The notes beneath the pieces were generated by a model that saw nothing but the letters and a program-made list of their open reading frames with translations, searched no databases and was not told where the DNA came from. From positions 124,001 through 188,000 of the forward strand of contig JASJCM010000009.1 of the NCBI GenBank assembly GCA_030065985.1: DNA of 64,000 nt, in the 5' to 3' direction. Positions 1-64,000 of this stretch are shown here, piece by piece (position 1 is the stretch's first letter; every line of letters begins with the position of its first letter). The DNA is from Woeseiaceae bacterium (lineage in GTDB: Bacteria; Pseudomonadota; Gammaproteobacteria; Steroidobacterales; Woeseiaceae). The position numbers and the translations under genes were made by a program.

Positions 1-1
1 T

Positions 2-1147
2 CTCGTCGAAAAGACCGACATTGAGCGCATCGCCGAGATTACTGAGGAGCTCCACGAAGACGACGCGGTAGAACTGCTCGACGACCTGCCGGATCCACTC
101 ATGGAGCAGGTCCTTGAGCGACTCCCCGGCGCCGAGGACATTCGGGAGCGCCTCGAGTTCGACGACGACACGGCCGGCGAGGCAATGACGACCAAGTTCG
201 TCGCCGTGCTCGACGACTGGAACGTGCGGACGGCGACCCGCGCGGTGCGCAAGATGGCCGCGGAAATCGAGTCTTTTTACGAAGTCTATGTCGTCAACGA
301 AGCGCGCCAACTGGTAGGCCGCCTGCAGCTGCGCGACCTGCTCCTCAACAAAAAAAAGGCCCTGATTCGCGACATCATGCGCGAGGTGTCTGTCTATGTG
401 CATCCCGATGCGGACCAGGAAGACGTGCTCGAGCTGGCGCGCACGTCAGACGTGCAGACGATCCCGGTTGTCGACGAGGAGCATCATGTGATCGGCCGAA
501 TCACGGTCGAGGAGCTCCAGGAAATCGTTCGTGATGAGGCCGAAGAGGACATCATGCTCATGAGTGGTCTGGCGCCCGATGCGCTGCCGGATGACTCTGT
601 AGGGCGAATCATTCGCGGTCGCTTGCCATGGCTTGCTGGCGGACTGGTCGGTGCGGCGCTCGCCGGCGCTGTTGTCGGTTCGTTCGAAACCCAGCTAAGG
701 CAGGCTGCGATACTGGCGAGTTTCATTCCCGTCGTGATGGCGATGGCCGGCAACGCAGGCATCCAGGCATCGACTGTGACGGTGCAAGGCCTGGCAGCCG
801 GCAATCTCTGGATCGGCGATCTCGGGCGGCGTGTTGTCAAAGAGTTCCTTGGATCGTTGATTAACGGTGCGCTGATCGCGGTTGCGCTGGGACTGCTCGT
901 GGTGCTGATGTCGCAATTCGTGACGGTTGAAGCACCGCTGCACCTGGCGATGGCTGCCGGATTGTCGGTGTTGCTCGTAACCATCATCGCCGCGACGCTT
1001 GGCTCAACGATTCCGCTTGTGCTCAATCACTTCGACATTGACCCTGCCGTTGCGACCGGTGTCTTTATTACGACGGCGAACGATATTCTCGGCGTTTTCG
1101 TCTACTTCGTCGTCGCGTCCGGTATTTACCTGTCCGCAATAACCTGA
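2..1147 (+). CDS. mgtE: Magnesium transporter MgtE, 5' end outside the window
   Basis: MgtE is an inner-membrane Mg2+ channel gated by its own cytosolic N and CBS domains. The frame is open from base 2 with no start codon in view, so the upstream part of the N domain is missing. What remains is the acidic end of the N domain, a CBS pair (about positions 180-540) and a C-terminal membrane domain of about five helices (610-1140). The membrane part carries the family-typical stretch AMAGNAGIQAST, which lies near the ion path in known MgtE structures. It ends 8 bp before dusA, so the two may be co-transcribed. No link to the flagellar genes is apparent. Confidence 0.93.
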   Translation, partial: LVEKTDIERIAEITEELHEDDAVELLDDLPDPLMEQVLERLPGAEDIRERLEFDDDTAGEAMTTKFVAVLDDWNVRTATRAVRKMAAEIESFYEVYVVNEARQLVGRLQLRDLLLNKKKALIRDIMREVSVYVHPDADQEDVLELARTSDVQTIPVVDEEHHVIGRITVEELQEIVRDEAEEDIMLMSGLAPDALPDDSVGRIIRGRLPWLAGGLVGAALAGAVVGSFETQLRQAAILASFIPVVMAMAGNAGIQASTVTVQGLAAGNLWIGDLGRRVVKEFLGSLINGALIAVALGLLVVLMSQFVTVEAPLHLAMAAGLSVLLVTIIAATLGSTIPLVLNHFDIDPAVATGVFITTANDILGVFVYFVVASGIYLSAIT

Positions 1148-1155
1148 CGCAGACC

Positions 1156-2142
1156 ATGCGCGCTCATGCCGACAAGGCCGCGGCGAGGGTTGCCGTAGCA
1201 CCGATGATGGACTGGACCGACCGGCATTGCCGGTATTTCATGCGCCTGATAAGTCCGTCTGCGCTGCTGTATACGGAAATGGTAACGGCGGCCGCGATCG
1301 TGCACGGCGACGCGGAGCGTTTCCTGCGTTACAACGACGAAGAGCACCCTGTTGCGCTGCAGCTTGGCGGCAGCGATCCGGACTGGATGGCCAAAGCCAC
1401 GTCGATCGCATCGAGCTTTGGCTACGACGAGATCAACATCAATGTTGGTTGCCCCAGCGACCGCGTGCAGAGCGGCCAGTTTGGTGCTTGCCTGATGGCG
1501 AACCCCGAGCTCGTTGCAACCTGCTTTAAGGCGATGCAGGCAGAAACGGATATACCGGTGACGGTCAAATCGCGCATCGGTATCGATGAGCAGGACAGTG
1601 AGGAATTTCTGCGGGCGTTCGTCGAGCCGCTCATCAATGCCGGGTGCCGCAAGTTTATCGTCCATGCACGAATTGCGATTCTCGAGGGCCTGAGTCCCAA
1701 GGAGAATCGCACCATCCCGCCGCTCAACTACGAACGCGTGTACGCGCTCAAGCGTGACTTTTCCGAGCTGGAGGTCGTCATCAATGGCGGCTTCACGGAT
1801 TTAACGGGTATCGACGAGGCCCTCAGGAATGTGGACGGGGTCATGATAGGCCGGCAGGCCTATCATCAGCCTTATTTCCTGGCCGAGCTCGAGGCGCATC
1901 TCAATGGCGAATGGTCGCCGGCGCCGCGCGCAGCGGTCGTCGAGCGCATGCTGCCGTACATTGATCGGGAAATCGCAAACGGCGCGTCGCTAAACAGTAT
2001 TTCACGCCACATGCTGGGGCTGTTCGCCGGACAGCCGGGCGCGCGAGCGTGGCGTCGTTACATAAGCGAGCACGCGCATCGACCGGGTGCCGGCAGCGAG
2101 GTGCTTGTCAATGCACTAAATGCTATGCCTCACGCGGCTTAG
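1156..2142 (+). CDS. dusA: tRNA-dihydrouridine(20/20a) synthase DusA
   Basis: FMN-dependent enzyme that reduces uridines 20 and 20a in the tRNA D-loop. The 328-residue length is normal for the family. The N-terminus APMMDWTDRHCRYF is the DusA signature and separates it from DusB and DusC. The active-site cysteine is Cys99 in NVGCPSDRVQSGQFGACL, where the general acid is expected. The TIM-barrel end VMIGRQAYHQPY binds the FMN phosphate in relatives. The ATG at 1156 is chosen because it directly precedes the conserved APMMDWT start. Function is assigned by family. Confidence 0.95.
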   Translation: MRAHADKAAARVAVAPMMDWTDRHCRYFMRLISPSALLYTEMVTAAAIVHGDAERFLRYNDEEHPVALQLGGSDPDWMAKATSIASSFGYDEININVGCPSDRVQSGQFGACLMANPELVATCFKAMQAETDIPVTVKSRIGIDEQDSEEFLRAFVEPLINAGCRKFIVHARIAILEGLSPKENRTIPPLNYERVYALKRDFSELEVVINGGFTDLTGIDEALRNVDGVMIGRQAYHQPYFLAELEAHLNGEWSPAPRAAVVERMLPYIDREIANGASLNSISRHMLGLFAGQPGARAWRRYISEHAHRPGAGSEVLVNALNAMPHAA

Positions 2143-2192
2143 CCGGATACAATGCACGGCCCGCCCAAGAACAACAGGATCCAGCAGGGAAC

Positions 2193-3017
2193 ATGAGCGC
2201 CAAATCCGCCAGCAAACAGCCGACGATGGCCGAACAGGCCGACATTCATGAGCTCTACGAGCTCTCCGTCCAGAATGTCGAGAACGAAATCGAGTTTTTG
2301 CAGACGACCTTTCAGTCGCTGACCGGCCGCACAGCCTACCTGTTCCGCGAGGATTTCTGCGGAACGGCCAGTGCATCGTGTCAGTGGGTACGGCAAGGCG
2401 AGGAATTCCAGGCCATCGGTGTCGACATCGACCCCTCGGTGCTCGAGTGGGGCAGGGAGCATCGCGTTGGCAAACTCGACACGCAGGATCGCACGCGCGT
2501 CAGCCTGATCGAATCGGATGTCATGAATGTCGAGACGCCGAAGGTCGATTTGCTCGCCGCATTCAATTTCAGCTACTTCATCTTCAATACGCGCGACCAG
2601 CTGCGGGCCTATTTCCAACGCGCTTACGATGCGCTCAAAGACGATGGCGTGTTCTTCTGCGACATGTTCGGTGGCCCCGAGGCGCAGGAAGAGACGCGCG
2701 AGAAGACCAAGCACAAGAAACACGGCTTTACGTACATCTGGCACCAGGCGGAATTCCACCCCGTAACCAACTATATTCGCTGCCACATTCACTTCAAGTT
2801 CAAGGATGGCTCGAAGCTCAAGAAGGCGTTTACGTACGAATGGCGCTTGTGGTCTGCACCCGAGATTCGGGAGCTGTTACTCGAGGCTGGTTTCAGCAAA
2901 GCCACCGTCTATTGGGAAGGCGAAGATGAGGATGGCGAAGGCAATGGCGAGTTCACGCCCGACGAGAGAGGCGAGGCTGACCTTGCGTGGATCGCCTATA
3001 TCGTTGCCCAAAAATAA
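2193..3017 (+). CDS. Class I SAM-dependent methyltransferase
   Basis: Predicted soluble 274-residue methyltransferase of unknown substrate. A SAM-binding motif I (EDFCGTA) is followed by an acidic motif II (GVDIDPSVLEWG), a motif near LLAAFNFSYFIF and the late motif FFCDMFGGPEA. These are typical of small-molecule or protein methyltransferases of the Rossmann fold. The frame is open further upstream, but the ATG at 2193 is preferred because it leaves dusA intact and opens a plausible N-terminus (MSAKSASKQPTM). It lies 50 bp after dusA and may be read with it. Nothing identifies the acceptor. Confidence 0.75.
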   Translation: MSAKSASKQPTMAEQADIHELYELSVQNVENEIEFLQTTFQSLTGRTAYLFREDFCGTASASCQWVRQGEEFQAIGVDIDPSVLEWGREHRVGKLDTQDRTRVSLIESDVMNVETPKVDLLAAFNFSYFIFNTRDQLRAYFQRAYDALKDDGVFFCDMFGGPEAQEETREKTKHKKHGFTYIWHQAEFHPVTNYIRCHIHFKFKDGSKLKKAFTYEWRLWSAPEIRELLLEAGFSKATVYWEGEDEDGEGNGEFTPDERGEADLAWIAYIVAQK

Positions 3018-3022
3018 TTGGC

Positions 3023-3040
3023 AATAATAGTAGTATTATT
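3023..3040. other. Short AT-only inverted repeat
   Basis: AATAATA (3023-3029), loop GTAG, TATTATT (3034-3040): a perfect 7-bp stem in the 56-bp gap between the methyltransferase and the cyclase-FHA gene. The AT-only stem is weak and has no T-run, so it is not called a terminator. It could be a protein-binding site. Confidence 0.3.
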
Positions 3041-3073
3041 AGATGCTTGGGCTAAATACTTGTGAGCCGGGTT

Positions 3074-3967
3074 ATGGCAAAGGATCTTGAGGTCGCTATC
3101 GTGTTTGCCGACGTCGTCGGCAGCACGCAGCTGTACGACAAGTTTGGCGATACCAAGGCCAGCGAGACGGTCGCACACTGTCTCGACGTCATGAAAGACG
3201 CGACCTACCAGTTCAGCGGCACGGTCATCAAGACGATCGGCGACGAGGTCATGTCGACCTTCAACAGCGTTGACGAGGCGATGGGTGCGGCCGTCATGAT
3301 GCAGACTCGCGTCACGGCCGAGACCAAGGAAACCGGCATTCCCGTTTCCATTCGCATCGGCTGTCACTACGGGCCGGTCGTGCAGGAACAGAACGACATA
3401 TTCGGGGCCGCCGTGCATACCGCCAACCGCATGACGTCCCAGGCCAAGGCCCGACAGATCGTCATCTCCGGCGGTACGGTTGAGCACATGAGCCCCGAGC
3501 TCCGCAAACAGACGCGTCAGATCGACGTCGCCACCGTGCGCGGGCGCCTCGATGAGGTGGCGTTATACGAGCTCGTCTGGCAGCCCGAAGAGGCGACCAG
3601 CATGTTGCCGACGCTCGAGTGGGAGAACCGCGATCGGCGCGCCTCGAAGTTGTTGCTGAACTTCCGCGATACGACCATCGAGATCTCCGATCAGCGCAAG
3701 TCGATCAACATGGGTCGCGCTGACGACAACGATCTCGTCGTCAAGGGAAATCTGATCTCGCGGATCCACGCGAAAATCGAGATGCGACGCGGCAAGTTCG
3801 TGCTCGTTGACCAAAGTACGAACGGTACTTTCCTGCAGGATGTCCAGGGCAACGAGGTCTTCGTGCGCCGCGATTCGACTGAACTCGGTGGTGAGGGCAC
3901 GATTGGTCTGGGCCGCGCTGAGAAAGCGGGCTCCACGCTCGCGATCTACTACAAGACCATGGAATAA
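3074..3967 (+). CDS. Class III adenylate cyclase fused to an FHA domain
   Basis: Predicted soluble signalling protein of 297 residues. The first ~170 residues form a class III nucleotide cyclase domain: metal-binding aspartates in FADVVGST and GDEVM, the adenine-specifying lysine in IKTIGDE and the adenine-specifying aspartate in NDIFG. The transition-state arginine is present in VHTANRM, but the asparagine usually four residues before it is histidine. A C-terminal FHA domain follows (MGRADDNDLV, SRIHA, STNGTFL), which normally binds phosphothreonine. The product is therefore probably cAMP, perhaps controlled by a Ser/Thr-phosphorylated partner. A GTG at 3062 is an alternative start. A CRP-type site upstream of fleQ in this window gives cAMP a possible local target. 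Confidence 0.8.
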   Translation: MAKDLEVAIVFADVVGSTQLYDKFGDTKASETVAHCLDVMKDATYQFSGTVIKTIGDEVMSTFNSVDEAMGAAVMMQTRVTAETKETGIPVSIRIGCHYGPVVQEQNDIFGAAVHTANRMTSQAKARQIVISGGTVEHMSPELRKQTRQIDVATVRGRLDEVALYELVWQPEEATSMLPTLEWENRDRRASKLLLNFRDTTIEISDQRKSINMGRADDNDLVVKGNLISRIHAKIEMRRGKFVLVDQSTNGTFLQDVQGNEVFVRRDSTELGGEGTIGLGRAEKAGSTLAIYYKTME

Positions 3968-3972
3968 CAAAA

Positions 3973-3994
3973 CAGGCCGCCTCTCGGCGGCCTG
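3973..3994 (-). terminator. Rho-independent terminator of pckG
   Basis: Perfect 9-bp stem CAGGCCGCC / GGCGGCCTG (3973-3981 and 3986-3994) with loop TCTC. Read on the minus strand it is followed by TTTTGTTATT, so it best serves pckG, which ends 28 bp away. On the plus strand the tail CATTCACTCTAAATTTCTCTTT is poorer, but the stem could also end the cyclase-FHA transcript. Confidence 0.75.
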
Positions 3995-4021
3995 CATTCA
4001 CTCTAAATTTCTCTTTAACGA

Positions 4022-5785
4022 TCAGGACGCTTTCGCGAGCTGATCATCGAGCGCGTTCGCGATCACTTGCTGCTGGCGACGCAGCTCCTCGGGAAGCCGA
4101 TCGCCGTAGCTCTCGAGATACTCGAGCACCGACTGCAGCTCGGCGCGCCACTGTTCGGTATCGACGGTCAACAGCTCATCCAGTACCTCGGGAGTGATCT
4201 CGAGCGCGTCCGTGTTCAGGTCTTCGGCATGAGGCAGGTACCCGATCGGCGTCTCGTGGGCGCCGGCGCGGTGTTCGCAGCGCTCGATAATCCACTCGAG
4301 GACGCGCAGGTTTTCACCGAACCCTGGCCACAGGAATTCACCGTCGTCGTTCTGGCGGAACCAGTTGACGTGGAAGATTTTGGGTAGGTGCTCCGACTTC
4401 TCCGGGAACGACAGCCAGTGCTCCCAGTAGTCCGCGAAGTTGTAGCCGCAAAACGGCTTCATCGCCATCGGGTCACGGCGGACGACGCCCACGTCGCCAA
4501 CCATGGCCGCGGTCGTCTCCGACGCGGTGCTGGCGCCGATAAGCACGCCATGGTTCCAGTCCTTGGCCTCGTAGACGAGCGGCGCAACCTGCTTGCGGCG
4601 GCCGCCAAAGACGATTGCTGAGATGGGCACACCTTCGGGTGCATCGGCAAGCTCGGAGTAGCACGGGTTATTCGTTGCTGCCACCGTAAAGCGCGAGTTC
4701 GGATGTGCGGCCGGTCCGTTGGCCGGGTCGTAGTCGCGGCCGCGCCAGTCTTTCGCCGGTTTTCCGACCTTTTTGCCTTCCCACCATGGCTGGTTATCGG
4801 CCGTGGTTGCGACATTCGTGAAGATCGCGTCATGCGTGATCATGTCAAAGGCGTTCTTGTTGGTCTTCTCGTTCGTGCCCGGCACGACACCGAAGTAACC
4901 CGATTCCGGATTGACCGCACGCAGCTTGCCGCCGTCATCCAGATGCAGCCAGGCGATGTCGTCGCCGAGCGTCCAGACCTTCCAGCCCGGCATCGACTCG
5001 GGCGGGATCAGCATCGCGAGATTGGTCTTGCCGCAGGCCGACGGGAAGGCGCAAGCAATAAAGTGCACCGCACCGTCGGGGTTTTCGAGTCCGACGATCA
5101 GCATGTGCTCTGCCAGCCAGCCTTCCTGGCGTCCCTGGTGACTGGCGATACGCAGTGCGTGGCACTTCTTGCCGAGCAGCGCGTTGCCGCCGTAACCCGA
5201 ACCATAGCTCTTGATCGAGAGTTCCTCGGGAAAGTGCATGATGAAACGGCGCTCGGGGTCGAGTTCGCCGGTCGAGTGCAAACCGCGTACAAACGTGCCT
5301 TCGCGTTCGATGCGCTCAAGTGCCTTGCGGCCCATGCGCGTCATGAGTTTCATGTTGACTACGACGTAGGGGCTGTCCGTGATTTCGACGCCGCAACGCG
5401 AGTAGGGCGAATCGATCGGTCCCATGCAGTAGGGGATGACATACATGATGCGACCCTGCATGCAGTTCTCGAACAACGCATCCATCTGCTTGTGGCCGTC
5501 GGCGGGCGGCATCCAGAGGTTGTTGGGTCCGGCGTCGTCCTCTTCGGGCGAGCACACGAAGGTCAGGTGCTCGACGCGTGCCACGTCGTTTGGATCAGAG
5601 AGATGCAGGAAACAGCCCGGATGCGTTTCCTGGTTGAGTTTTTTCAGGGTGCCGGTGGCCAGCATGAACTCGATGAGGTCCTGGTATTCCTCTTTAGAGC
5701 CCGTGCACCAGTGAACGGCTTCGGGTTGGGTATGAGCAGCGACCTGGTCTACCCAGGCCTGCAACGCCTCTAGCTTGCTTGTCAT
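4022..5785 (-). CDS. pckG: Phosphoenolpyruvate carboxykinase (GTP)
   Basis: Converts oxaloacetate and GTP to phosphoenolpyruvate and CO2, the first committed step of gluconeogenesis from C4 acids. The 587-residue length and the P-loop FPSACGKTNLAML (nucleotide-binding lysine near residue 253) are those of the GTP class, not the ATP class found in enterics. Other family stretches are GSGYGGNALLGKKC, WKVWTLGDDIAWL and VFGGRRK. The ATG at 5785 gives the expected N-terminus. It is transcribed alone, against the cyclase gene, and ends at a strong hairpin. Confidence 0.97.
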   Translation of the reverse strand: MTSKLEALQAWVDQVAAHTQPEAVHWCTGSKEEYQDLIEFMLATGTLKKLNQETHPGCFLHLSDPNDVARVEHLTFVCSPEEDDAGPNNLWMPPADGHKQMDALFENCMQGRIMYVIPYCMGPIDSPYSRCGVEITDSPYVVVNMKLMTRMGRKALERIEREGTFVRGLHSTGELDPERRFIMHFPEELSIKSYGSGYGGNALLGKKCHALRIASHQGRQEGWLAEHMLIVGLENPDGAVHFIACAFPSACGKTNLAMLIPPESMPGWKVWTLGDDIAWLHLDDGGKLRAVNPESGYFGVVPGTNEKTNKNAFDMITHDAIFTNVATTADNQPWWEGKKVGKPAKDWRGRDYDPANGPAAHPNSRFTVAATNNPCYSELADAPEGVPISAIVFGGRRKQVAPLVYEAKDWNHGVLIGASTASETTAAMVGDVGVVRRDPMAMKPFCGYNFADYWEHWLSFPEKSEHLPKIFHVNWFRQNDDGEFLWPGFGENLRVLEWIIERCEHRAGAHETPIGYLPHAEDLNTDALEITPEVLDELLTVDTEQWRAELQSVLEYLESYGDRLPEELRRQQQVIANALDDQLAKAS

Positions 5786-5850
5786 TACAGGGGTCTCTGT
5801 TATGCGAATACAGGAGGCGTTGCCGTCCTGATTTAATCGGGTGGCGCCAT

Positions 5851-5894
5851 TTTATAACGGCACGGTCCAATTAGTTACAGGGGAAAACGTTTTC
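5851..5894 (-). promoter_or_regulatory. pckG upstream region: possible -10 and LacI-type palindrome
   Basis: A perfect 12-bp palindrome GAAAACGTTTTC lies at 5883-5894, about 98 bp upstream of the pckG start. Its central CG is typical of operators for LacI/GalR-family regulators. Between it and the gene, the minus strand reads TATAAA (5851-5856), a plausible -10 without a good -35. A carbon-source repressor would make sense for a gluconeogenic gene, but no regulator gene is nearby and the assignment is by shape only. Confidence 0.35.
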
Positions 5895-5918
5895 ATACGG
5901 TAAATGCGTATACCGTAT
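5895..5918. other. Inverted repeat between the lipoprotein gene and pckG
   Basis: ATACGGTA (5895-5902) and TACCGTAT (5911-5918) form a perfect 8-bp inverted repeat with an 8-nt loop, next to the GAAAACGTTTTC palindrome. It may end the minus-strand lipoprotein transcript (no clean T-run follows) or be an operator. Undecided. Confidence 0.35.
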
Positions 5919-5945
5919 TGCCGGTAGTCTCAGCGGAGCGACCCC

Positions 5946-6767
5946 TTAGTCGCAGAGACGTGCGACGCCGCCTTCGAGCGTCGCTTCGAAACTGTGGTGA
6001 AGATCAAAGCGGCGATGGATCTCGCCGCTGGAAGCGTTGGCGTCGAAATGCCACTCGACAACGTCAATACGATCGCAGTTTCCAGTACCCTGGTTGTTGA
6101 CGAGGGCGAGGACCAGCGTGTGACGCATGGCATCCGGCGCGCTGCCGGCACGCGAGGCAATCACCTTCTTGTGCGAGACATTGAACCATGCGAATTGCCA
6201 AAGGTACTCGGTGAAATCCTGTAGCCGCGCACCGGTTAGTAATGCGGGGTCGATGCGGCCCGCGTAGCCGTCGAGCAGGTTGCGGTCGACACCGTCGCGG
6301 TTCGTGTGCCCGCACTTGAATACGCGAGCAAATCCGGGCGTCGTCGGCGTTGTGATGTTGCCGACGTCCTGTGTGTAGCTAAGCTCGCGAACAATCTCGA
6401 AGTAGCGGTTTGTTTCGATCGAGGTGACGTAGTAGCCGTTGACGGCTCGCGACGCATTATCAGCTTCCTCCCACGCCTGTGCCTCAACCAGATCGTCGGT
6501 GCACAACTCGTAAGACTGTGAGCTGTCGAGTACGTGGTGGATCGTGTAGCTGCCGGCGGTGTCAGAGCGCAAATCGGCGAAGAAGGTATCGGGAACCGTG
6601 TAACCAGGGTCGTAAGCTTTGGCGGCGATCTCTGCATCAGCCGGAATCTGCGGAACCGCGGCGACAGTTGGTGTCGCGGGCTTGGCACTGTCGGCCGATC
6701 CGGATCCGCCACAGGCGGCGGCGAACAGGACGACGAGCGCCAACAGGGCCTGGTGAGAAGTCTTCAT
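5946..6767 (-). CDS. Predicted lipoprotein of unknown function
   Basis: I do not recognise this 273-residue protein. It starts with a type II signal peptide: a short basic end, a hydrophobic run and a lipobox ending LFAAAC at Cys19, followed by a Gly/Ser/Ala-rich linker. It is therefore probably anchored to the outer membrane or periplasmic face. The mature part has Trp/Tyr-rich stretches (YLWQFAWFNVSHKKV) and four cysteines. It lies 70 bp downstream of the CsrA-like gene on the same strand with no clear terminator between, so it may be the last gene of the flgA operon. A flagellar role is not shown by sequence. Confidence 0.6.
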   Translation of the reverse strand: MKTSHQALLALVVLFAAACGGSGSADSAKPATPTVAAVPQIPADAEIAAKAYDPGYTVPDTFFADLRSDTAGSYTIHHVLDSSQSYELCTDDLVEAQAWEEADNASRAVNGYYVTSIETNRYFEIVRELSYTQDVGNITTPTTPGFARVFKCGHTNRDGVDRNLLDGYAGRIDPALLTGARLQDFTEYLWQFAWFNVSHKKVIASRAGSAPDAMRHTLVLALVNNQGTGNCDRIDVVEWHFDANASSGEIHRRFDLHHSFEATLEGGVARLCD

Positions 6768-6837
6768 CTGGACAATCCGTATCCGTGGCCGCGCGGATTC
6801 CGGGCATCATTGCGCCCGCGCGGTCAGAAAACTTGCG

Positions 6838-7041
6838 TCAGGCCGCGACCGGGCCTTTGCGCCAGATGCACAACTGCTCGGGTGCCTGGACACCCATTTT
6901 CACGCGGTTGTTATTTGACGAGAAAATCGTGATTTCAATCGGACCGTTGCTGAACAGGTCGGCCAGCGTCATCGACGGGTCGATGCCCTCACCAGGTCTG
7001 ATCTCAATGGATTCTGCGTCACGTCGGCTCACAATCAACAT
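6838..7041 (-). CDS. CsrA-family RNA-binding protein with helix insertion (RsmN/RsmF-like)
   Basis: CsrA proteins bind GGA motifs in mRNA leaders and change translation. The 67-residue product starts MLIVSRRDAESIEI (CsrA strand 1) and ends RVKMGVQAPEQLCIWRK, with the conserved (V/I)GVxAP core. Between them sit about 17 extra residues (GIDPSMTLADLFSNG) that look helical and that ordinary 60-residue CsrA lacks. Pseudomonas RsmN/RsmF, a CsrA with a helix inserted between strands, has the same layout; Arg61 here aligns with its RNA-contacting Arg62. An AAGGAA ribosome-binding site precedes the ATG. It lies 29 bp downstream of flgN in the flgAMN operon, so it would be made under sigma-28 control. 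The family is fairly sure; the targets are unknown. Confidence 0.8.
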   Translation of the reverse strand: MLIVSRRDAESIEIRPGEGIDPSMTLADLFSNGPIEITIFSSNNNRVKMGVQAPEQLCIWRKGPVAA

Positions 7042-7070
7042 AGCTCAGTTTCCTTGCTTCACAATGGGGT

Positions 7071-7562
7071 TCAGGCCTGGGCGAGCGAACTGCGGTCAGC
7101 TTGACCGGATGCGCTGCCGTTGCGGCCGTAGGTATCGGTCCCGGGCGTTACGCCCCGGAGCACGGAGAGACTGGATTCAAACTGTTGCTGGCGCAGGCGA
7201 ATGATTGCGCCGTTGGTCATGTTCAGCGCGCTGCTTTCCGCGGCAATGACCAGCAGGTGCTCCCAGCGACTGTTAATCGCGTCTTCCTCATCGCACCAGT
7301 CGATGAGTTCCTGCATTTGTTCGGCGGCACTCGTGAAGCCGGACTTCTCGCACAAGTCGATGCGACGGGTGTCGAGTGCCTGGAGGTTTTCAACGCACGC
7401 ACTCTTGCCGTCGACGGCCGCCTGCAAGGCATCCATATCCTGGGCTTCGAGGGCTTTGCGTTCCTCCTGCAGGGATTCCTTCAGTCCGAGCGCATAGAAG
7501 ATACTGTCGCCAATAATCTCGACAGCTTGCGCACGAACGTCAGCGGGAGCGGGGTGGCTCAT
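7071..7562 (-). CDS. flgN: Flagellar export chaperone FlgN
   Basis: FlgN is the cytosolic chaperone for the hook-filament junction proteins FlgK and FlgL and delivers them to the FlhA/FlhB export gate. The 163-residue product is almost entirely helical, with a heptad-like middle (LKESLQEERKALEAQDMDAL) and a polar Gly/Ser/Asn-rich tail. Length and fold fit FlgN, and the place directly after flgM (2-bp gap) is the standard one. Sequence identity in this family is low, so the neighbours carry much of the call. Confidence 0.88.
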   Translation of the reverse strand: MSHPAPADVRAQAVEIIGDSIFYALGLKESLQEERKALEAQDMDALQAAVDGKSACVENLQALDTRRIDLCEKSGFTSAAEQMQELIDWCDEEDAINSRWEHLLVIAAESSALNMTNGAIIRLRQQQFESSLSVLRGVTPGTDTYGRNGSASGQADRSSLAQA

Positions 7563-7564
7563 GA

Positions 7565-7891
7565 TCAGTCACCCAGCGAGCGATCGAGGCGAATCATAGC
7601 CTCGGCGATAGCGTCGGCGTCGATCTGGTAATTGCCATTCTCGATAGCCGACTTGATCTCGGCTACGCGTCCGGCGTCGACAGCGGGCAGGCTCGCGAGT
7701 GACTTGTCGAGTCGCTCGAGGAGCTTGGCGCTGTTCGTCAGGTTGACCGTATCACCGGCCGACGCGGCTCCAGGGGCCTTCTCGGGCGCCGCGGCTTCCG
7801 CGGAGACCTTGCTCGTCGTACGGGTCTCGTCGACCTTGTTGCCGATTTTCCCCAGTGTTCCCTGATCCATCGGACCAATCCTGTTTGTCAT
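7565..7891 (-). CDS. flgM: Anti-sigma-28 factor FlgM
   Basis: FlgM binds FliA and keeps it inactive until the hook-basal body is complete and FlgM is exported. The 108-residue product has a disordered, Ala/Ser/Thr-rich N-terminal half, then VNLTNSAKLLERLDKSLASL and a C-terminal helix pair (VAEIKSAIENGNYQIDADAI) that is the FliA-binding signature. It lies between flgA and flgN. The whole unit is preceded by a strong sigma-28 element at 8962-8988, so FlgM appears to be made under the factor it inhibits. Confidence 0.95.
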   Translation of the reverse strand: MTNRIGPMDQGTLGKIGNKVDETRTTSKVSAEAAAPEKAPGAASAGDTVNLTNSAKLLERLDKSLASLPAVDAGRVAEIKSAIENGNYQIDADAIAEAMIRLDRSLGD

Positions 7892-7903
7892 AACGTTTTA
7901 ACC

Positions 7904-8761
7904 TCAACGATCATTGTTGCTAAGCCTAATATCGGCTATGGATGGCGATACTTTAGGCGTTGCGTGAAAAAAACCGGTAGCTGCGGGAAGCAGCACCTCG
8001 ACGTGTTCGCGGGAGCGGACGATACCTTCCACAACCCGCCCGGAATTCAGGTTCTGAACCCGGATTCGCTGGTTTAATGCCCCATCCATCAAGGCCTTAC
8101 CGCTCATGCGGACGGCAATTCCGCCGCCCGAGGCGATAATGGTGACTGTCTGGCCGCGGCGCACCGCCGCATCCGCCTCGAGCATCGAGGGGGTCAGCAT
8201 GCGACCGGCAATGAGCTGATATTTCAATTTCTGGCCCACCAGGGACGCCGGGTCGCTGATGTAACCGGATAAGAGTCGCGAAACGTTCCGCGGTTCGACG
8301 TCGAAATCGTTGGCTGTCAGCACGTGTCCGCGCGGCAGGGTGCGCTTCGCAATGAGGACATCCGCAGTCACGACTACGTCGACCGGCACATAGAGCTTCC
8401 AGGGCTTGCTGCCTGAACAACGCACGCCGACCACGGTGCGTGCCGAGATCTTCGCGCCGGGCCGCAGGAAGGCTTCAAGCGGGCGGTCGCATCGTGCCAG
8501 TCGGTGGCGTGGGTCAAGGGTTGCGGCTTGCGCCGTCGTGCGGTTGGCCGACTCGCCGATGCGCTGCTGCAGGTAATCCTCCGCCGCGGCGGCGATTTCG
8601 GCCGTCGACTGCCACGCGGCGTCATCCGCGGATGCGCTGCCGAAGGCTAAGGCGAGGACAACCATCAACCGTGCCCGACGCGTCGGTCGTGCGTCGATTT
8701 CACGTCGTCGCAGCGATCGCGGCGTCAATTTCCTGACGGATTCCAAGCTGTTTCTCACCAT
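7904..8761 (-). CDS. flgA: Flagellar P-ring assembly chaperone FlgA
   Basis: Periplasmic chaperone for FlgI during P-ring assembly. The 285-residue product has a basic N-terminal stretch, a hydrophobic segment (MVVLALAFGSASA, about residues 32-44) that serves as signal peptide, and a C-terminal SAF domain (TLPRGHVLTANDF, GRMLTPSML, GGIAVRMSGKALMDG). The start at 8761 is kept because AGGA lies just upstream; it gives an unusually long n-region of about 30 residues, and the ATG beginning MVVLAL has no ribosome-binding site. First gene of the flgA-flgM-flgN-csrA operon. Confidence 0.93.
   Translation of the reverse strand: MVRNSLESVRKLTPRSLRRREIDARPTRRARLMVVLALAFGSASADDAAWQSTAEIAAAAEDYLQQRIGESANRTTAQAATLDPRHRLARCDRPLEAFLRPGAKISARTVVGVRCSGSKPWKLYVPVDVVVTADVLIAKRTLPRGHVLTANDFDVEPRNVSRLLSGYISDPASLVGQKLKYQLIAGRMLTPSMLEADAAVRRGQTVTIIASGGGIAVRMSGKALMDGALNQRIRVQNLNSGRVVEGIVRSREHVEVLLPAATGFFHATPKVSPSIADIRLSNNDR
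8724..8737. promoter_or_regulatory. GTC-N8-GAC motif (possible FleQ site)
   Basis: GTCAATTTCCTGAC inside the first codons of flgA. It matches the GTC-N8-GAC pattern seen near the fleS and fliL sigma-54 promoters. It is about 270 bp from the flgB promoter and lies in coding sequence, so it is the weakest member of the set. Confidence 0.3.
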
Positions 8762-8961
8762 TCGATCCTGGTCGTGCAGTACGACGGCCGCGATTCACGG
8801 GCCTTACAGGCGTTTGCCGCCGAAACCTGCGTTCTTTAGTTAGTGGTGTAGCTGCAATTGCCGTGCCAATCGCTCGACGGCATGTTCTTCGGGGGACTCA
8901 GGAGGACTGCAGTTTGTGTCCGGCCAGCGGCAAGGCTTTGCCGCGCAGGCCAAGTGATTGG

Positions 8962-8988
8962 TTATCGGCTGCTATTGCGAAGGCTTTA
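8962..8988 (-). promoter_or_regulatory. Sigma-28 promoter of flgA-flgM-flgN-csrA
   Basis: On the minus strand: TAAA (8988-8985), exactly 15 bp, then GCCGATAA (8969-8962), a perfect match to the enterobacterial sigma-28 consensus. The transcript would start near 8955, leaving an untranslated leader of about 190 nt before flgA. It makes FlgM production FliA-dependent. It lies back to back with the flgB sigma-54 promoter, 20 bp apart. No gene is seen in the rest of 8762-9059. Confidence 0.88.
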
Positions 8989-9007
8989 GCGCAGGGCGCT
9001 CATAACT

Positions 9008-9023
9008 TGGCATGGCGATTGCA
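9008..9023 (+). promoter_or_regulatory. Sigma-54 promoter of the flgB operon
   Basis: TGGCATGGCGATTGCA: the -24 GG and -12 GC are separated by the required 10 bp. The predicted start is near 9034, 26 bp before flgB. It would need FleQ or FleR as activator. FleR is the usual partner for the hook operon in Pseudomonas. Confidence 0.85.
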
Positions 9024-9059
9024 TCATGCAGGGCAGGACTAAATCGGAAACGAGAAGCC

Positions 9060-9449
9060 ATGGATATTCCAGCGCTTGGACAACACGAGAAAGCATTGAC
9101 GATTTTCGCGCAGCGAAATCGCGTGCTGGCGTCGAACATCGCCAATGCCGACACGCCGAATTACAAGGCGCGTGACATCGACTTCAAGGCTGCGCTCAAC
9201 ACCGCGCGGCAGGACACGATCAGCCTGACGCAAACCAGCGACCTGCATAAGCAGGCCTGGGGTACGACGAAGGAAGGCGCGTCGACGATGTACCGCATGC
9301 CGACCCAGTCGACGCTCGATGGCAATACCGTCGAGATGGACGTGGAGCAGGCAGCGTTCGCCGAGAACGCGCTGAAGTACCGGGCCAGCCTCGCATTTCT
9401 CGACGGCAAGATCCGAACGCTCAAGTACGCACTCAAGGGGAGTGAATAA
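9060..9449 (+). CDS. flgB: Flagellar basal-body rod protein FlgB
   Basis: Proximal rod subunit exported through the flagellar type III apparatus. The 129-residue product has the rod-family N-terminal motif ASNIANADTPNYKARDIDF and a C-terminal amphipathic helix (ALKYRASLAFLDGKI), both needed for packing in the rod. The ATG at 9060 follows GAGAAG and gives the typical short N-terminus. The stop overlaps flgC by 1 nt. First gene of the flgB-flgJ transcription unit. Confidence 0.96.
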   Translation: MDIPALGQHEKALTIFAQRNRVLASNIANADTPNYKARDIDFKAALNTARQDTISLTQTSDLHKQAWGTTKEGASTMYRMPTQSTLDGNTVEMDVEQAAFAENALKYRASLAFLDGKIRTLKYALKGSE

Positions 9450-9862
9450 TGTCACTTTTTGACGTCTTTAACGTGGCCGGCAGCGCGATGAATGCGCAGT
9501 CCGTGCGCATGAACACGAGCGCCAGCAACCTCGCGAACGCGGGTAACGTCAGCGGTGATCCCGACAAGGTGTACCGGGCCAAGCACCCGGTGTTCTCCAA
9601 TTTCAGCACGACGCTGGCCAATGAGTCGGGCCTGCAGGGCGTGCGCATCGACGGTATCTACGAGAGCGAGGCGCCGCTGCAGCTGCGTTACCAGCCCGAT
9701 CACCCGGAAGCCGATGCTGACGGCAACGTCTACGCGACCAACGTCAACACGGTCGAGGAGATGGTCAACATGATGTCGGCATCGCGCTCATACAAGAACA
9801 ACGTTGAAATGCTCAATACCACCAAGGATCTGCTGCTGCAGACCTTGTCACTCGGACGCTGA
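9449..9862 (+). CDS. flgC: Flagellar basal-body rod protein FlgC
   Basis: Proximal rod protein, 137 residues, exported without a cleaved signal. The N-terminal motif NTSASNLANAGNVSGDPDKVYRA differs from FlgB by the familiar FlgC extension. The C-terminus carries VEEMVNMMSASRSYKNNVEM and the coiled-coil residues shared by axial proteins. Start and flgB stop share one base (TAATG), so translation is probably coupled. Confidence 0.96.
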   Translation: MSLFDVFNVAGSAMNAQSVRMNTSASNLANAGNVSGDPDKVYRAKHPVFSNFSTTLANESGLQGVRIDGIYESEAPLQLRYQPDHPEADADGNVYATNVNTVEEMVNMMSASRSYKNNVEMLNTTKDLLLQTLSLGR

Positions 9863-9874
9863 TAGGGAATCACC

Positions 9875-10543
9875 ATGCCAAGTATCGGACCCATTGACGA
9901 TCTGTCGGCCTTCGCCCCGCAACCCACGGCGAAGCGTCGTGACCAGCTCGGCCAGGAGGATTTCCTGACGCTGATGATCACGCAATTCAGGAACCAGGAC
10001 CCGTTCGAGCCGATGGACAACGGCGAGTTTCTCGGCCAGCTCGCGCAGTTCAGTACCGTGAACGGGATCGAGTCACTCAATTCGTCGTTCGGCGGACTGT
10101 CGACCGCAATGCAGGACAACCAGGCCCTGCAGGCGGCCAGTCTCGTCGGTCACAGGGTGCTGGCCGTTACCGACATCGGCCACCTTGAGAGTGGCGGCCC
10201 GATGCGCGGTGCGCTTGAGCTCACCTCGAGCGCCGGCAACGTCCAGATCGACATCACCGACGAATCCGGCCAGCTCGTGCAGCGCCTGGATCTCGGGCAG
10301 CAGGCCGCGGGCCTGATCGAATTCGAGTGGGACGGCATATCGGCACAAGGTGACCGTGCCGACACCGGTTTCTATCAGGTATCGGCCCGCGTCGTGCGCG
10401 GCCAGGAAATTGAGAGTGTTCCTACAGTCATCGAATCACGTATTCAAAGCGTCACGCTCGGCCAGTTTGGCGGTGGTTTGACGCTCAATCTCGAGGGTGG
10501 CCAGGAGATGCCGCTCGGACAGGTCTACCGGATCATCGGGTAA
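9875..10543 (+). CDS. flgD: Hook capping protein FlgD
   Basis: Scaffold at the tip of the growing hook that places FlgE subunits. The 222-residue product has the conserved N-terminal FlgD block (GQEDFLTLMITQFRNQDPFE, LAQFSTVNGIESL), then Ig-like domains ending with ESRIQSVTLGQFGG. The length fits Pseudomonas-type FlgD. It lies 12 bp after flgC. FlgD is discarded when the hook is finished. Confidence 0.96.
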   Translation: MPSIGPIDDLSAFAPQPTAKRRDQLGQEDFLTLMITQFRNQDPFEPMDNGEFLGQLAQFSTVNGIESLNSSFGGLSTAMQDNQALQAASLVGHRVLAVTDIGHLESGGPMRGALELTSSAGNVQIDITDESGQLVQRLDLGQQAAGLIEFEWDGISAQGDRADTGFYQVSARVVRGQEIESVPTVIESRIQSVTLGQFGGGLTLNLEGGQEMPLGQVYRIIG

Positions 10544-10571
10544 CGAACAGGATTTTCGCAGGAGAGAAGAC

Positions 10572-11789
10572 ATGCCATTTGCAATCGCACTAAGTGGACT
10601 CAACGCCGCCTCAGCCGACCTTGGGGTCACGGCGAATAACGTAGCCAACGTCAACACGACGGGATTCAAGGGGTCGCGCGCCCAGTTTGCCGAGGTATTC
10701 GCCGTTGGTACGCAAAGCGTCAGTTCGAGCGCATCCGGCAGCGGTGTGCGCATTTCGGCGATCGCCCAGCAGTTTACGCAGGGAAACATCGACTTCACGG
10801 ACAACGCACTCGATCTCGCCATCGGCGGCGAAGGTTTCTTCGTCATCAGCGACAACGGTGCGCGCAGCTACACACGCGCCGGTGCCTTTGGTGTCGATAA
10901 CCAGGGCTACGTCGTGAACGCGCAGGGCGCACGCCTGCAGGCCTACCCGTTTGCGGGTAACGGCCTGTTCAACACGGGTACCCCACAGGATCTGCAGCTG
11001 CAGATCGGCGCCAACCCGCCGGCTGCGACGACGCGTGCCTCAATCGGCATCAACCTGCCTGCAAACGCGCCGGCGCCGGCCAACCCGGTCTTTGATCCGA
11101 CGGATCCGTCGAGTTTCAACCACACCACCTCGGTAACCGTGTATGACTCGCTGGGTGCCGCGCACACGGCGACGGTTTACTTCATCAAGGACGCCGTGCC
11201 GAATACCTGGAATACGCAGGTTGAAATCGACGGTACGGCCGTCGCTGGCGCATCCCCGATCGTCTTCAATCCGGACGGTACATTGAACACGCCGGCTGGC
11301 GGTCTGATGCCGCTGGGTGCATTCAACCCGGGCACGGGTGCCGCGCCGATCACGATGGATCTCGATTTCGGCACTGCAACGCAGTTCGGTAGTAACTTCG
11401 GTGTGAACTCGTTGTCGCAGGATGGCTTCACGACGGGCCGCCTGACGGGCGTGAGCGTGGACGCTGAAGGCGTCGTCTTTGCGCGCTTCACGAACGGCCA
11501 GTCGACGTCGCTCGGTAAGCTGGCACTCGCGAACTTCGTAAACCCGCAGGGTCTGCAGCAGCTCGGTGACACGACCTGGGGCGAATCATTCCAGTCGGGT
11601 GACGCGCTGCTTGGCGAAGCAGGGACCGCCTCGTTCGGCAACATCCAATCCGGTGCGCTCGAGTCGTCCAACGTCGACCTGACCGCGCAGCTCGTACAGA
11701 TGATTACGGCGCAGCGAAACTTCCAGGCGAACGCGCAGATGATCTCGACGGCCGACACGATCACGCAGACGGTAATCAACATCCGCTAA
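10572..11789 (+). CDS. flgE: Flagellar hook protein FlgE
   Basis: Subunit of the curved hook that acts as universal joint, 405 residues. The N-terminal axial motif is [19 protein letters not shown], the central domains hold the Gly/Pro-rich variable region, and the C-terminus has LESSNVDLTAQLVQMITAQR. The ATG at 10572 lies just after GGAGAGAAG and matches the family start MPFAIALSGLNAAS; a longer open frame upstream is ignored. Length is within the usual range. Confidence 0.96.
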   Translation: MPFAIALSGLNAASADLGVTANNVANVNTTGFKGSRAQFAEVFAVGTQSVSSSASGSGVRISAIAQQFTQGNIDFTDNALDLAIGGEGFFVISDNGARSYTRAGAFGVDNQGYVVNAQGARLQAYPFAGNGLFNTGTPQDLQLQIGANPPAATTRASIGINLPANAPAPANPVFDPTDPSSFNHTTSVTVYDSLGAAHTATVYFIKDAVPNTWNTQVEIDGTAVAGASPIVFNPDGTLNTPAGGLMPLGAFNPGTGAAPITMDLDFGTATQFGSNFGVNSLSQDGFTTGRLTGVSVDAEGVVFARFTNGQSTSLGKLALANFVNPQGLQQLGDTTWGESFQSGDALLGEAGTASFGNIQSGALESSNVDLTAQLVQMITAQRNFQANAQMISTADTITQTVINIR

Positions 11790-11814
11790 TCCGGATAACG
11801 ACTGAGTATCGACC

Positions 11815-12555
11815 ATGGACGAAATGATTTATCTCGCGATGACTGGCGCCAAGCAGACCGAGTACGCGCAGACAATCAACAGCAACAACCTCGCCAACGC
11901 TTCAACGACGGGCTTCAGGGCGGACCTGCATGCTTTCAGTTCCGTACCCATCGATGGTCCCGGCGTCGAGACGCGGGTGAACGCCGTGGTCGACTCCTAC
12001 GGCACCGACTTCTCGCCGGGTCCGCTGGCCAACACCGGACGCGACCTCGATATCGCGATCAAGGGCGAGGGATTTATCGCGGTACAGGCGCCAGACGGCA
12101 CCGAAGCGTACACGAGGGCTGGAGACCTCAGGATGGAACCGGGCGGCCTGCTCACAACCGGGGCGGGACACCTCGTCCTTGGTAACGGCGGCCCGGTCGC
12201 CATCCCGCCCAGCACAAGCCTGACGATAGGTAACGACGGCACGGTCTCGATCGTGCCTATCGGTCAGGGTCCGGAGACGGTGTCGCAGGTCGACCGCATC
12301 AAGCTCGTCAATCCCGACGTGTCGAGACTGCAGAAGGGCCCGGATGGCCTGCTCCGACTACCGGACGGTGAATTGGCCGACGCGGACGCGAGCGTGGAGA
12401 TCACGCCCGGCGCCCTCGAGCAAAGCAACGTCAACGTAGCCAAAACACTGGTCAACATGATCGAACTGGCGCGCCAGTACGAAATGCAAGTCAACGTTAT
12501 GAAGTCGGCGGAGGAAAACGCCGACGCTGCCGCATCTCTGATGCGACTTGGATAA
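11815..12555 (+). CDS. flgF: Flagellar basal-body rod protein FlgF
   Basis: Rod component, 246 residues, between proximal and distal rod. The N-terminal motif is NSNNLANASTTGFRADL and the C-terminus is QSNVNVAKTLVNMIELARQ, the arrangement shared with FlgG but shorter. FlgF directly upstream of flgG is standard. The shared axial-family ends suggest export by the FlhA/FlhB gate without cleavage. Confidence 0.95.
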   Translation: MDEMIYLAMTGAKQTEYAQTINSNNLANASTTGFRADLHAFSSVPIDGPGVETRVNAVVDSYGTDFSPGPLANTGRDLDIAIKGEGFIAVQAPDGTEAYTRAGDLRMEPGGLLTTGAGHLVLGNGGPVAIPPSTSLTIGNDGTVSIVPIGQGPETVSQVDRIKLVNPDVSRLQKGPDGLLRLPDGELADADASVEITPGALEQSNVNVAKTLVNMIELARQYEMQVNVMKSAEENADAAASLMRLG

Positions 12556-12582
12556 GCCGTCGCGAGGCGACAGGAGAACAGT

Positions 12583-13368
12583 ATGAACCAGTCACTATGG
12601 GTAGCTAAGACCGGGCTCGACGCGCAACAGACGCGCATGTCGGTCGTGTCCAACAACCTCGCCAACGTCAACACGACCGGTTTCAAGCAGGATCGTGCGG
12701 TCTTCGAGGATCTGCTTTACCAGAACGTGCGTCAGTCGGGCGGCAATTCGTCGCAGGATACGATCCTGCCCTCGGGTATGAACCTCGGCACCGGTGTTCG
12801 CGTTGTCGCAACGGAGAAGACGTTCACGCAGGGCAGCGTCAACCAGACAGGTAACGCCCTCGATGTTGCAATCAATGGCCGTGGCTTCTTCCAGATCCTG
12901 AAACCGAATGGCGATCTTGCGTACACGCGCGACGGGACCTTCCAGCTAAACGACCAGGGACAGCTCGTCACCTCGAGCGGCTACACGGTGCAGCCGGGCA
13001 TCACGATTCCGGACGGCGCCCAGAGCGTCACGATCGGCGGCGATGGCACCGTTTCGGTGAAGCTGGCCGGCCAGGCGTCGCCATCACAGGTAGGTACGCT
13101 CGAGATTTCGGACTTCATCAACCCGGTTGGCCTGCAGCCGATCGGCGAGAACCTCTATATCGAAACCGCATCGAGCGGCACGGCACAGGCCGGAACACCA
13201 GGACAGAACGGTCTCGGCCAGATCCAGCAGGGCGCACTTGAGGGCTCAAACGTCAATGTCGTCGCCGAGCTCGTCAACATGATCGAAACGCAGCGCGCTT
13301 ACGAGATGAACTCAAAGGCCATCTCGACGAGCGACCAGATGATGCAGTACGTCAACAACAACCTCTAG
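12583..13368 (+). CDS. flgG: Distal rod protein FlgG
   Basis: Distal rod subunit, 261 residues, the canonical length. Motifs are [20 protein letters not shown] at the N-terminus and [20 protein letters not shown] at the C-terminus; the middle carries the FlgG-specific region around [20 protein letters not shown] good GGAGAA precedes the ATG. It sits immediately upstream of the L-ring gene flgH (10 bp). Confidence 0.97.
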
Positions 13369-13378
13369 GGCGCCAGCC

Positions 13379-14059
13379 ATGATTCGTAACGCAAGATTAC
13401 CGCTGCTCATCGTCGTGACCCTCGGGTTTGCCTCCGGCTGTATCACGATCAAGCAGCCCGAAAACAGCTACGAGCCGCCGCGGCCTGCAGAACCCGTGTA
13501 CGGGACACCGACGCCTGGTGCGATCTACAACAATGGCGCCGATGTGCGTCTGTTCGAAGATCGGAAAGCGGGTCGCGTTGGCGACATCCTGACAGTACGC
13601 CTGCAGGAAAGCACCAACGCGAGCAAGAACTCCGCGACGTCGACGTCGAAAGCAACCGATGTCGAGCTCGCGAACCCGGTGGTCTCGGGCACGAATATCA
13701 CGACCAACGGCATCCCGTTATTCCAGGGCACGCTGAGCGGCGACTCGACGTTTGACGGCGAGGGTTCAAGCAGCCAGAGCAACAGCCTGCTCGGCGACAT
13801 CACGGTTACGGTCGTGGAACGCCTCCCCAATGGCAACTTGCGCATTCGCGGCGAGAAATGGGTGACGCTGAACCAGGGGCGCGAGTTTATTCGCCTGTCA
13901 GGCATTATCCGGCCCGACGATATCGAGCCCGATAATTCCCTGTACTCATACCGCATCGCGGACGCCCAGATTACCTACAGCAGCAAGGGCGTCCTTGCTG
14001 ACGCGAACCGCATGGGCTTCATCTCGCGGTTCTTCAATTCCGTATTCCACCCGTACTAG
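13379..14059 (+). CDS. flgH: Flagellar L-ring lipoprotein FlgH
   Basis: Outer-membrane lipoprotein that forms the L-ring bushing around the rod. The 226-residue product has a type II signal peptide ending FASGC at Cys21. The mature chain holds the FlgH blocks [35 protein letters not shown] and the C-terminal [13 protein letters not shown]. It needs the Lol and Sec pathways rather than the flagellar exporter. Confidence 0.97.
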
Positions 14060-14073
14060 TCGGAGGAAAGATC

Positions 14074-15213
14074 ATGGCAATGACAGCGAAGGTACGGGAC
14101 ACGCTCAAGCACATTCTGCTCGTGACGATGTTCTGCGTCGCGTTCTTCACAGAACAGGCGATGGCGGAACGGGTCAAAGACCTGGCCAGCGTCGCCGGCG
14201 TGCGCGACAACCAGCTGGCAGGCTACGGCATCGTCGTCGGCCTCAACGGCACCGGTGACCAGACGACGCAGACACCGTTCACGGTGCAGAGCATTGTGAA
14301 CATGTTGGTGCAGTTCGGCGTCACGATCCCGCCGGGCACAAGCATGCAGCTCAAGAACGTCGCTGCCGTGACGGTGCATGCCGAATTGCCGCCGTTCGCG
14401 AAGCCGGGCCAGAACATCGACGTGACGGTCTCATCGATCGGCAACGCCAAGAGCCTGCGCGGTGGCAGCCTGCTGATGGCGCCATTGCGTGGTGCCGATG
14501 GCAACGTCTACGCGATTGCGCAGGGCAACCTGGTCGTCGGCGGCTTCGGTGCATCCGGCAACGACGGTTCCAGCGTAACCGTGAACATACCGAGCGCCGG
14601 GCGCATCCCGAACGGCGCCACCGTTGAGCGTGCGGTCGCCAACGATTTCCTGACGCGCGAGAACATCGTGCTCAACCTGCATGCACCGGACTTCACGACG
14701 TCGAAGCGCCTCGCGGAACAGATCAACGTTACGATGGGGCCGGGCACGGCCGCGTCGGTCGACGCGGTTTCTGTTGCAGTGCGTGCACCGCAGGATCCCG
14801 GCATGCGTACGGCGTTTGTCGCGGCCCTCGAGGAACTCGAGGTCGAGCCTGGCGAAGTCCAGGCACGTGTCATCGTGAATTCACGCACTGGCACAGTCGT
14901 GATCGGTTCGAACGTGCGGGTATCGCCGGCCGCTGTATCGCACGGCTCCCTTGTCGTCACGATCAGCGAACGTCCATTCGCAAGCCAGCCTGTCGCTCCG
15001 TTTAGCGATGCGGGCGAGACCGTTGTGTTGCCGGACTCCAATGTCACGATCGAGCAGGAAGAAGGCAGCATGTTCCTGTTTGAGCCAGGCACAAGCCTCA
15101 ACGAGATCGTGCAGGCCGTGAACCAGGTTGGCGCCGCGCCTGGAGATCTCGTCGCCATCCTCGAAGCACTGAAACAGGCGGGCGCTCTGCGCGCCGAGCT
15201 CGTGGTGATCTAG
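14074..15213 (+). CDS. flgI: Flagellar P-ring protein FlgI
   Basis: Periplasmic subunit of the P-ring in the peptidoglycan layer, 379 residues. A signal peptide ends near MAERVKD after a hydrophobic stretch. Family blocks include [38 protein letters not shown] and, at the end, [20 protein letters not shown]. Assembly depends on FlgA, encoded on the opposite strand upstream. Confidence 0.97.
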
Positions 15214-15221
15214 GAGCGACG

Positions 15222-16100
15222 ATGACCGCGGCAATCGGCGATTTCAATCAATACACAGGCATGCGCGCCGCCGCGGAGCGCAACGATCCTGAGGTATTGC
15301 GCGAGGTCGCAAACCAGTTCGAGGCATTGTTCGTCCAGCAGATGCTCAAGAGTATGCGCGATGCATCGCTTGGCGATCCTCTGCTCGGCAATAGCGACCA
15401 GCACGACATGTACCAGGAGATGATGGACCAGCAGCTCGCCATGGAAATGTCGAGCGGCAAGGGCATCGGTCTCGCAGACATGCTTGTGCGTCAGCTCGGT
15501 GGCGAAGCGGCGGCCAAGCTGGCACCGCCTGACCGCGATTTCCGTTTGCCGAGCAGCGCTGCCAATAACTGGAAAGATCCAGACAGTTTCGCCAGGGATG
15601 TCTGGCCGCACGCCGAGCGTGCCGGCAAACGGCTTGGCGTAGCGCCTGAAGCCATTCTTGCGCAGGCCGCACTCGAAACCGGCTGGGGCAAGCACGTCAT
15701 GCCCGACAGGAAGGGCGGCAACAGCTTCAACCTGTTTGGTATCAAGGCCGGCTCGTCGTGGAATGGTGATATGGCGACACGGCGTACGCTCGAATTCGAG
15801 AACGGCGTCCCGCATTACGAGCGCGCGAGTTTCCGCGCGTACCAGGACGTTGCGTCGACGATGGAGGATTACACGGCGTTTCTGGCCGATAACCCACGTT
15901 ATGAGAAGGTCGTTGGTAACGGCAACGACACCGGCGCATTTGCGGATGCACTGCAAGAAAGTGGCTACGCCACCGATCCGCAGTACGCGCAGAAGCTGAA
16001 GAACATCATTGAGAGCCCGACGATGCAACGCGTCCTGTCGGGGTTAAAGAAATCTGCTGCGACGCCGATAGCGAGTGGGCTGTCGGCACATGCGCAGTGA
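15222..16100 (+). CDS. flgJ: Bifunctional rod cap and peptidoglycan hydrolase FlgJ
   Basis: The N-terminal half caps the growing rod; the C-terminal half cuts a hole in peptidoglycan. The 292-residue product has the rod-binding block FEALFVQQMLKSMRDAS (about residues 31-47) and a glucosaminidase-type domain from about 120 with the likely catalytic Glu152 in ALETGWGKH, followed by FNLFGIKAG. Both halves are present, as in Pseudomonas and Salmonella. The last part of the gene also holds a sigma-28 promoter for flgK. Confidence 0.96.
   Translation: MTAAIGDFNQYTGMRAAAERNDPEVLREVANQFEALFVQQMLKSMRDASLGDPLLGNSDQHDMYQEMMDQQLAMEMSSGKGIGLADMLVRQLGGEAAAKLAPPDRDFRLPSSAANNWKDPDSFARDVWPHAERAGKRLGVAPEAILAQAALETGWGKHVMPDRKGGNSFNLFGIKAGSSWNGDMATRRTLEFENGVPHYERASFRAYQDVASTMEDYTAFLADNPRYEKVVGNGNDTGAFADALQESGYATDPQYAQKLKNIIESPTMQRVLSGLKKSAATPIASGLSAHAQ
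16045..16071 (+). promoter_or_regulatory. Sigma-28 promoter of flgK-flgL inside flgJ
   Basis: TAAA (16045-16048), 15 bp, GCCGATAG (16064-16071): 7 of 8 at the -10 and the exact spacing. The transcript would start near 16078, inside the last codons of flgJ and 52 bp before flgK. It would make the hook-filament junction genes FliA-dependent in addition to read-through from flgB. Confidence 0.8.
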
Positions 16101-16129
16101 AAGCGTGTGGCTGACCCAAGGGGAACGAC

Positions 16130-18019
16130 ATGCCGGATATTCTGAATACCAGCCTTACGGGAATGCTTGCATTCCAGCGCGCTCTGGCGGTAACCAGCCA
16201 CAACATCTCGAATGCCAATACGCCCGGCTACAGTCGCCAGGTCACAGAGTTTTCGGCACGTGTCGGCAGCGGCGAGAGCGGACTCTACATCGGCGGCGGC
16301 ACGCAGATTACGCGAATCCGACGCATGTACGACGCAATGCAGGTCGAGCAGCTGCGCAACTCCGCGAGCGGATTCGCGCGCTTTAACACGCTCGACAGCC
16401 TCGCAAGCCGCATCGATACGTTCCTTGCTGACGCAGATACCGGCCTCAACTCGAGCCTGCAGTCCTATTTCAATTCGCTGCAGGATCTCAGCAATGATCC
16501 GTCGTCGATTCCGACTCGCCAGGCGCTGATCGGCGAGGCGCAAGGGCTCGCGGCCAAATTCCAGTCGCTGGATACTCAGCTCGGAGCGCTCGAGGAAGAG
16601 GTCAACGAGCGGCTCGAACTCACAATTGCGGAGGTCAACCGGCTGGCTTCGGGTATCGCCGAACTCAATGACCGGATCGCATTGACGAACAACGCGACGA
16701 GCCCTGCGAATGATCTGCTGGACCAGCGCGACGGACTCATCACAGAGTTGTCGGAGCACGTGTCTGTGACGACTAATTTGCAGGACGACGGCACGATGAG
16801 CGTCTTCATCGGTTCCGGCCAGCCACTGGTGCTCGGTACAGGGTCACAACAGCTTGGCGTTAGCGGCAGCGAGTTCGATATGACCCGCATGGAGGTTTAC
16901 TACGTAAGCCCGGCCGGAAATACACCGCTCGATACGAACTCAACCGGTGGCAACCTCGGTGGTTTGTTGGAATTCCGGTCGCGGATGCTCGACCCGGCGA
17001 GGCAGTCTCTCGGGCAGACGGCCGTCGCGTTTGCGCAGTCGATGAACCAGCAGCATGCTTCGGGCATGGACCTGCGTGGCAACCTGGGCGGTGACCTGTT
17101 CAGCGTAGCGGATCCGACCGTGCTGGTCTCGAACCGCAACACCGGTACTCCCGCGGCAGCCGTGTCTGTTACGGATCTTGGTCAGTACACCGGTGTCGAT
17201 TACACCCTCGAGTATGACGGTGCCAGTTACACATTGACGCGCAATGACACCGGCGCGACCGTGCCGATGACGGGTACGGGAACAGCGGGTGACCCGTTTG
17301 TGGCCGATGGCCTCAGCATTGACGTGACCGGCGGTGCGCCGGTTGCCGGCGATCGCATGTTGATCCGCTCGGCACGGGATGCCGCAGGCACTCTGCAGAG
17401 CGTCGTCACGGATCCACAGACCCTCGCTGTAGCAGCGCCAACGCGTTCGAGCGCGTCCTTCGGCAATACGGGCAATGCGGCGATCACGCCAGCGGTAGTC
17501 GCGGATCCGTCAGATCCGGCGCTACTGACGACCGCCGTCATCGAGTTCACGAGCCCGACAAGCTACACGATTAACGGCGCGGGCAGCTTCGCTTACACAG
17601 AAGGAAACCCGATAGTTATCAACGGCAGCGAAGTCGCTATTACCGGGTCACCGCTGGCGGGCGATCAGTTCACAATCGAAGGTAACTACGGCGCTTCCGG
17701 TGATAACAGCAATTCCCTGCTGATGATCGGCGTCCAGTCGAATGGCATCCTGGACGGCGGCTCGATCAGCATCAATGAAAACTATGGACGCCTTGTGTCG
17801 AGCGTGGGTGCGACGACGCACCAGATCAAGGCTGGCCGTGACGCACAAGGTGTTGTCCTGTCGAACGCTGAAGATGCGGTGTTGGAGACATCGGGCGTCA
17901 ATCTCGATGAAGAAGCAGCGAATCTGATCAAATACCAGCAGGCTTACCAGGCCGTGGCACAGGTGGTCAGCGTGGCGAACACATTGTTCGACAGTCTCTT
18001 GAACGCGACGAGTAGGTAA
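16130..18019 (+). CDS. flgK: Hook-filament junction protein FlgK (HAP1)
   Basis: First junction protein between hook and filament, 629 residues. The N-terminal axial motif is TSHNISNANTPGYSRQ; the following helical region LASRIDTFLADADTGLNSSL is D1, and the C-terminus GVNLDEEAANLIKYQQAYQA is the export and assembly end. The central Thr/Gly-rich region (about residues 330-530) is longer than in Salmonella FlgK (about 550), so an extra outer domain is likely. Chaperone is FlgN. It ends 1 bp before flgL. Confidence 0.96.
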   Translation: MPDILNTSLTGMLAFQRALAVTSHNISNANTPGYSRQVTEFSARVGSGESGLYIGGGTQITRIRRMYDAMQVEQLRNSASGFARFNTLDSLASRIDTFLADADTGLNSSLQSYFNSLQDLSNDPSSIPTRQALIGEAQGLAAKFQSLDTQLGALEEEVNERLELTIAEVNRLASGIAELNDRIALTNNATSPANDLLDQRDGLITELSEHVSVTTNLQDDGTMSVFIGSGQPLVLGTGSQQLGVSGSEFDMTRMEVYYVSPAGNTPLDTNSTGGNLGGLLEFRSRMLDPARQSLGQTAVAFAQSMNQQHASGMDLRGNLGGDLFSVADPTVLVSNRNTGTPAAAVSVTDLGQYTGVDYTLEYDGASYTLTRNDTGATVPMTGTGTAGDPFVADGLSIDVTGGAPVAGDRMLIRSARDAAGTLQSVVTDPQTLAVAAPTRSSASFGNTGNAAITPAVVADPSDPALLTTAVIEFTSPTSYTINGAGSFAYTEGNPIVINGSEVAITGSPLAGDQFTIEGNYGASGDNSNSLLMIGVQSNGILDGGSISINENYGRLVSSVGATTHQIKAGRDAQGVVLSNAEDAVLETSGVNLDEEAANLIKYQQAYQAVAQVVSVANTLFDSLLNATSR

Positions 18020-18020
18020 G

Positions 18021-19214
18021 ATGCGGGTATCCACACTTGGGGCATTCCAGAATGGTCTAGGCCTGATGCAAAGACTGCAGTCGGCGCTTGATCACACGCA
18101 GCGCCAGATCTCGAGCGGCCGCCGTATCCTGACGCCGTCCGATGACCCCGTCGCATCGGCTCGCGCTATTGGTATTCGCGAATCGATCGCGCGGCTCGAC
18201 CAGTTCGACCGCAATGCCAACATCGCCACGAACCGGCTTGCGCAGGAAGAAGTAGCGCTGCAGTCCGCAAACAACGTAATGCAACGCGTGCGCGAACTGG
18301 CGCTGCAGGCAAACAACGGCACCCAGAGCAACGAGTCTCGGGCGCAAATTGCAGTCGAGATGGACGAACTCCTGGACCAGCTTGTGCAGGTTGCCAACCA
18401 GAAGGACGGGAGCGGGGCATTCCTGTTCTCAGGAAATCTGCTGGATACGCAGCCCGTTTCGCGGGGCGCGCTCGGCTTCGTTTATAACGGCGACCAGGGG
18501 CAGCGCTTCATCCAGATTGGTGAGGGCAGGCAGGTCGCCGACGGCGACTCCGGTGCCGACGTGTTCTTCTCGATAAAGGACGGTAACGGCACATTCCGCG
18601 GGTCTCCTGTCGCGGGCAACACCGGGTCCGGCACCCTTGGGGCTAACAGCCTCGTCGATCCGAGCGCTTGGGTGCCCGATCAGTATACGGTGACGTTCAG
18701 CGCACCAAATGTTTATGAAGTCCGGGATAGTTCAGCAGCGCTGGTGTCGACAGGGCCGTTTGCGCCGGGCGATACACTTTCTTTCCGTGGCATAGAGTTG
18801 TCTATCGATGGGCAGCCCAACACCGGTGACGAGTTCCAGATCGAGCCGAGCGGCAACGCAGACGTATTCACATCCGTAGCGCAGCTTGTTGCTGCGGTCC
18901 GAACAAATGTCTCCGACGACGCATCGCGAGCGGAACTGACTAACGGCGTCAATGCCAGTCTGCAAAACATTGACCAGGCCATCGGCCGGATTCTCGACGT
19001 TCGCACGCAGGTGGGTTCTCGCCTCGCGGCGATCGAGGGCCAGGTTGATAATAACGGCGCGCAAGTCTTGAACTACCGCGAAACGCTCGCGGGCCTCGAA
19101 GATCTCGACTATGCCGAGGCGCTGTCGCAGCTCAGTATGCAGGCGACAACGCTCGAGGCGGCGCAGCAGTCGTTCGTCCGCACGCAGTCGCTCTCATTGT
19201 TTAACTACTTCTGA
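18021..19214 (+). CDS. flgL: Hook-filament junction protein FlgL (HAP3)
   Basis: Second junction protein, 397 residues, flagellin-like at both ends. N-terminal QRQISSGRRILTPSDDPVAS is the FlgL form of the flagellin D0/D1 motif; the C-terminus ends with LSQLSMQATTLEAAQQSF. A central domain of about 120 residues is inserted as in Pseudomonas. It is the last gene of the flgB-flgL run; a weak hairpin follows, then the fliC promoter. Confidence 0.95.
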   Translation: MRVSTLGAFQNGLGLMQRLQSALDHTQRQISSGRRILTPSDDPVASARAIGIRESIARLDQFDRNANIATNRLAQEEVALQSANNVMQRVRELALQANNGTQSNESRAQIAVEMDELLDQLVQVANQKDGSGAFLFSGNLLDTQPVSRGALGFVYNGDQGQRFIQIGEGRQVADGDSGADVFFSIKDGNGTFRGSPVAGNTGSGTLGANSLVDPSAWVPDQYTVTFSAPNVYEVRDSSAALVSTGPFAPGDTLSFRGIELSIDGQPNTGDEFQIEPSGNADVFTSVAQLVAAVRTNVSDDASRAELTNGVNASLQNIDQAIGRILDVRTQVGSRLAAIEGQVDNNGAQVLNYRETLAGLEDLDYAEALSQLSMQATTLEAAQQSFVRTQSLSLFNYF

Positions 19215-19310
19215 TACGAGTGCTTAGCGCCACGTGCGCTGCGTCACATTCTCGTAGATTGGGCCTAAAGTTTTCCGTCGTCCTGACGGGGGCAATAACG
19301 AAACAAGTCC

Positions 19311-19337
19311 TAAAGGTCCTCTCCTCCTGACCGATAA
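19311..19337 (+). promoter_or_regulatory. Sigma-28 promoter of fliC
   Basis: TAAA (19311-19314), exactly 15 bp, ACCGATAA (19330-19337): 7 of 8 at the -10. The start is expected near 19344, giving a leader of about 96 nt. Another TAAA at 19266 lacks a matching -10 and was set aside. Confidence 0.88.
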
Positions 19338-19371
19338 CTCCACTGAACGGTGGTCATGAATGGATTTCGCG

Positions 19372-19420
19372 GCCATTTAAATGGCTTCCGGTAGCTCTTG
19401 CGAGACCGGGGTAATTTTTT
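19372..19420 (+). promoter_or_regulatory. Structured fliC leader
   Basis: Within the predicted untranslated leader lie a perfect 14-bp palindrome GCCATTTAAATGGC (19372-19385), then a hairpin with stems CCGGT/ACCGG and CTC/GAG (19388-19409), then seven T residues (19414-19420) just before the ribosome-binding site CAGGAG. The hairpin plus T-run resembles an attenuator but is 4 nt apart. Two GGA triplets, one in the ribosome-binding site, are possible CsrA contacts. Confidence 0.45.
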
Positions 19421-19439
19421 TACATCAGGAGTAAAAGCA

Positions 19440-20585
19440 ATGGCACAGACGATCAATACGAACGTCGCGTCGCTTAACGCACAGCGTAACCTGAGCCGCT
19501 CACAGGGCATGATGAACACCGCCCTCGAGCGTCTTTCCACGGGTCTGCGAATCAACAGTGCGAAAGATGACGCAGCAGGTCTCGCGATTTCCGAGCGTTT
19601 CACGACGCAGATTCGCGGCCTGAATCAGGCTGTCCGTAACGCTTCGGACGGCATTTCCCTCGCGCAGACTACGGAAAGCGCACTTGGTGAGTTGACCAAC
19701 AACCTGCAGCGCATTCGTGAGCTGGCAGTACAGTCGGTCAACGCAACGAACTCGGCCTCTGATCGCGCCGCACTGAACGCAGAAGTTCAGGAGCGTATCG
19801 CGGAAGTCGATCGTATCGCGAAGCAGACCAACTTCAACGGCGTTAAGGTCCTTGACGGATCCTTCGGCACGGCAACCTTCCAGGTTGGTGCCAACGTTGG
19901 TGAGACGATTTCAGTCTCTCTGACCACGGATGTGACGGCCGGCGCTGTCGGCACGATCAATACCGTGACCGGTGTCGCGGACGCGCTCGACACGACTACG
20001 GCTCCGGGCACTGCTGCTACCGTATTGACGTTCACGCCCGCAGTAGGCGCCGCGTCCACGGTAGACATTGCTGCCGGTTCTACGGTGCAAGAAGCCGCGG
20101 ATGCGATTAACGGTGCAAATATTAGTGGTGTTGCGGCCTTCGTCAATGACAACGGTTTCATTCAAATCATCTCTGACGAGCCGGGCGTTGCGATTACCGA
20201 AGCTGCGGTAGGCGGTAACACCACCGGACTCGCCGGTGTAACGACAGCGGCCGAGACGGCCAGCGCGACCACGACGCTTGCGGGCGTGGGTGTTGACACA
20301 GTGAGCAACGCGAACTTCGCAGTTGCGCGTGTCGACTCGGCGCTGACGGCTGTTAACGGCTTGCGCGGTAACCTGGGTGCTATCCAGAACCGCTTCGAGT
20401 CGACGATCGTCAACCTGCAGACGGTCAGTGAAAACCTGTCGGCCTCTCGCGGTCGTATCCAGGACGCTGACTTCGCTGCCGAGACGGCCGCATTGACCAA
20501 GGCACAGATCCTGCAGCAGGCCGGCGTAGCCGTACTGTCGCAGGCGAACGCCCAGCCGCAGCTCGCTCTGAGCCTGCTGCAGTAA
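19440..20585 (+). CDS. fliC: Flagellin FliC
   Basis: Filament subunit, 381 residues, the only flagellin in the window. Highly conserved N-terminal D0/D1 region (AQTINTNVASLNAQRNLSRS, STGLRINSAKDDAAGLAIS) and C-terminal region (GRIQDADFAAETAALTKAQI, ending ALSLLQ). The middle 150 residues are a short Ala/Thr/Val-rich variable domain without lysine. The ATG at 19440 follows CAGGAG and gives the usual MAQTINTN start. A strong sigma-28 promoter lies upstream; FliS, two genes downstream, is its chaperone. Confidence 0.98.
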   Translation: MAQTINTNVASLNAQRNLSRSQGMMNTALERLSTGLRINSAKDDAAGLAISERFTTQIRGLNQAVRNASDGISLAQTTESALGELTNNLQRIRELAVQSVNATNSASDRAALNAEVQERIAEVDRIAKQTNFNGVKVLDGSFGTATFQVGANVGETISVSLTTDVTAGAVGTINTVTGVADALDTTTAPGTAATVLTFTPAVGAASTVDIAAGSTVQEAADAINGANISGVAAFVNDNGFIQIISDEPGVAITEAAVGGNTTGLAGVTTAAETASATTTLAGVGVDTVSNANFAVARVDSALTAVNGLRGNLGAIQNRFESTIVNLQTVSENLSASRGRIQDADFAAETAALTKAQILQQAGVAVLSQANAQPQLALSLLQ

Positions 20586-20606
20586 GGGTAGATGTAGTAC
20601 ACCTGA

Positions 20607-20632
20607 GGAGGGCGGCAGGGATGCTGCCCTCC
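20607..20632 (+). other. Hairpin between fliC and flaG
   Basis: GGCAG / CTGCC (20614-20618, 20624-20628) extended by GGAG / CTCC across a 3-nt bulge. No T-run follows, so it is more likely a partial stop or 3' stabiliser that keeps fliC mRNA far above flaG mRNA than a full terminator. Confidence 0.45.
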
Positions 20633-20651
20633 ACAGGGCAGGAGAGGTCAC

Positions 20652-21005
20652 ATGTCTGATCAGGACGTTAAGAACATCTCCGCAACCACGGGCACTTATG
20701 CAGTATTGAGACCCGGCAGGGAGCCCGTGAGTCAAGGCGGCAAGGAGGCGGCTGAGGCCGGCAAGAATGTGCCGGAGCAGTCCGAGCCTGACGTGGAAAA
20801 GCTCGTTCAGGAATTGAACGTCGCGGCCCAGAGTATTGGGCGCGACCTGCGTTTTCAGGTGGATCTGGAGAACGGGCGCTCGATCATCCAGGTGCTCGAC
20901 CGGGAGACGGGCGAATTGATTCGCCAGATCCCGCCCGAAAACGCAAAAACCTACGTATCGGAAATCGGCGACGTAGCGCTGCGGCTCTACGACGCACGGG
21001 TCTGA
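20652..21005 (+). CDS. flaG: FlaG family protein
   Basis: Small soluble protein of 117 residues that influences filament length and stability in polar flagellates; its biochemical role is not settled. The C-terminal FlaG domain is clear: VEKLVQELNVAAQSIGRDLRF, then IIQVLDRETGELIRQIPPE. The first 50 residues look disordered. Position between fliC and fliD is the one seen in Pseudomonas and Vibrio. Confidence 0.9.
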   Translation: MSDQDVKNISATTGTYAVLRPGREPVSQGGKEAAEAGKNVPEQSEPDVEKLVQELNVAAQSIGRDLRFQVDLENGRSIIQVLDRETGELIRQIPPENAKTYVSEIGDVALRLYDARV

Positions 21006-21032
21006 TGGAAATGTGGGCCTGCCAGCCAGATA

Positions 21033-21048
21033 TGGCACGGATCTTGTA
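21033..21048 (+). promoter_or_regulatory. Possible sigma-54 promoter of fliD
   Basis: TGGCACGGATCTTGTA has a perfect -24 and the correct spacing, but the -12 reads GT instead of GC. It is 77 bp upstream of fliD, whose homologue in Pseudomonas is sigma-54 dependent. Moderate support. Confidence 0.55.
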
Positions 21049-21124
21049 GGTACATAGGAAAACCACGGCGCCACTGCCAGATGAGGCGGTGACGGTGGCA
21101 ATGATTGCAGACTGAGAACCAGGT

Positions 21125-22516
21125 ATGCCCAGTATTGTTTCGACAGGAATTGGATCCGGCCTCGATATCGCCGGAATAGTGCAATCGTTGGTGGCGGCAG
21201 AGGGGCAGCCCGTGGAGACCAGAATCGCACAACAGGAAGCGCGCGCTCAGGCCAAACTTTCCGCGTTTGGCAGCCTGAAGTCGGCGCTATCCGATTTCCG
21301 CGACAAGCTGGACACCATGAAGACCCTCGAGAAATTCCTGTCGCGCAAGGCGTCGTCGGGGAACGAAGACTACTTCACGGTATCGGCTGGCACGAATGCC
21401 CTGCCGGCGAGCTACGATCTCGAGGTCGTGCAGCTGGCACAGGCGCAAAAACTGACGTCCGGCGCGTTTGCCGATGCAGACACTGCCGTCGGCACCGGCA
21501 TGCTCAAGCTTGAAGTTGCTGGCGAAGAGATGGACCTCACCATCGACGGCACCAACAACACACTCGCCGGTATTCGTGACGCGATCAATGCGGCCACCGA
21601 CAATCCGGGAGTTTCGGCGACGATAGTTAACGCCGACAGCGGCAGCTACCTGATCATTACCGGCGATGCGACTGGCTCAGCGAATGACATCACGATCTCG
21701 CAGGCCGGCGGTGACGGCGGACTGAGCGCGCTCGAATACGACCCGGGCAAGGGCCTCACCTCGATGACCGAATCGATCGCCGCGCAGGACGCAATGATCC
21801 GCATCGACGGCCTCGACATCATGAACGAGTCGAATACGTTCACGGGCGCCGTTCAGGGCGTGACGATTAATGTCCTCGAAACGTCCGGCGGAACGACGGA
21901 TACGCTACTCGTTGAGAACGATGATCAGGCCGCGAAGGATCTCGTCTCGGACTTTGTCGAGAGTTACAACGCGCTCGTCAACATCTTTGACAACCTGACT
22001 TCGTACGATGCAGAAAATGAAATTGCGGCACCGCTTGTCGGCGACTCAACGTTGCGCGGCATTCGCGACCAGATACGTCGTGAGATGAGTGTCGGCGTGC
22101 AGGACCTCGAAGCGAACTTCTCGACGTTGAGCGAAGTCGGCATCGAGGTGCAACTGGACGGTACGCTCAACGTGAACAACGAGCGTCTTGACAGCATCGT
22201 TGCGGACGACTTCGTTAAGTTCGGCCAGTTCTTCTCGACGACCGATGGTTTTGCAACGCGGCTGTACGACCTGACGGACGGCTACCTGAGCAGCGAAGGC
22301 ATCATCGAATCCAGGACTCAGGGCCTCACCACTACGATCGAAGGCTTCAGCGACGATCGCCAGGCGCTCAATGATCGACTTTCATCCCTCGAGACGCGAC
22401 TGCTACGGCAGTTCAATGCGCTCGACTCGTTGCTGGCTCAGCTGACGTCGACCAGCAACTTTCTGACACAACAGTTGAATGCTCTGCCTGGTGCCGGAAA
22501 CCAGGAAAGCAGCTAG
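21125..22516 (+). CDS. fliD: Filament cap protein FliD (HAP2)
   Basis: Cap that folds flagellin at the filament tip, 463 residues. N-terminal block STGIGSGLDIAGIVQSLVAA and the C-terminal coiled-coil (LNDRLSSLETRLLRQFNALD, LTSTSNFLTQQLNAL) are the FliD_N and FliD_C signatures. The middle holds the flagellin-like Ig segments. The start at 21125 is the only one that keeps the conserved N-terminus. The 119-bp gap upstream carries a possible sigma-54 promoter. Confidence 0.96.
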   Translation: MPSIVSTGIGSGLDIAGIVQSLVAAEGQPVETRIAQQEARAQAKLSAFGSLKSALSDFRDKLDTMKTLEKFLSRKASSGNEDYFTVSAGTNALPASYDLEVVQLAQAQKLTSGAFADADTAVGTGMLKLEVAGEEMDLTIDGTNNTLAGIRDAINAATDNPGVSATIVNADSGSYLIITGDATGSANDITISQAGGDGGLSALEYDPGKGLTSMTESIAAQDAMIRIDGLDIMNESNTFTGAVQGVTINVLETSGGTTDTLLVENDDQAAKDLVSDFVESYNALVNIFDNLTSYDAENEIAAPLVGDSTLRGIRDQIRREMSVGVQDLEANFSTLSEVGIEVQLDGTLNVNNERLDSIVADDFVKFGQFFSTTDGFATRLYDLTDGYLSSEGIIESRTQGLTTTIEGFSDDRQALNDRLSSLETRLLRQFNALDSLLAQLTSTSNFLTQQLNALPGAGNQESS

Positions 22517-22538
22517 GACACGATAGAGGAATAGACCC

Positions 22539-22973
22539 ATGCACTCAGCCAGCGGCGAAAACGCACTTCAGCAGTACCAGCAGATCGGGATGCGCAATGC
22601 CGTTGACGAGTCATCGCCGCATCGTCTGATCCAGATGATGATGGAGCACGCGCTGTCCAAGATGAACTTTGCGCGCGGTTTCATCGAGCGTGAACAGGTT
22701 GCAGAGAAGGGCAAGGCTATCGGCGACGCTATTAGCGTCATTAATGGCCTGCAAGCCAGCCTGAATCACAAGGCCGATGAACGCATGGCCGCGAACTTCG
22801 ACTCGCTGTACGCCTATATGATGCGTCGCCTGCTCGAAGCTAATCTCAACAACGACGTTGCGATCATCGACGAAGTTATCGTACTCATGAGCGAACTCAA
22901 GGAAGCCTGGGACGCGATTGCAGAGGAAGCTGATGCGGTTGCCGAACAGGAGGAGAGCGAAGGGAGGCAATAA
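22539..22973 (+). CDS. fliS: Flagellin export chaperone FliS
   Basis: Cytosolic chaperone that binds the flagellin C-terminus and prevents early polymerisation. The 144-residue helical bundle shows SSPHRLIQMMMEHALSKMN, KAIGDAISVINGLQASLNH and DSLYAYMMRRLLEANLNND, the FliS core. The acidic tail (EEADAVAEQEESE) is longer than in enterics. Stop and the next start share one base. Confidence 0.96.
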   Translation: MHSASGENALQQYQQIGMRNAVDESSPHRLIQMMMEHALSKMNFARGFIEREQVAEKGKAIGDAISVINGLQASLNHKADERMAANFDSLYAYMMRRLLEANLNNDVAIIDEVIVLMSELKEAWDAIAEEADAVAEQEESEGRQ

Positions 22974-23308
22974 TGGTAGCCAACCGAGCCACAGCGGAAG
23001 TGAGTCCCGGGCGCATGGCCAGGGAGATGGCGAAGAACATGGAACAACTCGCCGCGAAGGGCCAATGGGACGGAGTAGAGCAGGTCGTTTTGCGGCTGCG
23101 CTCGGCTGTTCTCGAAGTGCCCGAGGATGAGCGCCGCGAGGTCATGGAGCTCGTCAACCACAGCCTCGAGCGCGTGCGTACGCAGGCGCTGACGTCGCGC
23201 GGCGAAGTTACCGGCAAGCTGTCGGAAATCCGACGCGGTCGCGATGCGGCCCGCGCGTATGGCGGATCCCTGGCACCGCGTCAGGAAGCCGAATCGGAGC
23301 TCCGCTAG
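22973..23308 (+). CDS. fliT: FliT-like chaperone
   Basis: Short helical protein of 111 residues directly after fliS. The stretch QWDGVEQVVLRLRSAVLEVP and the end LTSRGEVTGKLSEIRRGRDA are what small FliT-like proteins of polar flagellates carry; similarity to enteric FliT is low. FliT is the chaperone for FliD, so the place after fliD-fliS fits. Function rests on position and general shape. Confidence 0.7.
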   Translation: MVANRATAEVSPGRMAREMAKNMEQLAAKGQWDGVEQVVLRLRSAVLEVPEDERREVMELVNHSLERVRTQALTSRGEVTGKLSEIRRGRDAARAYGGSLAPRQEAESELR

Positions 23309-23344
23309 GCGTCGACACCGTATTACGTTAAATTTGCGGCCAAT

Positions 23345-23360
23345 TGTGACCGTGATCACA
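23345..23360 (+). promoter_or_regulatory. CRP/Vfr-type site upstream of fleQ
   Basis: TGTGA-CCGTGA-TCACA is a perfect 5-6-5 CRP consensus palindrome. A -10 hexamer TATGCT follows at 23382-23387; with a start near 23394 the site is centred at -41.5, the standard class II position, and no good -35 is present. Vfr is known to bind the fleQ promoter in P. aeruginosa, where it represses. Confidence 0.75.
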
Positions 23361-23431
23361 AAGCCGCTGCATCATTGCGTCTATGCTAGCCGCAAGTCGA
23401 GCTGCACAATAGGTTCAGACAGAGGGCTGGC

Positions 23432-24763
23432 ATGGCAACGCAACAGGCATCTTTGGGGAAAGTGCTGATTCTGGACGCGGATACAGACCGCGCCTCGCAG
23501 CTCGTCGAGCGCCTGCGTTTCCTGAATTTCGAAGCAGTCGCTGCGGCCGCGGACGCCGCCGCCGGCCAGTTCGATTCCAACCGGAATGCTGCCGTGATTG
23601 CCGGGAACCTCGGCAATGGCTTCGATGACCTGTCTCTTGCGATGCGGGAACGCAATCCGGACCTGCCGTTCCTGTGCATGCCCGAGGCGTTCGAGACGCT
23701 CACCGACAATGGTCCGAACTGGCCACTCGAGTTGCCGCTGCGCAGGGCGCAGCTCCAGCGCCTCTTGCAACGAGCCATACGATTCCAGGGCCAGGACCGT
23801 CGCCGGCGTATCACGGGGACCTCCCGTTCGATACGTGATGTTCGGCGACTGATCGAGCAAGTTGCGGATTTTGATACAAATGTACTGATCACGGGTGAAT
23901 CGGGAACGGGCAAGGAACTCGTGGCCCGCACGATTCACGAGCTGTCCGATCGTGCCGATAAGCCGTTCGTGCCGATCAACTGCGGTGCGATTCCGCCGGA
24001 GTTGCTCGAGAGCGAGCTGTTCGGGCACGAGAAGGGCGCGTTCACCGGCGCGATCACGTCGCGCACAGGCCGCTTCGAACTTGCCGAAGGCGGTACGTTG
24101 TTCCTCGACGAGATCGGTGACATGAGCCTCGACATGCAGGTGAAGCTGTTGCGCGTCCTGCAGGAACGCACCTTTGAGCGCGTTGGCAGCGGCAAACTGC
24201 GTGACTGCGACGTGCGCATCGTTGCCGCGACGCACAAGGATCTTCCGGCCGCCGTCGAAGCCGGCGAATTTCGCGAGGATCTTTACTACCGACTCAACGT
24301 CTTCCCGATTGTTATGCCACCGTTGTTCAAGCGTGTGTCGGACCTGCCAATGCTTCTCAGCGAGCTGCTGGTCACACACATGGGCGACGAAGAAGGGGAG
24401 CTGCGTGTCAGCAAGGAAGCCATGCGCGTTCTCGCGGGCTATCGCTGGCCCGGGAACATCCGCGAGTTGTCGAATCTCGTTGAGCGCCTCGCCATCATCA
24501 AGCCGGAAGGCACGATCGAAATCGACGATTTGCCATTAAAGTATCGCGAGGCGCAGCCCGAGGAACCCGCGGAGTCGAACAACGTTGCGGAAGCGATGCG
24601 CACTACCAGCGCCAACCTCAAAGAAGCGCTGCAGAACGTCGAGCAGGAGCTGATCGGCCAGGCGATGGAAGCCTCGGACGGGGTTGTCGCCCAGGCGGCT
24701 CGCCTGCTGAACATGCGTCGCACGACGCTCGTCGAGAAGATCGGCAAGTACGACCTGGGCTGA
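23432..24763 (+). CDS. fleQ: Flagellar master regulator FleQ (sigma-54 activator)
   Basis: Bacterial enhancer-binding protein that starts the flagellar hierarchy, 443 residues. N-terminal degenerate receiver (FleQ domain) without a phosphoacceptor set; AAA+ domain with Walker A GESGTGKE (from Gly155), sigma-54 contact loop GAFTGA (202-207) and Walker [10 protein letters not shown]-terminal Fis-type helix-turn-helix ([20 protein letters not shown]). Compared with P. aeruginosa FleQ, both arginines described for cyclic-di-GMP binding have counterparts (in [10 protein letters not shown] and KELVARTIH), but the following asparagine is threonine and the distal glutamate is lysine (KRVSDL). A CRP-type site lies upstream; fleSR follows on its own promoter. 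Confidence 0.93.
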
Positions 24764-24815
24764 GCCGCCGATTGCGGACTCTCACTTGCCCGAATTCCGT
24801 CACGAAACCACCAAT

Positions 24816-24829
24816 GTCGGATTTTTGAC
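24816..24829. promoter_or_regulatory. GTC-N8-GAC motif upstream of fleS (candidate FleQ enhancer)
   Basis: GTCGGATTTTTGAC, 57 bp upstream of the fleS sigma-54 element. It matches the fliL-upstream copy (34273-34286) at 13 of 14 positions, and the similarity continues about 15 bp further. FleQ activates fleSR in Pseudomonas and binds a GTC...GAC palindrome there. Confidence 0.6.
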
Positions 24830-24886
24830 GCCGAACTGGTGCGCCGGTAAATCGTTAAGCTACTGAAATAAATAGAAAAAAAGTTC

Positions 24887-24902
24887 TGGCATGCAACTTG
24901 CA
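24887..24902 (+). promoter_or_regulatory. Sigma-54 promoter of fleS-fleR
   Basis: TGGCATGCAACTTGCA with GG and GC 10 bp apart, behind an A-rich tract. Transcription would start near 24913, 30 bp before the TTG start of fleS. No other promoter is visible before fliE, so fliEFGHIJ probably depend on it too. Confidence 0.87.
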
Positions 24903-24942
24903 GTTCTTACGGCAGAGAAACTGATTTCTGTCGGAGAACACC

Positions 24943-26085
24943 TTGGCATCACAGAGTTTGCAATCGCAGCAACTGCAGAGCGCGTTCCAGGTCTTCAATC
25001 ACCAGTCCGAGTTGCTGGAAGAGTCCTACCGCGAGTTGCAGGATACGGTGGCCGGGCTGACGCGGCGCCTGCGAGCCGCGCAGCGCGACCGCCTGGCTGA
25101 ACTCACCAAGAAGGAACGGCTGAGCCGTCGCCTTGCCGATCTGCTCGAGAGTCTGCCGGGCGCCATCGTCGTTATCGATGCCGACGGCGTCATCCGGCAA
25201 CAGAACACCGAGGCTAGCGACCTTCTGCATCAGCCGCTGATCGGACACGCATGGGCATCGATTGTTCGGCGCGAAGTCAGCAACGGTGGCAGCCAGGATG
25301 GCAACATTCAGTTGCGCGACGGGCGCTGGTTCAATCTTGCACGTCGTGTGCTCAAAAGCGGCTCCGGCGAAATCCTGCATCTGACCGACGTTACGGAGGA
25401 GCGGCAGTTGTCCGAGCTGCGGCAACGTAACGAACGCCTGACGGCAATCGGTGAAATGACCGCGGAGTTTGCGCATCAGGTGCGCACGCCATTGGCGTCG
25501 ACCATGCTCTATGTTGGACAGCTCAGCAAGGACACGCCCAAGCAGGAGCGTGTCGTTGGCAAGATCGTGGATGGGTTGAACGACCTCAAGCGCATGGTCA
25601 ACGATATGCTCGGCTTTGCTGCAGGTGCGAAGCGGGCGCAGGAGCAGGTTAACGTCACGGAGCTGCTCGCCGACGTGCGCGACAGCATCGAAGGCCAGCT
25701 CAAAGCTGGCACGACCGTCAGTGTTTCCGTAGCCGACAGCGACCTCTGCGTGGCGGCGAACCGCGATGCGTTGAAAGGCGCGCTGCTCAATCTTGTTACC
25801 AATGCAGACCAGGCTGCCGAAGGTGCCGCGAGCATTCTCCTGCACGGCCACCGTTTCAGCGATTCGGTGCATCTGTGCGTGACCGACGATGGTCCGGGCA
25901 TTGCCGACGATGTGAAAGCACGTCTGTTCGAGCCGTTCTTTACGACGCGTCCGCAAGGCACTGGCCTGGGTCTCGCCGTCGTCAAAGCCGTGGTATCGGC
26001 GCACGGCGGCGAAATTGCGGTGCACAGCTCGGACCGTGGCACAAATTTCAGCCTGCAACTTCCGGCCGAACGGCAGGAGAGCTGA
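24943..26085 (+). CDS. fleS: Sensor histidine kinase FleS
   Basis: Soluble two-component kinase that phosphorylates FleR to switch on hook genes, 380 residues. N-terminal coiled coil (residues 1-60), a PAS-like domain (LESLPGAIVVIDADGVI), the phosphorylated His178 in GEMTAEFAHQVRTPLAS, and an HATPase domain with N box (LLNLVTNADQAA), G1 (DDGPGIAD) and G2 (GTGLGLAVVKAV). No membrane helix. The start is TTG, chosen because GGAG lies 6 nt upstream and no ATG exists before the PAS region. It ends 1 bp before fleR. Confidence 0.92.
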   Translation: MASQSLQSQQLQSAFQVFNHQSELLEESYRELQDTVAGLTRRLRAAQRDRLAELTKKERLSRRLADLLESLPGAIVVIDADGVIRQQNTEASDLLHQPLIGHAWASIVRREVSNGGSQDGNIQLRDGRWFNLARRVLKSGSGEILHLTDVTEERQLSELRQRNERLTAIGEMTAEFAHQVRTPLASTMLYVGQLSKDTPKQERVVGKIVDGLNDLKRMVNDMLGFAAGAKRAQEQVNVTELLADVRDSIEGQLKAGTTVSVSVADSDLCVAANRDALKGALLNLVTNADQAAEGAASILLHGHRFSDSVHLCVTDDGPGIADDVKARLFEPFFTTRPQGTGLGLAVVKAVVSAHGGEIAVHSSDRGTNFSLQLPAERQES

Positions 26086-26086
26086 C

Positions 26087-27400
26087 GTGACTACGCCCGC
26101 CGTACTGATTGTCGAAGACGACGCAAATCTGCGCGAAGCGCTGTTCGATACATTAAACAGTGACGACACACCGGTGCTCACGGCAGACGACGGCACGGCA
26201 GCGCTGGATATTCTCGAGCGCGAACGGGTCGGGCTGGTTGTCACCGACTGGCAGATGACTCCGATGGACGGCATTACGCTGCTCGGCAGGATTCGCGACG
26301 AATACCCGAATCTCCCGGCGATCCTGATGACCGCTCATGGCACGATCGAGAACGCTGTCGATGTCATGCGGAACGGCGCAGCTGACTACCTCGTCAAGCC
26401 GTTCGAGGCCCAGGAACTCAAGAGCATCGTTGGCAAGTACATCAGCGAAGAACCTGTCGACAATGATGTAATCGCAGCTGACCCTGCCACGCAAAACCTG
26501 CTACAGGTTGCGGAGCGGGTCGCCGGGACCGAAGTCACGGTGACCATCAGCGGCCCGAGCGGCTGCGGCAAGGAAGTTTTCGCTCGCTACATCCACAATC
26601 ATTCCTCCCGCCAGGAACAGCCGTTCATCGCGATCAACTGTGCGGCGATTCCCGAGAGCATGCTCGAAGCTGTCCTGTTCGGCTATGAGAAGGGCGCGTT
26701 TACGGGCGCGACCGGGGCGCATGCCGGCAAGTTCGAACAGGCGAACGGTGGCACGCTGCTACTCGATGAGATTTCCGAGATGGATCTGAGCTTACAGGCA
26801 AAGTTGCTGCGCGTTATCCAGGAAAAGGAAGTGGAGCGTATCGGCGGCCGCGAGGTAATCCCGCTGGACGTGCGTGTTCTCGCAACCACGAATCGCGATC
26901 TTCGCCAGCACGTTGCAGACGGCAAGTTTCGCGAGGACCTGTACTACAGGCTCAACGTCTTCCCGCTGCAGATTCCGGCGCTTGCGGAGCGACCCGGCGA
27001 CATCCTGCCGCTGGCAGAACGCGCTATCCGGCAACACGGGTCAGGCGCCGTCACGCTCGAGAATTGCGCCCGCGGATCGCTGCGTGCTCACAGCTGGCCC
27101 GGAAATGTCCGCGAGCTCGAAAATGTCATGCAGCGCACGTTGATCCTGCTGTCCGGTAATGAGCTGCGCGCCAGCGACCTCGTTTTCGAGGACATCAACG
27201 AATTACCTGATCTGTCCGATTCAGGCCTGAGCGAAGGCCTTCGGAATCGCGAATTTCAACTCATTCTCGACGCGTTGAAAACGCAAACCGGCAAACGCAG
27301 CGACGTCGCCCGGGCGCTGGGCATCAGTCCGCGCTCCCTGCGTTACAAGCTCGCGCGCATGCGCGAAGCCGGCATTGTCATTCCGGGAGAACCCGCATGA
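26087..27400 (+). CDS. fleR: Two-component sigma-54 response regulator FleR
   Basis: Activator of class III (hook and rod) genes, 437 residues. Receiver domain with EDD and phosphoacceptor Asp54 in VVTDWQM, and a conserved Lys in LVKPFE; AAA+ domain with GPSGCGKE, the GAFTGA loop and LLLDEISEM; Fis-type DNA-binding end SDVARALGISPRSLRYKL. GTG at 26087 follows AGGAG and gives MTTPAVLIVEDD; the frame is open further upstream inside fleS but lacks a ribosome-binding site. It overlaps fliE by ATGA. Confidence 0.94.
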   Translation: MTTPAVLIVEDDANLREALFDTLNSDDTPVLTADDGTAALDILERERVGLVVTDWQMTPMDGITLLGRIRDEYPNLPAILMTAHGTIENAVDVMRNGAADYLVKPFEAQELKSIVGKYISEEPVDNDVIAADPATQNLLQVAERVAGTEVTVTISGPSGCGKEVFARYIHNHSSRQEQPFIAINCAAIPESMLEAVLFGYEKGAFTGATGAHAGKFEQANGGTLLLDEISEMDLSLQAKLLRVIQEKEVERIGGREVIPLDVRVLATTNRDLRQHVADGKFREDLYYRLNVFPLQIPALAERPGDILPLAERAIRQHGSGAVTLENCARGSLRAHSWPGNVRELENVMQRTLILLSGNELRASDLVFEDINELPDLSDSGLSEGLRNREFQLILDALKTQTGKRSDVARALGISPRSLRYKLARMREAGIVIPGEPA

Positions 27401-27720
27401 ATACGATCACCAACGAGCACCTGCTCAGCCAGATTCGCACCATGGGCCAGGAGCTGCGGCCGACCGAGTCAGCGGCGCAGCCGGCCAACCCGGAGGGGCC
27501 CGATTTCAGCGCAATGCTCAAGACGACGATCAATGCCGTTAATGATGCGCAGAAATACTCGAGTGAGCTCAAGACGGGCTTCGAGAACGGCACGACAGAC
27601 AAGAGCCTCGCTGAAGTGATGATCGCTTCGCAGAAGGCGAACCTGTCGTTCCGCGCGGTCACCGAGGTTCGCAACAAGCTGATTACTGCGTACCAGGACA
27701 TCATGAACATGCCGGTCTAA
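27397..27720 (+). CDS. fliE: Hook-basal body protein FliE
   Basis: Small adaptor between the MS ring and rod, 107 residues. The C-terminal half LAEVMIASQKANLSFRAVTE followed by VRNKLITAYQDIMNMPV is the strongly conserved FliE signature. Translation is coupled to fleR through ATGA. In Pseudomonas fliE has its own sigma-54 promoter; I found none inside the end of fleR. Confidence 0.96.
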   Translation: MNTITNEHLLSQIRTMGQELRPTESAAQPANPEGPDFSAMLKTTINAVNDAQKYSSELKTGFENGTTDKSLAEVMIASQKANLSFRAVTEVRNKLITAYQDIMNMPV

Positions 27721-27755
27721 GCCCGGAATAACGAACAAGGAAAAGTCAGGACATC

Positions 27756-29384
27756 ATGGAAACCGGAACCGTCATCGAATCCACCGCCGTTGACACCAGC
27801 CAGCTGAATCTCGCCAGCGTGCTGCGTATCCCGGCGGTGCGTCAGATTATGCTGCTCATCGGCGTCGCAGCCGCTGTTGCGGTCGGACTGGCTGTCGCGC
27901 TCTGGTCGCAGTCGCCGGGTTACAGCCAGCTTTACGGCGACCTCGACGCGCCCAATGCAGCCGCCGTTGCCGAAGCGCTGCAGTCGGCAGGTATCGACCA
28001 CAAAATTGGTGCATCTGGTGCCATTCTCGTGCCCGAAGCGCAGCTGCATGCCGCGCGGCTTGAACTCGCATCGCAGAGCCTGCCGAGTGGCACGGGTTCC
28101 GGCATGGACCTGATGCAGGAGCAGTCGAGCTTCGGCGTTAGCCAGTTCATGGAAAACGCCCGCTACCAGCACGCCCTCGAGGCTGAGCTGGCACGCACAA
28201 TCTCCGCGCTTGGCGCGGTTCGCGAGGCTCGAGTACACCTCGCGATACCGAAGCAGAGCGCCTTTATCCGCGATAACAATGGCGCGAGTGCGTCTGTCCT
28301 GTTGCACCTGTTCGGCGGCATGGGTCTGGAGGCCGGTCAGGCGTCGGCCGTCATCAACCTGGTTGCTTCCAGCGTGCCGAATTTGCACGTCGACAATGTC
28401 ACGCTGATCGATCAACACGGCCGCCTGCTGAGTTCCAGCGGCGAGCAAATGGCGGGAGCGCAAGCCGCAACGCAGCTCAAGTACAAGCTGGAGCTCGAGG
28501 AAAACTACATCGGGGCCATCGAGGATCTGCTGACGCCTCTCGTCGGCGTGGGTCGCGTTCGCGCCGAGGTCGCCGCGGATATCGATTTTACTTACACCGA
28601 GGAAACCAGCGAAATTTTCGATCCCAATCGCACCGTCGTTCGCAGCGAGCAGACCAGCGAGAACCAGTCCAACAGCAGCGGCGCGCTGGCAGGCGGCGTG
28701 CCAGGCGCGTTGAGCAACCAGCCGCCTCAGGCGGCGGGCGCACAGCCGGTCGCTACGGAGGCAGAGCAGGTCTCGCCCCGCAACAGCTCGCGCAGCGCCA
28801 CGCGCAACTACGAAGTAGATCGCACAATTCGACATACGCGCCCGCAGTCCGGCGCGGTTCGTCGCCTTTCGGTTGCCGTGTTGATCGATGACACGCCGGT
28901 CGAAGGCGACGATACACAAACGACGCTAACCGACGCTGACATCGAGCGTTACACGGCGCTGGTCAGACAGGCTGTGGGCTTCGACGAAGCCCGTGGCGAC
29001 ACCGTCGTGGTCCTGAACGAGTCCTTCCGCCCGGCTGAGCCGATGGAACAGGTCGCACCGCCGCCGCTTTGGGAGCGGCCGGCTCTCGTCGATGCAATGA
29101 AACAGATTCTTGGTGCCATTCTCGTGCTCGCCATCGCATTCGGCGTCGTTCGACCGATGCTGCGCAACGTCATGTCCGGTGGCGGCAGTGGCGTCCCAGG
29201 TCAGTTGGTGGCCGGCGGCGGACAGATCACCGGCGGCGGTAGCGCACAGCTGGCCGGCGGTGGCGTTGCAGCAATCGCCGGACCGAGCTACGACGAGAAA
29301 GTCGCAGCTGCGAAGAACCTGACGGGACATGACCCGGCGCGCGTCGCACAGGTGGTCAAGAAGTGGATAGCGACCGATGAATGA
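27756..29384 (+). CDS. fliF: Flagellar MS-ring protein FliF
   Basis: Inner-membrane ring on which the rod, export gate and C-ring assemble, 542 residues. First membrane helix near residues 28-50 (IMLLIGVAAAVAVGLAVALW), two ring-building motifs (SPGYSQLYGDL; LGAVREARVHLAIPKQSAF), and a second helix near 450 (ILGAILVLAIAFGVVRPML). The C-terminal cytosolic tail (DPARVAQVVKKWIATDE) docks FliG. The Gly-rich linker after the second helix is long. It overlaps fliG by 8 nt. Confidence 0.96.
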   Translation: METGTVIESTAVDTSQLNLASVLRIPAVRQIMLLIGVAAAVAVGLAVALWSQSPGYSQLYGDLDAPNAAAVAEALQSAGIDHKIGASGAILVPEAQLHAARLELASQSLPSGTGSGMDLMQEQSSFGVSQFMENARYQHALEAELARTISALGAVREARVHLAIPKQSAFIRDNNGASASVLLHLFGGMGLEAGQASAVINLVASSVPNLHVDNVTLIDQHGRLLSSSGEQMAGAQAATQLKYKLELEENYIGAIEDLLTPLVGVGRVRAEVAADIDFTYTEETSEIFDPNRTVVRSEQTSENQSNSSGALAGGVPGALSNQPPQAAGAQPVATEAEQVSPRNSSRSATRNYEVDRTIRHTRPQSGAVRRLSVAVLIDDTPVEGDDTQTTLTDADIERYTALVRQAVGFDEARGDTVVVLNESFRPAEPMEQVAPPPLWERPALVDAMKQILGAILVLAIAFGVVRPMLRNVMSGGGSGVPGQLVAGGGQITGGGSAQLAGGGVAAIAGPSYDEKVAAAKNLTGHDPARVAQVVKKWIATDE

Positions 29385-30384
29385 CGTTGCCCAGTCCATG
29401 AACGGCACTGAACGCGCCGCACTGCTTCTCATGACGCTCGGCGACCAGGAGGCCGCCGAGGTGCTCAAGTACATGGGTGCCGACGAAGTGCATCGGGTCG
29501 GCAGCGCGATGGCCAGTCTCAAGAGTGTGAGTCGCAATGATGCTGATGCCGTACTCGACATCTTCATCATCGACGTGGAGGACCAGACGGCCCTCGGCGT
29601 GGACACTGAAAACTACGTCCGCAAATTGCTCGGCAATGCGTTCGGTGCCACCAAGGCAAACGCGTTCATCGAGCGCATCGTCACGGGCGACGACGCCCAG
29701 GGACTCGACGCGCTCAAATGGATGAGCTCACGTGAGGTGATCGACATCATTCAGGAGGAGCATCCGCAGATCATTGCCATCGTGCTCGCTTACCTTGACC
29801 CGGCTACGGCAGCCGAAGTGATTGACTTGCTGCCTGACGAAATCCGGGCCGACATCGTCATGCGTGTCGCGAGACTCACTGATATTCAGCAGAGCGCGCT
29901 GGCCGAGATCGAGAGCCTCATCGCGAGCAAGTCAGGTGACGCCGGGCGTGGCGGCACGCGCAAGGTTGGCGGCGACAAGGTTGCCGCCGCCATCGTCAAC
30001 TCGCTCAAGCCCGAGAACGGCGAGAAGCTGCTCGAGCAGATCAAGGAAAAGAACGAAGAGTTGTCACAGCGCATCGAGGACATGATGTTCGTCTTCGAAA
30101 CCCTGCTTGAGGTCGACGACCGAGGTATTCAGGCACTGCTGCGTGAGATCTCCAACGACCTGCTCGTGGTTGCGCTCAAGGGCTGCGACCCCGAGATCAG
30201 CGACAAGATCATGGGCAACATGTCGAAGCGTGCAGCAACGCTGCTGCGCGAAGACATGGATGCCAAGGGGCCGATGAAACTCAGCGATGTCGAGGCGGCG
30301 CAGAAAGAAATCCTCGACGTAGCACGCCGTCTGGCGGATGCGGGTGACATCAACCTCGGCCGCGGCGGTGAGGAATATGTCTGA
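29377..30384 (+). CDS. fliG: Flagellar motor switch protein FliG
   Basis: C-ring protein that receives torque from the stator, 335 residues. N-terminal FliF-binding block (GTERAALLLMTLGDQEAAEV), the EHPQ(T/I)IA loop (EEHPQIIAIVLAYL) and a C-terminal torque helix with charged residues (RIEDMMFVFETLLEVDDRGI). Length and all three domains are normal. It partners FliM and FliN encoded at 34.9-36.3 kb and PomA on the other strand. Confidence 0.97.
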   Translation: MNDVAQSMNGTERAALLLMTLGDQEAAEVLKYMGADEVHRVGSAMASLKSVSRNDADAVLDIFIIDVEDQTALGVDTENYVRKLLGNAFGATKANAFIERIVTGDDAQGLDALKWMSSREVIDIIQEEHPQIIAIVLAYLDPATAAEVIDLLPDEIRADIVMRVARLTDIQQSALAEIESLIASKSGDAGRGGTRKVGGDKVAAAIVNSLKPENGEKLLEQIKEKNEELSQRIEDMMFVFETLLEVDDRGIQALLREISNDLLVVALKGCDPEISDKIMGNMSKRAATLLREDMDAKGPMKLSDVEAAQKEILDVARRLADAGDINLGRGGEEYV

Positions 30385-30964
30385 GAAATCCGGTGCCGCC
30401 CGCTGGCGGGTTCCTGCTATCGATGGTTCCGATGGCCAGGGCTACCTGACGGCCGGCAAGCTGGAAGAACTGCAGAAGACCGCGTACGAGGAGGCCTTCG
30501 CCAAGGGCCATGCCGAAGGGCTGGCCGCCGGTACCGAAGAAGTCCGCAAGCGCGGCGAGCGCTACGACGAGCTGTTGCGCGCGCTGTGCGAGCCGTTCGA
30601 CAACCTCGACGAATCGATCGAGAAACAGCTCGTCGAGCTTGCCACGACGCTGGTAAGACAGCTGTTCCGCCGCGAAATCCGGCTCGATCCAACGCATATT
30701 ATCGGCGTGGTTCGCGAGGCGATTCAGAAGCTGCCGATCGCGAGTCGCAGCGTTCAGGTGCACCTGCACCCCGACGACGCAACACTCGTGCGCGAGTCGC
30801 TGGCGCCAGCGGAAGGGGAACCGGCCTGGACAATTGTCGAAGACCCGCTGATCGCGTGTGGCGGTTGCAAGGTGACGACCGAGAGCTCGCAGATCGATGC
30901 AACGACGGAAGCGCGCCTGAGCGCGGTCATCAGCGCCGCCCTCGGTGACGAGCGCGGCCGATGA
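30377..30964 (+). CDS. fliH: Flagellar export apparatus stator FliH
   Basis: Regulator and tether of the FliI ATPase, 195 residues. It has a GxxxG-like, charged middle (EEAFAKGHAEGLAAGTEEVR), a coiled coil and the FliH C-terminal block (RSVQVHLHPDDATLV, WTIVEDPLIACGGCKV). The ATG at 30377 overlaps the end of fliG by 8 nt; a longer upstream frame is rejected because it would run well into fliG. It overlaps fliI by 4 nt. Confidence 0.93.
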   Translation: MSEKSGAARWRVPAIDGSDGQGYLTAGKLEELQKTAYEEAFAKGHAEGLAAGTEEVRKRGERYDELLRALCEPFDNLDESIEKQLVELATTLVRQLFRREIRLDPTHIIGVVREAIQKLPIASRSVQVHLHPDDATLVRESLAPAEGEPAWTIVEDPLIACGGCKVTTESSQIDATTEARLSAVISAALGDERGR

Positions 30965-32376
30965 GCGACAACGTCACGTTATTTCCCGGCCCCGACCCGG
31001 ACCGTAATCTCGAGCGCGCACTGCGGCTCGGACCCTATATTGATCGCGCCTGCGACGATCCCCCATCGCTGGTTGTCGAAGGCGTGCTGCGGCGCACCGT
31101 AGGACTTGCGATGGAGGCAGAAGGTTGTCACGCGCCGCTCGGCGGTCGCTGCGACGTAGTCGCGACGGATGGCCGTCGCGTTGAGACCGAGGTCGTTGGT
31201 TTTTCCGGGGAACGCCTGTTCCTGATGCCTGTCGGCGACATGCGAGGCATCGTCCCGAATGCACGTGTCATTCCGGTTTCAGGTGCTCCCGAGGTCGTTG
31301 TCAGCGACGAGCTGCTCGGCCGCGTGCTTGATGGCAGAGGCAGGCCGCTCGATGGTGGTCGAGCGATTGCTCACGGGCACACGGTGCCGCTCATGGGTGA
31401 GCCAATCAACCCACTGTTACGCAAGCCGATTCGACAGCAACTCGATGTCGGCATTCGCTCGATCAACTCATTGTTGTCTGTCGGACGCGGCCAGCGCCTT
31501 GGCCTGTTCGCGGGCTCGGGCGTCGGTAAAAGTATGCTGCTCAGCATGATGACGCGGAACACGGAAGCCGACGTCGTCGTGGTCGGGCTCGTCGGTGAAC
31601 GTGGCCGAGAGGTAAAGGAATTCATCGAGCACTCGCTCGGTGAAGATGGCCTGCGACGCGCTGTCGTGGTTGCTACGCCGGCGGACGACACTCCGCTGAT
31701 GCGCCTGCACGGCGCGTGGCTGACCGCTGCGATCGCCGAGCACTTCCGGGACCAGGGCAAGAACGTCCTGCTGCTCATGGATTCGCTGACACGTTTCGCG
31801 CAGGCACAGCGCGAGATCGCGCTCGCGATCGGCGAACCGCCCGCGACCAAGGGCTATCCGCCATCCGTATTTGCGAAGTTGCCACAACTCGTCGAGCGCG
31901 CCGGCAATGGCGCTGACGGTTCTGGCTCGATCACCGCCATCTACACCGTGCTCGCCGAGGGCGACGATCCGAATGACCCGATCGTCGATGCGTCTCGTGC
32001 CATTCTCGACGGCCATATCGTCCTGTCGCGGTCCCTTGCCGATGCGGGCGTGTATCCCGCAGTAGACGTCGAGTCATCAGTCAGTCGGGCGATGACACTG
32101 TTCACGAGCGACGCCCAGCAGCAGCTCGTGACCCGGTTCCGGCAAGTCTGTGCGATATATCAGGAGAATCGCGACCTGGTCGCCGTCGGGGCCTACCAGC
32201 CGGGATCGAATCCGCAGCTCGATGAAGCTATTGCGTTGTGGCCGTCGATCATCGAGTTCCTGCGTCAGCATCAGAATCAGAGCGTCGACACGAAGAGCAG
32301 TCTCGCCGGGCTGCGCGAGTTGTTCGACGCTTCACCCGCGGCCGATGCAGTGCCGGGCGCCAACGTAGATGAGTGA
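30961..32376 (+). CDS. fliI: Flagellum-specific export ATPase FliI
   Basis: Cytosolic F1-beta-like ATPase of flagellar type III export, 471 residues. P-loop AGSGVGKSML (about residues 184-193), Walker B VLLLMDSLTRFAQAQREIA, and the family stretch GEPPATKGYPPSVFAKLP. The N-terminal barrel and C-terminal helical domain are complete. It starts inside the stop of fliH (ATGA) and overlaps fliJ by 8 nt. Confidence 0.97.
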   Translation: MSDNVTLFPGPDPDRNLERALRLGPYIDRACDDPPSLVVEGVLRRTVGLAMEAEGCHAPLGGRCDVVATDGRRVETEVVGFSGERLFLMPVGDMRGIVPNARVIPVSGAPEVVVSDELLGRVLDGRGRPLDGGRAIAHGHTVPLMGEPINPLLRKPIRQQLDVGIRSINSLLSVGRGQRLGLFAGSGVGKSMLLSMMTRNTEADVVVVGLVGERGREVKEFIEHSLGEDGLRRAVVVATPADDTPLMRLHGAWLTAAIAEHFRDQGKNVLLLMDSLTRFAQAQREIALAIGEPPATKGYPPSVFAKLPQLVERAGNGADGSGSITAIYTVLAEGDDPNDPIVDASRAILDGHIVLSRSLADAGVYPAVDVESSVSRAMTLFTSDAQQQLVTRFRQVCAIYQENRDLVAVGAYQPGSNPQLDEAIALWPSIIEFLRQHQNQSVDTKSSLAGLRELFDASPAADAVPGANVDE

Positions 32377-32824
32377 CATGAAGAAGCGGACCCGCAAGAT
32401 TGACAAGATTGTCGCGCTCGAGGCATCCGAAGAGCAGCGTCTCGGTCAGCAGGCGGGTCGGTCACGCCGGCGACTTGATGAGCAGCTCGCGCGGCTTGGT
32501 GAGCTGAACGCCTATCGCCACACCTACGCGAGCAAATCCCCGTCGGGGCCCAGCGTCAGCTCGGCTCAGTGGCAGGATTACCAGAACTTCCTGCAGCGCC
32601 TCGATGGCGCGGTCCAGGCGCAGCAGCAGATTGTCAACGACTGCGAACAGAACCTCGAAACACATCGCCAGCGCTGGCTGGCCAAGCGGCGTCGTCTCGA
32701 GTCGCTCGAGCGCGTACTGGAGAAATACCAGCAGCAGGATCGAGCATACGAAGACAGGCTCGAGCAGAAGGTACTCGATGACCTGCCGGCACCGCAGAAC
32801 GCAGGCTTCAGCAACGACGACTGA
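32369..32824 (+). CDS. fliJ: Flagellar export chaperone FliJ
   Basis: Antiparallel coiled coil that links FliI to FlhA, 151 residues. Nearly the whole chain is charged and helical, with the FliJ features LGQQAGRSRRRLDEQLARLG and WLAKRRRLESLERVLEKYQQ. Starts at 32369 and 32378 are both possible; the first overlaps fliI by 8 nt. Low complexity makes the position after fliI the main evidence. Confidence 0.9.
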   Translation: MSDMKKRTRKIDKIVALEASEEQRLGQQAGRSRRRLDEQLARLGELNAYRHTYASKSPSGPSVSSAQWQDYQNFLQRLDGAVQAQQQIVNDCEQNLETHRQRWLAKRRRLESLERVLEKYQQQDRAYEDRLEQKVLDDLPAPQNAGFSNDD

Positions 32825-32838
32825 CGCGCCCCAAAAGC

Positions 32839-32854
32839 TGGCATACATCTTGCT
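32839..32854 (+). promoter_or_regulatory. Sigma-54 promoter of fliK
   Basis: TGGCATACATCTTGCT with GG-N10-GC spacing, beginning 15 bp after the fliJ stop and about 43 bp before the fliK start. It separates fliK from the fliE-fliJ operon. Confidence 0.85.
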
Positions 32855-32896
32855 CCTCTATTTGCACAAGTCATTACATTTGTGAAAGGACCGCAC

Positions 32897-34228
32897 ATGC
32901 TGGCGACATTGAACCTGCAACTCTCTACTCTCGACCTGAGCGCTGGAACGCCTGCCGTGCAGGGGATTCCGCCGATTGATGGATCTCCCGAGCCGGCCGG
33001 GTTCGCGGCACTGCTTCAAGTTCGCGTTGCCGATACGGCAGCGATCGACGGCGTGACCGGCGATGCCTTGCCGGCGACCGGCAACCCTCTGCCGGAACTG
33101 GACATCGAGATCATGGTGGACGGCGTCGCGTTCGAGGGCGGCGAGGCGGACACACCATTGCTGCCAGTTGCCGACGAGCAGCCGTGGGAGTCACTGGTTA
33201 CGCCACCGGGGCTCGAGCTGCAGGAGAGTTCGGTAGCCGTCGTGCCCCCGACAACGCCGGAGGTCGAGACTGCACCATTAGCCCCGGCAGCGCCGCTGCT
33301 CGACACCGGCAAAACACTACGGCAGGCGGCCGGGACGGCCGCAGGTGAGCCTGTGGCCGAGATGATGGCCGGGCAGACGGAACGATCGCCGCTGAAGCCG
33401 ACTGTTACGCCGATTCCCGCGAACATGGCAGAGCTGTCTCGCGAGATCATCGGCGACGCGCGCGACACGCGTATCGTGCCCGGGATCCAGACTGTAGTAC
33501 CGCGAGAGATACAGCCGCGCGATATGAACGTGACACAGGTCCAGCAGGGCCTGGTGCAGGACGATGGGCAGCCAGTATTGCAGGACACGATCGCCCGCCC
33601 GACAGCTGCAACCTTGCAACAGACGGCACCGGTGATCGAAGAGGGCGCAGAAATGCCGCGTCCGGTCGTCCAGCCAGGCGTAACGCAGGGCGCGACGCCG
33701 ACTCCGGTGTTCCAACCTGGAGCTTTCGCCAACGTGGCACCCACGGCTCCGCAGGCTGACAGCACATTTGCCTCGACCCTGCAGAACCAGCTCCCTGATC
33801 TGATCGAGACACCGGTTCGCGATGCGAACTGGGGCGACAAGGTTGGTGAGCGCGTCGTCATGATGGCGAACAACCAGCTCAAGACGGCCGAAATCCGGCT
33901 GACGCCCGCCGAACTCGGCCCGGTCCGGGTGCAGGTGAACGTCGAGGATGGTGCCGCCAACATCACGTTCCAGGCGCAGCATGCGGCGACACGCGAAGCG
34001 CTCGAGCAGGCGCTACCCAGGCTGCGTGAGATGTTCGCCGAGAGCGGGCTCTCGCTCGGGCAGACCAGCGTCGGGGAGCAAAACGTCGCCGGAAATCGTG
34101 ACGGTAACGAGCGCGACGAGGCTCGCGCAACCGGGCAGGGCAACGAGTTTCTTGCGGCAGACAATGAAACCCCGGCCGAGCAACGTCTGACGCGTCGCCA
34201 CGAGGGACTCCTCGATACGTTTGTCTGA
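32897..34228 (+). CDS. fliK: Hook-length control protein FliK
   Basis: Secreted ruler that measures the hook and switches FlhB specificity, 443 residues. The first 300 residues are Pro/Thr/Val-rich and disordered, as expected for a ruler; the C-terminal Flg_hook domain is clear (LKTAEIRLTPAELGPVRVQV, REALEQALPRLREMFAESG). The ATG at 32897 follows AAAGGA at 6 nt; a GTG at 32882 would place the ribosome-binding site inside the gene. A sigma-54 promoter precedes it. Confidence 0.93.
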   Translation: MLATLNLQLSTLDLSAGTPAVQGIPPIDGSPEPAGFAALLQVRVADTAAIDGVTGDALPATGNPLPELDIEIMVDGVAFEGGEADTPLLPVADEQPWESLVTPPGLELQESSVAVVPPTTPEVETAPLAPAAPLLDTGKTLRQAAGTAAGEPVAEMMAGQTERSPLKPTVTPIPANMAELSREIIGDARDTRIVPGIQTVVPREIQPRDMNVTQVQQGLVQDDGQPVLQDTIARPTAATLQQTAPVIEEGAEMPRPVVQPGVTQGATPTPVFQPGAFANVAPTAPQADSTFASTLQNQLPDLIETPVRDANWGDKVGERVVMMANNQLKTAEIRLTPAELGPVRVQVNVEDGAANITFQAQHAATREALEQALPRLREMFAESGLSLGQTSVGEQNVAGNRDGNERDEARATGQGNEFLAADNETPAEQRLTRRHEGLLDTFV

Positions 34229-34231
34229 GGG

Positions 34232-34289
34232 AGCGTCAGAAATCCGGCGCCAGAGTGCGCCACCGCCCAACTGTCGGATTTCTGACGCT
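34232..34289. promoter_or_regulatory. 15-bp inverted repeat carrying two GTC-N8-GAC motifs
   Basis: Arms AGCGTCAGAAATCCG (34232-34246) and CGGATTTCTGACGCT (34275-34289) are perfectly inverted with 28 bp between. The right arm lies in GTCGGATTTCTGAC (34273-34286); the left arm holds its complement with one change. It starts 4 bp after fliK and ends about 77 bp before the fliL sigma-54 element, so it is either a paired activator site (FleQ-like) or the stem of a fliK 3' hairpin. No T-run follows. Confidence 0.6.
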
Positions 34290-34366
34290 GATTGGCGCCT
34301 CAATACAGTCTCGGAAAAGACCATAAGATGCTGAAAAATATAACTAAAAAACCTTAGTCAATCCTT

Positions 34367-34382
34367 TGGCACGGCACTTGCA
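34367..34382 (+). promoter_or_regulatory. Sigma-54 promoter of the fliL operon
   Basis: TGGCACGGCACTTGCA, the best sigma-54 match in the window, with GG-N10-GC spacing. The start is near 34393 and fliL begins at 34414. It would drive fliLMNOPQR-flhBA and, by tight packing, possibly flhF-fleN-fliA. Confidence 0.92.
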
Positions 34383-34413
34383 TTTACCGGGTTATCAACA
34401 CCAGGAGCAAGTG

Positions 34414-34926
34414 ATGGCTGACGAAGACACAGCAACTGAGAATGCCGCGGAACAGAAAGGCGGCATGATGAAAATGATCATTTTCGGCGTCGTAGGGCTG
34501 GCGCTGCTGGGCGGCGGCATTTTCGCCGGCATGACCTTCATGGGCAATGACGAGCCGGCCGAGGATGAAGCTGTCGCCGAGGAGATTGCCCCCGCGAAGG
34601 GCCCGGCAATCTACCAGAGCCTGCATCCGCCACTCGTCGTGAACTTCCTTGACGAAGTCGGTGACGCCCATTTCATGCAGATCACGATGGAAGTGATGTC
34701 CCGTGACCAGGGCGTTATCAACGCCGTGCGCGAGAACATCCCCGTGATTCGCAACGGGCTGATCCTGCTCTACGGCCAGTCAATCTACGAAGAGGTGACG
34801 ACGCGTGAGGGCAAGGAAAAGATGCTCGCGGACGGACTCGCCGAGATCCAGAGGATCATGACCGAAGAGACCGGCGACGGCTCTGGCGTCGAGGCCGTTT
34901 ACTTCACGGCCCTGGTTATCCAGTAG
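34414..34926 (+). CDS. fliL: Flagellar basal-body-associated protein FliL
   Basis: Single-pass inner-membrane protein that surrounds and supports the stator, 170 residues. One membrane helix near residues 20-40 (MMKMIIFGVVGLALLGGGIF), an acidic linker, and the periplasmic FliL domain (YQSLHPPLVVNFLDEVGDAH, REGKEKMLADGLAEIQRIM). The ATG at 34414 follows CAGGAG. First gene of the switch/export-gate operon. Confidence 0.95.
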   Translation: MADEDTATENAAEQKGGMMKMIIFGVVGLALLGGGIFAGMTFMGNDEPAEDEAVAEEIAPAKGPAIYQSLHPPLVVNFLDEVGDAHFMQITMEVMSRDQGVINAVRENIPVIRNGLILLYGQSIYEEVTTREGKEKMLADGLAEIQRIMTEETGDGSGVEAVYFTALVIQ

Positions 34927-34936
34927 GACGCAGCGC

Positions 34937-35938
34937 ATGTCAGATCCCGTACTCACAGACGAGGAAAAAGGCGCACTGCTGGACGGCATGTCGAGCGGCG
35001 AGGTCGAGGTTCACTCGGCGTCGGGCAAAACCTACGCAGAAGTGAAGCCGTTCGAAGTCGGGCCGCGTTCACGCATCGTGACGAACAGCTACCCGCGGCT
35101 GCAGAGCCTGAACAGGCAGTTTGCGAGCCGTGCCGACAAGGTTATCGAGAACCTCCTCAACAGCGAATGCGCCGTGACCTTCAATCACGTCGCCAACATG
35201 ACCTTCAGCGAATTTGGTGAAGTCGGCGAGGGCCTCTCGCTGCTACTCGAATTCGACATGAAGCCACTCGAAGGCGTGGCGCTCATGAACCTGAACGCCG
35301 ATCTCATTGAGATTCTGGTCGAGACGTTTTATGGCGGCGTCGGTAACGAGCCGGCCCGCGAAGGAGCCGAGTTCTTCACGCCCGGCGAAATCAGCGTAGC
35401 TCGACTATTCGGCAACGCGATCATGTCGGTGATCGCCGAAGTCTGGCAGCCCATGGTCGATATCAAGCCCGAGTACGACACCGGGCACCTGTCATCCGGC
35501 GTTATCGACTGCATCGACGGTAGCGACTCCATCATCAGCACCGAGTTCGATCTGGAGATCGGCGAGAAGGAACAGCACTTTCACCTGCTCTGGCCCACGA
35601 CGACGGTCGCACCCCTGGTACCCGTGTTCGACGGGCAGAAACGCGAACGCGATGCGGCTGAGGACTCCCGCTGGCAACACTCGTTGCGGGGACGCGTGAT
35701 TGACGCGGTCGTGAACGTCGCGTCGCATGTCGGCCGGACGCAGATGACGCTCAAGGACGTCGCCGAGCTCACGCCGGGCGACGTCATCATGATTACCAAT
35801 CCACAGCGCGGCACCGTGCACGCGCAGCGGGTGCCTGTCCTCGAAGGCCGTTTCGGCGTTCACGACGGGCGCTACGCCGTAGAAACCCGCCGCTGGCTCG
35901 ACAACAAGCCGGGCGGTGATGCCAATCGCACCGCATAA
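34937..35938 (+). CDS. fliM: Flagellar motor switch protein FliM
   Basis: C-ring protein that binds phospho-CheY, 333 residues. The N-terminus MSDPVLTDEEKGALLDGM resembles the CheY-binding peptide but without the usual LSQxEIDALL form. The CheC-like middle (VGPRSRIVTNSYPRLQSLNR) and the C-terminal SPOA domain (MTLKDVAELTPGDVIMIT) are present. Since no che genes are in the window, the altered N-terminal peptide deserves attention. Confidence 0.95.
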   Translation: MSDPVLTDEEKGALLDGMSSGEVEVHSASGKTYAEVKPFEVGPRSRIVTNSYPRLQSLNRQFASRADKVIENLLNSECAVTFNHVANMTFSEFGEVGEGLSLLLEFDMKPLEGVALMNLNADLIEILVETFYGGVGNEPAREGAEFFTPGEISVARLFGNAIMSVIAEVWQPMVDIKPEYDTGHLSSGVIDCIDGSDSIISTEFDLEIGEKEQHFHLLWPTTTVAPLVPVFDGQKRERDAAEDSRWQHSLRGRVIDAVVNVASHVGRTQMTLKDVAELTPGDVIMITNPQRGTVHAQRVPVLEGRFGVHDGRYAVETRRWLDNKPGGDANRTA

Positions 35939-35955
35939 GCAAAGGAAAGTACACC

Positions 35956-36333
35956 ATGGCAAGTGATGAACAGACACCCGAATCCGGCACCGAACAGCCC
36001 GAAGGCGGCGCGCCCCAGTACTCGCCAGACGAGTTGGAAGCCGGCGCGGCAGGTAATGCCAACGCCGGTGCCGACGTAAATCTGGACCTCGTACTCGACA
36101 TTCCGGTTGACGTGTCTCTGCGCGTTGGCTCGACCGACATTTCCATCCGCGATCTCGTATCGCTGGTGGAGGGTTCTGTCATCGCCCTCGATCAGGATGC
36201 CGGCGAACCGATGGACGTGCTCGTGAACGGCACGCTAATCGCGCACGGCGAGATCGTAGTCGTCGATGACCAGTACGGCGTGCGGCTGACCGACGTCGTA
36301 AGCCCGGTCGAACGCATCGAGCAGCTGAACTAA
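35956..36333 (+). CDS. fliN: Flagellar motor switch protein FliN
   Basis: Smallest C-ring subunit, 125 residues. The N-terminal 40 residues are acidic and disordered; the SPOA domain follows (LVLDIPVDVSLRVGSTDISI, GEPMDVLVNGTLIAHGEIVV), ending DDQYGVRLTDVVSP. It forms the lower C-ring with FliM and docks FliH. Placement 17 bp after fliM is standard. Confidence 0.97.
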   Translation: MASDEQTPESGTEQPEGGAPQYSPDELEAGAAGNANAGADVNLDLVLDIPVDVSLRVGSTDISIRDLVSLVEGSVIALDQDAGEPMDVLVNGTLIAHGEIVVVDDQYGVRLTDVVSPVERIEQLN

Positions 36334-36347
36334 GAGAACGACTCACC

Positions 36348-36785
36348 ATGGGATCACGCGTGTTGCAAAGGATCGTGCCACTCATCGCGATGGCGTTCAC
36401 GCCACAGCAATTACTGGCGGCCGAGGCTTCCGAGAGTCTGCCGGTCACGCCCGGTATTGGCGGCGGCGACATTCTGAGCCTCGGGCTCAGCCTGCTTGTC
36501 GTCGTTGGCGTCATCATCGCGCTTGGGTGGTTCTACTCGCGTTCCCGTTTCGTCTCGGGCGGCGGCGCCGACCTGATCACGATCGTCGCGTCGCGTCCCC
36601 TCGGACCGAAGGAACGACTCATGGTGGTCGAGGTGGCTGACCAGCAGCTTCTGATAGGCATGACCTCAAGCGGTGCAAACACACTGCACGTCCTCGACAA
36701 ACCCATCGAGGTCGCGGCGAAAACGCCTGCGACCGGCAGTTTTGCAGGTCGCCTGAAATCCGCCCTCCTGGAGAACAGTAAATGA
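36348..36785 (+). CDS. fliO: Flagellar export protein FliO
   Basis: Assembly factor for the FliP ring, 145 residues. A signal-like N-terminus is followed by one clear membrane helix near residues 42-65 ([19 protein letters not shown]) and a cytosolic domain ([20 protein letters not shown]). Identity is low in this family; the position between fliN and fliP settles it. It overlaps fliP by 4 nt. Confidence 0.92.
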
Positions 36786-37513
36786 CTCGCGCACTCTTCA
36801 TCACGGTGCTCCTGCTGTTCTCCGGGGTGGCGCATTCTCAGGCGGAACCGCTGGCGCTGGTGAACGAGGTTGCTGGCGACCAGAGCTATTCCCTGAGTCT
36901 GCAAATCCTCATCCTGATGACGCTGCTGACATTGCTGCCAGCGGCAATCCTGTCAACGAGTGCGTTTGTAAGGATCATCATTGTACTTTCCATTCTGCGC
37001 CAGGCGCTGGGTACGGCGCAGACGCCGCCGAACCAGGTGCTGCTCGGTATCGCGCTGTTCCTGACGTTCTTCGTTATGGCGCCAGTCATCGGCGAAATAC
37101 ACGAAAGCGCGGCATCGCCTTATATCGAGGGCGAAATCTCGGCTGGAGACGCGCTGACCAAGGGCGTCGCACCGTTGCGCAAGTTCATGCTTGCCCAGAC
37201 GCGTGAAAGCGATTTGCAGCTGTTCGCATCGATCGCCGGTCGCACCGACATCACGTCGACCGATGAAGCGCCGCTATCGATCATTGTGCCGAGTTTCATG
37301 GTGAGCGAGCTGAAGACCGCGTTCCAGATCGGGTTTCTGATCTTCATTCCTTTTCTTGTCATCGACCTGATCGTGTCGAGCGTACTGATGTCGATGGGCA
37401 TGATGATGTTATCGCCCATGATCATCTCATTGCCATTCAAGATCATGCTGTTTGTCATGGTCGATGGATGGGCGCTCATGCTCGGCACGCTCGCTTCGAG
37501 TTTTTATTCCTGA
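36782..37513 (+). CDS. fliP: Flagellar export gate protein FliP
   Basis: Core subunit of the FliPQR export pore, 243 residues. A cleavable signal peptide (ending near AHSQAEP) is followed by four hydrophobic segments. Family blocks are [40 protein letters not shown] and [14 protein letters not shown]. Start inside the fliO stop suggests coupled translation. Confidence 0.97.
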
Positions 37514-37522
37514 GGGCGCGCC

Positions 37523-37792
37523 ATGACACCGGAAACCGTAACGACAATCGGGCAACAGGCGCTTTGGGTGACGATGTTGATCGCCGCCCCGATGCTCGTG
37601 TCCGCACTCGCCGTTGGCCTGCTGATCGGCATGATCCAGGCCGCTACCCAGATTAACGAAATGACCCTGAGTTTCATCCCGAAGCTGCTCGTGCTGGTCA
37701 TCTCGATCGTCGTCGCCGGGCCCTGGATGCTCAGCGTCATCATCAATTACACGCGCCAACTGATTCAGCAAATTCCATCCCTGATCTCATGA
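37523..37792 (+). CDS. fliQ: Flagellar export gate protein FliQ
   Basis: Two-helix subunit of the export pore, 89 residues, the canonical length. Motifs are ALWVTMLIAAPMLVSALAVG, GLLIGMIQAATQINEMTLSF and PWMLSVIINYTRQL. It lies between fliP and fliR as usual. Confidence 0.97.
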   Translation: MTPETVTTIGQQALWVTMLIAAPMLVSALAVGLLIGMIQAATQINEMTLSFIPKLLVLVISIVVAGPWMLSVIINYTRQLIQQIPSLIS

Positions 37793-37831
37793 CGCATGAG
37801 AGAGGCATGAACATGTATGTGAGCAACGAAC

Positions 37832-38611
37832 GTGAATATAGAGATCGCACTGGCACCCATCATCGAGACGCTGTCGATCTACATCTGGCCTTTCGTGAGG
37901 ATCGGCGCCTTCCTGATGGTGATGCCGATCATCGGCGGGAGTTTCGTGCCGGTGAAGGTGCGGCTGCTGCTGGCCGTTGTATTGACTATAGCTATCGCCC
38001 CGATTGTCCCCCCCACGGCCACGCAGGACGTGTTGAGTGCGGCGGGTCTGGTCACGGTGATTCAGGAGATCGGGATCGGCGTCGCAATGGGATTCTTAGT
38101 GCAGCTTGTCTTCGACGCGATCGCACTGGGCGGCCAGGTGATCGGTATGAGCATGGGTCTCGGCTTCGCCGTCTTCTTGGATCGGGCGCGGGGCGTCAGC
38201 ATTCCGGTACTGGGTCAGCTGTTCCTGATGCTGTCGATGCTGGTATTTCTGTCAGTCGATGGGCATCTCGCGATGATTCAGATGCTCGCGGAGAGCTTCC
38301 GCGCATGGCCGATCTCGCAGGGCGGCCTGACCGTGCCGATCGTCTGGGACCTGATTGCGTGGACGAGTCACTTGTTCATCTTTGCGATGAAGATCGCCTT
38401 GCCCGCGGTAACGGCGCTGCTGGTCGTAAACCTTTCGTTCGGTGTGATGAGTCGCGCGGCACCAACCTTGAATCTGTTCGCCGTCGGGTTTCCGGTTTCC
38501 ATGTTGTTGGGCTTCGCGGTCATTTTTCTCAACATGGGCGTGCTGGTCGAGAACGTGTCGATATTCATCACGGATTCGATCCTGGCGCTTTCGCAACTGC
38601 TTGAGCTGTAG
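37832..38611 (+). CDS. fliR: Flagellar export gate protein FliR
   Basis: Single-copy pore subunit with six hydrophobic segments, 259 residues. Family stretches are WPFVRIGAFLMVMPIIGG, GFLVQLVFDAIALGGQVIGM and GVMSRAAPTLNLFAVGFPV. The start is GTG; an ATG 15 bp upstream in the same frame is followed directly by a stop, so no longer form exists. The 39-bp gap after fliQ is the largest inside this operon's gate genes. Confidence 0.95.
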   Translation: MNIEIALAPIIETLSIYIWPFVRIGAFLMVMPIIGGSFVPVKVRLLLAVVLTIAIAPIVPPTATQDVLSAAGLVTVIQEIGIGVAMGFLVQLVFDAIALGGQVIGMSMGLGFAVFLDRARGVSIPVLGQLFLMLSMLVFLSVDGHLAMIQMLAESFRAWPISQGGLTVPIVWDLIAWTSHLFIFAMKIALPAVTALLVVNLSFGVMSRAAPTLNLFAVGFPVSMLLGFAVIFLNMGVLVENVSIFITDSILALSQLLEL

Positions 38612-38630
38612 TGAACAAGGATAGCTAATC

Positions 38631-39764
38631 GTGGCCGAGGAACAGGCACAACAAGACCGCACAGAACAACCGACACCGAAACGTCGTGAGGATGCCCGCA
38701 AGAAGGGCGATGTTCCCCGATCCAGGGAACTCACGATGACCGGCGTCATGTTGTGTGGCGCCGGTGCCATCCTGACGTTCGCCGGACCAATGGGCAATCG
38801 ACTGCTTGGCGCGATCGAGGAGAGCTTCACGGTCGAGCGTGAACTGCTGCTTGACGAACGCTACCTGCCTGTCGCCCTGGCCGAAATGGCATCGCGCGGC
38901 TTCACGAGCCTGCTGCCACTGGTCGCTGTCCTCATTGCTGCCGTACTGTTGTTTTCCGCCATGCTCGGTGGTTTCTCATTCAGCATGAAAGCGGTGGCAT
39001 TCAAGGGCGAGCGCCTCAACCCGCTCAAGGGCATCAAGCGCATCTTCTCTGCGAATGCACTCAACGAGCTCGTCAAGGCTATGGCGAAGTTCGGCGTCGT
39101 CGCGACGATTGCCGTGGCATGGCTCTGGTTCTCGGCAGGCAAATTGCTCGACCTGGGTCGTCTGCCCATCGGTCAGGCCATTGAATCCGCGCTGAAGATC
39201 TGCGGCGTATCTTTGCTCGTTGTCAGCACCGGCCTGATTCTCATCGCCGCCGTCGACGTGCCGTTCCAGCTCTGGCAATACCAGAAGAAGCTGCGCATGA
39301 CGCGCCAGCAGGTCAAGGACGAATTCAAGGAGACCGAGGGCCGTCCGGAGGTCAAGTCACGAATCCGCATGCTGCAGCAGCAGGCCGCCCAGCGTCGCAT
39401 GATGGAAGACGTGCCGACGGCCGACGTTGTCATCACCAACCCGACGCACTTCGCCGTCGCCCTGAAGTACGACGATACGAAGTTCGGCGCGCCGTACGTT
39501 GTGGCTAAAGGCAAGGACCTCATCGCGCAGCGTATTCGCGAAATCGCGACAGAAAACAACGTGCCGTTATTCTCCGCGCCGCCGTTGGCGCGCGTCCTGT
39601 TCCGCTCAACCGAAATTGGTGAAGAGATCCCGGCGAAGCTCTACACAGCGGTCGCTCAGGTTCTCGCTTACATCTACCAGCTCAACGAAACACTGCGACC
39701 GGGACAACGCCGTCCCGAGCCGCCCGTGCCCGAGATAGACGAAGATGCAGACTACAACGAATAA
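38631..39764 (+). CDS. flhB: Flagellar export switch protein FlhB
   Basis: Substrate-specificity switch of the exporter, 377 residues. The basic N-terminus (EQPTPKRREDARKKGDVPRS) precedes four membrane helices; the cytosolic domain has the autocleavage site Asn270-Pro-Thr-His (TNPTHFAVALKY). GTG start behind AAGGA. The C-terminal tail is proline-rich. Its end overlaps flhA by 20 nt. Confidence 0.97.
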   Translation: MAEEQAQQDRTEQPTPKRREDARKKGDVPRSRELTMTGVMLCGAGAILTFAGPMGNRLLGAIEESFTVERELLLDERYLPVALAEMASRGFTSLLPLVAVLIAAVLLFSAMLGGFSFSMKAVAFKGERLNPLKGIKRIFSANALNELVKAMAKFGVVATIAVAWLWFSAGKLLDLGRLPIGQAIESALKICGVSLLVVSTGLILIAAVDVPFQLWQYQKKLRMTRQQVKDEFKETEGRPEVKSRIRMLQQQAAQRRMMEDVPTADVVITNPTHFAVALKYDDTKFGAPYVVAKGKDLIAQRIREIATENNVPLFSAPPLARVLFRSTEIGEEIPAKLYTAVAQVLAYIYQLNETLRPGQRRPEPPVPEIDEDADYNE

Positions 39765-41799
39765 CAACGTCACCGAGATCATCCAGGGGCTGGGTCTCCC
39801 GGTCCTGTTGCTGGCCATGCTGGCCATGATGATGATTCCGCTGCCGCCGGTAGCACTCGACGTATTGTTCACGTTCAACATCGCGTTGTCGCTCGGCATC
39901 CTGTTGACGACCATCTACGTGAAGCGACCGCTCGACTTCGGCGTCTTCCCGACGATCCTGCTTGTCGTCACGCTGCTGCGACTCGCGCTCAACATCGCCT
40001 CGACGCGCGTCGTACTCCTCAACGGCCACACCGGAACGTCGGCGGCAGGTCGGGTCATCGAGGCGTTCGGCGAGTTCGTGATCGGCGGCAGCTATGCGGT
40101 CGGTCTCGTAATTTTCGCGATTCTCGTCATCATCAACTTCGTCGTCGTTACGAAGGGCGCAACGCGCGTTTCCGAGGTCTCCGCGAGATTCACACTCGAC
40201 GCAATGCCAGGCAAACAGATGGCGATCGATGCCGACCTCAATGCCGGCGTCATTGACCAGGATGAGGCGCGTAAGCGACGCCAGGAGATCGGCGAGGAGG
40301 CTGACTTCTACGGATCGATGGACGGCTCGAGCAAGTTTGTTCGCGGCGACGCGGTCGCCGCCATCCTGATCCTCTTCATCAACATCATCGGCGGCCTGAT
40401 CATCGGTACGACACAGCACGATCTCTCGCTATCCGCCGCGGTTCACAACTACACGCTACTGACGATCGGTGACGGACTGGTCGCCCAGATCCCGTCGCTG
40501 CTTTTGTCGACCGCGGTTGCCATTATCGTAACGCGCGTGACGAAATCGCAGGACATGCGCAAGCAGGTCAGTTCGCAGCTGTTCAATGACCCGCGCACGC
40601 TGGGTGTCACGGGCGCCATCGTCGGTGTGCTGGGCATGATCCCAGGCATGCCGAACCTGGCCTTCCTGGCGCTTGCCGCGACCTGCGGATATGCGGCGAT
40701 GCGCGTTGCGAAACGCCAGAAACAGCCTGCGGAACCCGAGGTCGTGCCGGAGGATTCAGAAGCGAAGCTTCCCGAGCTCAGCTGGCAGGACGTCGATCCG
40801 GTCGACCTGATCGGCCTCGAGGTGGGTTATCGCCTGATTCCGCTGGTCGACTCGGCGCGCAACGGCCCACTGGTGGCACGTATCAAAGGCGTGCGCAAGA
40901 AGCTGACCGAGGAGCTTGGCTTCCTCATTTCGCCGGTGCATATCCGCGACAACCTGGATCTGCCACCGAACGCGTACCGCATCTCGCTGGCCGGCGTCAC
41001 GATCGGCGAGAGTGAAGTGCACGTCGACAAGGAGCTCGCTATCAATCCGGGGCAGGTATTCGGCAAGGTCGAAGGTATCGCCACTGAGGACCCGGCATTT
41101 GGCCTCGAGGCGTACTGGATCGAACCGGGTCAACGCGACGAGGCGCAGATGCTCGGCTACACGGTAGTCGACCCGGCAACCGTCGTCGCGACACACCTGA
41201 GCCAGCTGCTCACAACCAATGCTCATGAGCTGCTCGGCCACGAAGAAGCCCAGCAGCTGATGGACCGACTCGGCAACGCGTCGCCGAAGCTCGTGGAGGA
41301 ACTGACGCCGAAATTGCTGCCGATGAGCGTCATTACCCGCGTGCTGCAGAACCTGCTCGAAGAGCACATCCCGCTCCGGAACATCCGCAAGATCGCCGAA
41401 ACGTTGGCGGAGCACGGTTCCCGGAGTCAGGATCCCGACGTTTTATCGGCTGCCGTGCGCGTATCGCTGGGTCGCTCGATCGTCCACAACGTAGCAGGCA
41501 TGCGGCCTGAGCTCCCTGTGATGACGCTCGAGCCAGAGTTGGAACGAATCTTGAATGAGTCAGTGCAGGAAGGCGGAAATATCGGTTTGGAGCCCGCCAT
41601 GGTGGAGAGATTGCACGAGTCACTGACGGAGAAGGCGCAGAGCCAGGAGATCGCGGGGGAGCCCGCGGTACTCCTCGTCGCGCCGCCGGTAAGGCCCTGG
41701 ATGGCGCGCATGATGCGCAACATTCGCAACCTCCATGTGCTGGCCTACAACGAGATACCGGACGACAAGCGCATACAGATGATTGCCGCGGTCAGCTGA
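39745..41799 (+). CDS. flhA: Flagellar export gate protein FlhA
   Basis: Nine-subunit ring of the export gate, 684 residues. Eight N-terminal membrane helices (for example VLFTFNIALSLGILLTTIYV), the FHIPEP-family stretch RLALNIASTRVVLLNGHTG and EVSARFTLDAMPGKQMAIDA, and a large cytosolic domain that docks chaperones. The start overlaps flhB by 20 nt, so translation may be coupled. Length is normal. Confidence 0.97.
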   Translation: MQTTTNNNVTEIIQGLGLPVLLLAMLAMMMIPLPPVALDVLFTFNIALSLGILLTTIYVKRPLDFGVFPTILLVVTLLRLALNIASTRVVLLNGHTGTSAAGRVIEAFGEFVIGGSYAVGLVIFAILVIINFVVVTKGATRVSEVSARFTLDAMPGKQMAIDADLNAGVIDQDEARKRRQEIGEEADFYGSMDGSSKFVRGDAVAAILILFINIIGGLIIGTTQHDLSLSAAVHNYTLLTIGDGLVAQIPSLLLSTAVAIIVTRVTKSQDMRKQVSSQLFNDPRTLGVTGAIVGVLGMIPGMPNLAFLALAATCGYAAMRVAKRQKQPAEPEVVPEDSEAKLPELSWQDVDPVDLIGLEVGYRLIPLVDSARNGPLVARIKGVRKKLTEELGFLISPVHIRDNLDLPPNAYRISLAGVTIGESEVHVDKELAINPGQVFGKVEGIATEDPAFGLEAYWIEPGQRDEAQMLGYTVVDPATVVATHLSQLLTTNAHELLGHEEAQQLMDRLGNASPKLVEELTPKLLPMSVITRVLQNLLEEHIPLRNIRKIAETLAEHGSRSQDPDVLSAAVRVSLGRSIVHNVAGMRPELPVMTLEPELERILNESVQEGGNIGLEPAMVERLHESLTEKAQSQEIAGEPAVLLVAPPVRPWMARMMRNIRNLHVLAYNEIPDDKRIQMIAAVS

Positions 41800-41864
41800 A
41801 CCGGCGGCAAGAGGAAGCAAGGGTTGCAGGGCGATAACGAGCGAAAAGGTCAAGAGGAAAGATC

Positions 41865-43151
41865 GTGAAAATAAAACGCTACACGGACAAGGATATGCGG
41901 CAGGTACTTCGCCGGGTGCGCGAGGACCAGGGCCCGGATGCCGTGATTCTCTCCAACCGTCGCGTCGATGACGGTATCGAAGTTATCGCAGCTATTGATT
42001 ATGACGAGGCGCTCGTGCGTCACGCAGTCGGCACGACGGAGGAAAACGCGCCGGTCGACAGCGACGCGCTTGCACGCATTGCCGAGGACGACGCCGCAAA
42101 CGTTGCCTCTCGCACCGCCGAAGTTGCCGCAGCGACCGTTCGGCCTCAGCATCCGCCTGCATTCGCGGACTCGCTTGCGGAGCAACGGCATGCCGAGCGT
42201 GCCGATGCACTATCGCTGCAGACGATGCACGACGAACTTGCGTCCATGCGCGGTCTGCTCGAAACGCAGCTCTCAGGCCTGGTCTGGCAGGAAGACGAAC
42301 GCCGTCACCCGGTTCGCGCGCAAGTACTGCGTAATCTCGCGCGCATCGGCATCGCACCCGACATCGCCAACATGATTCTTGACCGTATCGGTTCGCTGAA
42401 TGAATTGAAGAGCGCCTGGGGCGCGCCGCTGTCGATGCTCGCCCAGACGCTGCCCGTCGTCGACGACAAGCTGCTCGAGACCGGGGGCACGATCGCTTTG
42501 ATCGGCCCGACCGGTGTCGGCAAGACAACGACGATTGCCAAGATCGCAGCGCGTTTCGCCATGAACAACTGGGCCGACGACATCGCACTCGTCAGTGCCG
42601 ACGCCTTTCGCGTTGGTGCCAAAGAGCACCTCACGGCCTTCGCCAACATCATCGGTGCGCCCGTGTACGCGGCGAGCAGCTTCGATGACCTTTCCCAGAC
42701 CCTCGACAAGCTGAGCCACAAGAAACTCGTATTGATTGATACGGAGGGGCGCAGCCAGCGTGACCGTGATCTTGCCGGCCGCCTCGCGGCCTACGGTCGC
42801 AACGCGGACCGCGTGAAGTTCTACCTGACGCTCTCGGCCGCCACCCAGGAAGCGGCGCTCGACGAAACGATTCGCGAGTTCCGCCAGGTACCACTCGAGG
42901 GTTGCATCGTCACGAAGGTCGACGAAGCAGCGCAGCTCGGCTGTGTCATGAGCGCCCTGATTCGCAATGACCTGCCGGCGGCATGGTTCTCGGATGGTCA
43001 GCGCATTCCGGACGACCTGCATGCAGCCGTGCGCAAGAAACTGTGGCTCGTCAACGAAGCTGTCGAGTGCCTCGAGGCCAGCAAGCCAATCATCGACGAC
43101 CTCGTTATGGCCCAGAACTACTCCCCACTGAGCGGTGCACATGCGCAGTGA
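41865..43151 (+). CDS. flhF: Flagellar placement GTPase FlhF
   Basis: SRP-type GTPase that recruits the first flagellar parts to the cell pole, 428 residues. The N-terminal B domain starts MKIKRYTDKDMRQVLRRVRE; the NG domain has P-loop GPTGVGKTTTIAKIAARFAM, VSADAFRVGAKEHL, LIDTEGRSQRD and VTKVDEAAQLG. GTG start. Together with FleN it points to a single polar flagellum. Confidence 0.96.
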   Translation: MKIKRYTDKDMRQVLRRVREDQGPDAVILSNRRVDDGIEVIAAIDYDEALVRHAVGTTEENAPVDSDALARIAEDDAANVASRTAEVAAATVRPQHPPAFADSLAEQRHAERADALSLQTMHDELASMRGLLETQLSGLVWQEDERRHPVRAQVLRNLARIGIAPDIANMILDRIGSLNELKSAWGAPLSMLAQTLPVVDDKLLETGGTIALIGPTGVGKTTTIAKIAARFAMNNWADDIALVSADAFRVGAKEHLTAFANIIGAPVYAASSFDDLSQTLDKLSHKKLVLIDTEGRSQRDRDLAGRLAAYGRNADRVKFYLTLSAATQEAALDETIREFRQVPLEGCIVTKVDEAAQLGCVMSALIRNDLPAAWFSDGQRIPDDLHAAVRKKLWLVNEAVECLEASKPIIDDLVMAQNYSPLSGAHAQ

Positions 43152-44016
43152 TAACCAGGAATCAGGTTTGAGAGAATTCATGGATAAGAAGCCCGTCAAA
43201 GTCATCGCCGTGTGCAGCGGCAAAGGCGGAGTTGGCAAGACCAACGTCGCCGCCAATATCGCGGTTGCGCTCGGCAAGTCCGGCCGCAATACATGCCTGC
43301 TCGACGCCGATCTAAGCCTCGCCAATGTCGACGTCTTGCTGGGTCTGCAGCCGCGTTACAACCTTTCGCACGTCGTCAACGGCGAGGCCGACCTCAAGAA
43401 CACGCTGCTCGAAGGGCCCGGTGACATTCGCATCGTCCCCGCGTCATCAGGCAATTTCAGTATGACCGACCTGCCGCCCGCGGCGCAGGCCGGCATCATC
43501 CAGGCCTTTGGAGACCTCGGTGAACAGCCGGACATTCTCGTTGTCGACACGGCTGCCGGTATCGCTCCGGAAGTTGCACGCTTTGTGCAGGCTGCGCAGC
43601 ATGCCGTCGTCGTGATCTGCGACGAGCCGGCATCGCTGACCGATGCCTACGCGCTGATCAAGGTATTCAGCCAGAACTACGGCATCTCGCGATTCAGCGT
43701 GCTGACCAATCAGAGCCGCAAGCAGCAGGACGGCCGCAAGCTGTTCCGCAAGCTCGTCAGGGTTGCCGATAATTTTCTCGATGTTGTCCTGCGCCATATT
43801 GGCGATATCCCGCATGACGAGTACCTCGTGAAGGCGGTGCAGGAGCAACGTGCTGTCGTTGACGCTTATCCGAACAGCAAGGCCGGCCAGGCCTTCCAGG
43901 AGGTCGCGCGTGCCATCGACTCGCTGGCGCCAGCGCGTGGCACGAATGGCGGCATCCAGTTTTTCTTCGAGCGTCTGCTGAATGCCGACCTGGAAATGCG
44001 AGGTAAGGTGGCATGA
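43141..44016 (+). CDS. fleN: Flagellar number regulator FleN (FlhG)
   Basis: MinD-type ATPase that limits flagellar number and, in Pseudomonas, antagonises FleQ. 291 residues with deviant Walker A CSGKGGVGKTNVAANIAVAL, switch I LLDADLSLANVDVLLGL and Walker B VVDTAAGIA. The ATG at 43141 is preferred over 43180 because the extra residues include DNQESGLR, close to the DQAxxLR helix by which FlhG stimulates FlhF. The C-terminal membrane-targeting helix (IQFFFERLLNADLEM) is present. It overlaps flhF by 11 nt and fliA by 4 nt. Confidence 0.94.
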   Translation: MRSDNQESGLREFMDKKPVKVIAVCSGKGGVGKTNVAANIAVALGKSGRNTCLLDADLSLANVDVLLGLQPRYNLSHVVNGEADLKNTLLEGPGDIRIVPASSGNFSMTDLPPAAQAGIIQAFGDLGEQPDILVVDTAAGIAPEVARFVQAAQHAVVVICDEPASLTDAYALIKVFSQNYGISRFSVLTNQSRKQQDGRKLFRKLVRVADNFLDVVLRHIGDIPHDEYLVKAVQEQRAVVDAYPNSKAGQAFQEVARAIDSLAPARGTNGGIQFFFERLLNADLEMRGKVA

Positions 44017-44732
44017 ATACTTACAGCAACGTCGCAACGAGCAATACGTATTCCAGTGAGGATCTCGTCACCGAGCACCTCGGCCTGGTCAAGCGAATCG
44101 CGCACCACCTGGCGGCACGCCTGCCGGATACGGTCGACATCAATGACCTGATGCAGGCCGGCATGGTTGGTCTCCTGGAGGCATCGAGCAACTTCGATGA
44201 GTCTCGCGGCGCGAGCTTCGAGACCTATGCCGGTATTCGTATCCGCGGTGCCATGCTCGACGACATCCGCAAGTACGACTGGACGCCACGATCGGTTCAT
44301 CACAAGTACCGCAAAGTCACCGACGCGATCAATCAGATCGAGAATGAGACTGGCCGTGCCGCGACTTCCGAGGAGATCGCCGCGCGGCTCGATATGTCTC
44401 TCGATGAGTACCACAAGATCCTGGCCGATAGCGCCAGCAGCCGGCTGTTCAGCTTCGAGGAAACGATCGAAGAGCCGACGATGTACCGCAAGCCGCCGTC
44501 GTCAGATGCGCCGCGTCCCGAGGAAGAACTGTATGAAGAGCAGTTCCGCGATCGCCTTGCAGGATCAATCGACCAGCTGCCGGAACGCGAGAAGCTCGTC
44601 TTGTCGCTGTACTACGAGCAGGAACTCAATCTGAAGGAAATTGGCGCGGTTCTTGAGGTGTCCGAATCGCGCGTCTGCCAGATTCACGGCCAGGCGGTCA
44701 TGCGACTGCGCGCCGCCGCGAAACGCTGGTAG
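44013..44732 (+). CDS. fliA: Flagellar sigma factor FliA (sigma-28)
   Basis: RNA polymerase sigma factor for late flagellar genes, 239 residues. Region 2 (YAGIRIRGAMLDDIRKYDW), region 3 (ATSEEIAARLDMSLDEYHKI) and region 4 (YYEQELNLKEIGAVLEVSES) are complete. At least four near-perfect target promoters exist in this window. FlgM at 7.6-7.9 kb is its inhibitor. Coupled to fleN by ATGA. Confidence 0.97.
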   Translation: MNTYSNVATSNTYSSEDLVTEHLGLVKRIAHHLAARLPDTVDINDLMQAGMVGLLEASSNFDESRGASFETYAGIRIRGAMLDDIRKYDWTPRSVHHKYRKVTDAINQIENETGRAATSEEIAARLDMSLDEYHKILADSASSRLFSFEETIEEPTMYRKPPSSDAPRPEEELYEEQFRDRLAGSIDQLPEREKLVLSLYYEQELNLKEIGAVLEVSESRVCQIHGQAVMRLRAAAKRW

Positions 44733-44748
44733 GTACGGGAGAATCGCC

Positions 44749-44928
44749 ATGGCTGACTTTATCTCAGGGATCAATCGCATTGGACCGAGCTATCCGGTCA
44801 AGCCGGTGCAGCCGACCCAGAAAGACCGAGAGACTGACGATCGTAAAAAAAAGCAGCCTCAGGACGAGCCCGAGCACGAAGATCGCGATGACGACAATCG
44901 TAAACCAATTATTGACGAGCACGTATGA
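44749..44928 (+). CDS. Small charged protein of unknown function
   Basis: 59 residues: a short N-terminal segment (MADFISGINRIGPSYPVKPV), then a very hydrophilic Lys/Asp/Glu/Arg/Gln stretch without predicted fold. GGGAGAA precedes the ATG, it lies 16 bp after fliA, and it overlaps the DUF2802 gene by ATGA, so it is very likely a real, translated gene. I do not recognise a family. It occupies the place where relatives carry chemotaxis genes. Confidence 0.65.
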   Translation: MADFISGINRIGPSYPVKPVQPTQKDRETDDRKKKQPQDEPEHEDRDDDNRKPIIDEHV

Positions 44929-45374
44929 TGATTACCGTTGACCCCCTTTTTATCCTGCTGCTACTGGCGGCCAACGCCATGCTGCTGGGTCTGACCTGCC
45001 ATGCACTGGTGCGCTTTGAGCGCCGCTGCAATCGTATTGAGGATTTCTGGGACAGCCCGACCGGTAACGCGCTGTCGGACAGTGACGACACTGAACTTCG
45101 CGAACAGATGAAGGCCACGCAACGCCTCGAGAAACGCGTGGGAGAGTTGCAGCGCACGGTCAAGGTCATCGAATTGAATAAGCACCGTCCGCAACCCGTC
45201 GAGCCGACGCAACCGGCCGTAGAACGTAACCTGCCGATTGAAAATGCAATTCGCATGGCCCGACTGGGTGCCAGTGTCGAAGAGCTAACGCGCAGCTGCG
45301 GACTCAACATCGGTGAAGCCCGCTTAATGCAGAAGCTGCACCGTCAGTCAGCCACCTCAGGAGCCGGAAACTAG
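44925..45374 (+). CDS. DUF2802-family membrane-anchored protein
   Basis: 149 residues: one N-terminal membrane helix (LFILLLLAANAMLLGLTCHA), a charged coiled coil (about 60-90), a linker, and a C-terminal helix-turn-helix-like segment (IRMARLGASVEELTRSCGLN followed by IGEARLMQKLH) typical of DUF2802. Function is unknown. From memory, DUF2802 genes commonly follow cheW at the end of the fliA-che-mot region in Pseudomonas and Vibrio. Here the gene is close behind fliA with no che gene between. Confidence 0.75.
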   Translation: MMITVDPLFILLLLAANAMLLGLTCHALVRFERRCNRIEDFWDSPTGNALSDSDDTELREQMKATQRLEKRVGELQRTVKVIELNKHRPQPVEPTQPAVERNLPIENAIRMARLGASVEELTRSCGLNIGEARLMQKLHRQSATSGAGN

Positions 45375-45380
45375 CAGCTC

Positions 45381-46223
45381 ATGGATAAGAGTGATCACTT
45401 CAGATTCGTCAGCCTGCTGGCACTCGAACTGGACAACGGCGATATATCATTGCCGTCCCTGCCAGATGTCGTCATCAAGATCCGCAATATGCTCGAACGC
45501 GAGGACTGCGATTTCGACAAGATAAGCCAGGCGGTCAGCGTTGATCCTGTCCTGGTATCAAAGCTCTTCGTATACGCCAATTCGGCATACTACAACCGCG
45601 CCAACGTCAAGATCGAAACACTTGAAGGGGTCATTGGCCGCCTCGGCTTCGAGGTGGTGCGCAATACAGCGATGTCCCTCGCGATGAAGCAGCTGTACAA
45701 CTCCGACAAGCATGACAAGACGGCAAACCAGCAGCGCAAGATCTGGGCGCGCGGTATGAAGTTGTCGAGCATGGCATACGCAATCGCGCAGAAGCAGCCG
45801 GCACTAAACCAGGAAACAGCCTTCCTGTGCGGACTGATGCACGAGGTCGGCAAACTGTACATTCTGACGAAAGCCGAGGACTTTCCCGAACTGCTGGGCG
45901 ACGCGAATTCCCTGCAGGTTGTCTACGACGAGTGGAACCCGCAGATTTCGAAGAGCATCATCGAGTCGTGGGGTTTCTCGGAGGACGTTATTCACACGGC
46001 CGACCCGGGTTCCTACGTGCAGGATGATGCGGAGGCTCCGGCCGACCTTGTCGATGTGATTGTCGTCGCCAGCCTGTTGCTTGACGGCATCGAGGCCAAT
46101 CTCGAGCAGGTATTCGAAGAAGACGACTCCTGCCAGCGTCTCGGCATTGGCAAGAATGCGGCACCGGCACTGATGTCGGCCTATCGGGAAAAGCTCCAGA
46201 GTATGCAACAGTCGCTGAGCTGA
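45381..46223 (+). CDS. HDOD-domain signalling protein
   Basis: 280-residue cytosolic protein made of one HDOD domain: LPSLPDVVIKIRNMLERED, the middle ANSAYYN, and LCGLMHEVGKLYIL in place of the catalytic HD pair. HDOD proteins have the HD-GYP fold without catalysis and act in signalling, often with cyclic-di-GMP. A strong paralogue lies at the other end of the window (63.4 kb). It is 6 bp after DUF2802 and convergent with the PilZ gene (3-bp gap). Confidence 0.82.
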   Translation: MDKSDHFRFVSLLALELDNGDISLPSLPDVVIKIRNMLEREDCDFDKISQAVSVDPVLVSKLFVYANSAYYNRANVKIETLEGVIGRLGFEVVRNTAMSLAMKQLYNSDKHDKTANQQRKIWARGMKLSSMAYAIAQKQPALNQETAFLCGLMHEVGKLYILTKAEDFPELLGDANSLQVVYDEWNPQISKSIIESWGFSEDVIHTADPGSYVQDDAEAPADLVDVIVVASLLLDGIEANLEQVFEEDDSCQRLGIGKNAAPALMSAYREKLQSMQQSLS

Positions 46224-46226
46224 CCG

Positions 46227-46844
46227 TTACCCTTCGTTCGCTTTGTCGATCTCAAGACGTCGCATGCGCAGCGTCTCCGATTCTCGGTTGAACATGTGCT
46301 GGATCAGTATTTCTCGCTGAGCCGGTGGCACGTTATCGAACTCAACCGCAATACCGTAGGGCAGGTTGTTACCGTGCGTGTCGGGTGGATCAGTCAGGCG
46401 CACAACGCGCGCGAAGCACTCGACGTAGCGATTGTCCGAAGACAGCAGGAAGCGCAGGTGCAGCTTGTCACCGACGGCCAGCTGTCGCTCGCTCGAGAAG
46501 ACCATGCCGTCCGCGCCAACATCACAGCACTGCGCCGGCGTCCTCGCGAGGCTGGCCTTGTTCTCGCGGAGCGCCGGAAGCTGTTCGATCGCAATATTGA
46601 TCTTGTCGTTCATTAGCGTAATACACCGCCCCAGCGCGCTCTGTTCGCCGTTCATCAGGAACATCGCTTCGCTGAGGCGCGACTCGACTTCGACCAGGGC
46701 TGCCTGCGCACTGTCGTTGTCGCCAAGCCGCAGCTTGCGTCGTTCCAGTCCTTCCGCAAATTCCTTGTCGGTCAGCACGTCATACTTGATGTAGACATCT
46801 TCGCTGACGCGGAACGATCGCCGGTTTTCATTTCCGTCTGTCAT
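46227..46844 (-). CDS. PilZ-domain protein with helical insertion
   Basis: Predicted cyclic-di-GMP effector, 205 residues. The RxxxR switch motif is at Arg8-Arg12 (RRSFR). The second motif is DVGADG, with Gly where Ser is usual. About 90 mostly helical residues lie between the two, far more than in a plain PilZ domain; the layout resembles tetrameric (tPilZ) proteins. It is the last gene of the pomA-pomB unit and overlaps pomB by 4 nt, so a role in slowing the motor is likely but inferred. Confidence 0.78.
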   Translation of the reverse strand: MTDGNENRRSFRVSEDVYIKYDVLTDKEFAEGLERRKLRLGDNDSAQAALVEVESRLSEAMFLMNGEQSALGRCITLMNDKINIAIEQLPALRENKASLARTPAQCCDVGADGMVFSSERQLAVGDKLHLRFLLSSDNRYVECFARVVRLTDPPDTHGNNLPYGIAVEFDNVPPAQREILIQHMFNRESETLRMRRLEIDKANEG

Positions 46845-47707
46845 TGTTCGAGATCCTCGCTGGCTTCTGCGTCGCCGCGGGCGGCTGTAAGACTCATCGA
46901 GCGAATCTTGTCAATTTCCTTGCCACGCACGATGCTGATGTCGACGCGGCGGTTCTTGGCGCGATTCTCCGCGCTGTCATTGGGGGCCCTTGGACGGGTG
47001 TCGGCGTGCCCGGTCACCATCACGTTGGCGGGGTCCAGGTCTGCCCTGCGCAATAACTCGTGAGCTACCGAGACCGCGCGTGAGGTCGACAGATCCCAGT
47101 TGGATCGATAGCGATCAGTAGCAATAGGTACGTCGTCGGTATGTCCCGAGACCGTGATGTCGCCGCTGTCCTTGTCGATCAGGCCGGCAATCTTGTCGAG
47201 CACCGGCACGAAGTCGGGTCGCAGGTCCGCAACACCGGAGTCAAATGAGGCCTTCTCCATGATATGCACGATGACCTTCATGCCCTCGGTCTGGATCGAG
47301 ACGTAGCCGTTCTCAACTTCCTCCTTGAGGGCCAGGCGCAGGCGACGCGCGTGTTCACGCGTTTCCTCGATTTCCTTGATTTCGCGATCCAGCGCATCGA
47401 GCGTGTTGCGGTTCGAGTCAATCGTGAACTGGCGCACAACGTTTATTGGCGTCGGTTCCGGTTTGCCGGGACTGAACTCCTGGGCCACGACGCTTGTGCC
47501 CTTCGGGATAGTGCGCACCTCGACTTCGGCTTGTACGCCAAACGCGTCTTTCATCGAACCAGACAGCTGCTTGAATTTCGCAACGTCCATTTCGGAGAAG
47601 GCGAGCAGCAGAACGAAGAAGCACATCAGCAACGTCATGAGGTCGGCAAATGTCATGACCCAGGCCGGGACGCCTTTACTTTCCTTTTTTTCGACGGCTT
47701 CTGACAT
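46841..47707 (-). CDS. pomB: Flagellar stator protein PomB (MotB family)
   Basis: Peptidoglycan-anchored stator subunit, 288 residues. One membrane helix with ion-binding Asp22 (TFADLMTLLMCFFVLLLAFS), a plug-like region, then IPKGTSVVAQEFSPGKPEPT, a stretch specific to PomB-like proteins, and a C-terminal OmpA domain (VSGHTDDVPIATDRYRSNWD, NRAKNRRVDISI). Close similarity to Vibrio PomB suggests Na+ coupling, which is inference. Second gene after pomA, 15-bp gap. Confidence 0.92.
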   Translation of the reverse strand: MSEAVEKKESKGVPAWVMTFADLMTLLMCFFVLLLAFSEMDVAKFKQLSGSMKDAFGVQAEVEVRTIPKGTSVVAQEFSPGKPEPTPINVVRQFTIDSNRNTLDALDREIKEIEETREHARRLRLALKEEVENGYVSIQTEGMKVIVHIMEKASFDSGVADLRPDFVPVLDKIAGLIDKDSGDITVSGHTDDVPIATDRYRSNWDLSTSRAVSVAHELLRRADLDPANVMVTGHADTRPRAPNDSAENRAKNRRVDISIVRGKEIDKIRSMSLTAARGDAEASEDLEQ

Positions 47708-47722
47708 CGGGTGTACGACCGG

Positions 47723-48487
47723 CTAACCCAGGTCGTCCTCTTCACTACGTTGCGAACGCGGCAGGTAGGCCTCGAGCATGCTCGAGATTATGCGCGGGTT
47801 CTGGCCGCTCTGGATCGCGAGCAGGGCATCGATGATCAGGTTCTTGCTCGTGTGTTCCTCGGCGCTGCGCACGGCGAGCTTGTCAGCAATCGGCAGCGCA
47901 AACATGTTCGCGAGAATGGCGCCGTAAAGCGTTGTGAGCAGAGCGACGGCCATGGCCGGACCAATCTGCTTCGGGTCGTCCATGTTCGACAACATCTGTA
48001 CGAGACCGATGAGCGTACCGATCATGCCCATGGCCGGGCCGACGTCGCCAATCGCCTTGAAGATGTCCTGGCCGTCGTTGTGGCGCTGCAGCGTCTGGTT
48101 GAGGTCCTTCTGCAGCATTGCCTTGACGGTATCTGCCGGATGGCCGTCGATGAGGAGGCCGAGGCCTGTCTTCATGAAATCGTCGCTGATTTCCTTGTCT
48201 TCGAGCGCGAGCAGACCACCCTGGCGCGCGGCCTTGGCGAGTTCGACGGATTCCGAGATCAGATCCTCGGGATTGGACGGCTTGTAGAGAAAGGCTTTCA
48301 CCGCGATACCCGCGGCGCCCAGGAACTTGCCCAGGCTGAATTTCATCATCGTCACGAGTACGGTGCCGCCGAGCACGACGAGCAGCGAGGGAGTGTTGAC
48401 GAACGTGCCCGCTGAGCCACCGAGCATGATCGACGTCATTACGATACCGAATGCGCCGATGAGGCCGATGAGAGTCGCCAGATCCAA
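47723..48487 (-). CDS. pomA: Flagellar stator protein PomA (MotA family)
   Basis: Four-helix stator subunit that pushes on FliG, 254 residues. MDLATLIGLIGAFGIVMTSI, GQDIFKAIGDVGPAMGMIGT and LSNMDDPKQIGPAMAVALLT are nearly those of Vibrio PomA; the cytosolic loop holds the charged residues facing FliG. The start codon is TTG, supported by a strong GGAGGG 7 nt upstream and by the conserved N-terminus. A sigma-28 promoter lies 47 bp upstream. Confidence 0.93.
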   Translation of the reverse strand: MDLATLIGLIGAFGIVMTSIMLGGSAGTFVNTPSLLVVLGGTVLVTMMKFSLGKFLGAAGIAVKAFLYKPSNPEDLISESVELAKAARQGGLLALEDKEISDDFMKTGLGLLIDGHPADTVKAMLQKDLNQTLQRHNDGQDIFKAIGDVGPAMGMIGTLIGLVQMLSNMDDPKQIGPAMAVALLTTLYGAILANMFALPIADKLAVRSAEEHTSKNLIIDALLAIQSGQNPRIISSMLEAYLPRSQRSEEDDLG

Positions 48488-48533
48488 AGTGTGTCCCTCC
48501 GTACAATGGGATTAGACGGTTGCGTCTATCTGG

Positions 48534-48560
48534 ATATCGGCCGAAACGGTCTGCGCTTTA
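48534..48560 (-). promoter_or_regulatory. Sigma-28 promoter of pomA-pomB-pilZ
   Basis: On the minus strand TAAA (48560-48557), 15 bp, GCCGATAT (48541-48534), 7 of 8 at the -10. The TAAA contains the TAA stop of the upstream diguanylate cyclase gene. The transcript would start near 48527, 40 nt before pomA. Confidence 0.83.
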
Positions 48561-49685
48561 GGTCTCTAGGTCACGAATTTCAAGGAATTCGGCGCGATTT
48601 CGCCCTGCGGACTTGGCCTTGTAGAGCGCTTCATCGGAGCGCGCCAGCAGAGTCTCTACCGTGTCGTCGTCGGCGACCTCGGTATAACCCACTGAGCATG
48701 TAATCAGGGTTTCGTCGGGTCCCGAGTTCAGGCGAATCGCCTCTACTCGACGCAGGAAGCTCTCAATCAGCTTGCCGGCATGCTGGGCCCGTGTGTCGGG
48801 CAGGATGACCGCGAATTCGTCGCCGCCATAACGCGCCACGAAGTCGCTTTTGCGAATAAACGACCGGGCCAGGCAGTCACCCAGCTTGCGCAGTGCTTCG
48901 TCACCGGCCGCGTGGCCGAATTTGTCGTTGACGGGCTTGAAATGATCGATGTCGATTAGCAACAGCGTAATCGGTTGCTGCAACACATGATGCATATTCA
49001 CATTGCGCTGAATGGCCTTGTCGAAGGCGCCGCGATTGAAGGCATCGGTCAGTGAGTCGCGCTGCATTTCCTCGCGTGCGTCCACGAGATCCTGGCGCAA
49101 ACTGGCCATACGATCGTTGAGCTCGGCGAGGCGCTCTTCATATTCGCGCTTCTGCTCGGCAAACGTCTCCTCGACCTTTTGAACGGTATCAGCGACCGAA
49201 TCGCGAATTCTGGCGAGATCACCTGCCTCTACGGCTTCCTGAACGAATTCCAGCCGCTGGCAAATTGTGTCTTCGGTCTGCTTGTCGCGCTGGACAACGT
49301 TGCGCAGGCCGGACACGAGGTCTTCGACGATTTCGCGATAGTCGTGCAGCCGTTCCGAGACAAAGCGCGTCTCGGCCTTGCGCCGGTCAGAGAAGAATCG
49401 CCGTACGCGGTTCCACGCACGTCGGCCGGCCGGATCAAGTGGCACTTCCCACTCGGGTACGGCCGAGCCGTTTTCGACGTGACGCGCAAACGCGGCGCAC
49501 AGCGCCTCGAAGTCGATGGTGTCGACTTCGTCGTCAATGGCGAATGACTGGGCACCCATGACACGCAGCATGCCGCTGACCGTGTCGAGTGCGCCATCCA
49601 GGTTGGCTTCGGCTGCAGTTGGCTGCGCCGATTCGTCGCGCGAATCTTTCGACAATGCGCCGACCAGTCGGGAAATCGTACTCAT
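48558..49685 (-). CDS. Diguanylate cyclase (GGDEF)
   Basis: Makes cyclic-di-GMP from two GTP. 375 residues: a soluble N-terminal region with a long coiled coil (about 110-215) that probably dimerises, then a GGDEF domain with intact GGDEF at residues 287-291, the substrate and metal region LLLIDIDHFKPVNDKFGH, and an inhibitory I-site RKSD exactly five residues before GGDEF. No membrane helix. It is transcribed toward pomA and carries its own sigma-28-like element. With the PilZ gene it forms a local cyclic-di-GMP circuit at the stator. Confidence 0.93.
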   Translation of the reverse strand: MSTISRLVGALSKDSRDESAQPTAAEANLDGALDTVSGMLRVMGAQSFAIDDEVDTIDFEALCAAFARHVENGSAVPEWEVPLDPAGRRAWNRVRRFFSDRRKAETRFVSERLHDYREIVEDLVSGLRNVVQRDKQTEDTICQRLEFVQEAVEAGDLARIRDSVADTVQKVEETFAEQKREYEERLAELNDRMASLRQDLVDAREEMQRDSLTDAFNRGAFDKAIQRNVNMHHVLQQPITLLLIDIDHFKPVNDKFGHAAGDEALRKLGDCLARSFIRKSDFVARYGGDEFAVILPDTRAQHAGKLIESFLRRVEAIRLNSGPDETLITCSVGYTEVADDDTVETLLARSDEALYKAKSAGRNRAEFLEIRDLET

Positions 49686-49693
49686 ACCTGGTT

Positions 49694-49720
49694 AGATCGG
49701 CAGGGACGGGCAGATATTTA
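49694..49720 (-). promoter_or_regulatory. Sigma-28-like promoter of the diguanylate cyclase gene
   Basis: On the minus strand TAAA (49720-49717), 15 bp, GCCGATCT (49701-49694), 6 of 8 at the -10. The predicted start falls only about 3 nt before the ATG at 49685, so the mRNA would be nearly leaderless, or translation starts further in. Confidence 0.55.
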
Positions 49721-49812
49721 GAATCAACTAGATATGGTCAAAAATAACCAATTAAGTAAAATAGGGGTTTTCCTGATACCCGATATGGGTCCGACCGACT
49801 AATATCGTTGCT

Positions 49813-49826
49813 GTCAGCTTTTTGAC
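49813..49826. promoter_or_regulatory. GTC-N8-GAC motif upstream of the second FleQ gene
   Basis: GTCAGCTTTTTGAC in an AT-rich 239-bp gap between two divergent genes, about 100 bp from either start. It shares the pattern with the motifs near fleS and fliL. An inverted pair TCGACC/GGTCGA lies about 20 bp downstream. No sigma-54 element was found in this gap. Confidence 0.45.
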
Positions 49827-49924
49827 GCGTTATATGATTCTTTTTCGACCATATATAGTATTTTTCGGTCGAGGGGGATGTAAGAAACAGGGTGTTAGGC
49901 GAGAGATTTGAGGCAGATTCTCAA

Positions 49925-50194
49925 ATGAACAACGCACAAGGCACGATCATGGTCGTCAACGCAGCGGCGGCGACCGCGGACAATCTAAAGGAACTCATCG
50001 AGTTCATGGACGCGCCTGAGGTCCGGGTGGCGACGCCGGCGAAATGGCGTGAAGTCGCCGAGGAAACACGCGTCGAAGCCGTCTTCCTTGGCCCTGACCT
50101 TGCGGATGACGATGTGCGCCAGCTCCTCACGGGCATCGGTGACCTCGATCCGAGTATCCCCATCGTCATGCTCGACCCCGAGGCGCAGTCGTGA
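49925..50194 (+). pseudogene. Second FleQ, N-terminal part (split gene)
   Basis: 89 residues corresponding to the first two thirds of the FleQ N-terminal receiver-like domain (GTIMVVNAAAATADNLKELI, IPIVMLDPEAQS). It stops at a TGA that overlaps the GTG start of the next frame, which continues the same domain without a gap. Either one base has been lost and the gene is broken, or the domain is made as a separate subunit by coupled translation. A GTC-N8-GAC motif lies upstream. Confidence 0.65.
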
Positions 50195-51351
50195 TCTCTG
50201 CGGATCTCCACAAGGACTACCCCTGGGCCCGCATTCATTCGCTGTCCTACCCGGTCAGCCTGGACGCGCTCGGCGAGGTGCTTGAAGAGATTCGTGCGAT
50301 GCACCGCAAAACGGATCACTCCGATCCGCGTCCCGGTGGCAGCCACTTCATTGGCGACAGCGCTGACGCGAAGCTCGTACGGCGCCTGATCGAACAGGTC
50401 GCCCCGTCGATGGCGACGGTACTGATTACAGGAGAGTCGGGCACGGGCAAGGAAGTTGTTGCGCGGCAGATTCACGAGGCGTCCGGACGCACGGGTCCAT
50501 TCGTCGCGGTCAATTGCGGCGCGATTCCGGAAAACCTGCTCGAAAGCGAGTTGTTCGGGCATGAGCGCGGTGCCTTTACGGGGGCCGTTACTTCGCGTGC
50601 GGGCCGCTTCGAACAAGCCAAGGGCGGCACTTTTTTCCTCGATGAGATCGGCGATATGCCGACGGTGATGCAGGTGAAGCTGCTGCGTGTGCTCGAGGAA
50701 CGTGTCATTGAACGCGTCGGCGGTACCAAGAGCATCCCGGTTGACGTGCGGCTGATTGCGGCCACGCATCGCGATCTGCCGATGCGCATCGAGACTGGCG
50801 ATTTCCGCGAGGATCTTTACTACCGATTGAGCGTATTCCCGATCGAGATATCGGCTTTGCGCGATCGACCCGACGATATCCCGCCGCTCGTCAACGAGTT
50901 CATCCGGCGCCTGAACGCCGAGAAGTCGGTTTCACTGCAGCTCTCCGATGACGCTATGGACAGTCTTTGCAAGTACTCGTGGTCCGGCAATGTTCGCGAA
51001 CTCGCCAACCTCGTTGAACGCCTCGCGGTGATCCGTCCCAACGGCGTTGTTACGGCTGCCGACCTGCCGTGGCCGATTGCCGACCGCCCGGCGCCAGGCG
51101 AGGAAACGCCTGAAATTATCGATGATCAGCTCGTGCCTATGGATACCGCACACGCAATGAATCTCCCCAGCGACGGTATCGATCTGAAGCAGTACCTTGC
51201 GCGTATAGAGCAGGACATGATCACACAGGCGCTGGCCGATTCCGGGGGCGTCGTGCAGCGGGCGGCGGAATTGCTGGGTATCGGGCGGACCACGCTGGTC
51301 GAGAAGATCCGGCGCTACGGACTCAACGATCGCAAGTCAGCCGTCAATTAG
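50191..51351 (+). CDS. Second FleQ-type sigma-54 activator, main part
   Basis: 386 residues: end of the FleQ N-terminal domain (WARIHSLSYPVSLDALGEVL), AAA+ domain with [14 protein letters not shown] and FLDEIGDM, and a Fis-type helix-turn-helix ([20 protein letters not shown]). By eye the C-terminus resembles P. aeruginosa FleQ more closely than the first fleQ here does. Of the cyclic-di-GMP contacts known there, the first arginine has no counterpart, the second is kept (VVARQIH), its neighbour Asn is Gln, and the distal Glu is Asp. The GTG start overlaps the stop of the preceding frame (GTGA). It sits divergent from a diguanylate cyclase gene. Confidence 0.82.
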   Translation: MISADLHKDYPWARIHSLSYPVSLDALGEVLEEIRAMHRKTDHSDPRPGGSHFIGDSADAKLVRRLIEQVAPSMATVLITGESGTGKEVVARQIHEASGRTGPFVAVNCGAIPENLLESELFGHERGAFTGAVTSRAGRFEQAKGGTFFLDEIGDMPTVMQVKLLRVLEERVIERVGGTKSIPVDVRLIAATHRDLPMRIETGDFREDLYYRLSVFPIEISALRDRPDDIPPLVNEFIRRLNAEKSVSLQLSDDAMDSLCKYSWSGNVRELANLVERLAVIRPNGVVTAADLPWPIADRPAPGEETPEIIDDQLVPMDTAHAMNLPSDGIDLKQYLARIEQDMITQALADSGGVVQRAAELLGIGRTTLVEKIRRYGLNDRKSAVN

Positions 51352-51378
51352 CTAGTCTAGCTCTGCTAGTCGAGCTCT
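51351..51378. repeat. 14-bp tandem duplication at a convergent gene junction
   Basis: GCTAGTCTAGCTCT (51351-51364) is followed directly by GCTAGTCGAGCTCT (51365-51378), one mismatch. The first copy begins at the last base of the second FleQ stop; the second copy contains the stop of the channel gene on the minus strand. A small local duplication. Confidence 0.6.
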
Positions 51379-52373
51379 CTGTGGCAGTGCGGGCAAACGG
51401 GGCCTGCCAGAGCCTGATCCTGCTGCAATGCCCGCCTGACCATACCGGCGTCCAGAATCTGGCTGGCTGTATGCTTGCCGAGACCGAGATCGACCCGTAA
51501 TTCCTCCAGGTCACGTGCCTCTTCCTCGTCAATGATGCCGTCATCAAGTGCTTCGTCGGCGCGGTTCTTGTAGGTCGTCGTGCTAAGCCTGAGCTGCTGA
51601 GCATAGCCCGTGGCGAGGATACTGGTCGGCAGTGCGACCATGCCGATGCCGACGACCGTAATGAGCGCACCGAAAACCTTGCCGCCGTTCGTGATTGGCG
51701 TGACGTCGCCATAGCCGACCGTCGTCAGCGTGGCGAAGGCCCACCACATTGCTGCCGGAATACTTCCGAAATCTTCGGGTTGCACCTGGCGCTCGAAGTA
51801 GTACATGCCCGATGCCGCCATCAGCATTACGGTGACAAGTATCAGGAACGCGGCGGCGAGCGCCTTGCCATTTTCGCGAAAGGTGATCAGCAGCATGTTC
51901 ATCGCTGCCGAATACCGCGTCAGCTTCAGGACGCGTAACAGGCGGACAGCACGCAGGAAGCGCATGTCCACGTTGCCGAAGACCCCGAACGCGAGGAGAT
52001 AGAAGGGCAGTATCGCGAGCAGGTCGATAATCGCGTGGAACGACGTCATGTAGCGGAGCCGGGCCTGCCAGGGTGACAAACCCTTGCTGGCGTCGTACTC
52101 GACGGCCGTCCAGATGCGCAGCAGGTACTCGACCGAGAATACAGCCACGGTGCAAATCTCGAACAGGGAGAATTCCTCGCCGTAGCGCTTCTCGAGGGAC
52201 GGCATCGACTCCAGGATGACGGCGATCACGCTGGCCGAGATCAGGGCGATCAGGCACAGGTCGACGAAGCGACTCATGCGGTCGTTTTCTTCGGCGGTCT
52301 CGAGCATGCGGAAGATGTGCTGGCGCAGGGTCGGCGGTTGCTCGTGGACCGATGTGGACACACGTCCGTGCAC
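51366..52373 (-). CDS. Voltage-gated potassium channel-like protein
   Basis: Six-helix ion channel of 335 residues. S1-S3 lie between about residues 35 and 130; S4 is RFLRAVRLLRVLKLTRY with regularly spaced arginines; the pore has the K+ filter TVGYGD before the last helix. A soluble C-terminus ends with CPHCHRELD, a zinc-ribbon-like half. GTG start at 52373 behind GGAG. It is convergent with the second FleQ and divergent from the pilus operon; no functional link is evident. Confidence 0.88.
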   Translation of the reverse strand: MHGRVSTSVHEQPPTLRQHIFRMLETAEENDRMSRFVDLCLIALISASVIAVILESMPSLEKRYGEEFSLFEICTVAVFSVEYLLRIWTAVEYDASKGLSPWQARLRYMTSFHAIIDLLAILPFYLLAFGVFGNVDMRFLRAVRLLRVLKLTRYSAAMNMLLITFRENGKALAAAFLILVTVMLMAASGMYYFERQVQPEDFGSIPAAMWWAFATLTTVGYGDVTPITNGGKVFGALITVVGIGMVALPTSILATGYAQQLRLSTTTYKNRADEALDDGIIDEEEARDLEELRVDLGLGKHTASQILDAGMVRRALQQDQALAGPVCPHCHRELD

Positions 52374-52443
52374 TGGGCTCTCCAGGGGCTCGGTACCTGG
52401 GTTAACGGCGATTTGACGGTCTTCTTTAGCGACGCGCCCGAGC

Positions 52444-52470
52444 TAAAGATTTTCACCGATTAGGCGACAA
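52444..52470 (+). promoter_or_regulatory. Sigma-28-like element upstream of the pilus secretin
   Basis: TAAA (52444-52447), 15 bp, GGCGACAA (52463-52470), 6 of 8 at the -10, about 40 bp before the gene. The rest of the 136-bp gap holds no clear sigma-70 promoter. Suggestive only. Confidence 0.4.
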
Positions 52471-52509
52471 CTACGGGGTAACTGTGAATTTTGTAAAAGG
52501 GCCCCGAGG

Positions 52510-54177
52510 ATGCCGAGCGTTTTCCGTCGAATTCTGATCATCATCGCAAGCTCCTTGCTGGCTGCAGCCTGTGCCGGTCCGAGCAACGTGGGCCTGTCCA
52601 GCGGCCATCTCCTCGACGAGGAGGCTGCGGGGCCGGGAGCGGCCTCTCCAGAGCAGGCCGATCCGGTTGCCGAGCCTGTTCCTGCACCTGTACCCGCGCC
52701 GCCGCGCGAGCCCGTCCGGACTTACACCGTGGTTGTAAAGGACGTGCCGGTTAACGATCTGCTGTTCTCGCTTGCTCGGGACGCCGGACTCGATCTCGAC
52801 CTGCAGGCCGACAGCAGGAAGACGGTCACGATCAATGCCGTCGAGCGGCCGATCAACGAAATCCTGGCGCGCCTCGCCGACCAGGCGAGCCTGCGCTACC
52901 AGCTGCGCGGTAGCAACCTGCTTGTCGAGGACGATGCCCCGTACTGGAAGAACTACCTTGTCGACTACGTGAACATTGCACGCAACGCTGAGAGCGAGGT
53001 TGGCGTAGCCACGCAGATTGCGACGACCGGCGGCACGGTAGGTGAGGAGTTGTCAGGAGCTTCCCAGGGCGACCAGAATGGCAACCTGTCCAAGACAACG
53101 GTCAAGAACCTCTCGAATAACGACTTCTGGATGTCGCTCGAGACCGGTCTTGAGGCGATTATCAAGAGTACGCGCGACGCTGCCGGCGAAGCGGCACCGG
53201 AGGACAACGACCCGGTCATTATCAACAGGATGTCGGGCGTTGTGACGGTCTTCGGCAGTCAGCGACAGCAAATCCGTATCAAACAGTACCTCGATAGCGT
53301 CATGGCGAATTCACAGCGTCAGGTCCTCATCGAGATGACGATCGTCGAGGTCGAACTCAGTGACAACTACCAGGCTGGCGTCGATTGGCAGCGCCTCTCA
53401 GACAATGCAGGCCTTGGCAACAACGGCGTTACGGTACGCAGCAACATGCTGGGTGCCAATCTTGCGGTGCCGCCGTTCGTATCACTCGGTTACAACAGCG
53501 ACGACCCTGACGGCAGCAACATCGCGGCTACCGTCAAGATGCTGCAGCAGTTCGGAGATACGAAGGTACTGTCGAGCCCGAAGGTCATGGCGCTCAACAA
53601 CCAGACCGCGCTGCTCAAGGTCGTCAACGAAAACGTCTATTTCACAGTCGAACTCGATATTCGCGACGCGACGGCCGATATCCCGGAACGGCGTACGTTT
53701 ACGAGTGAAATACACACCGTGCCGGTCGGTCTTGTGCTCAGTGTGACGCCACAAATCAGTGATCGCGGCCTCGTCAACCTCAATGTTCGACCGACGATCA
53801 GCCGGATCACGGGATTCGCAGTAGACCCGGCACCGCGACTTGCGGGCGCCGACTTCGACAACCTGATCCCCGAGATTCAGGTCCGCGAGATTGAGTCATT
53901 GCTGCAGGTCGGCAACGGCCGCACGGTCGTGCTTGGCGGCTTGATGCAAAACGAACGTGCCAGTGACAAAGACGGCATCCCGGGATTGTCACGCATCCCC
54001 AAAGTCGGGAAGTTGTTCTCGTATACGAGTGACAAGCTCGTGAAGACGGAGCTCGTCATCTTCCTGAAGCCGACGATCATCAGTAACGGTCGTGCGCCTG
54101 CCAGCGCGGCGCAGCTTACCGACTTCTATGACGTCGCAGCAGAATCCACGACGCTGGGCAGTATCGAATACCGCTAA
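52510..54177 (+). CDS. mshL: MSHA-type pilus secretin (MshL/PilQ family)
   Basis: Outer-membrane pore for a type IV pilus, 555 residues. Lipoprotein signal ending LLAAAC, a Pro/Ala-rich linker, an N-terminal STN-like domain (VVKDVPVNDLLFSLARDAGL), an N1-type domain, and the C-terminal secretin domain (VLSSPKVMALNNQTALLKVV, VVLGGLMQNERASDKDGIPG, LVIFLKPTII). The order secretin, membrane protein, ATPase, platform matches msh loci in Vibrio and Shewanella. First gene of a tightly packed operon. Confidence 0.9.
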   Translation: MPSVFRRILIIIASSLLAAACAGPSNVGLSSGHLLDEEAAGPGAASPEQADPVAEPVPAPVPAPPREPVRTYTVVVKDVPVNDLLFSLARDAGLDLDLQADSRKTVTINAVERPINEILARLADQASLRYQLRGSNLLVEDDAPYWKNYLVDYVNIARNAESEVGVATQIATTGGTVGEELSGASQGDQNGNLSKTTVKNLSNNDFWMSLETGLEAIIKSTRDAAGEAAPEDNDPVIINRMSGVVTVFGSQRQQIRIKQYLDSVMANSQRQVLIEMTIVEVELSDNYQAGVDWQRLSDNAGLGNNGVTVRSNMLGANLAVPPFVSLGYNSDDPDGSNIAATVKMLQQFGDTKVLSSPKVMALNNQTALLKVVNENVYFTVELDIRDATADIPERRTFTSEIHTVPVGLVLSVTPQISDRGLVNLNVRPTISRITGFAVDPAPRLAGADFDNLIPEIQVREIESLLQVGNGRTVVLGGLMQNERASDKDGIPGLSRIPKVGKLFSYTSDKLVKTELVIFLKPTIISNGRAPASAAQLTDFYDVAAESTTLGSIEYR

Positions 54178-54189
54178 CCGGGAGTCTCA

Positions 54190-54765
54190 ATGAAGAGCTT
54201 GCTCGTAGAAGCGCTACGCCAGAAAGACGAAGGCCAGGAGGGCGACAGCCTCTCGGACTCCGGCAGTTTTGCAACACCTCGTGCCGACCTCGCCGCGACA
54301 GCAGCTGACGAGGCCAGTACCTCCGAGGCCGCCGGTGATCTTGAACTGATGGCCACGGGCGCCTTTCTCGTCGCCAATGACGAGGAACTGAAGAAACTCG
54401 GCGGCGCCGACGGCGAAGAAGTCGACGGGACTACTGATGTCGAATTTTCCGGGACCATCGCGGGCGAGACGACACGCCTGATCATGGGCGAGGCCGTCTT
54501 ACCGGCGCAGGACTCGCTACCGTCGATGCCTCCTGTGGCGCGTCATGTACCGCTTGTTTGCGTCGCGCTCGCGCTGCTCGCCGCTATTACGTGGTTGGGC
54601 ATCCAGCAGCTGGAACTTCAGCAGGAGCGCTCGCTGCTTGGCAGCAGTACAGCTGCACTGGGAGCTCAGGTCCCCGCTGGTCAAGACGGTATCGTCGCCA
54701 CGGCGCCGCGCTTCCGCTTTCTCGGTCTAGACGGCCAACCGCTTGAAGACGAGGCCTGGCAATGA
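54190..54765 (+). CDS. Single-pass membrane protein of the pilus operon
   Basis: 191 residues: an acidic, low-complexity cytosolic part (about 1-118), one membrane helix (LVCVALALLAAITWLGIQQL) and a short periplasmic tail with a possible coiled coil. I do not recognise a domain. Its place between secretin and ATPase is that of MshM/MshN in msh loci, but there is no AAA domain (MshM) and no clear TPR repeats (MshN). It overlaps the ATPase gene by ATGA. Confidence 0.6.
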   Translation: MKSLLVEALRQKDEGQEGDSLSDSGSFATPRADLAATAADEASTSEAAGDLELMATGAFLVANDEELKKLGGADGEEVDGTTDVEFSGTIAGETTRLIMGEAVLPAQDSLPSMPPVARHVPLVCVALALLAAITWLGIQQLELQQERSLLGSSTAALGAQVPAGQDGIVATAPRFRFLGLDGQPLEDEAWQ

Positions 54766-56489
54766 CTACCGTTACAGTCCGCACAATCGTCAGCGATGAA
54801 CCGAGCATGCCGCTCGGCGAACGCCTGATCGAGGCAGGACTGATAAGCGAGGATCAACTGCAGGTTGCGCTCAAGGAGCAAAGCCGGCACGACGAACCTC
54901 TTGGCCGTATCCTGGTCAAGCTTGGCCTGATCAGCGAGGGCGTGCTGCGTGACACGCTGGGCGAATCGTTGGGCCATGACAGTATTGATCTCTCGACGGC
55001 GATCCCGGATCCCGACGCACTGAAGATGGTGCCGAAGAACATTGCGCGTCGATACAGCATGCTGCCAATCAACTTCGACAAGAACGAAAAGGTTCTGACC
55101 CTCGCGATGGCCGATACGTTCAACGTTGTTGCAATCGACCAGGTTGCAGCCACGTTGGGCGCCGGTGTCGGCATCTCGACACTGATGGCCGGCGAAGCAG
55201 AGATCGAAGCAGCGATCGAGCAGTTCTACCAGTACGAGCTGTCAATCGAGGGAATCCTGCGCGAGATCGATACGGGCGAAGTCGATACGCTAAACGTCGC
55301 GGTCGAGAACGAGGAGTACAACCATCCGCTAATCCGATTGGTCGACGCCATCCTCGCCGACGCGGTCAAGAAAGACGCATCCGACATTCACCTCGAACCC
55401 GAAGCAGGGTTCCTGCGCGTGCGCTATCGTATCGATGGCGTTCTGCGCCAGGTCATGGCGCTGCACCGCAGCTACTGGCCAGGCATGGTTGTGCGCCTCA
55501 AGGTCATGGCCAGGATGAACATTGCCGAGACCCGCGCGCCGCAGGATGGCCGCATCGGACTGACGCTTGCAGGTCGGCGCATCGATTTTCGTGTGGCCTG
55601 TCAGCAGACGACGCACGGCGAAAACTTCGTCCTGCGCGTACTCGACCGCCGCAAGGGCATAGTGCCCCTCGAGAAACTCAAGCTCGTCAAGGAAACGCAG
55701 ACTGCACTGCAAGTCATGATGGCGCGTCCGGAAGGAATCATCCTGGTCACCGGACCTACGGGTAGCGGTAAAACGACAACGTTGTATTCGATGCTGAATT
55801 ACCGCAACGACGAGTCCGTCAACATCATGACGCTCGAAGACCCGGTTGAATACCCGATGCCGATGATTCGCCAGACGTCACTTAACGAGGCCGCGAAACT
55901 CGACTTCGCAAACGGTATTCGCTCGATGATGCGCCAGGACCCGGACATCATTCTCGTTGGTGAGATTCGCGACGAAGAAACGGCCGAGATGGCATTTCGT
56001 GCCGCGATGACAGGTCACCAGGTGTTCTCGACATTGCATACGAACTCAGCGCTCGGAGCGATTCCGCGCCTGCTCGATATCGGCGTAAAACCGCAGATCA
56101 TGGCAGGCAACATCATCGGCATCGTCGCGCAGCGCCTTGTAAGGCGCTTGTGCCGTCACTGCAAGCAGGCGTACGCGCCGGACGAGACTGAGCGGAAGCT
56201 TCTCGGTATCAGCAGCACCAAGCCTGTCCTGCTGTACAAGGAGGGGAGCTGCGAGGCCTGCAATTTCCTTGGCTACAAGGGCCGGGTTGCGGTCATCGAG
56301 GTGCTCAAGATTAACCAGGAGTTCGACGAGCTGATTGCACGCAGCGCGACGCGGGCAGAGATGTACGAGTCTGCACGCAACAGCGGCTTCCGCGAACTCG
56401 CGGAAGACGGTATTCGCCATGTGCTGGCGGGTACGACAAGTCTCTCGGAGATTTCACGCGTCGTCGACCTCACAGCGCGAGTGACGTAA
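54762..56489 (+). CDS. mshE: Pilus extension ATPase (MshE/PilB family)
   Basis: Cytosolic ATPase that powers pilus assembly, 575 residues. N-terminal MshEN-like repeats (PLGERLIEAGLISEDQLQVA; PLGRILVKLGLISEGVL), a domain that binds cyclic-di-GMP in Vibrio MshE; here the RLG arginine of both repeats is Pro. The ATPase domain has Walker A GPTGSGKTTT (from Gly331), an Asp box, Walker B ILVGEIRDEETAEMA and His box TLHTNSALGA, and a zinc site (CRHCKQAY, CEACNFLGYKG). Confidence 0.93.
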   Translation: MTTVTVRTIVSDEPSMPLGERLIEAGLISEDQLQVALKEQSRHDEPLGRILVKLGLISEGVLRDTLGESLGHDSIDLSTAIPDPDALKMVPKNIARRYSMLPINFDKNEKVLTLAMADTFNVVAIDQVAATLGAGVGISTLMAGEAEIEAAIEQFYQYELSIEGILREIDTGEVDTLNVAVENEEYNHPLIRLVDAILADAVKKDASDIHLEPEAGFLRVRYRIDGVLRQVMALHRSYWPGMVVRLKVMARMNIAETRAPQDGRIGLTLAGRRIDFRVACQQTTHGENFVLRVLDRRKGIVPLEKLKLVKETQTALQVMMARPEGIILVTGPTGSGKTTTLYSMLNYRNDESVNIMTLEDPVEYPMPMIRQTSLNEAAKLDFANGIRSMMRQDPDIILVGEIRDEETAEMAFRAAMTGHQVFSTLHTNSALGAIPRLLDIGVKPQIMAGNIIGIVAQRLVRRLCRHCKQAYAPDETERKLLGISSTKPVLLYKEGSCEACNFLGYKGRVAVIEVLKINQEFDELIARSATRAEMYESARNSGFRELAEDGIRHVLAGTTSLSEISRVVDLTARVT

Positions 56490-56493
56490 CGCC

Positions 56494-57696
56494 ATGCCGT
56501 CCTATCGCTACAGGGCAGTCGACGCCAATGGCGTCATCGTTGAGGGCAACCTCGACGCGACCAACGAGCGGACGCTTGATGCGCAGCTGCAGCATTCGGG
56601 CCTCGAGATGCTACGTTGCGTCGAGCAGGGCAGAGGGATCTTCCGGCGCAAGTCGAAAGTCAGCCGCAAGGACCTGATCGGATTCTGTTTCCACATGGAG
56701 CAGATGACACGTGCGGGGCTGCCGATGCTCGAAGCGCTCGCCGACCTGCGCGATAGCGTCGACAATGCCTCCTTCCAGGAGGTCATCGGTAACCTGATCG
56801 CCGCGGTTGAGGTGGGCAACACGATGTCCCAGGCCATGGCCGAGTACCCGGACGTATTCGACGATGTCTTTGTCAACCTGATCGCCGTGGGCGAGGAGTC
56901 GGGCGAGCTGCCCGATGTCATGCTGAAGCTTACCGAGTCGCTCAAGTGGCAGGACGAGCTGATGGCGAAAGCGAAGACCGTCATCACGTATCCAGCGTTC
57001 GTTGGTGTTGTCGTGCTTGGCGTCATGCTCTTCATGATGCTGTACGTCGTCCCGCAGATGGTCGACTTCATCAAGGAGATGGGGCAGACGCTGCCGATTC
57101 ACACACGTGCGCTGATCGCATTCTCCTCGTTCCTGACGAGCCACTGGTGGTGGGCCGTGCCCCTGCCGTTCGTCGTCGGGATGCTCATCAAGATACAGGC
57201 GGACCGAAGTGACAGTTTCCGTTTCACGGTAGACGGCTGGAAGCTGCGCATGTGGTACGTCGGTCCAATCTTTTCCAAGGTTGTGCTGAGCCGCTTCGCG
57301 AGTTACTTCGCGCTGTGCTACAGCGCCGGCCTCGACGTGTTGAACTCGCTCAGGATTGCCGAGGACATCGTCGGCAATGCGGTCGTTCGCAAGGGTGTTC
57401 AGGACATGTCGTCCCACATTGCCGACGGTAAGTCGCTGAGCCAGAGCATCGATGCCACAGGTATGTTCCCGCCGCTCGTCGTGCGCATGGTGCGAATGGG
57501 TGAGTCGACGGGGCTGCTCGACAACGCGCTGCATAACGTCAGCTATTTCTATGACCGCGAGGTCACTGAATCGATCGACCGGCTCAAAGCGATGATCGAG
57601 CCAGCCATGACCGTCGTCCTCGGCGGCATCATGGGCTGGATCATGCTGTCGGTCCTCGGCCCAATTTACGAAACCATCAGCAGCATCGGGATCTAG
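56494..57696 (+). CDS. mshG: Pilus inner-membrane platform protein (MshG/PilC family)
   Basis: Polytopic T2SSF-family protein on which the ATPase acts, 400 residues. Two T2SSF repeats (MEQMTRAGLPMLEALADLRD; FALCYSAGLDVLNSLRIAED), each followed by GEESGELP or GESTGLLDN, and three membrane helices (near 170, 220 and 375). It starts 4 bp after the ATPase and ends 1 bp before the next gene. Confidence 0.93.
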   Translation: MPSYRYRAVDANGVIVEGNLDATNERTLDAQLQHSGLEMLRCVEQGRGIFRRKSKVSRKDLIGFCFHMEQMTRAGLPMLEALADLRDSVDNASFQEVIGNLIAAVEVGNTMSQAMAEYPDVFDDVFVNLIAVGEESGELPDVMLKLTESLKWQDELMAKAKTVITYPAFVGVVVLGVMLFMMLYVVPQMVDFIKEMGQTLPIHTRALIAFSSFLTSHWWWAVPLPFVVGMLIKIQADRSDSFRFTVDGWKLRMWYVGPIFSKVVLSRFASYFALCYSAGLDVLNSLRIAEDIVGNAVVRKGVQDMSSHIADGKSLSQSIDATGMFPPLVVRMVRMGESTGLLDNALHNVSYFYDREVTESIDRLKAMIEPAMTVVLGGIMGWIMLSVLGPIYETISSIGI

Positions 57697-57697
57697 G

Positions 57698-59287
57698 ATG
57701 ATCGTCAAGCGCACTTTCTATGTTACGCAAGGATCGCTGAGCGTCTGGATGCACGGCGAGCAGGGGCTGGTGGAGACTGCCGTGTTTGCCGACGACGATG
57801 CGGGCCTGCGGCAGTTCGATGCGTACCTCGGTGATGTGCCTGAGACACCGAGCGCGATGCTGATTGACGTGATCGAAGAGGAGTTCTGGCTCGACACGAT
57901 TCCGAAACTTGGCTGGCGGGACCGCGGTGCGCTGCTGCAGCGCCGCTGCCAGAAGAAGTTCCGTCGCACGCCGTATCGCCTGTCCCAGGTACACGGCAAG
58001 AGCTCGCGCAACGCCGACGATCTCGCCGTGCTGCACAGCGCGATCTCTAACCATGAACTGCTGGATCCCTGGCTGCAGATCATGCTGCGGCATCGCACGC
58101 CGCTGTCCGGCGTTTATTCAGTTCCGCTGCTGGCGCCCGACGTGTTCCATCGTCTCGGCGCAAGCAAGCGGGACGTGCTTTGCATTGCCTCTCACCAGGG
58201 TGACAAGCTTCGCCAGGTCTTCCTGAGCGGCGGGCACCTGCGTAGTGCGCGACTCACTCAGGCACCCTCTCCCGGAGATGCTGCGTACCCGCAGTTCATC
58301 GTGACCGAGGCGATGCGGAGCCGGCGTTATCTCGAACGCCTGCGCTTGCTGGGCGCGATGCAGGTTCTCGAGGTCCGGGTTGTGGCTGCTGAGGACACCG
58401 CAGCGAAGATCGAAGAACTCGTGGCGAGTAACGATGCTATGGGATTCTCGTTCGTTGACCCGTCAGAGGCCTCGCGGTCACTGCAGGGCACGACGCTGGT
58501 TGCTGCGGACCGTTTCGAAGAGATCTTTATCGCCCACGTGATGCGTCACCGGGCGAAGCTCAGCTACGCGCAAGCGGGCGAGGATCGTTACTGGACTATG
58601 CGCCGCATGCGCCAGGCCCTGATCGGTAGCACCGCGGCCATCGCCGCGGCATGTTCTGTTGCAGCGGCTGTGCTGGCCAGCGACGCCTGGTTCCTGAATG
58701 GCCGGGTCGTCGAAATCCAGTCCCAGCTTGCACAGCTGTCGGAGACGTTCCGCCGCGAAAATGAGCGTTTCAACCCGATTCAGGCGGATTCCCACGAGAT
58801 GAAACTCGCGGTCGATACGGGTGATTTCATTCTTGAGAATCGCGTGCCCGTGCCGTGGGTGATGAATCAGCTTGGCGTTGTGCTTGGCGCGTATCCGGAG
58901 GTCAGCCTGCGCGAGCTGCGCTGGGAGGTCGAGGTCCCGGTCTCCGATCGTCCGCCGCCGCGTCGCGGCGAACGACCAATGCCTGTCCCGGTGCATCCGG
59001 TCAACACCGTCAATGCCTTTGTCATGGCTGAATTTGCGCCCTTCGACGGCAACATGCGGCAGGCATTCGATCGCATCGACGCGCTCGTGCGAGACCTCGA
59101 GATGAAGACCGATTTCTCACACGCGGCTGTAGTCGAGTATCCGTTCAATGACAGTCCGAACGCGTCGATTTCGGGTGAGATATCCAAGGATAACCCTGTC
59201 GGTACTGCGAGTTTCAGGCTGAGCCTGTCATATCGCGTACCGGGCAGCACGGCCGCGGTCGGGGAGGGAACCGATGACACGGTTTGA
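57698..59287 (+). CDS. Fused PilM/GspL-like and PilN-like pilus assembly protein
   Basis: 529 residues: a cytosolic N-terminal half of about 300 residues, weakly like the actin-fold proteins PilM, GspL or MshI; a membrane helix near 307-330 (STAAIAAACSVAAAVLASDA); a coiled coil; and a periplasmic PilN-like half. In most type IV pili these are two proteins. The call rests on layout and on position before a PilO-like gene. It overlaps that gene by 14 nt. Confidence 0.6.
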   Translation: MIVKRTFYVTQGSLSVWMHGEQGLVETAVFADDDAGLRQFDAYLGDVPETPSAMLIDVIEEEFWLDTIPKLGWRDRGALLQRRCQKKFRRTPYRLSQVHGKSSRNADDLAVLHSAISNHELLDPWLQIMLRHRTPLSGVYSVPLLAPDVFHRLGASKRDVLCIASHQGDKLRQVFLSGGHLRSARLTQAPSPGDAAYPQFIVTEAMRSRRYLERLRLLGAMQVLEVRVVAAEDTAAKIEELVASNDAMGFSFVDPSEASRSLQGTTLVAADRFEEIFIAHVMRHRAKLSYAQAGEDRYWTMRRMRQALIGSTAAIAAACSVAAAVLASDAWFLNGRVVEIQSQLAQLSETFRRENERFNPIQADSHEMKLAVDTGDFILENRVPVPWVMNQLGVVLGAYPEVSLRELRWEVEVPVSDRPPPRRGERPMPVPVHPVNTVNAFVMAEFAPFDGNMRQAFDRIDALVRDLEMKTDFSHAAVVEYPFNDSPNASISGEISKDNPVGTASFRLSLSYRVPGSTAAVGEGTDDTV

Positions 59288-59903
59288 ATTCGATTGGCCA
59301 TACGTGCGCAGGCACACGATGCGCCCCGTGTTGAGCGCCGTCATTGCCGTTGCAGCGCTGGCGGCTGCTTTCTGGGCACATGATTATCAGCAAGCACGCT
59401 ACGACGAGCTTACGGCAAACCGCAATGCGGTGCACGAAGACTACGACGCACTGGTTCAGCGGCGTCGACTCGTTGACCGCTATCACCGTCGTTACCAGCG
59501 TTTTGACGATCTTGGCTTCATTGGCCGCGAGAGCCGACTCGACTGGGTCGAGACCTTGCGCATGACGGCGAACGGTTTGTCGTTGTCACGGCTGACCTAT
59601 GCCATCGAGCCACAGATTGAAGTCATGCCGCCTGTGCAGTCGGTGCTGAGTGGCGAAGATCTGCAGATTCGAGCGAGCAAGGTGCAGCTTGAGCTGGGCC
59701 TGTTGCACGAAATGGACCTGCTGCGCTTCTTCGACGAGTTGCAGGTCAATGCGCCAGGGCTAATCAAGGTCGACGGTTGCGAACTCAATTGGGAGGTTGA
59801 GTCCGGAAGCCGTTTGAATACGGATGCGAATCTGTCTGCAAGTTGTGCGGTCCAGCTCTATAGCGTGATCACGTCGGATGTCGGCCGGGAGGAGCAATTG
59901 TGA
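59274..59903 (+). CDS. PilO/MshJ-like pilus assembly protein
   Basis: 209 residues: a short cytosolic end, one membrane helix (VLSAVIAVAALAAAFWAHDY), a coiled coil (YDELTANRNAVHEDYDALVQ) and a small periplasmic domain. This is the layout of PilO and MshJ, which form the inner-membrane alignment complex with PilM, PilN and PilP. Sequence similarity is not visible by eye; position and topology support it. Confidence 0.6.
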   Translation: MTRFEFDWPYVRRHTMRPVLSAVIAVAALAAAFWAHDYQQARYDELTANRNAVHEDYDALVQRRRLVDRYHRRYQRFDDLGFIGRESRLDWVETLRMTANGLSLSRLTYAIEPQIEVMPPVQSVLSGEDLQIRASKVQLELGLLHEMDLLRFFDELQVNAPGLIKVDGCELNWEVESGSRLNTDANLSASCAVQLYSVITSDVGREEQL

Positions 59904-60319
59904 GAACGAAGCTTCCAATCATCGTCCTTTTCGCAGGAATTCTGACGACCCCCGCCATCGCACATGACGACGGCGTCTACGAATCGCTCGGGCACATTCC
60001 GGTCGGACGGATCTTTCTGTCACCGGAAGAACGTGCCCGCCTCGACAAGGTAAGGGGCAAAGCGCCCGTACAGACAAACAGTTCGCGTCCAACCGGCAAC
60101 GCTAAGTCCCGCGTCTTCGACAAGGATGCCGCGGGCTTTATCGTCAGCGATTCGGGTACGACACGTGTCTGGAAGAACGGCGACTTCGTCACAACGGCCA
60201 CGGCCAGCGATGTGCGATTCCCGGGACAGGTACGCGTGGCCAGCCAGACGGCGCCGCAGGACGGTGACGACGACGAGACCCCCGAACCACCGGTCGAGGC
60301 CGGAGATGAACAGGAATAG
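59900..60319 (+). CDS. Periplasmic PilP/MshK-like protein
   Basis: 139 residues with a cleavable signal peptide (ending near PAIAHDD), GRIFLSPEERARLDKVRG, and a small beta region (GFIVSDSGTTRVWKNGDFV) followed by an acidic, Pro-rich tail. Small periplasmic proteins of this form follow PilO-like genes and contact the secretin. It overlaps the previous gene by 4 nt and the next by 14 nt. Confidence 0.55.
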   Translation: MRTKLPIIVLFAGILTTPAIAHDDGVYESLGHIPVGRIFLSPEERARLDKVRGKAPVQTNSSRPTGNAKSRVFDKDAAGFIVSDSGTTRVWKNGDFVTTATASDVRFPGQVRVASQTAPQDGDDDETPEPPVEAGDEQE

Positions 60320-61736
60320 TGCCGGGCCGCACAGGCAACGCGGTGCCGCGTTGTTAGTGATGATGCTCGGCGTGATCCTCGCGACGGCCACGGTGTTGGT
60401 CGTGACCGTGAATGTCGATGCGCTCAAGGCGCGCCGCCAGGCAACCAGCCTCGATGTGCTCGGCCAGGCGCGCGATGCTCTGCTCGACTATGCGCTGGTG
60501 AGCCCGCAGCTCACACCAGGAGGCTCCCACGGTCTGCCGTGCCCGGATATCGACGCGACGGGTGGATTCCTCGAGGGCGAAGCCCATACGACCGCCTGTG
60601 GCGCGGCGGGCGAGACTGTGATCGGGCGCTTGCCGTGGCGCACGCTTGGCCTTCCCGCACTCAAGGACGGTAGTTCGGAGTGCCTCTGGTACGTCGTATC
60701 CGGCTCGTGGAAACACGCCGACGGCGCTACGGCCGCAATGATCAATGCAGACACCAATGGTCAGCTGCAGCTGGCGAGCGTCGACACAGGCGCATTGTTG
60801 GTCGGCGCGGCGGCCGAAGATCGCCCGGTCGCTGCCATTATCGCTGCGATGCCGCCGCTGGACCGCCAGAACCGACCGGCAACCGGAGCGGGTATGCAGT
60901 GCAGCGACCCACGGCGTATCAGCGATTACCTGGAGGACGATGCTGCCTCCGGCTCCAGCAACTCGGCCTTGCTCGGCAGTCCCGATGTGATTGATGTGCT
61001 CGGTCTTGCGGCTGAGGCGAATGAACTGCACAACGACAAGGTGGTCCTGATCAGCCGAGCCGATGTTGCGCGCCGGATTCACGCGCGGCCGTCTTTCAAC
61101 ACGGACATGCGAGATCTAGGGCTTGCCGCGGCCGCCTGCATCGCTGACTACGCCTCGAAGAACCCTGGCGGGGTAACCGATCGGCGGATGCCGTGGCCGG
61201 CACCGGTCTCACTCGGCGACTATCGGCAGGATGCGCAATACGATGACACGGCCGGAACGTTGCTGGCGGGTCGTCTTGCCGATGTCGTTGACGACAGTAG
61301 CGGACTGACCGCCAACCCGGTCGCACGTGTTTTGTCGGATTGTGATTCGGCCGCGGTGCCGGCCTGGACCACTGCAATGCAGGTTCGCTGGCAGCACTGG
61401 AAGGACCACTTCTTCTACGCCGTTGCTGCATCATTCGCACCAACGGCAGCCGTGCCGTCAGTGTGCAGCGATTGCCTTTCAGTCAACGGCACCGGCAGTT
61501 ATGCCGCAATCCTGATGTTCGGGAATCGTCGACTGACAGGCGCCGGGCAGGTTCGCAACGCGCCACCCCTCGATGCTGATACCCGCTCGCTGCCTTCGAA
61601 TTATCTCGAGACTGCCAATGCAGCCAATGTGCCGGGCACAGGGACACTGCTCGACTACGCATCTCAGGCTGCATCGGCATCTTTTAACGATTTGCTGTTT
61701 TGTATCGACGACAACCTCGTCGTCTCGGAGTGTTGA
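60306..61736 (+). CDS. PilX/GspK-like large minor pilin candidate
   Basis: 476 residues. The N-terminus QRGAALLVMMLGVILATATV has the basic-Gly-hydrophobic pattern of PilX and GspK-type pilins, whose first mature residues deviate from the FTLVE consensus. A long Cys-containing periplasmic part follows (PCPDIDATGGFLEGEA). The ATG at 60306 is chosen because it directly precedes this segment; a longer frame upstream would overlap the previous gene by 180 bp. It abuts the next prepilin gene. Confidence 0.6.
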   Translation: MNRNSAGPHRQRGAALLVMMLGVILATATVLVVTVNVDALKARRQATSLDVLGQARDALLDYALVSPQLTPGGSHGLPCPDIDATGGFLEGEAHTTACGAAGETVIGRLPWRTLGLPALKDGSSECLWYVVSGSWKHADGATAAMINADTNGQLQLASVDTGALLVGAAAEDRPVAAIIAAMPPLDRQNRPATGAGMQCSDPRRISDYLEDDAASGSSNSALLGSPDVIDVLGLAAEANELHNDKVVLISRADVARRIHARPSFNTDMRDLGLAAAACIADYASKNPGGVTDRRMPWPAPVSLGDYRQDAQYDDTAGTLLAGRLADVVDDSSGLTANPVARVLSDCDSAAVPAWTTAMQVRWQHWKDHFFYAVAASFAPTAAVPSVCSDCLSVNGTGSYAAILMFGNRRLTGAGQVRNAPPLDADTRSLPSNYLETANAANVPGTGTLLDYASQAASASFNDLLFCIDDNLVVSEC

Positions 61737-62510
61737 ATGATCTCGCTGCAACAACAACGTGGTTTCTCGCTCGTTGAGCTGTCGGTCGTGATTCTCGTCC
61801 TGGGGCTGTTGCTCGGGGGACTGATGGGTCCGCTGTCCGCGCAGCGTGAAAATGCACGGCTCAAGGACGCCAAGGAGCAGCTGGACAGCGTACGCACCTC
61901 GATTGAGGGATTTGCGCTTGCTAACGGCCACCTGCCGTGTCCTGCGACGCCGGCGAGCGGTGGCTCCGCCGCACTGGCACCGGGCGCCTGCGCGGTCCAG
62001 CACGGGTTCGTGCCGGCAACGACACTGGATCTGAACGGCCAGCGCAATGCCGACAACCTGCTGCTGGATCCGTGGGGCAGCCCATTGCGATACAGCGTGT
62101 CCGCAAGCGATGCCAACAGCGACGGCACCTGGGATTTTGTGACGGCAGGGGAGATGCGTACCGTGACGATGCCGCTTCTGCAGCCTGAAATTGTCGTGTG
62201 CAACGCCGCGGCTGGTTCGTCGCCAACGGCCTGCGCCAGCGCGGCTACAACCGTCGCCGACGGGGCAACCGCGATCGTCTTTTCGCTGGGCAAGGACTGG
62301 GCGACGTTCTCATCGCCCGATCAGCTCGAGAATGTCGGTACAAACCTCGGCGGCGGCCCGTCCGGTACGACCTACCGGGTGGCGTCCGACCGGGTGTTCG
62401 TCGACCGCGGGCGCTCCGACCTCACGGGCTCGGAATATGACGATTTGTTGCTCTGGATACCGCCGGCACAACTCTATGGCCGGCTCGTCCAGACCGGCTA
62501 TTTGCCCTGA
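61737..62510 (+). CDS. Type IV prepilin-like protein
   Basis: 257 residues with a 9-residue leader ending QQQRG and the prepilin motif FSLVELSVVILVLGLLLGG, including Glu5. It would be cut and methylated by a prepilin peptidase not encoded here. The C-terminal domain shares the PCPAT...WGSPLRY pattern with the N-terminal part of the preceding PilX-like protein. Probably a minor pilin. The gene starts directly at the stop of its neighbour. Confidence 0.8.
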   Translation: MISLQQQRGFSLVELSVVILVLGLLLGGLMGPLSAQRENARLKDAKEQLDSVRTSIEGFALANGHLPCPATPASGGSAALAPGACAVQHGFVPATTLDLNGQRNADNLLLDPWGSPLRYSVSASDANSDGTWDFVTAGEMRTVTMPLLQPEIVVCNAAAGSSPTACASAATTVADGATAIVFSLGKDWATFSSPDQLENVGTNLGGGPSGTTYRVASDRVFVDRGRSDLTGSEYDDLLLWIPPAQLYGRLVQTGYLP

Positions 62511-62538
62511 TCTGGCCCCAAATTCGTGCGCTGGTCCC

Positions 62539-62565
62539 TAAAGTTCCCCGCGGGGCCGTCGATAC
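62539..62565 (+). promoter_or_regulatory. Sigma-28-like element upstream of a prepilin gene
   Basis: TAAA (62539-62542), 15 bp containing the palindrome CCCCGCGGGG, then GTCGATAC (62558-62565), 6 of 8. It lies in the 132-bp gap before the last prepilin gene, the only sizeable gap in the pilus locus. Suggestive. Confidence 0.4.
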
Positions 62566-62642
62566 AGCTAGCAAGTGGGTTTCACTATGCATTGTATTTA
62601 GAGAAGAACCTTTAAATTACTGAGAGTTATGAGGCAGAGATC

Positions 62643-63263
62643 GTGAACATGCAGATTATGAACAAACACCGCCAGTCGGGCTTTACGCTCGTCGAAATCG
62701 CCATTGTGCTGGTCATTATTGGGCTGCTGATCGGCGGCGTCCTCAAGGGACGTGAGATGATCACTAACGCCAAGATCAAGCGCATCGAGAACGACTTTGC
62801 AGGTGTTTCAGCAGCGATCTATGCGTACCAGGACCGCTACGGCGTCCTCCCGGGCGATGATCCTGCCGCGTCGACGCGTTTCGCCGGTACCTGGCGTTCA
62901 GCCGACAACGGCAATGGCAACGGCAACATTTCGGGTGGCTGGAACAGCACCAACAATGGCAACGAATCGCGCAAGATCTGGAAGCACCTGCGCGGTGCCG
63001 GTCTGATCGCCGGTCCGGTTGACAACACCGATGCCAGCTACCAGCAGCCCAGTAATGCGTTCGGTGGCCTGACGGGCATCGACCTGAACCTTTACAATCT
63101 CAGCGGCCACAACATCGTGTTCGGCGAGATCCCTGGCGACATTGCTCAGATTCTCGAAGCGCGCGGCGACGACGGCGTACCGTCACGTGGCAGCATCCAG
63201 GCGAACAACACGCAGACAACGTACCAGATCGATACGCGTTACGACGTCGCGTTCCGCCAGTAA
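62643..63263 (+). CDS. Type IV prepilin, likely major or abundant pilin
   Basis: 206 residues. A 13-residue leader ends HRQSG, followed by FTLVEIAIVLVIIGLLIGGV with the invariant Glu5. The C-terminal domain is rich in Asn, Gly and Ser (SADNGNGNGNISGGWNSTNN) and has no cysteine. GTG at 62643 is preferred because GAGG lies 8 nt before it; ATG at 62649 is possible. It stands alone behind a gap and before a strong terminator, which suggests separate, strong expression. Confidence 0.85.
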   Translation: MNMQIMNKHRQSGFTLVEIAIVLVIIGLLIGGVLKGREMITNAKIKRIENDFAGVSAAIYAYQDRYGVLPGDDPAASTRFAGTWRSADNGNGNGNISGGWNSTNNGNESRKIWKHLRGAGLIAGPVDNTDASYQQPSNAFGGLTGIDLNLYNLSGHNIVFGEIPGDIAQILEARGDDGVPSRGSIQANNTQTTYQIDTRYDVAFRQ

Positions 63264-63290
63264 ACGAATCTCTCCATGAATTTTGGCTGT

Positions 63291-63322
63291 GCCCTGCCGC
63301 GATAGCGGCAGGGCATTTTTTT
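63291..63322 (+). terminator. Rho-independent terminator of the pilus locus
   Basis: Perfect 10-bp stem GCCCTGCCGC / GCGGCAGGGC (63291-63300, 63305-63314) with loop GATA, then A and seven T. The clearest terminator in the window; it ends the prepilin transcript. Confidence 0.95.
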
Positions 63323-63380
63323 GGCCATGGACGGCCTTATGCCGCGAGCGCAGGGATGCGCAGGAGCGGCTTTTGCCGAT

Positions 63381-64000
63381 TTAACCGCCGATTGACGAGC
63401 GCAATGATTGCGCGTGCAGCTCGTAGGATTCCTGAAGGGCCGGGTAGTTGTCTGCACTGACATTGAGCCGGCCTGCCGACACCTTACAACCGTCGTCTTC
63501 TTCAAGATGCGCCGCATCGTCCAGTACCTGCGTCGCCAGAAATACGACGTCCACCAGCGATGCGGATGCACGTCCCTCCAGGTTGAGGTTCTCTTCAATG
63601 TCGACCGAGTCGGCAATTTCCGAGGGGAAGCCCCAGGCGTCGACAATCGACTTGCCAACACTCGCGGACCATTGCTGCATAACGGTATCGAGCGAAGCAT
63701 CGTCGCCCATCAACTGCGGATAGTCCGCGGCCTTCGTCAGAATGTAGAGTTTGCCAATTTCGTGCAGCAGGCCGCAAAGAAACGCGTTGTCAGAGTTGAT
63801 GCTGCCGGAATTGCGGGCAATGACAAAGCACATGCTCGCAAGCGCCAGGCTTGTCTGCCAGATCTTCTGCACGCCGTCCCTGAGCTCCTTGTGCTCGGTG
63901 GCCTCGAAGATCTGTTCGACAGCAAGCGTTATTGCCGTGTTGCGGACCACTTCGAATCCGAGACGGCTGATTGCGAGATCCAGATCCGTAATTTCGATAC
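63381..64000 (-). CDS. HDOD-domain protein, 5' end outside the window
   Basis: About 205 residues of an HDOD protein, open to the window edge. RLGFEVVRNTAITLAVEQ, FLCGLLHEIGKLYILTKA and LVDVVFLATQVLDDAAHLEE match the HDOD protein at 45.4-46.2 kb almost block by block, so the two are paralogues. The catalytic HD pair is again missing (LHEIGKLY). It is convergent with the pilus locus. Confidence 0.85.
   Translation of the reverse strand, partial: IEITDLDLAISRLGFEVVRNTAITLAVEQIFEATEHKELRDGVQKIWQTSLALASMCFVIARNSGSINSDNAFLCGLLHEIGKLYILTKAADYPQLMGDDASLDTVMQQWSASVGKSIVDAWGFPSEIADSVDIEENLNLEGRASASLVDVVFLATQVLDDAAHLEEDDGCKVSAGRLNVSADNYPALQESYELHAQSLRSSIGG

Follow-up and report, generated by a model that had tools for sequence, protein, structure and literature searches.

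A flagellum-linked CsrA-family gene of RsmN/RsmF-type layout in a late flagellar operon of Woeseiaceae, with a candidate binding stretch in the fliC leader

The DNA analysed here (64,000 nucleotides of a Woeseiaceae contig, hereafter the window) carries on its minus strand a run of flagellar genes in the order flgA-flgM-flgN-csrA, with csrA the last of them. These genes encode the P-ring chaperone FlgA (7904–8761; PF13144, 125.2 bits), the anti-sigma-28 factor FlgM (7565–7891; PF04316, 65.5 bits; NCBIfam FlgM, 76.3 bits), the export chaperone FlgN (7071–7562; PF05130, 81.1 bits) and a 67-residue protein of the CsrA family (6838–7041), whose ATG lies 29 bases beyond the flgN stop. A first-pass annotation of the DNA had correctly given the coordinates of this small gene and its position after flgN. 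The protein's score against Pfam CsrA (PF02599, 37.6 bits) exceeds the curated cut-off of 27. Synonymous codon differences outnumber nonsynonymous ones in every one of eight pairwise comparisons with orthologues (raw counts from 15:2 to 16:9), indicating purifying selection, and in Woeseiaceae loci holding all four genes the protein is more conserved than FlgN, FlgM and FlgA (except at locus L016, where FlgM and FlgA are closer). Its nearest named relatives come from Woeseiaceae metagenome assemblies, the best at 97% protein identity. We rejected a spurious open reading frame on the grounds of purifying selection and synteny, and a mobile-element gene given the stable synteny, the lack of any plasmid match and the fact that none of 19 stretches of viral contigs matching a pattern for the gene was confirmed. 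Between csrA and the PEP carboxykinase genes lies an open reading frame for a probable lipoprotein of 273 residues (5946–6767, minus strand) that matches no Pfam family and is kept in many Woeseiaceae loci.

The protein shares with canonical CsrA/RsmA its Pfam family, the conserved first and last strands and the RNA-contact arginine, but differs in three respects. Its score against the NCBIfam csrA equivalog TIGR00202 (33.4 bits) falls below the cut-off of 70.1, which places it outside canonical CsrA; alignment to the canonical CsrA of the same genome (encoded on another contig) reveals an insert of 17 residues between strands 2 and 3; and the C-terminal helix is absent, the chain stopping 6 residues past Arg61 with no helix predicted there. 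In phmmer searches of PDB chains, RsmN/RsmF (4k59 and 4kji) matched weakly (E 0.2–0.25) and canonical CsrAs similarly (E 0.16–0.8), while an alignment running through the insert (residues 2–61) was found for the RsmF and RsmN chains only, the canonical CsrAs covering strands 3–5. In this alignment Arg61 falls on Arg62 of RsmN/RsmF (numbering of PMC3791407), and its column is invariant across the 19 rows of one alignment and the 54 of another, bearing out the earlier view that the RNA-contact arginine is kept. When the 11 RNA contacts named for RsmN (PMC3791407) are mapped onto the protein in the same way, seven are identical (Leu2, Ile3, Ser5, Arg7, Ala53, Ile59 and Arg61), three conservative (Val4, Lys48 and Leu57) and one changed, Arg56 of RsmN being replaced by Glu55. 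The RsmN patch residues Leu59, Val61 and Leu65 correspond to Cys58, Trp60 and Pro64.

An AlphaFold2 model of the single chain (54 aligned sequences), of medium confidence (mean pLDDT 69, pTM 0.43), predicts strands at residues 11–16, 36–41, 47–52 and 57–62 and a helix at 26–32, within the insert between strands 2 and 3. The first-pass annotation had described about 17 helical residues at this position; that number fits the insert as a whole, while the predicted helix occupies residues 26–32 only. The top four Foldseek matches in the PDB were all RsmN/RsmF chains (two of 4kji, and 4k59 and 4krw; probability 0.99–1.00, TMq 0.58–0.62), with weak E-values (0.03–0.09, none below 0.001), and an RsmA chain matched poorly (probability 0.07, TMq 0.29). 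Alignment with VIA to the entries 4kji, 4k59 and 4krw gave Z-scores of 5.0, 4.7 and 4.6, middling by the tool's own note, and rmsd values of 2.9–3.5 over 57–59 residues, the highest Z-score going with an rmsd of 2.9 over 57. An ordinary CsrA carrying a mere loop, the outcome that would have told against the RsmN/RsmF-type layout proposed at first, did not appear, and we rejected it since Foldseek favours the RsmN/RsmF chains for this medium-confidence single-chain model. Compared with RsmN/RsmF of Pseudomonas aeruginosa (4kji, 4k59, 4krw; PMC3791407), the protein thus has the same predicted helix-bearing insert, no C-terminal helix, the key arginine and a collinear alignment; it differs in its low structure-aligned identity (21–30%) and in being encoded behind flgN after a sigma-28 promoter. 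Judged from its sequence and the predicted fold, the gene is a flagellum-linked member of the CsrA family with an RsmN/RsmF-type layout, located in the late flagellar operon of Woeseiaceae.

A profile of the RsmN-type protein (cut-off 1e-6) matched 62 of 396 genomes sampled from the order, the window's own included. FlgN was present in 198 of these 396 genomes (cut-off 1e-3) and in all carriers but one (61/62; the exception is G366), a co-occurrence with a Fisher p of 1e-19 when kinship between genomes is ignored. The gene lies directly behind flgN in 55 of the 62 carriers, spread over three families (31/33 in the window's family, 22/23 in f10 and 2/3 in f6), as would be expected if the arrangement were conserved in relatives, a check that had been named at the outset. 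It lies away from flgN in G005, G138, G042, G089, G117, G189 and G366, and in G042 a contig ends just past flgN. All sampled carriers within the window's genus have FlgN, and two of its genomes, G021 and G112, have FlgN but no match; in f10 and other families, many genomes with FlgN have no RsmN-type gene. Related RsmN-type copies do stand beside genes of other kinds elsewhere (named by eye), as might be expected of a passenger paralogue that has no flagellar role and sits in this operon by chance; given the linkage to flgN in three families, the purifying selection and the near-strict co-occurrence with FlgN, we consider such a passenger very improbable.

Across the class, 26 of 369 sampled genomes matched the profile, a total that includes the window's genome and a second member of its genus; a few of the lowest-scoring matches are canonical CsrAs. 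We looked for flgN in 19 matching genomes outside the order, part of the 24 matching class genomes outside the window's genus; it was found in 15 and was never linked, lying on another contig or, in G526, about 2 Mb away. Linkage to flgN is therefore seen in this order only, and the layout is wider: it extends beyond Pseudomonas to several gammaproteobacterial families with varied gene neighbourhoods. The first-pass annotation called the type little known outside Pseudomonas, which describes the literature well (RsmN homologues are reported to be widespread within Pseudomonas in the parts of PMC3791407 considered here, and those of PMC7366521 treat RsmN within that genus) but not the genomes, in which the layout is common (62/396 in the order and more in the class). 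In titles and abstract openings of the open-access literature, we found no description of an RsmN-type gene in a flagellar operon. Our data thus widen a layout reported for Pseudomonas to several gammaproteobacterial families.

Upstream of flgM, at 7930–7955 (minus strand), lies an exact match to the sigma-28 promoter pattern (TAAA-N15-GCCGATA), one of four exact sites in the window against 0.01 expected. In 52 loci (three of which, L161–L163, have no linked csrA) we scanned the region between positions -160 and +60 relative to the start of the flgM ORF. The best site was exact in 11 loci and had one mismatch in 25, two in 13, three in 2 and four in 1. Shuffled sequences averaged about 4.3 mismatches and came down to 2, their lowest, in some of the loci, so sites with two mismatches are weaker evidence. 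These counts agree with the earlier placement of csrA together with the anti-sigma factor gene behind a conserved sigma-28 promoter. From the gene spacing we infer co-transcription of flgM-flgN-csrA; a terminator scan gave one site against 3.2 expected and so does not define the end of the operon. The three further exact sigma-28 sites lie at 8963–8988 (minus strand), about 200 bases upstream of flgA, at 16045–16070 (plus strand), upstream of flgK, and at 48535–48560 (minus strand), upstream of a motA-like gene (named by eye).

The 29 bases between flgN and csrA (7042–7070, minus strand) contain AAGGAA in the ribosome-binding site, a match to ANGGAN and a possible autoregulatory site. ANGGAN is the motif bound by RsmN and RsmA according to the portions of PMC3791407 drawn on here. 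Among Woeseiaceae loci, ANGGA occurs at -25 to -1 of csrA in 20 of 28 (shuffled mean 4.8, maximum 11), compared with 4 of 43 other genes of the window (starts hand-picked); judged from the leader sequences, it may serve autoregulation or may merely be the usual ribosome site. The enrichment over other window genes would suit an RsmN-type protein that mainly autoregulates translation within flgM-flgN-csrA, with fliC not a direct target. We regard this as unlikely: leaders of orthologues are not independent of one another, AAGGA also commonly serves as a Shine-Dalgarno sequence, ANGGA is inconsistent in flgM leaders (13/28), and a GGA immediately ahead of the start is missing from 14 of 46 leaders of linked csrA genes (13 of these 14 in f10 or f6).

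A second candidate site lies in the leader of fliC, on the plus strand. A sigma-28-like promoter with one mismatch (19311–19337) precedes a 5'-terminal stretch of the fliC mRNA (19349–19377) that was identified by conservation and consensus structure, is drawn as a hairpin and is considered a candidate CsrA/RsmN site. The RNA reads GGUGGUC-A-UGA-AUGGAUU-UCG-C-GGCC, with AUGGAU, a match to ANGGAN, in the loop of the drawn hairpin (19360–19365). The AGGAG Shine-Dalgarno sequence (19427–19431), ahead of the ATG at 19440, provides a second GGA; it is not a strict ANGGA and may be a ribosome site only. In many Woeseiaceae fliC leaders the AUGGAU stretch is followed by a second conserved stretch, CCGG...CCGG (19385–19412, plus strand, in the window).

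We compared 30 Woeseiaceae fliC leaders, four of them from genomes without a linked gene and three with a divergent copy: 22 came from a first set (26 leaders read; the start motif failed in three of 29 loci, L236, L255 and L256, and the second flagellin locus of G024, L257, was omitted) and 8 from a second (of 20 regions sought 3 did not exist; 16 of the remaining 17 loci were examined, and fliC was found in 11). No flagellin match was found in G012. The AUGGA stretch is present in 16 of 23 leaders from genomes with a linked, non-divergent csrA, in none of three with a divergent linked copy, in neither genome with the gene elsewhere (G005 and G138) and in neither genome lacking the gene (G021 and G112), and sits 22 nt (21 in one) after the fliC promoter pattern. 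Any ANGGA within the first 45 nt after the -10 element was found in 18 of the 30 leaders (shuffles: mean 4.1, maximum 10), namely 16/23, 1/3, 0/2 and 1/2 of the same four groups, the last being gene-less G112 with a different ANGGA. By eye, the AUGGA stretch was not seen in six leaders of linked genomes from other families (five f10, one f6).

In the drawn stem, 98.9% of cells across 13 sequences are paired, compared with at most 50.5% when the structure is slid along the alignment, and variation of the stem pairs is no higher than in shuffles. When whole leaders are folded by minimum energy, all of the GGA is unpaired in 7 of the first set's 12 AUGGA leaders; in the window's own fliC leader the GGA is not fully unpaired and the AUGGAU loop is not clean. 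Because folding energies of the fliC leader are no better than shuffles (those of the fliC, flgM, csrA and flgN leaders were not clearly better, z -1.3 to 0.4), the hairpin rests on conservation rather than energy. Rfam gave no match in the window at gathering scores. A covariance model of the stretch, scored on the best 150 of about 2,100–4,200 candidates per genome in 25 genomes, found one match each at E < 0.01 in 18, every one positioned in the fliC leader; 15 of these 18 genomes had contributed to building the model and three (G024, G014 and G028) had not. The G024 stretch was found later, by this model, and in G010, which is part of it, the stem is present with the loop CUGAU in place of UGGAU. 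No match was found at E 2 in G021, G112, G005, G012 or G029. The search left out G020, G025, G099, G081 and G187, linked genomes known to be without the AUGGA loop.

The conserved stretch suggests, from sequence, a candidate site for a CsrA-family protein, and either of the two CsrA proteins could use it. As the same genome encodes a canonical CsrA, the fliC stretch may be a canonical CsrA site, with the RsmN-type protein acting on other late mRNAs or competing for shared RNAs, a possibility of real weight that we nonetheless think doubtful. It agrees with the CsrA-family matches found in 47 of 60 genomes searched (the window's own included), and with the absence of the AUGGA loop from seven of 23 genomes with a linked gene. 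It agrees less well with the absence of the stretch from flagellated genomes that lack the gene (G021 and G112) or have it elsewhere (G005 and G138); the two of these four that were searched for a canonical CsrA, G021 and G005, both have one. This association gave a Fisher p of 0.0017 or 0.037 according to the class assigned to the three divergent copies, but the comparison amounts to few events: on a FlgN/FlgM/FlgA tree (quick method, two long branches) the csrA gene state changes two to three times and the fliC stretch six times, and joint loss of gene and stretch comes down to roughly two independent events (sign test, p at least 0.5). With only two to three gene-state changes on the tree, we dropped correlated loss of the gene and the fliC stretch as a statistical claim.

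Set beside these computed features (family, predicted fold, gene order, promoter match, and the conservation of the gene and the fliC stretch), control of fliC by the RsmN-type protein is plausible from sequence. We tentatively prefer the following reading, to which we give somewhat less than even weight. The csrA gene would encode a CsrA-family protein of RsmN/RsmF fold dedicated to the late flagellar stage; if sigma-28 drives flgM-flgN-csrA, this protein should appear mainly after hook completion and export of FlgM. It would most likely bind RNA at ANGGA, foremost at the AUGGAU in the 5'-terminal part of the sigma-28-driven fliC mRNA and probably also at its own ribosome-binding site, and would limit or time flagellin synthesis in the absence of FliW. 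RNA binding, fliC as the bound RNA and repression as the direction of the effect are inferred parts of this reading. The late-stage feedback on flagellar mRNA suggested in the first-pass annotation thus gains a fitting stretch in the fliC leader but little from the flgM leaders, and the feedback itself would be a matter of interpretation. The combination of a second fold class of CsrA, a sigma-28 promoter ahead of its gene and a matching fliC stretch is a concrete and testable candidate, and suggests a tuning of flagellin production without a FliW partner in marine-sediment Woeseiaceae.

The closest known parallel may be the CsrA-FliW-flagellin circuit of Bacillus subtilis and Campylobacter jejuni, which, in the sections of PMC7652899 and PMC4894983 used here, likewise ties a CsrA-family protein to flagellar genes and has a flagellin leader with two GGA places; C. 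jejuni CsrA is reported to bind two GGA stem-loops in the flaA leader (PMC4894983). Woeseiaceae differ from this circuit in the predicted fold of the CsrA protein, in a second, canonical CsrA, in a fliC site that is predicted, and in the absence of FliW. The last point matches the FliW-free setting envisaged earlier: a search at E 0.1 found FliW in none of 16 genomes (B. subtilis control positive; the window's own genome is 84% complete). The C-terminal CsrA extension bound by FliW is also absent from the 67-residue protein, with its shortened C-terminus. Since the type III chaperone CesT is described as antagonising CsrA (PMC7652899, in part) and flgN adjoins csrA, FlgN might by analogy take the place of FliW: the RsmN-type protein would repress fliC translation at the 5' site while FlgN holds FlgK and FlgL, and FlgN freed after export of the junction proteins would remove it from the RNA. 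We consider this partner switch improbable; if true, flagellin translation would be licensed by completion of the hook-filament junction. The main text of an RsmN target study (PMC6061880) contains no mention of fliC, flagell, flgM or fleQ.

Several RsmN-type genes away from flgN have neighbours of their own. In three Woeseiaceae genomes (L020, L021 and L158) a paralogue adjoins a LysR-like gene (by eye), and in G042 two paralogues (L017 and L022) each have as neighbours a histidine-kinase gene paired with one for a NarL-type response regulator, and a long gene resembling NAD-glutamate dehydrogenase (by eye). The genes of G138 and G005 (L305 and L306) lie by HDOD- or receiver-type signalling-like genes, that of G005 also by pilin-like genes (by eye). 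In two genomes outside the order (L171 and L173) the gene adjoins an rnhB-like gene (by eye). In G366, the f10 genome in which FlgN was not found, the RsmN-type gene (L149, 4001–4192, plus strand) lies behind an open reading frame with a weak FlgM match and near a fliA-like gene (by eye).
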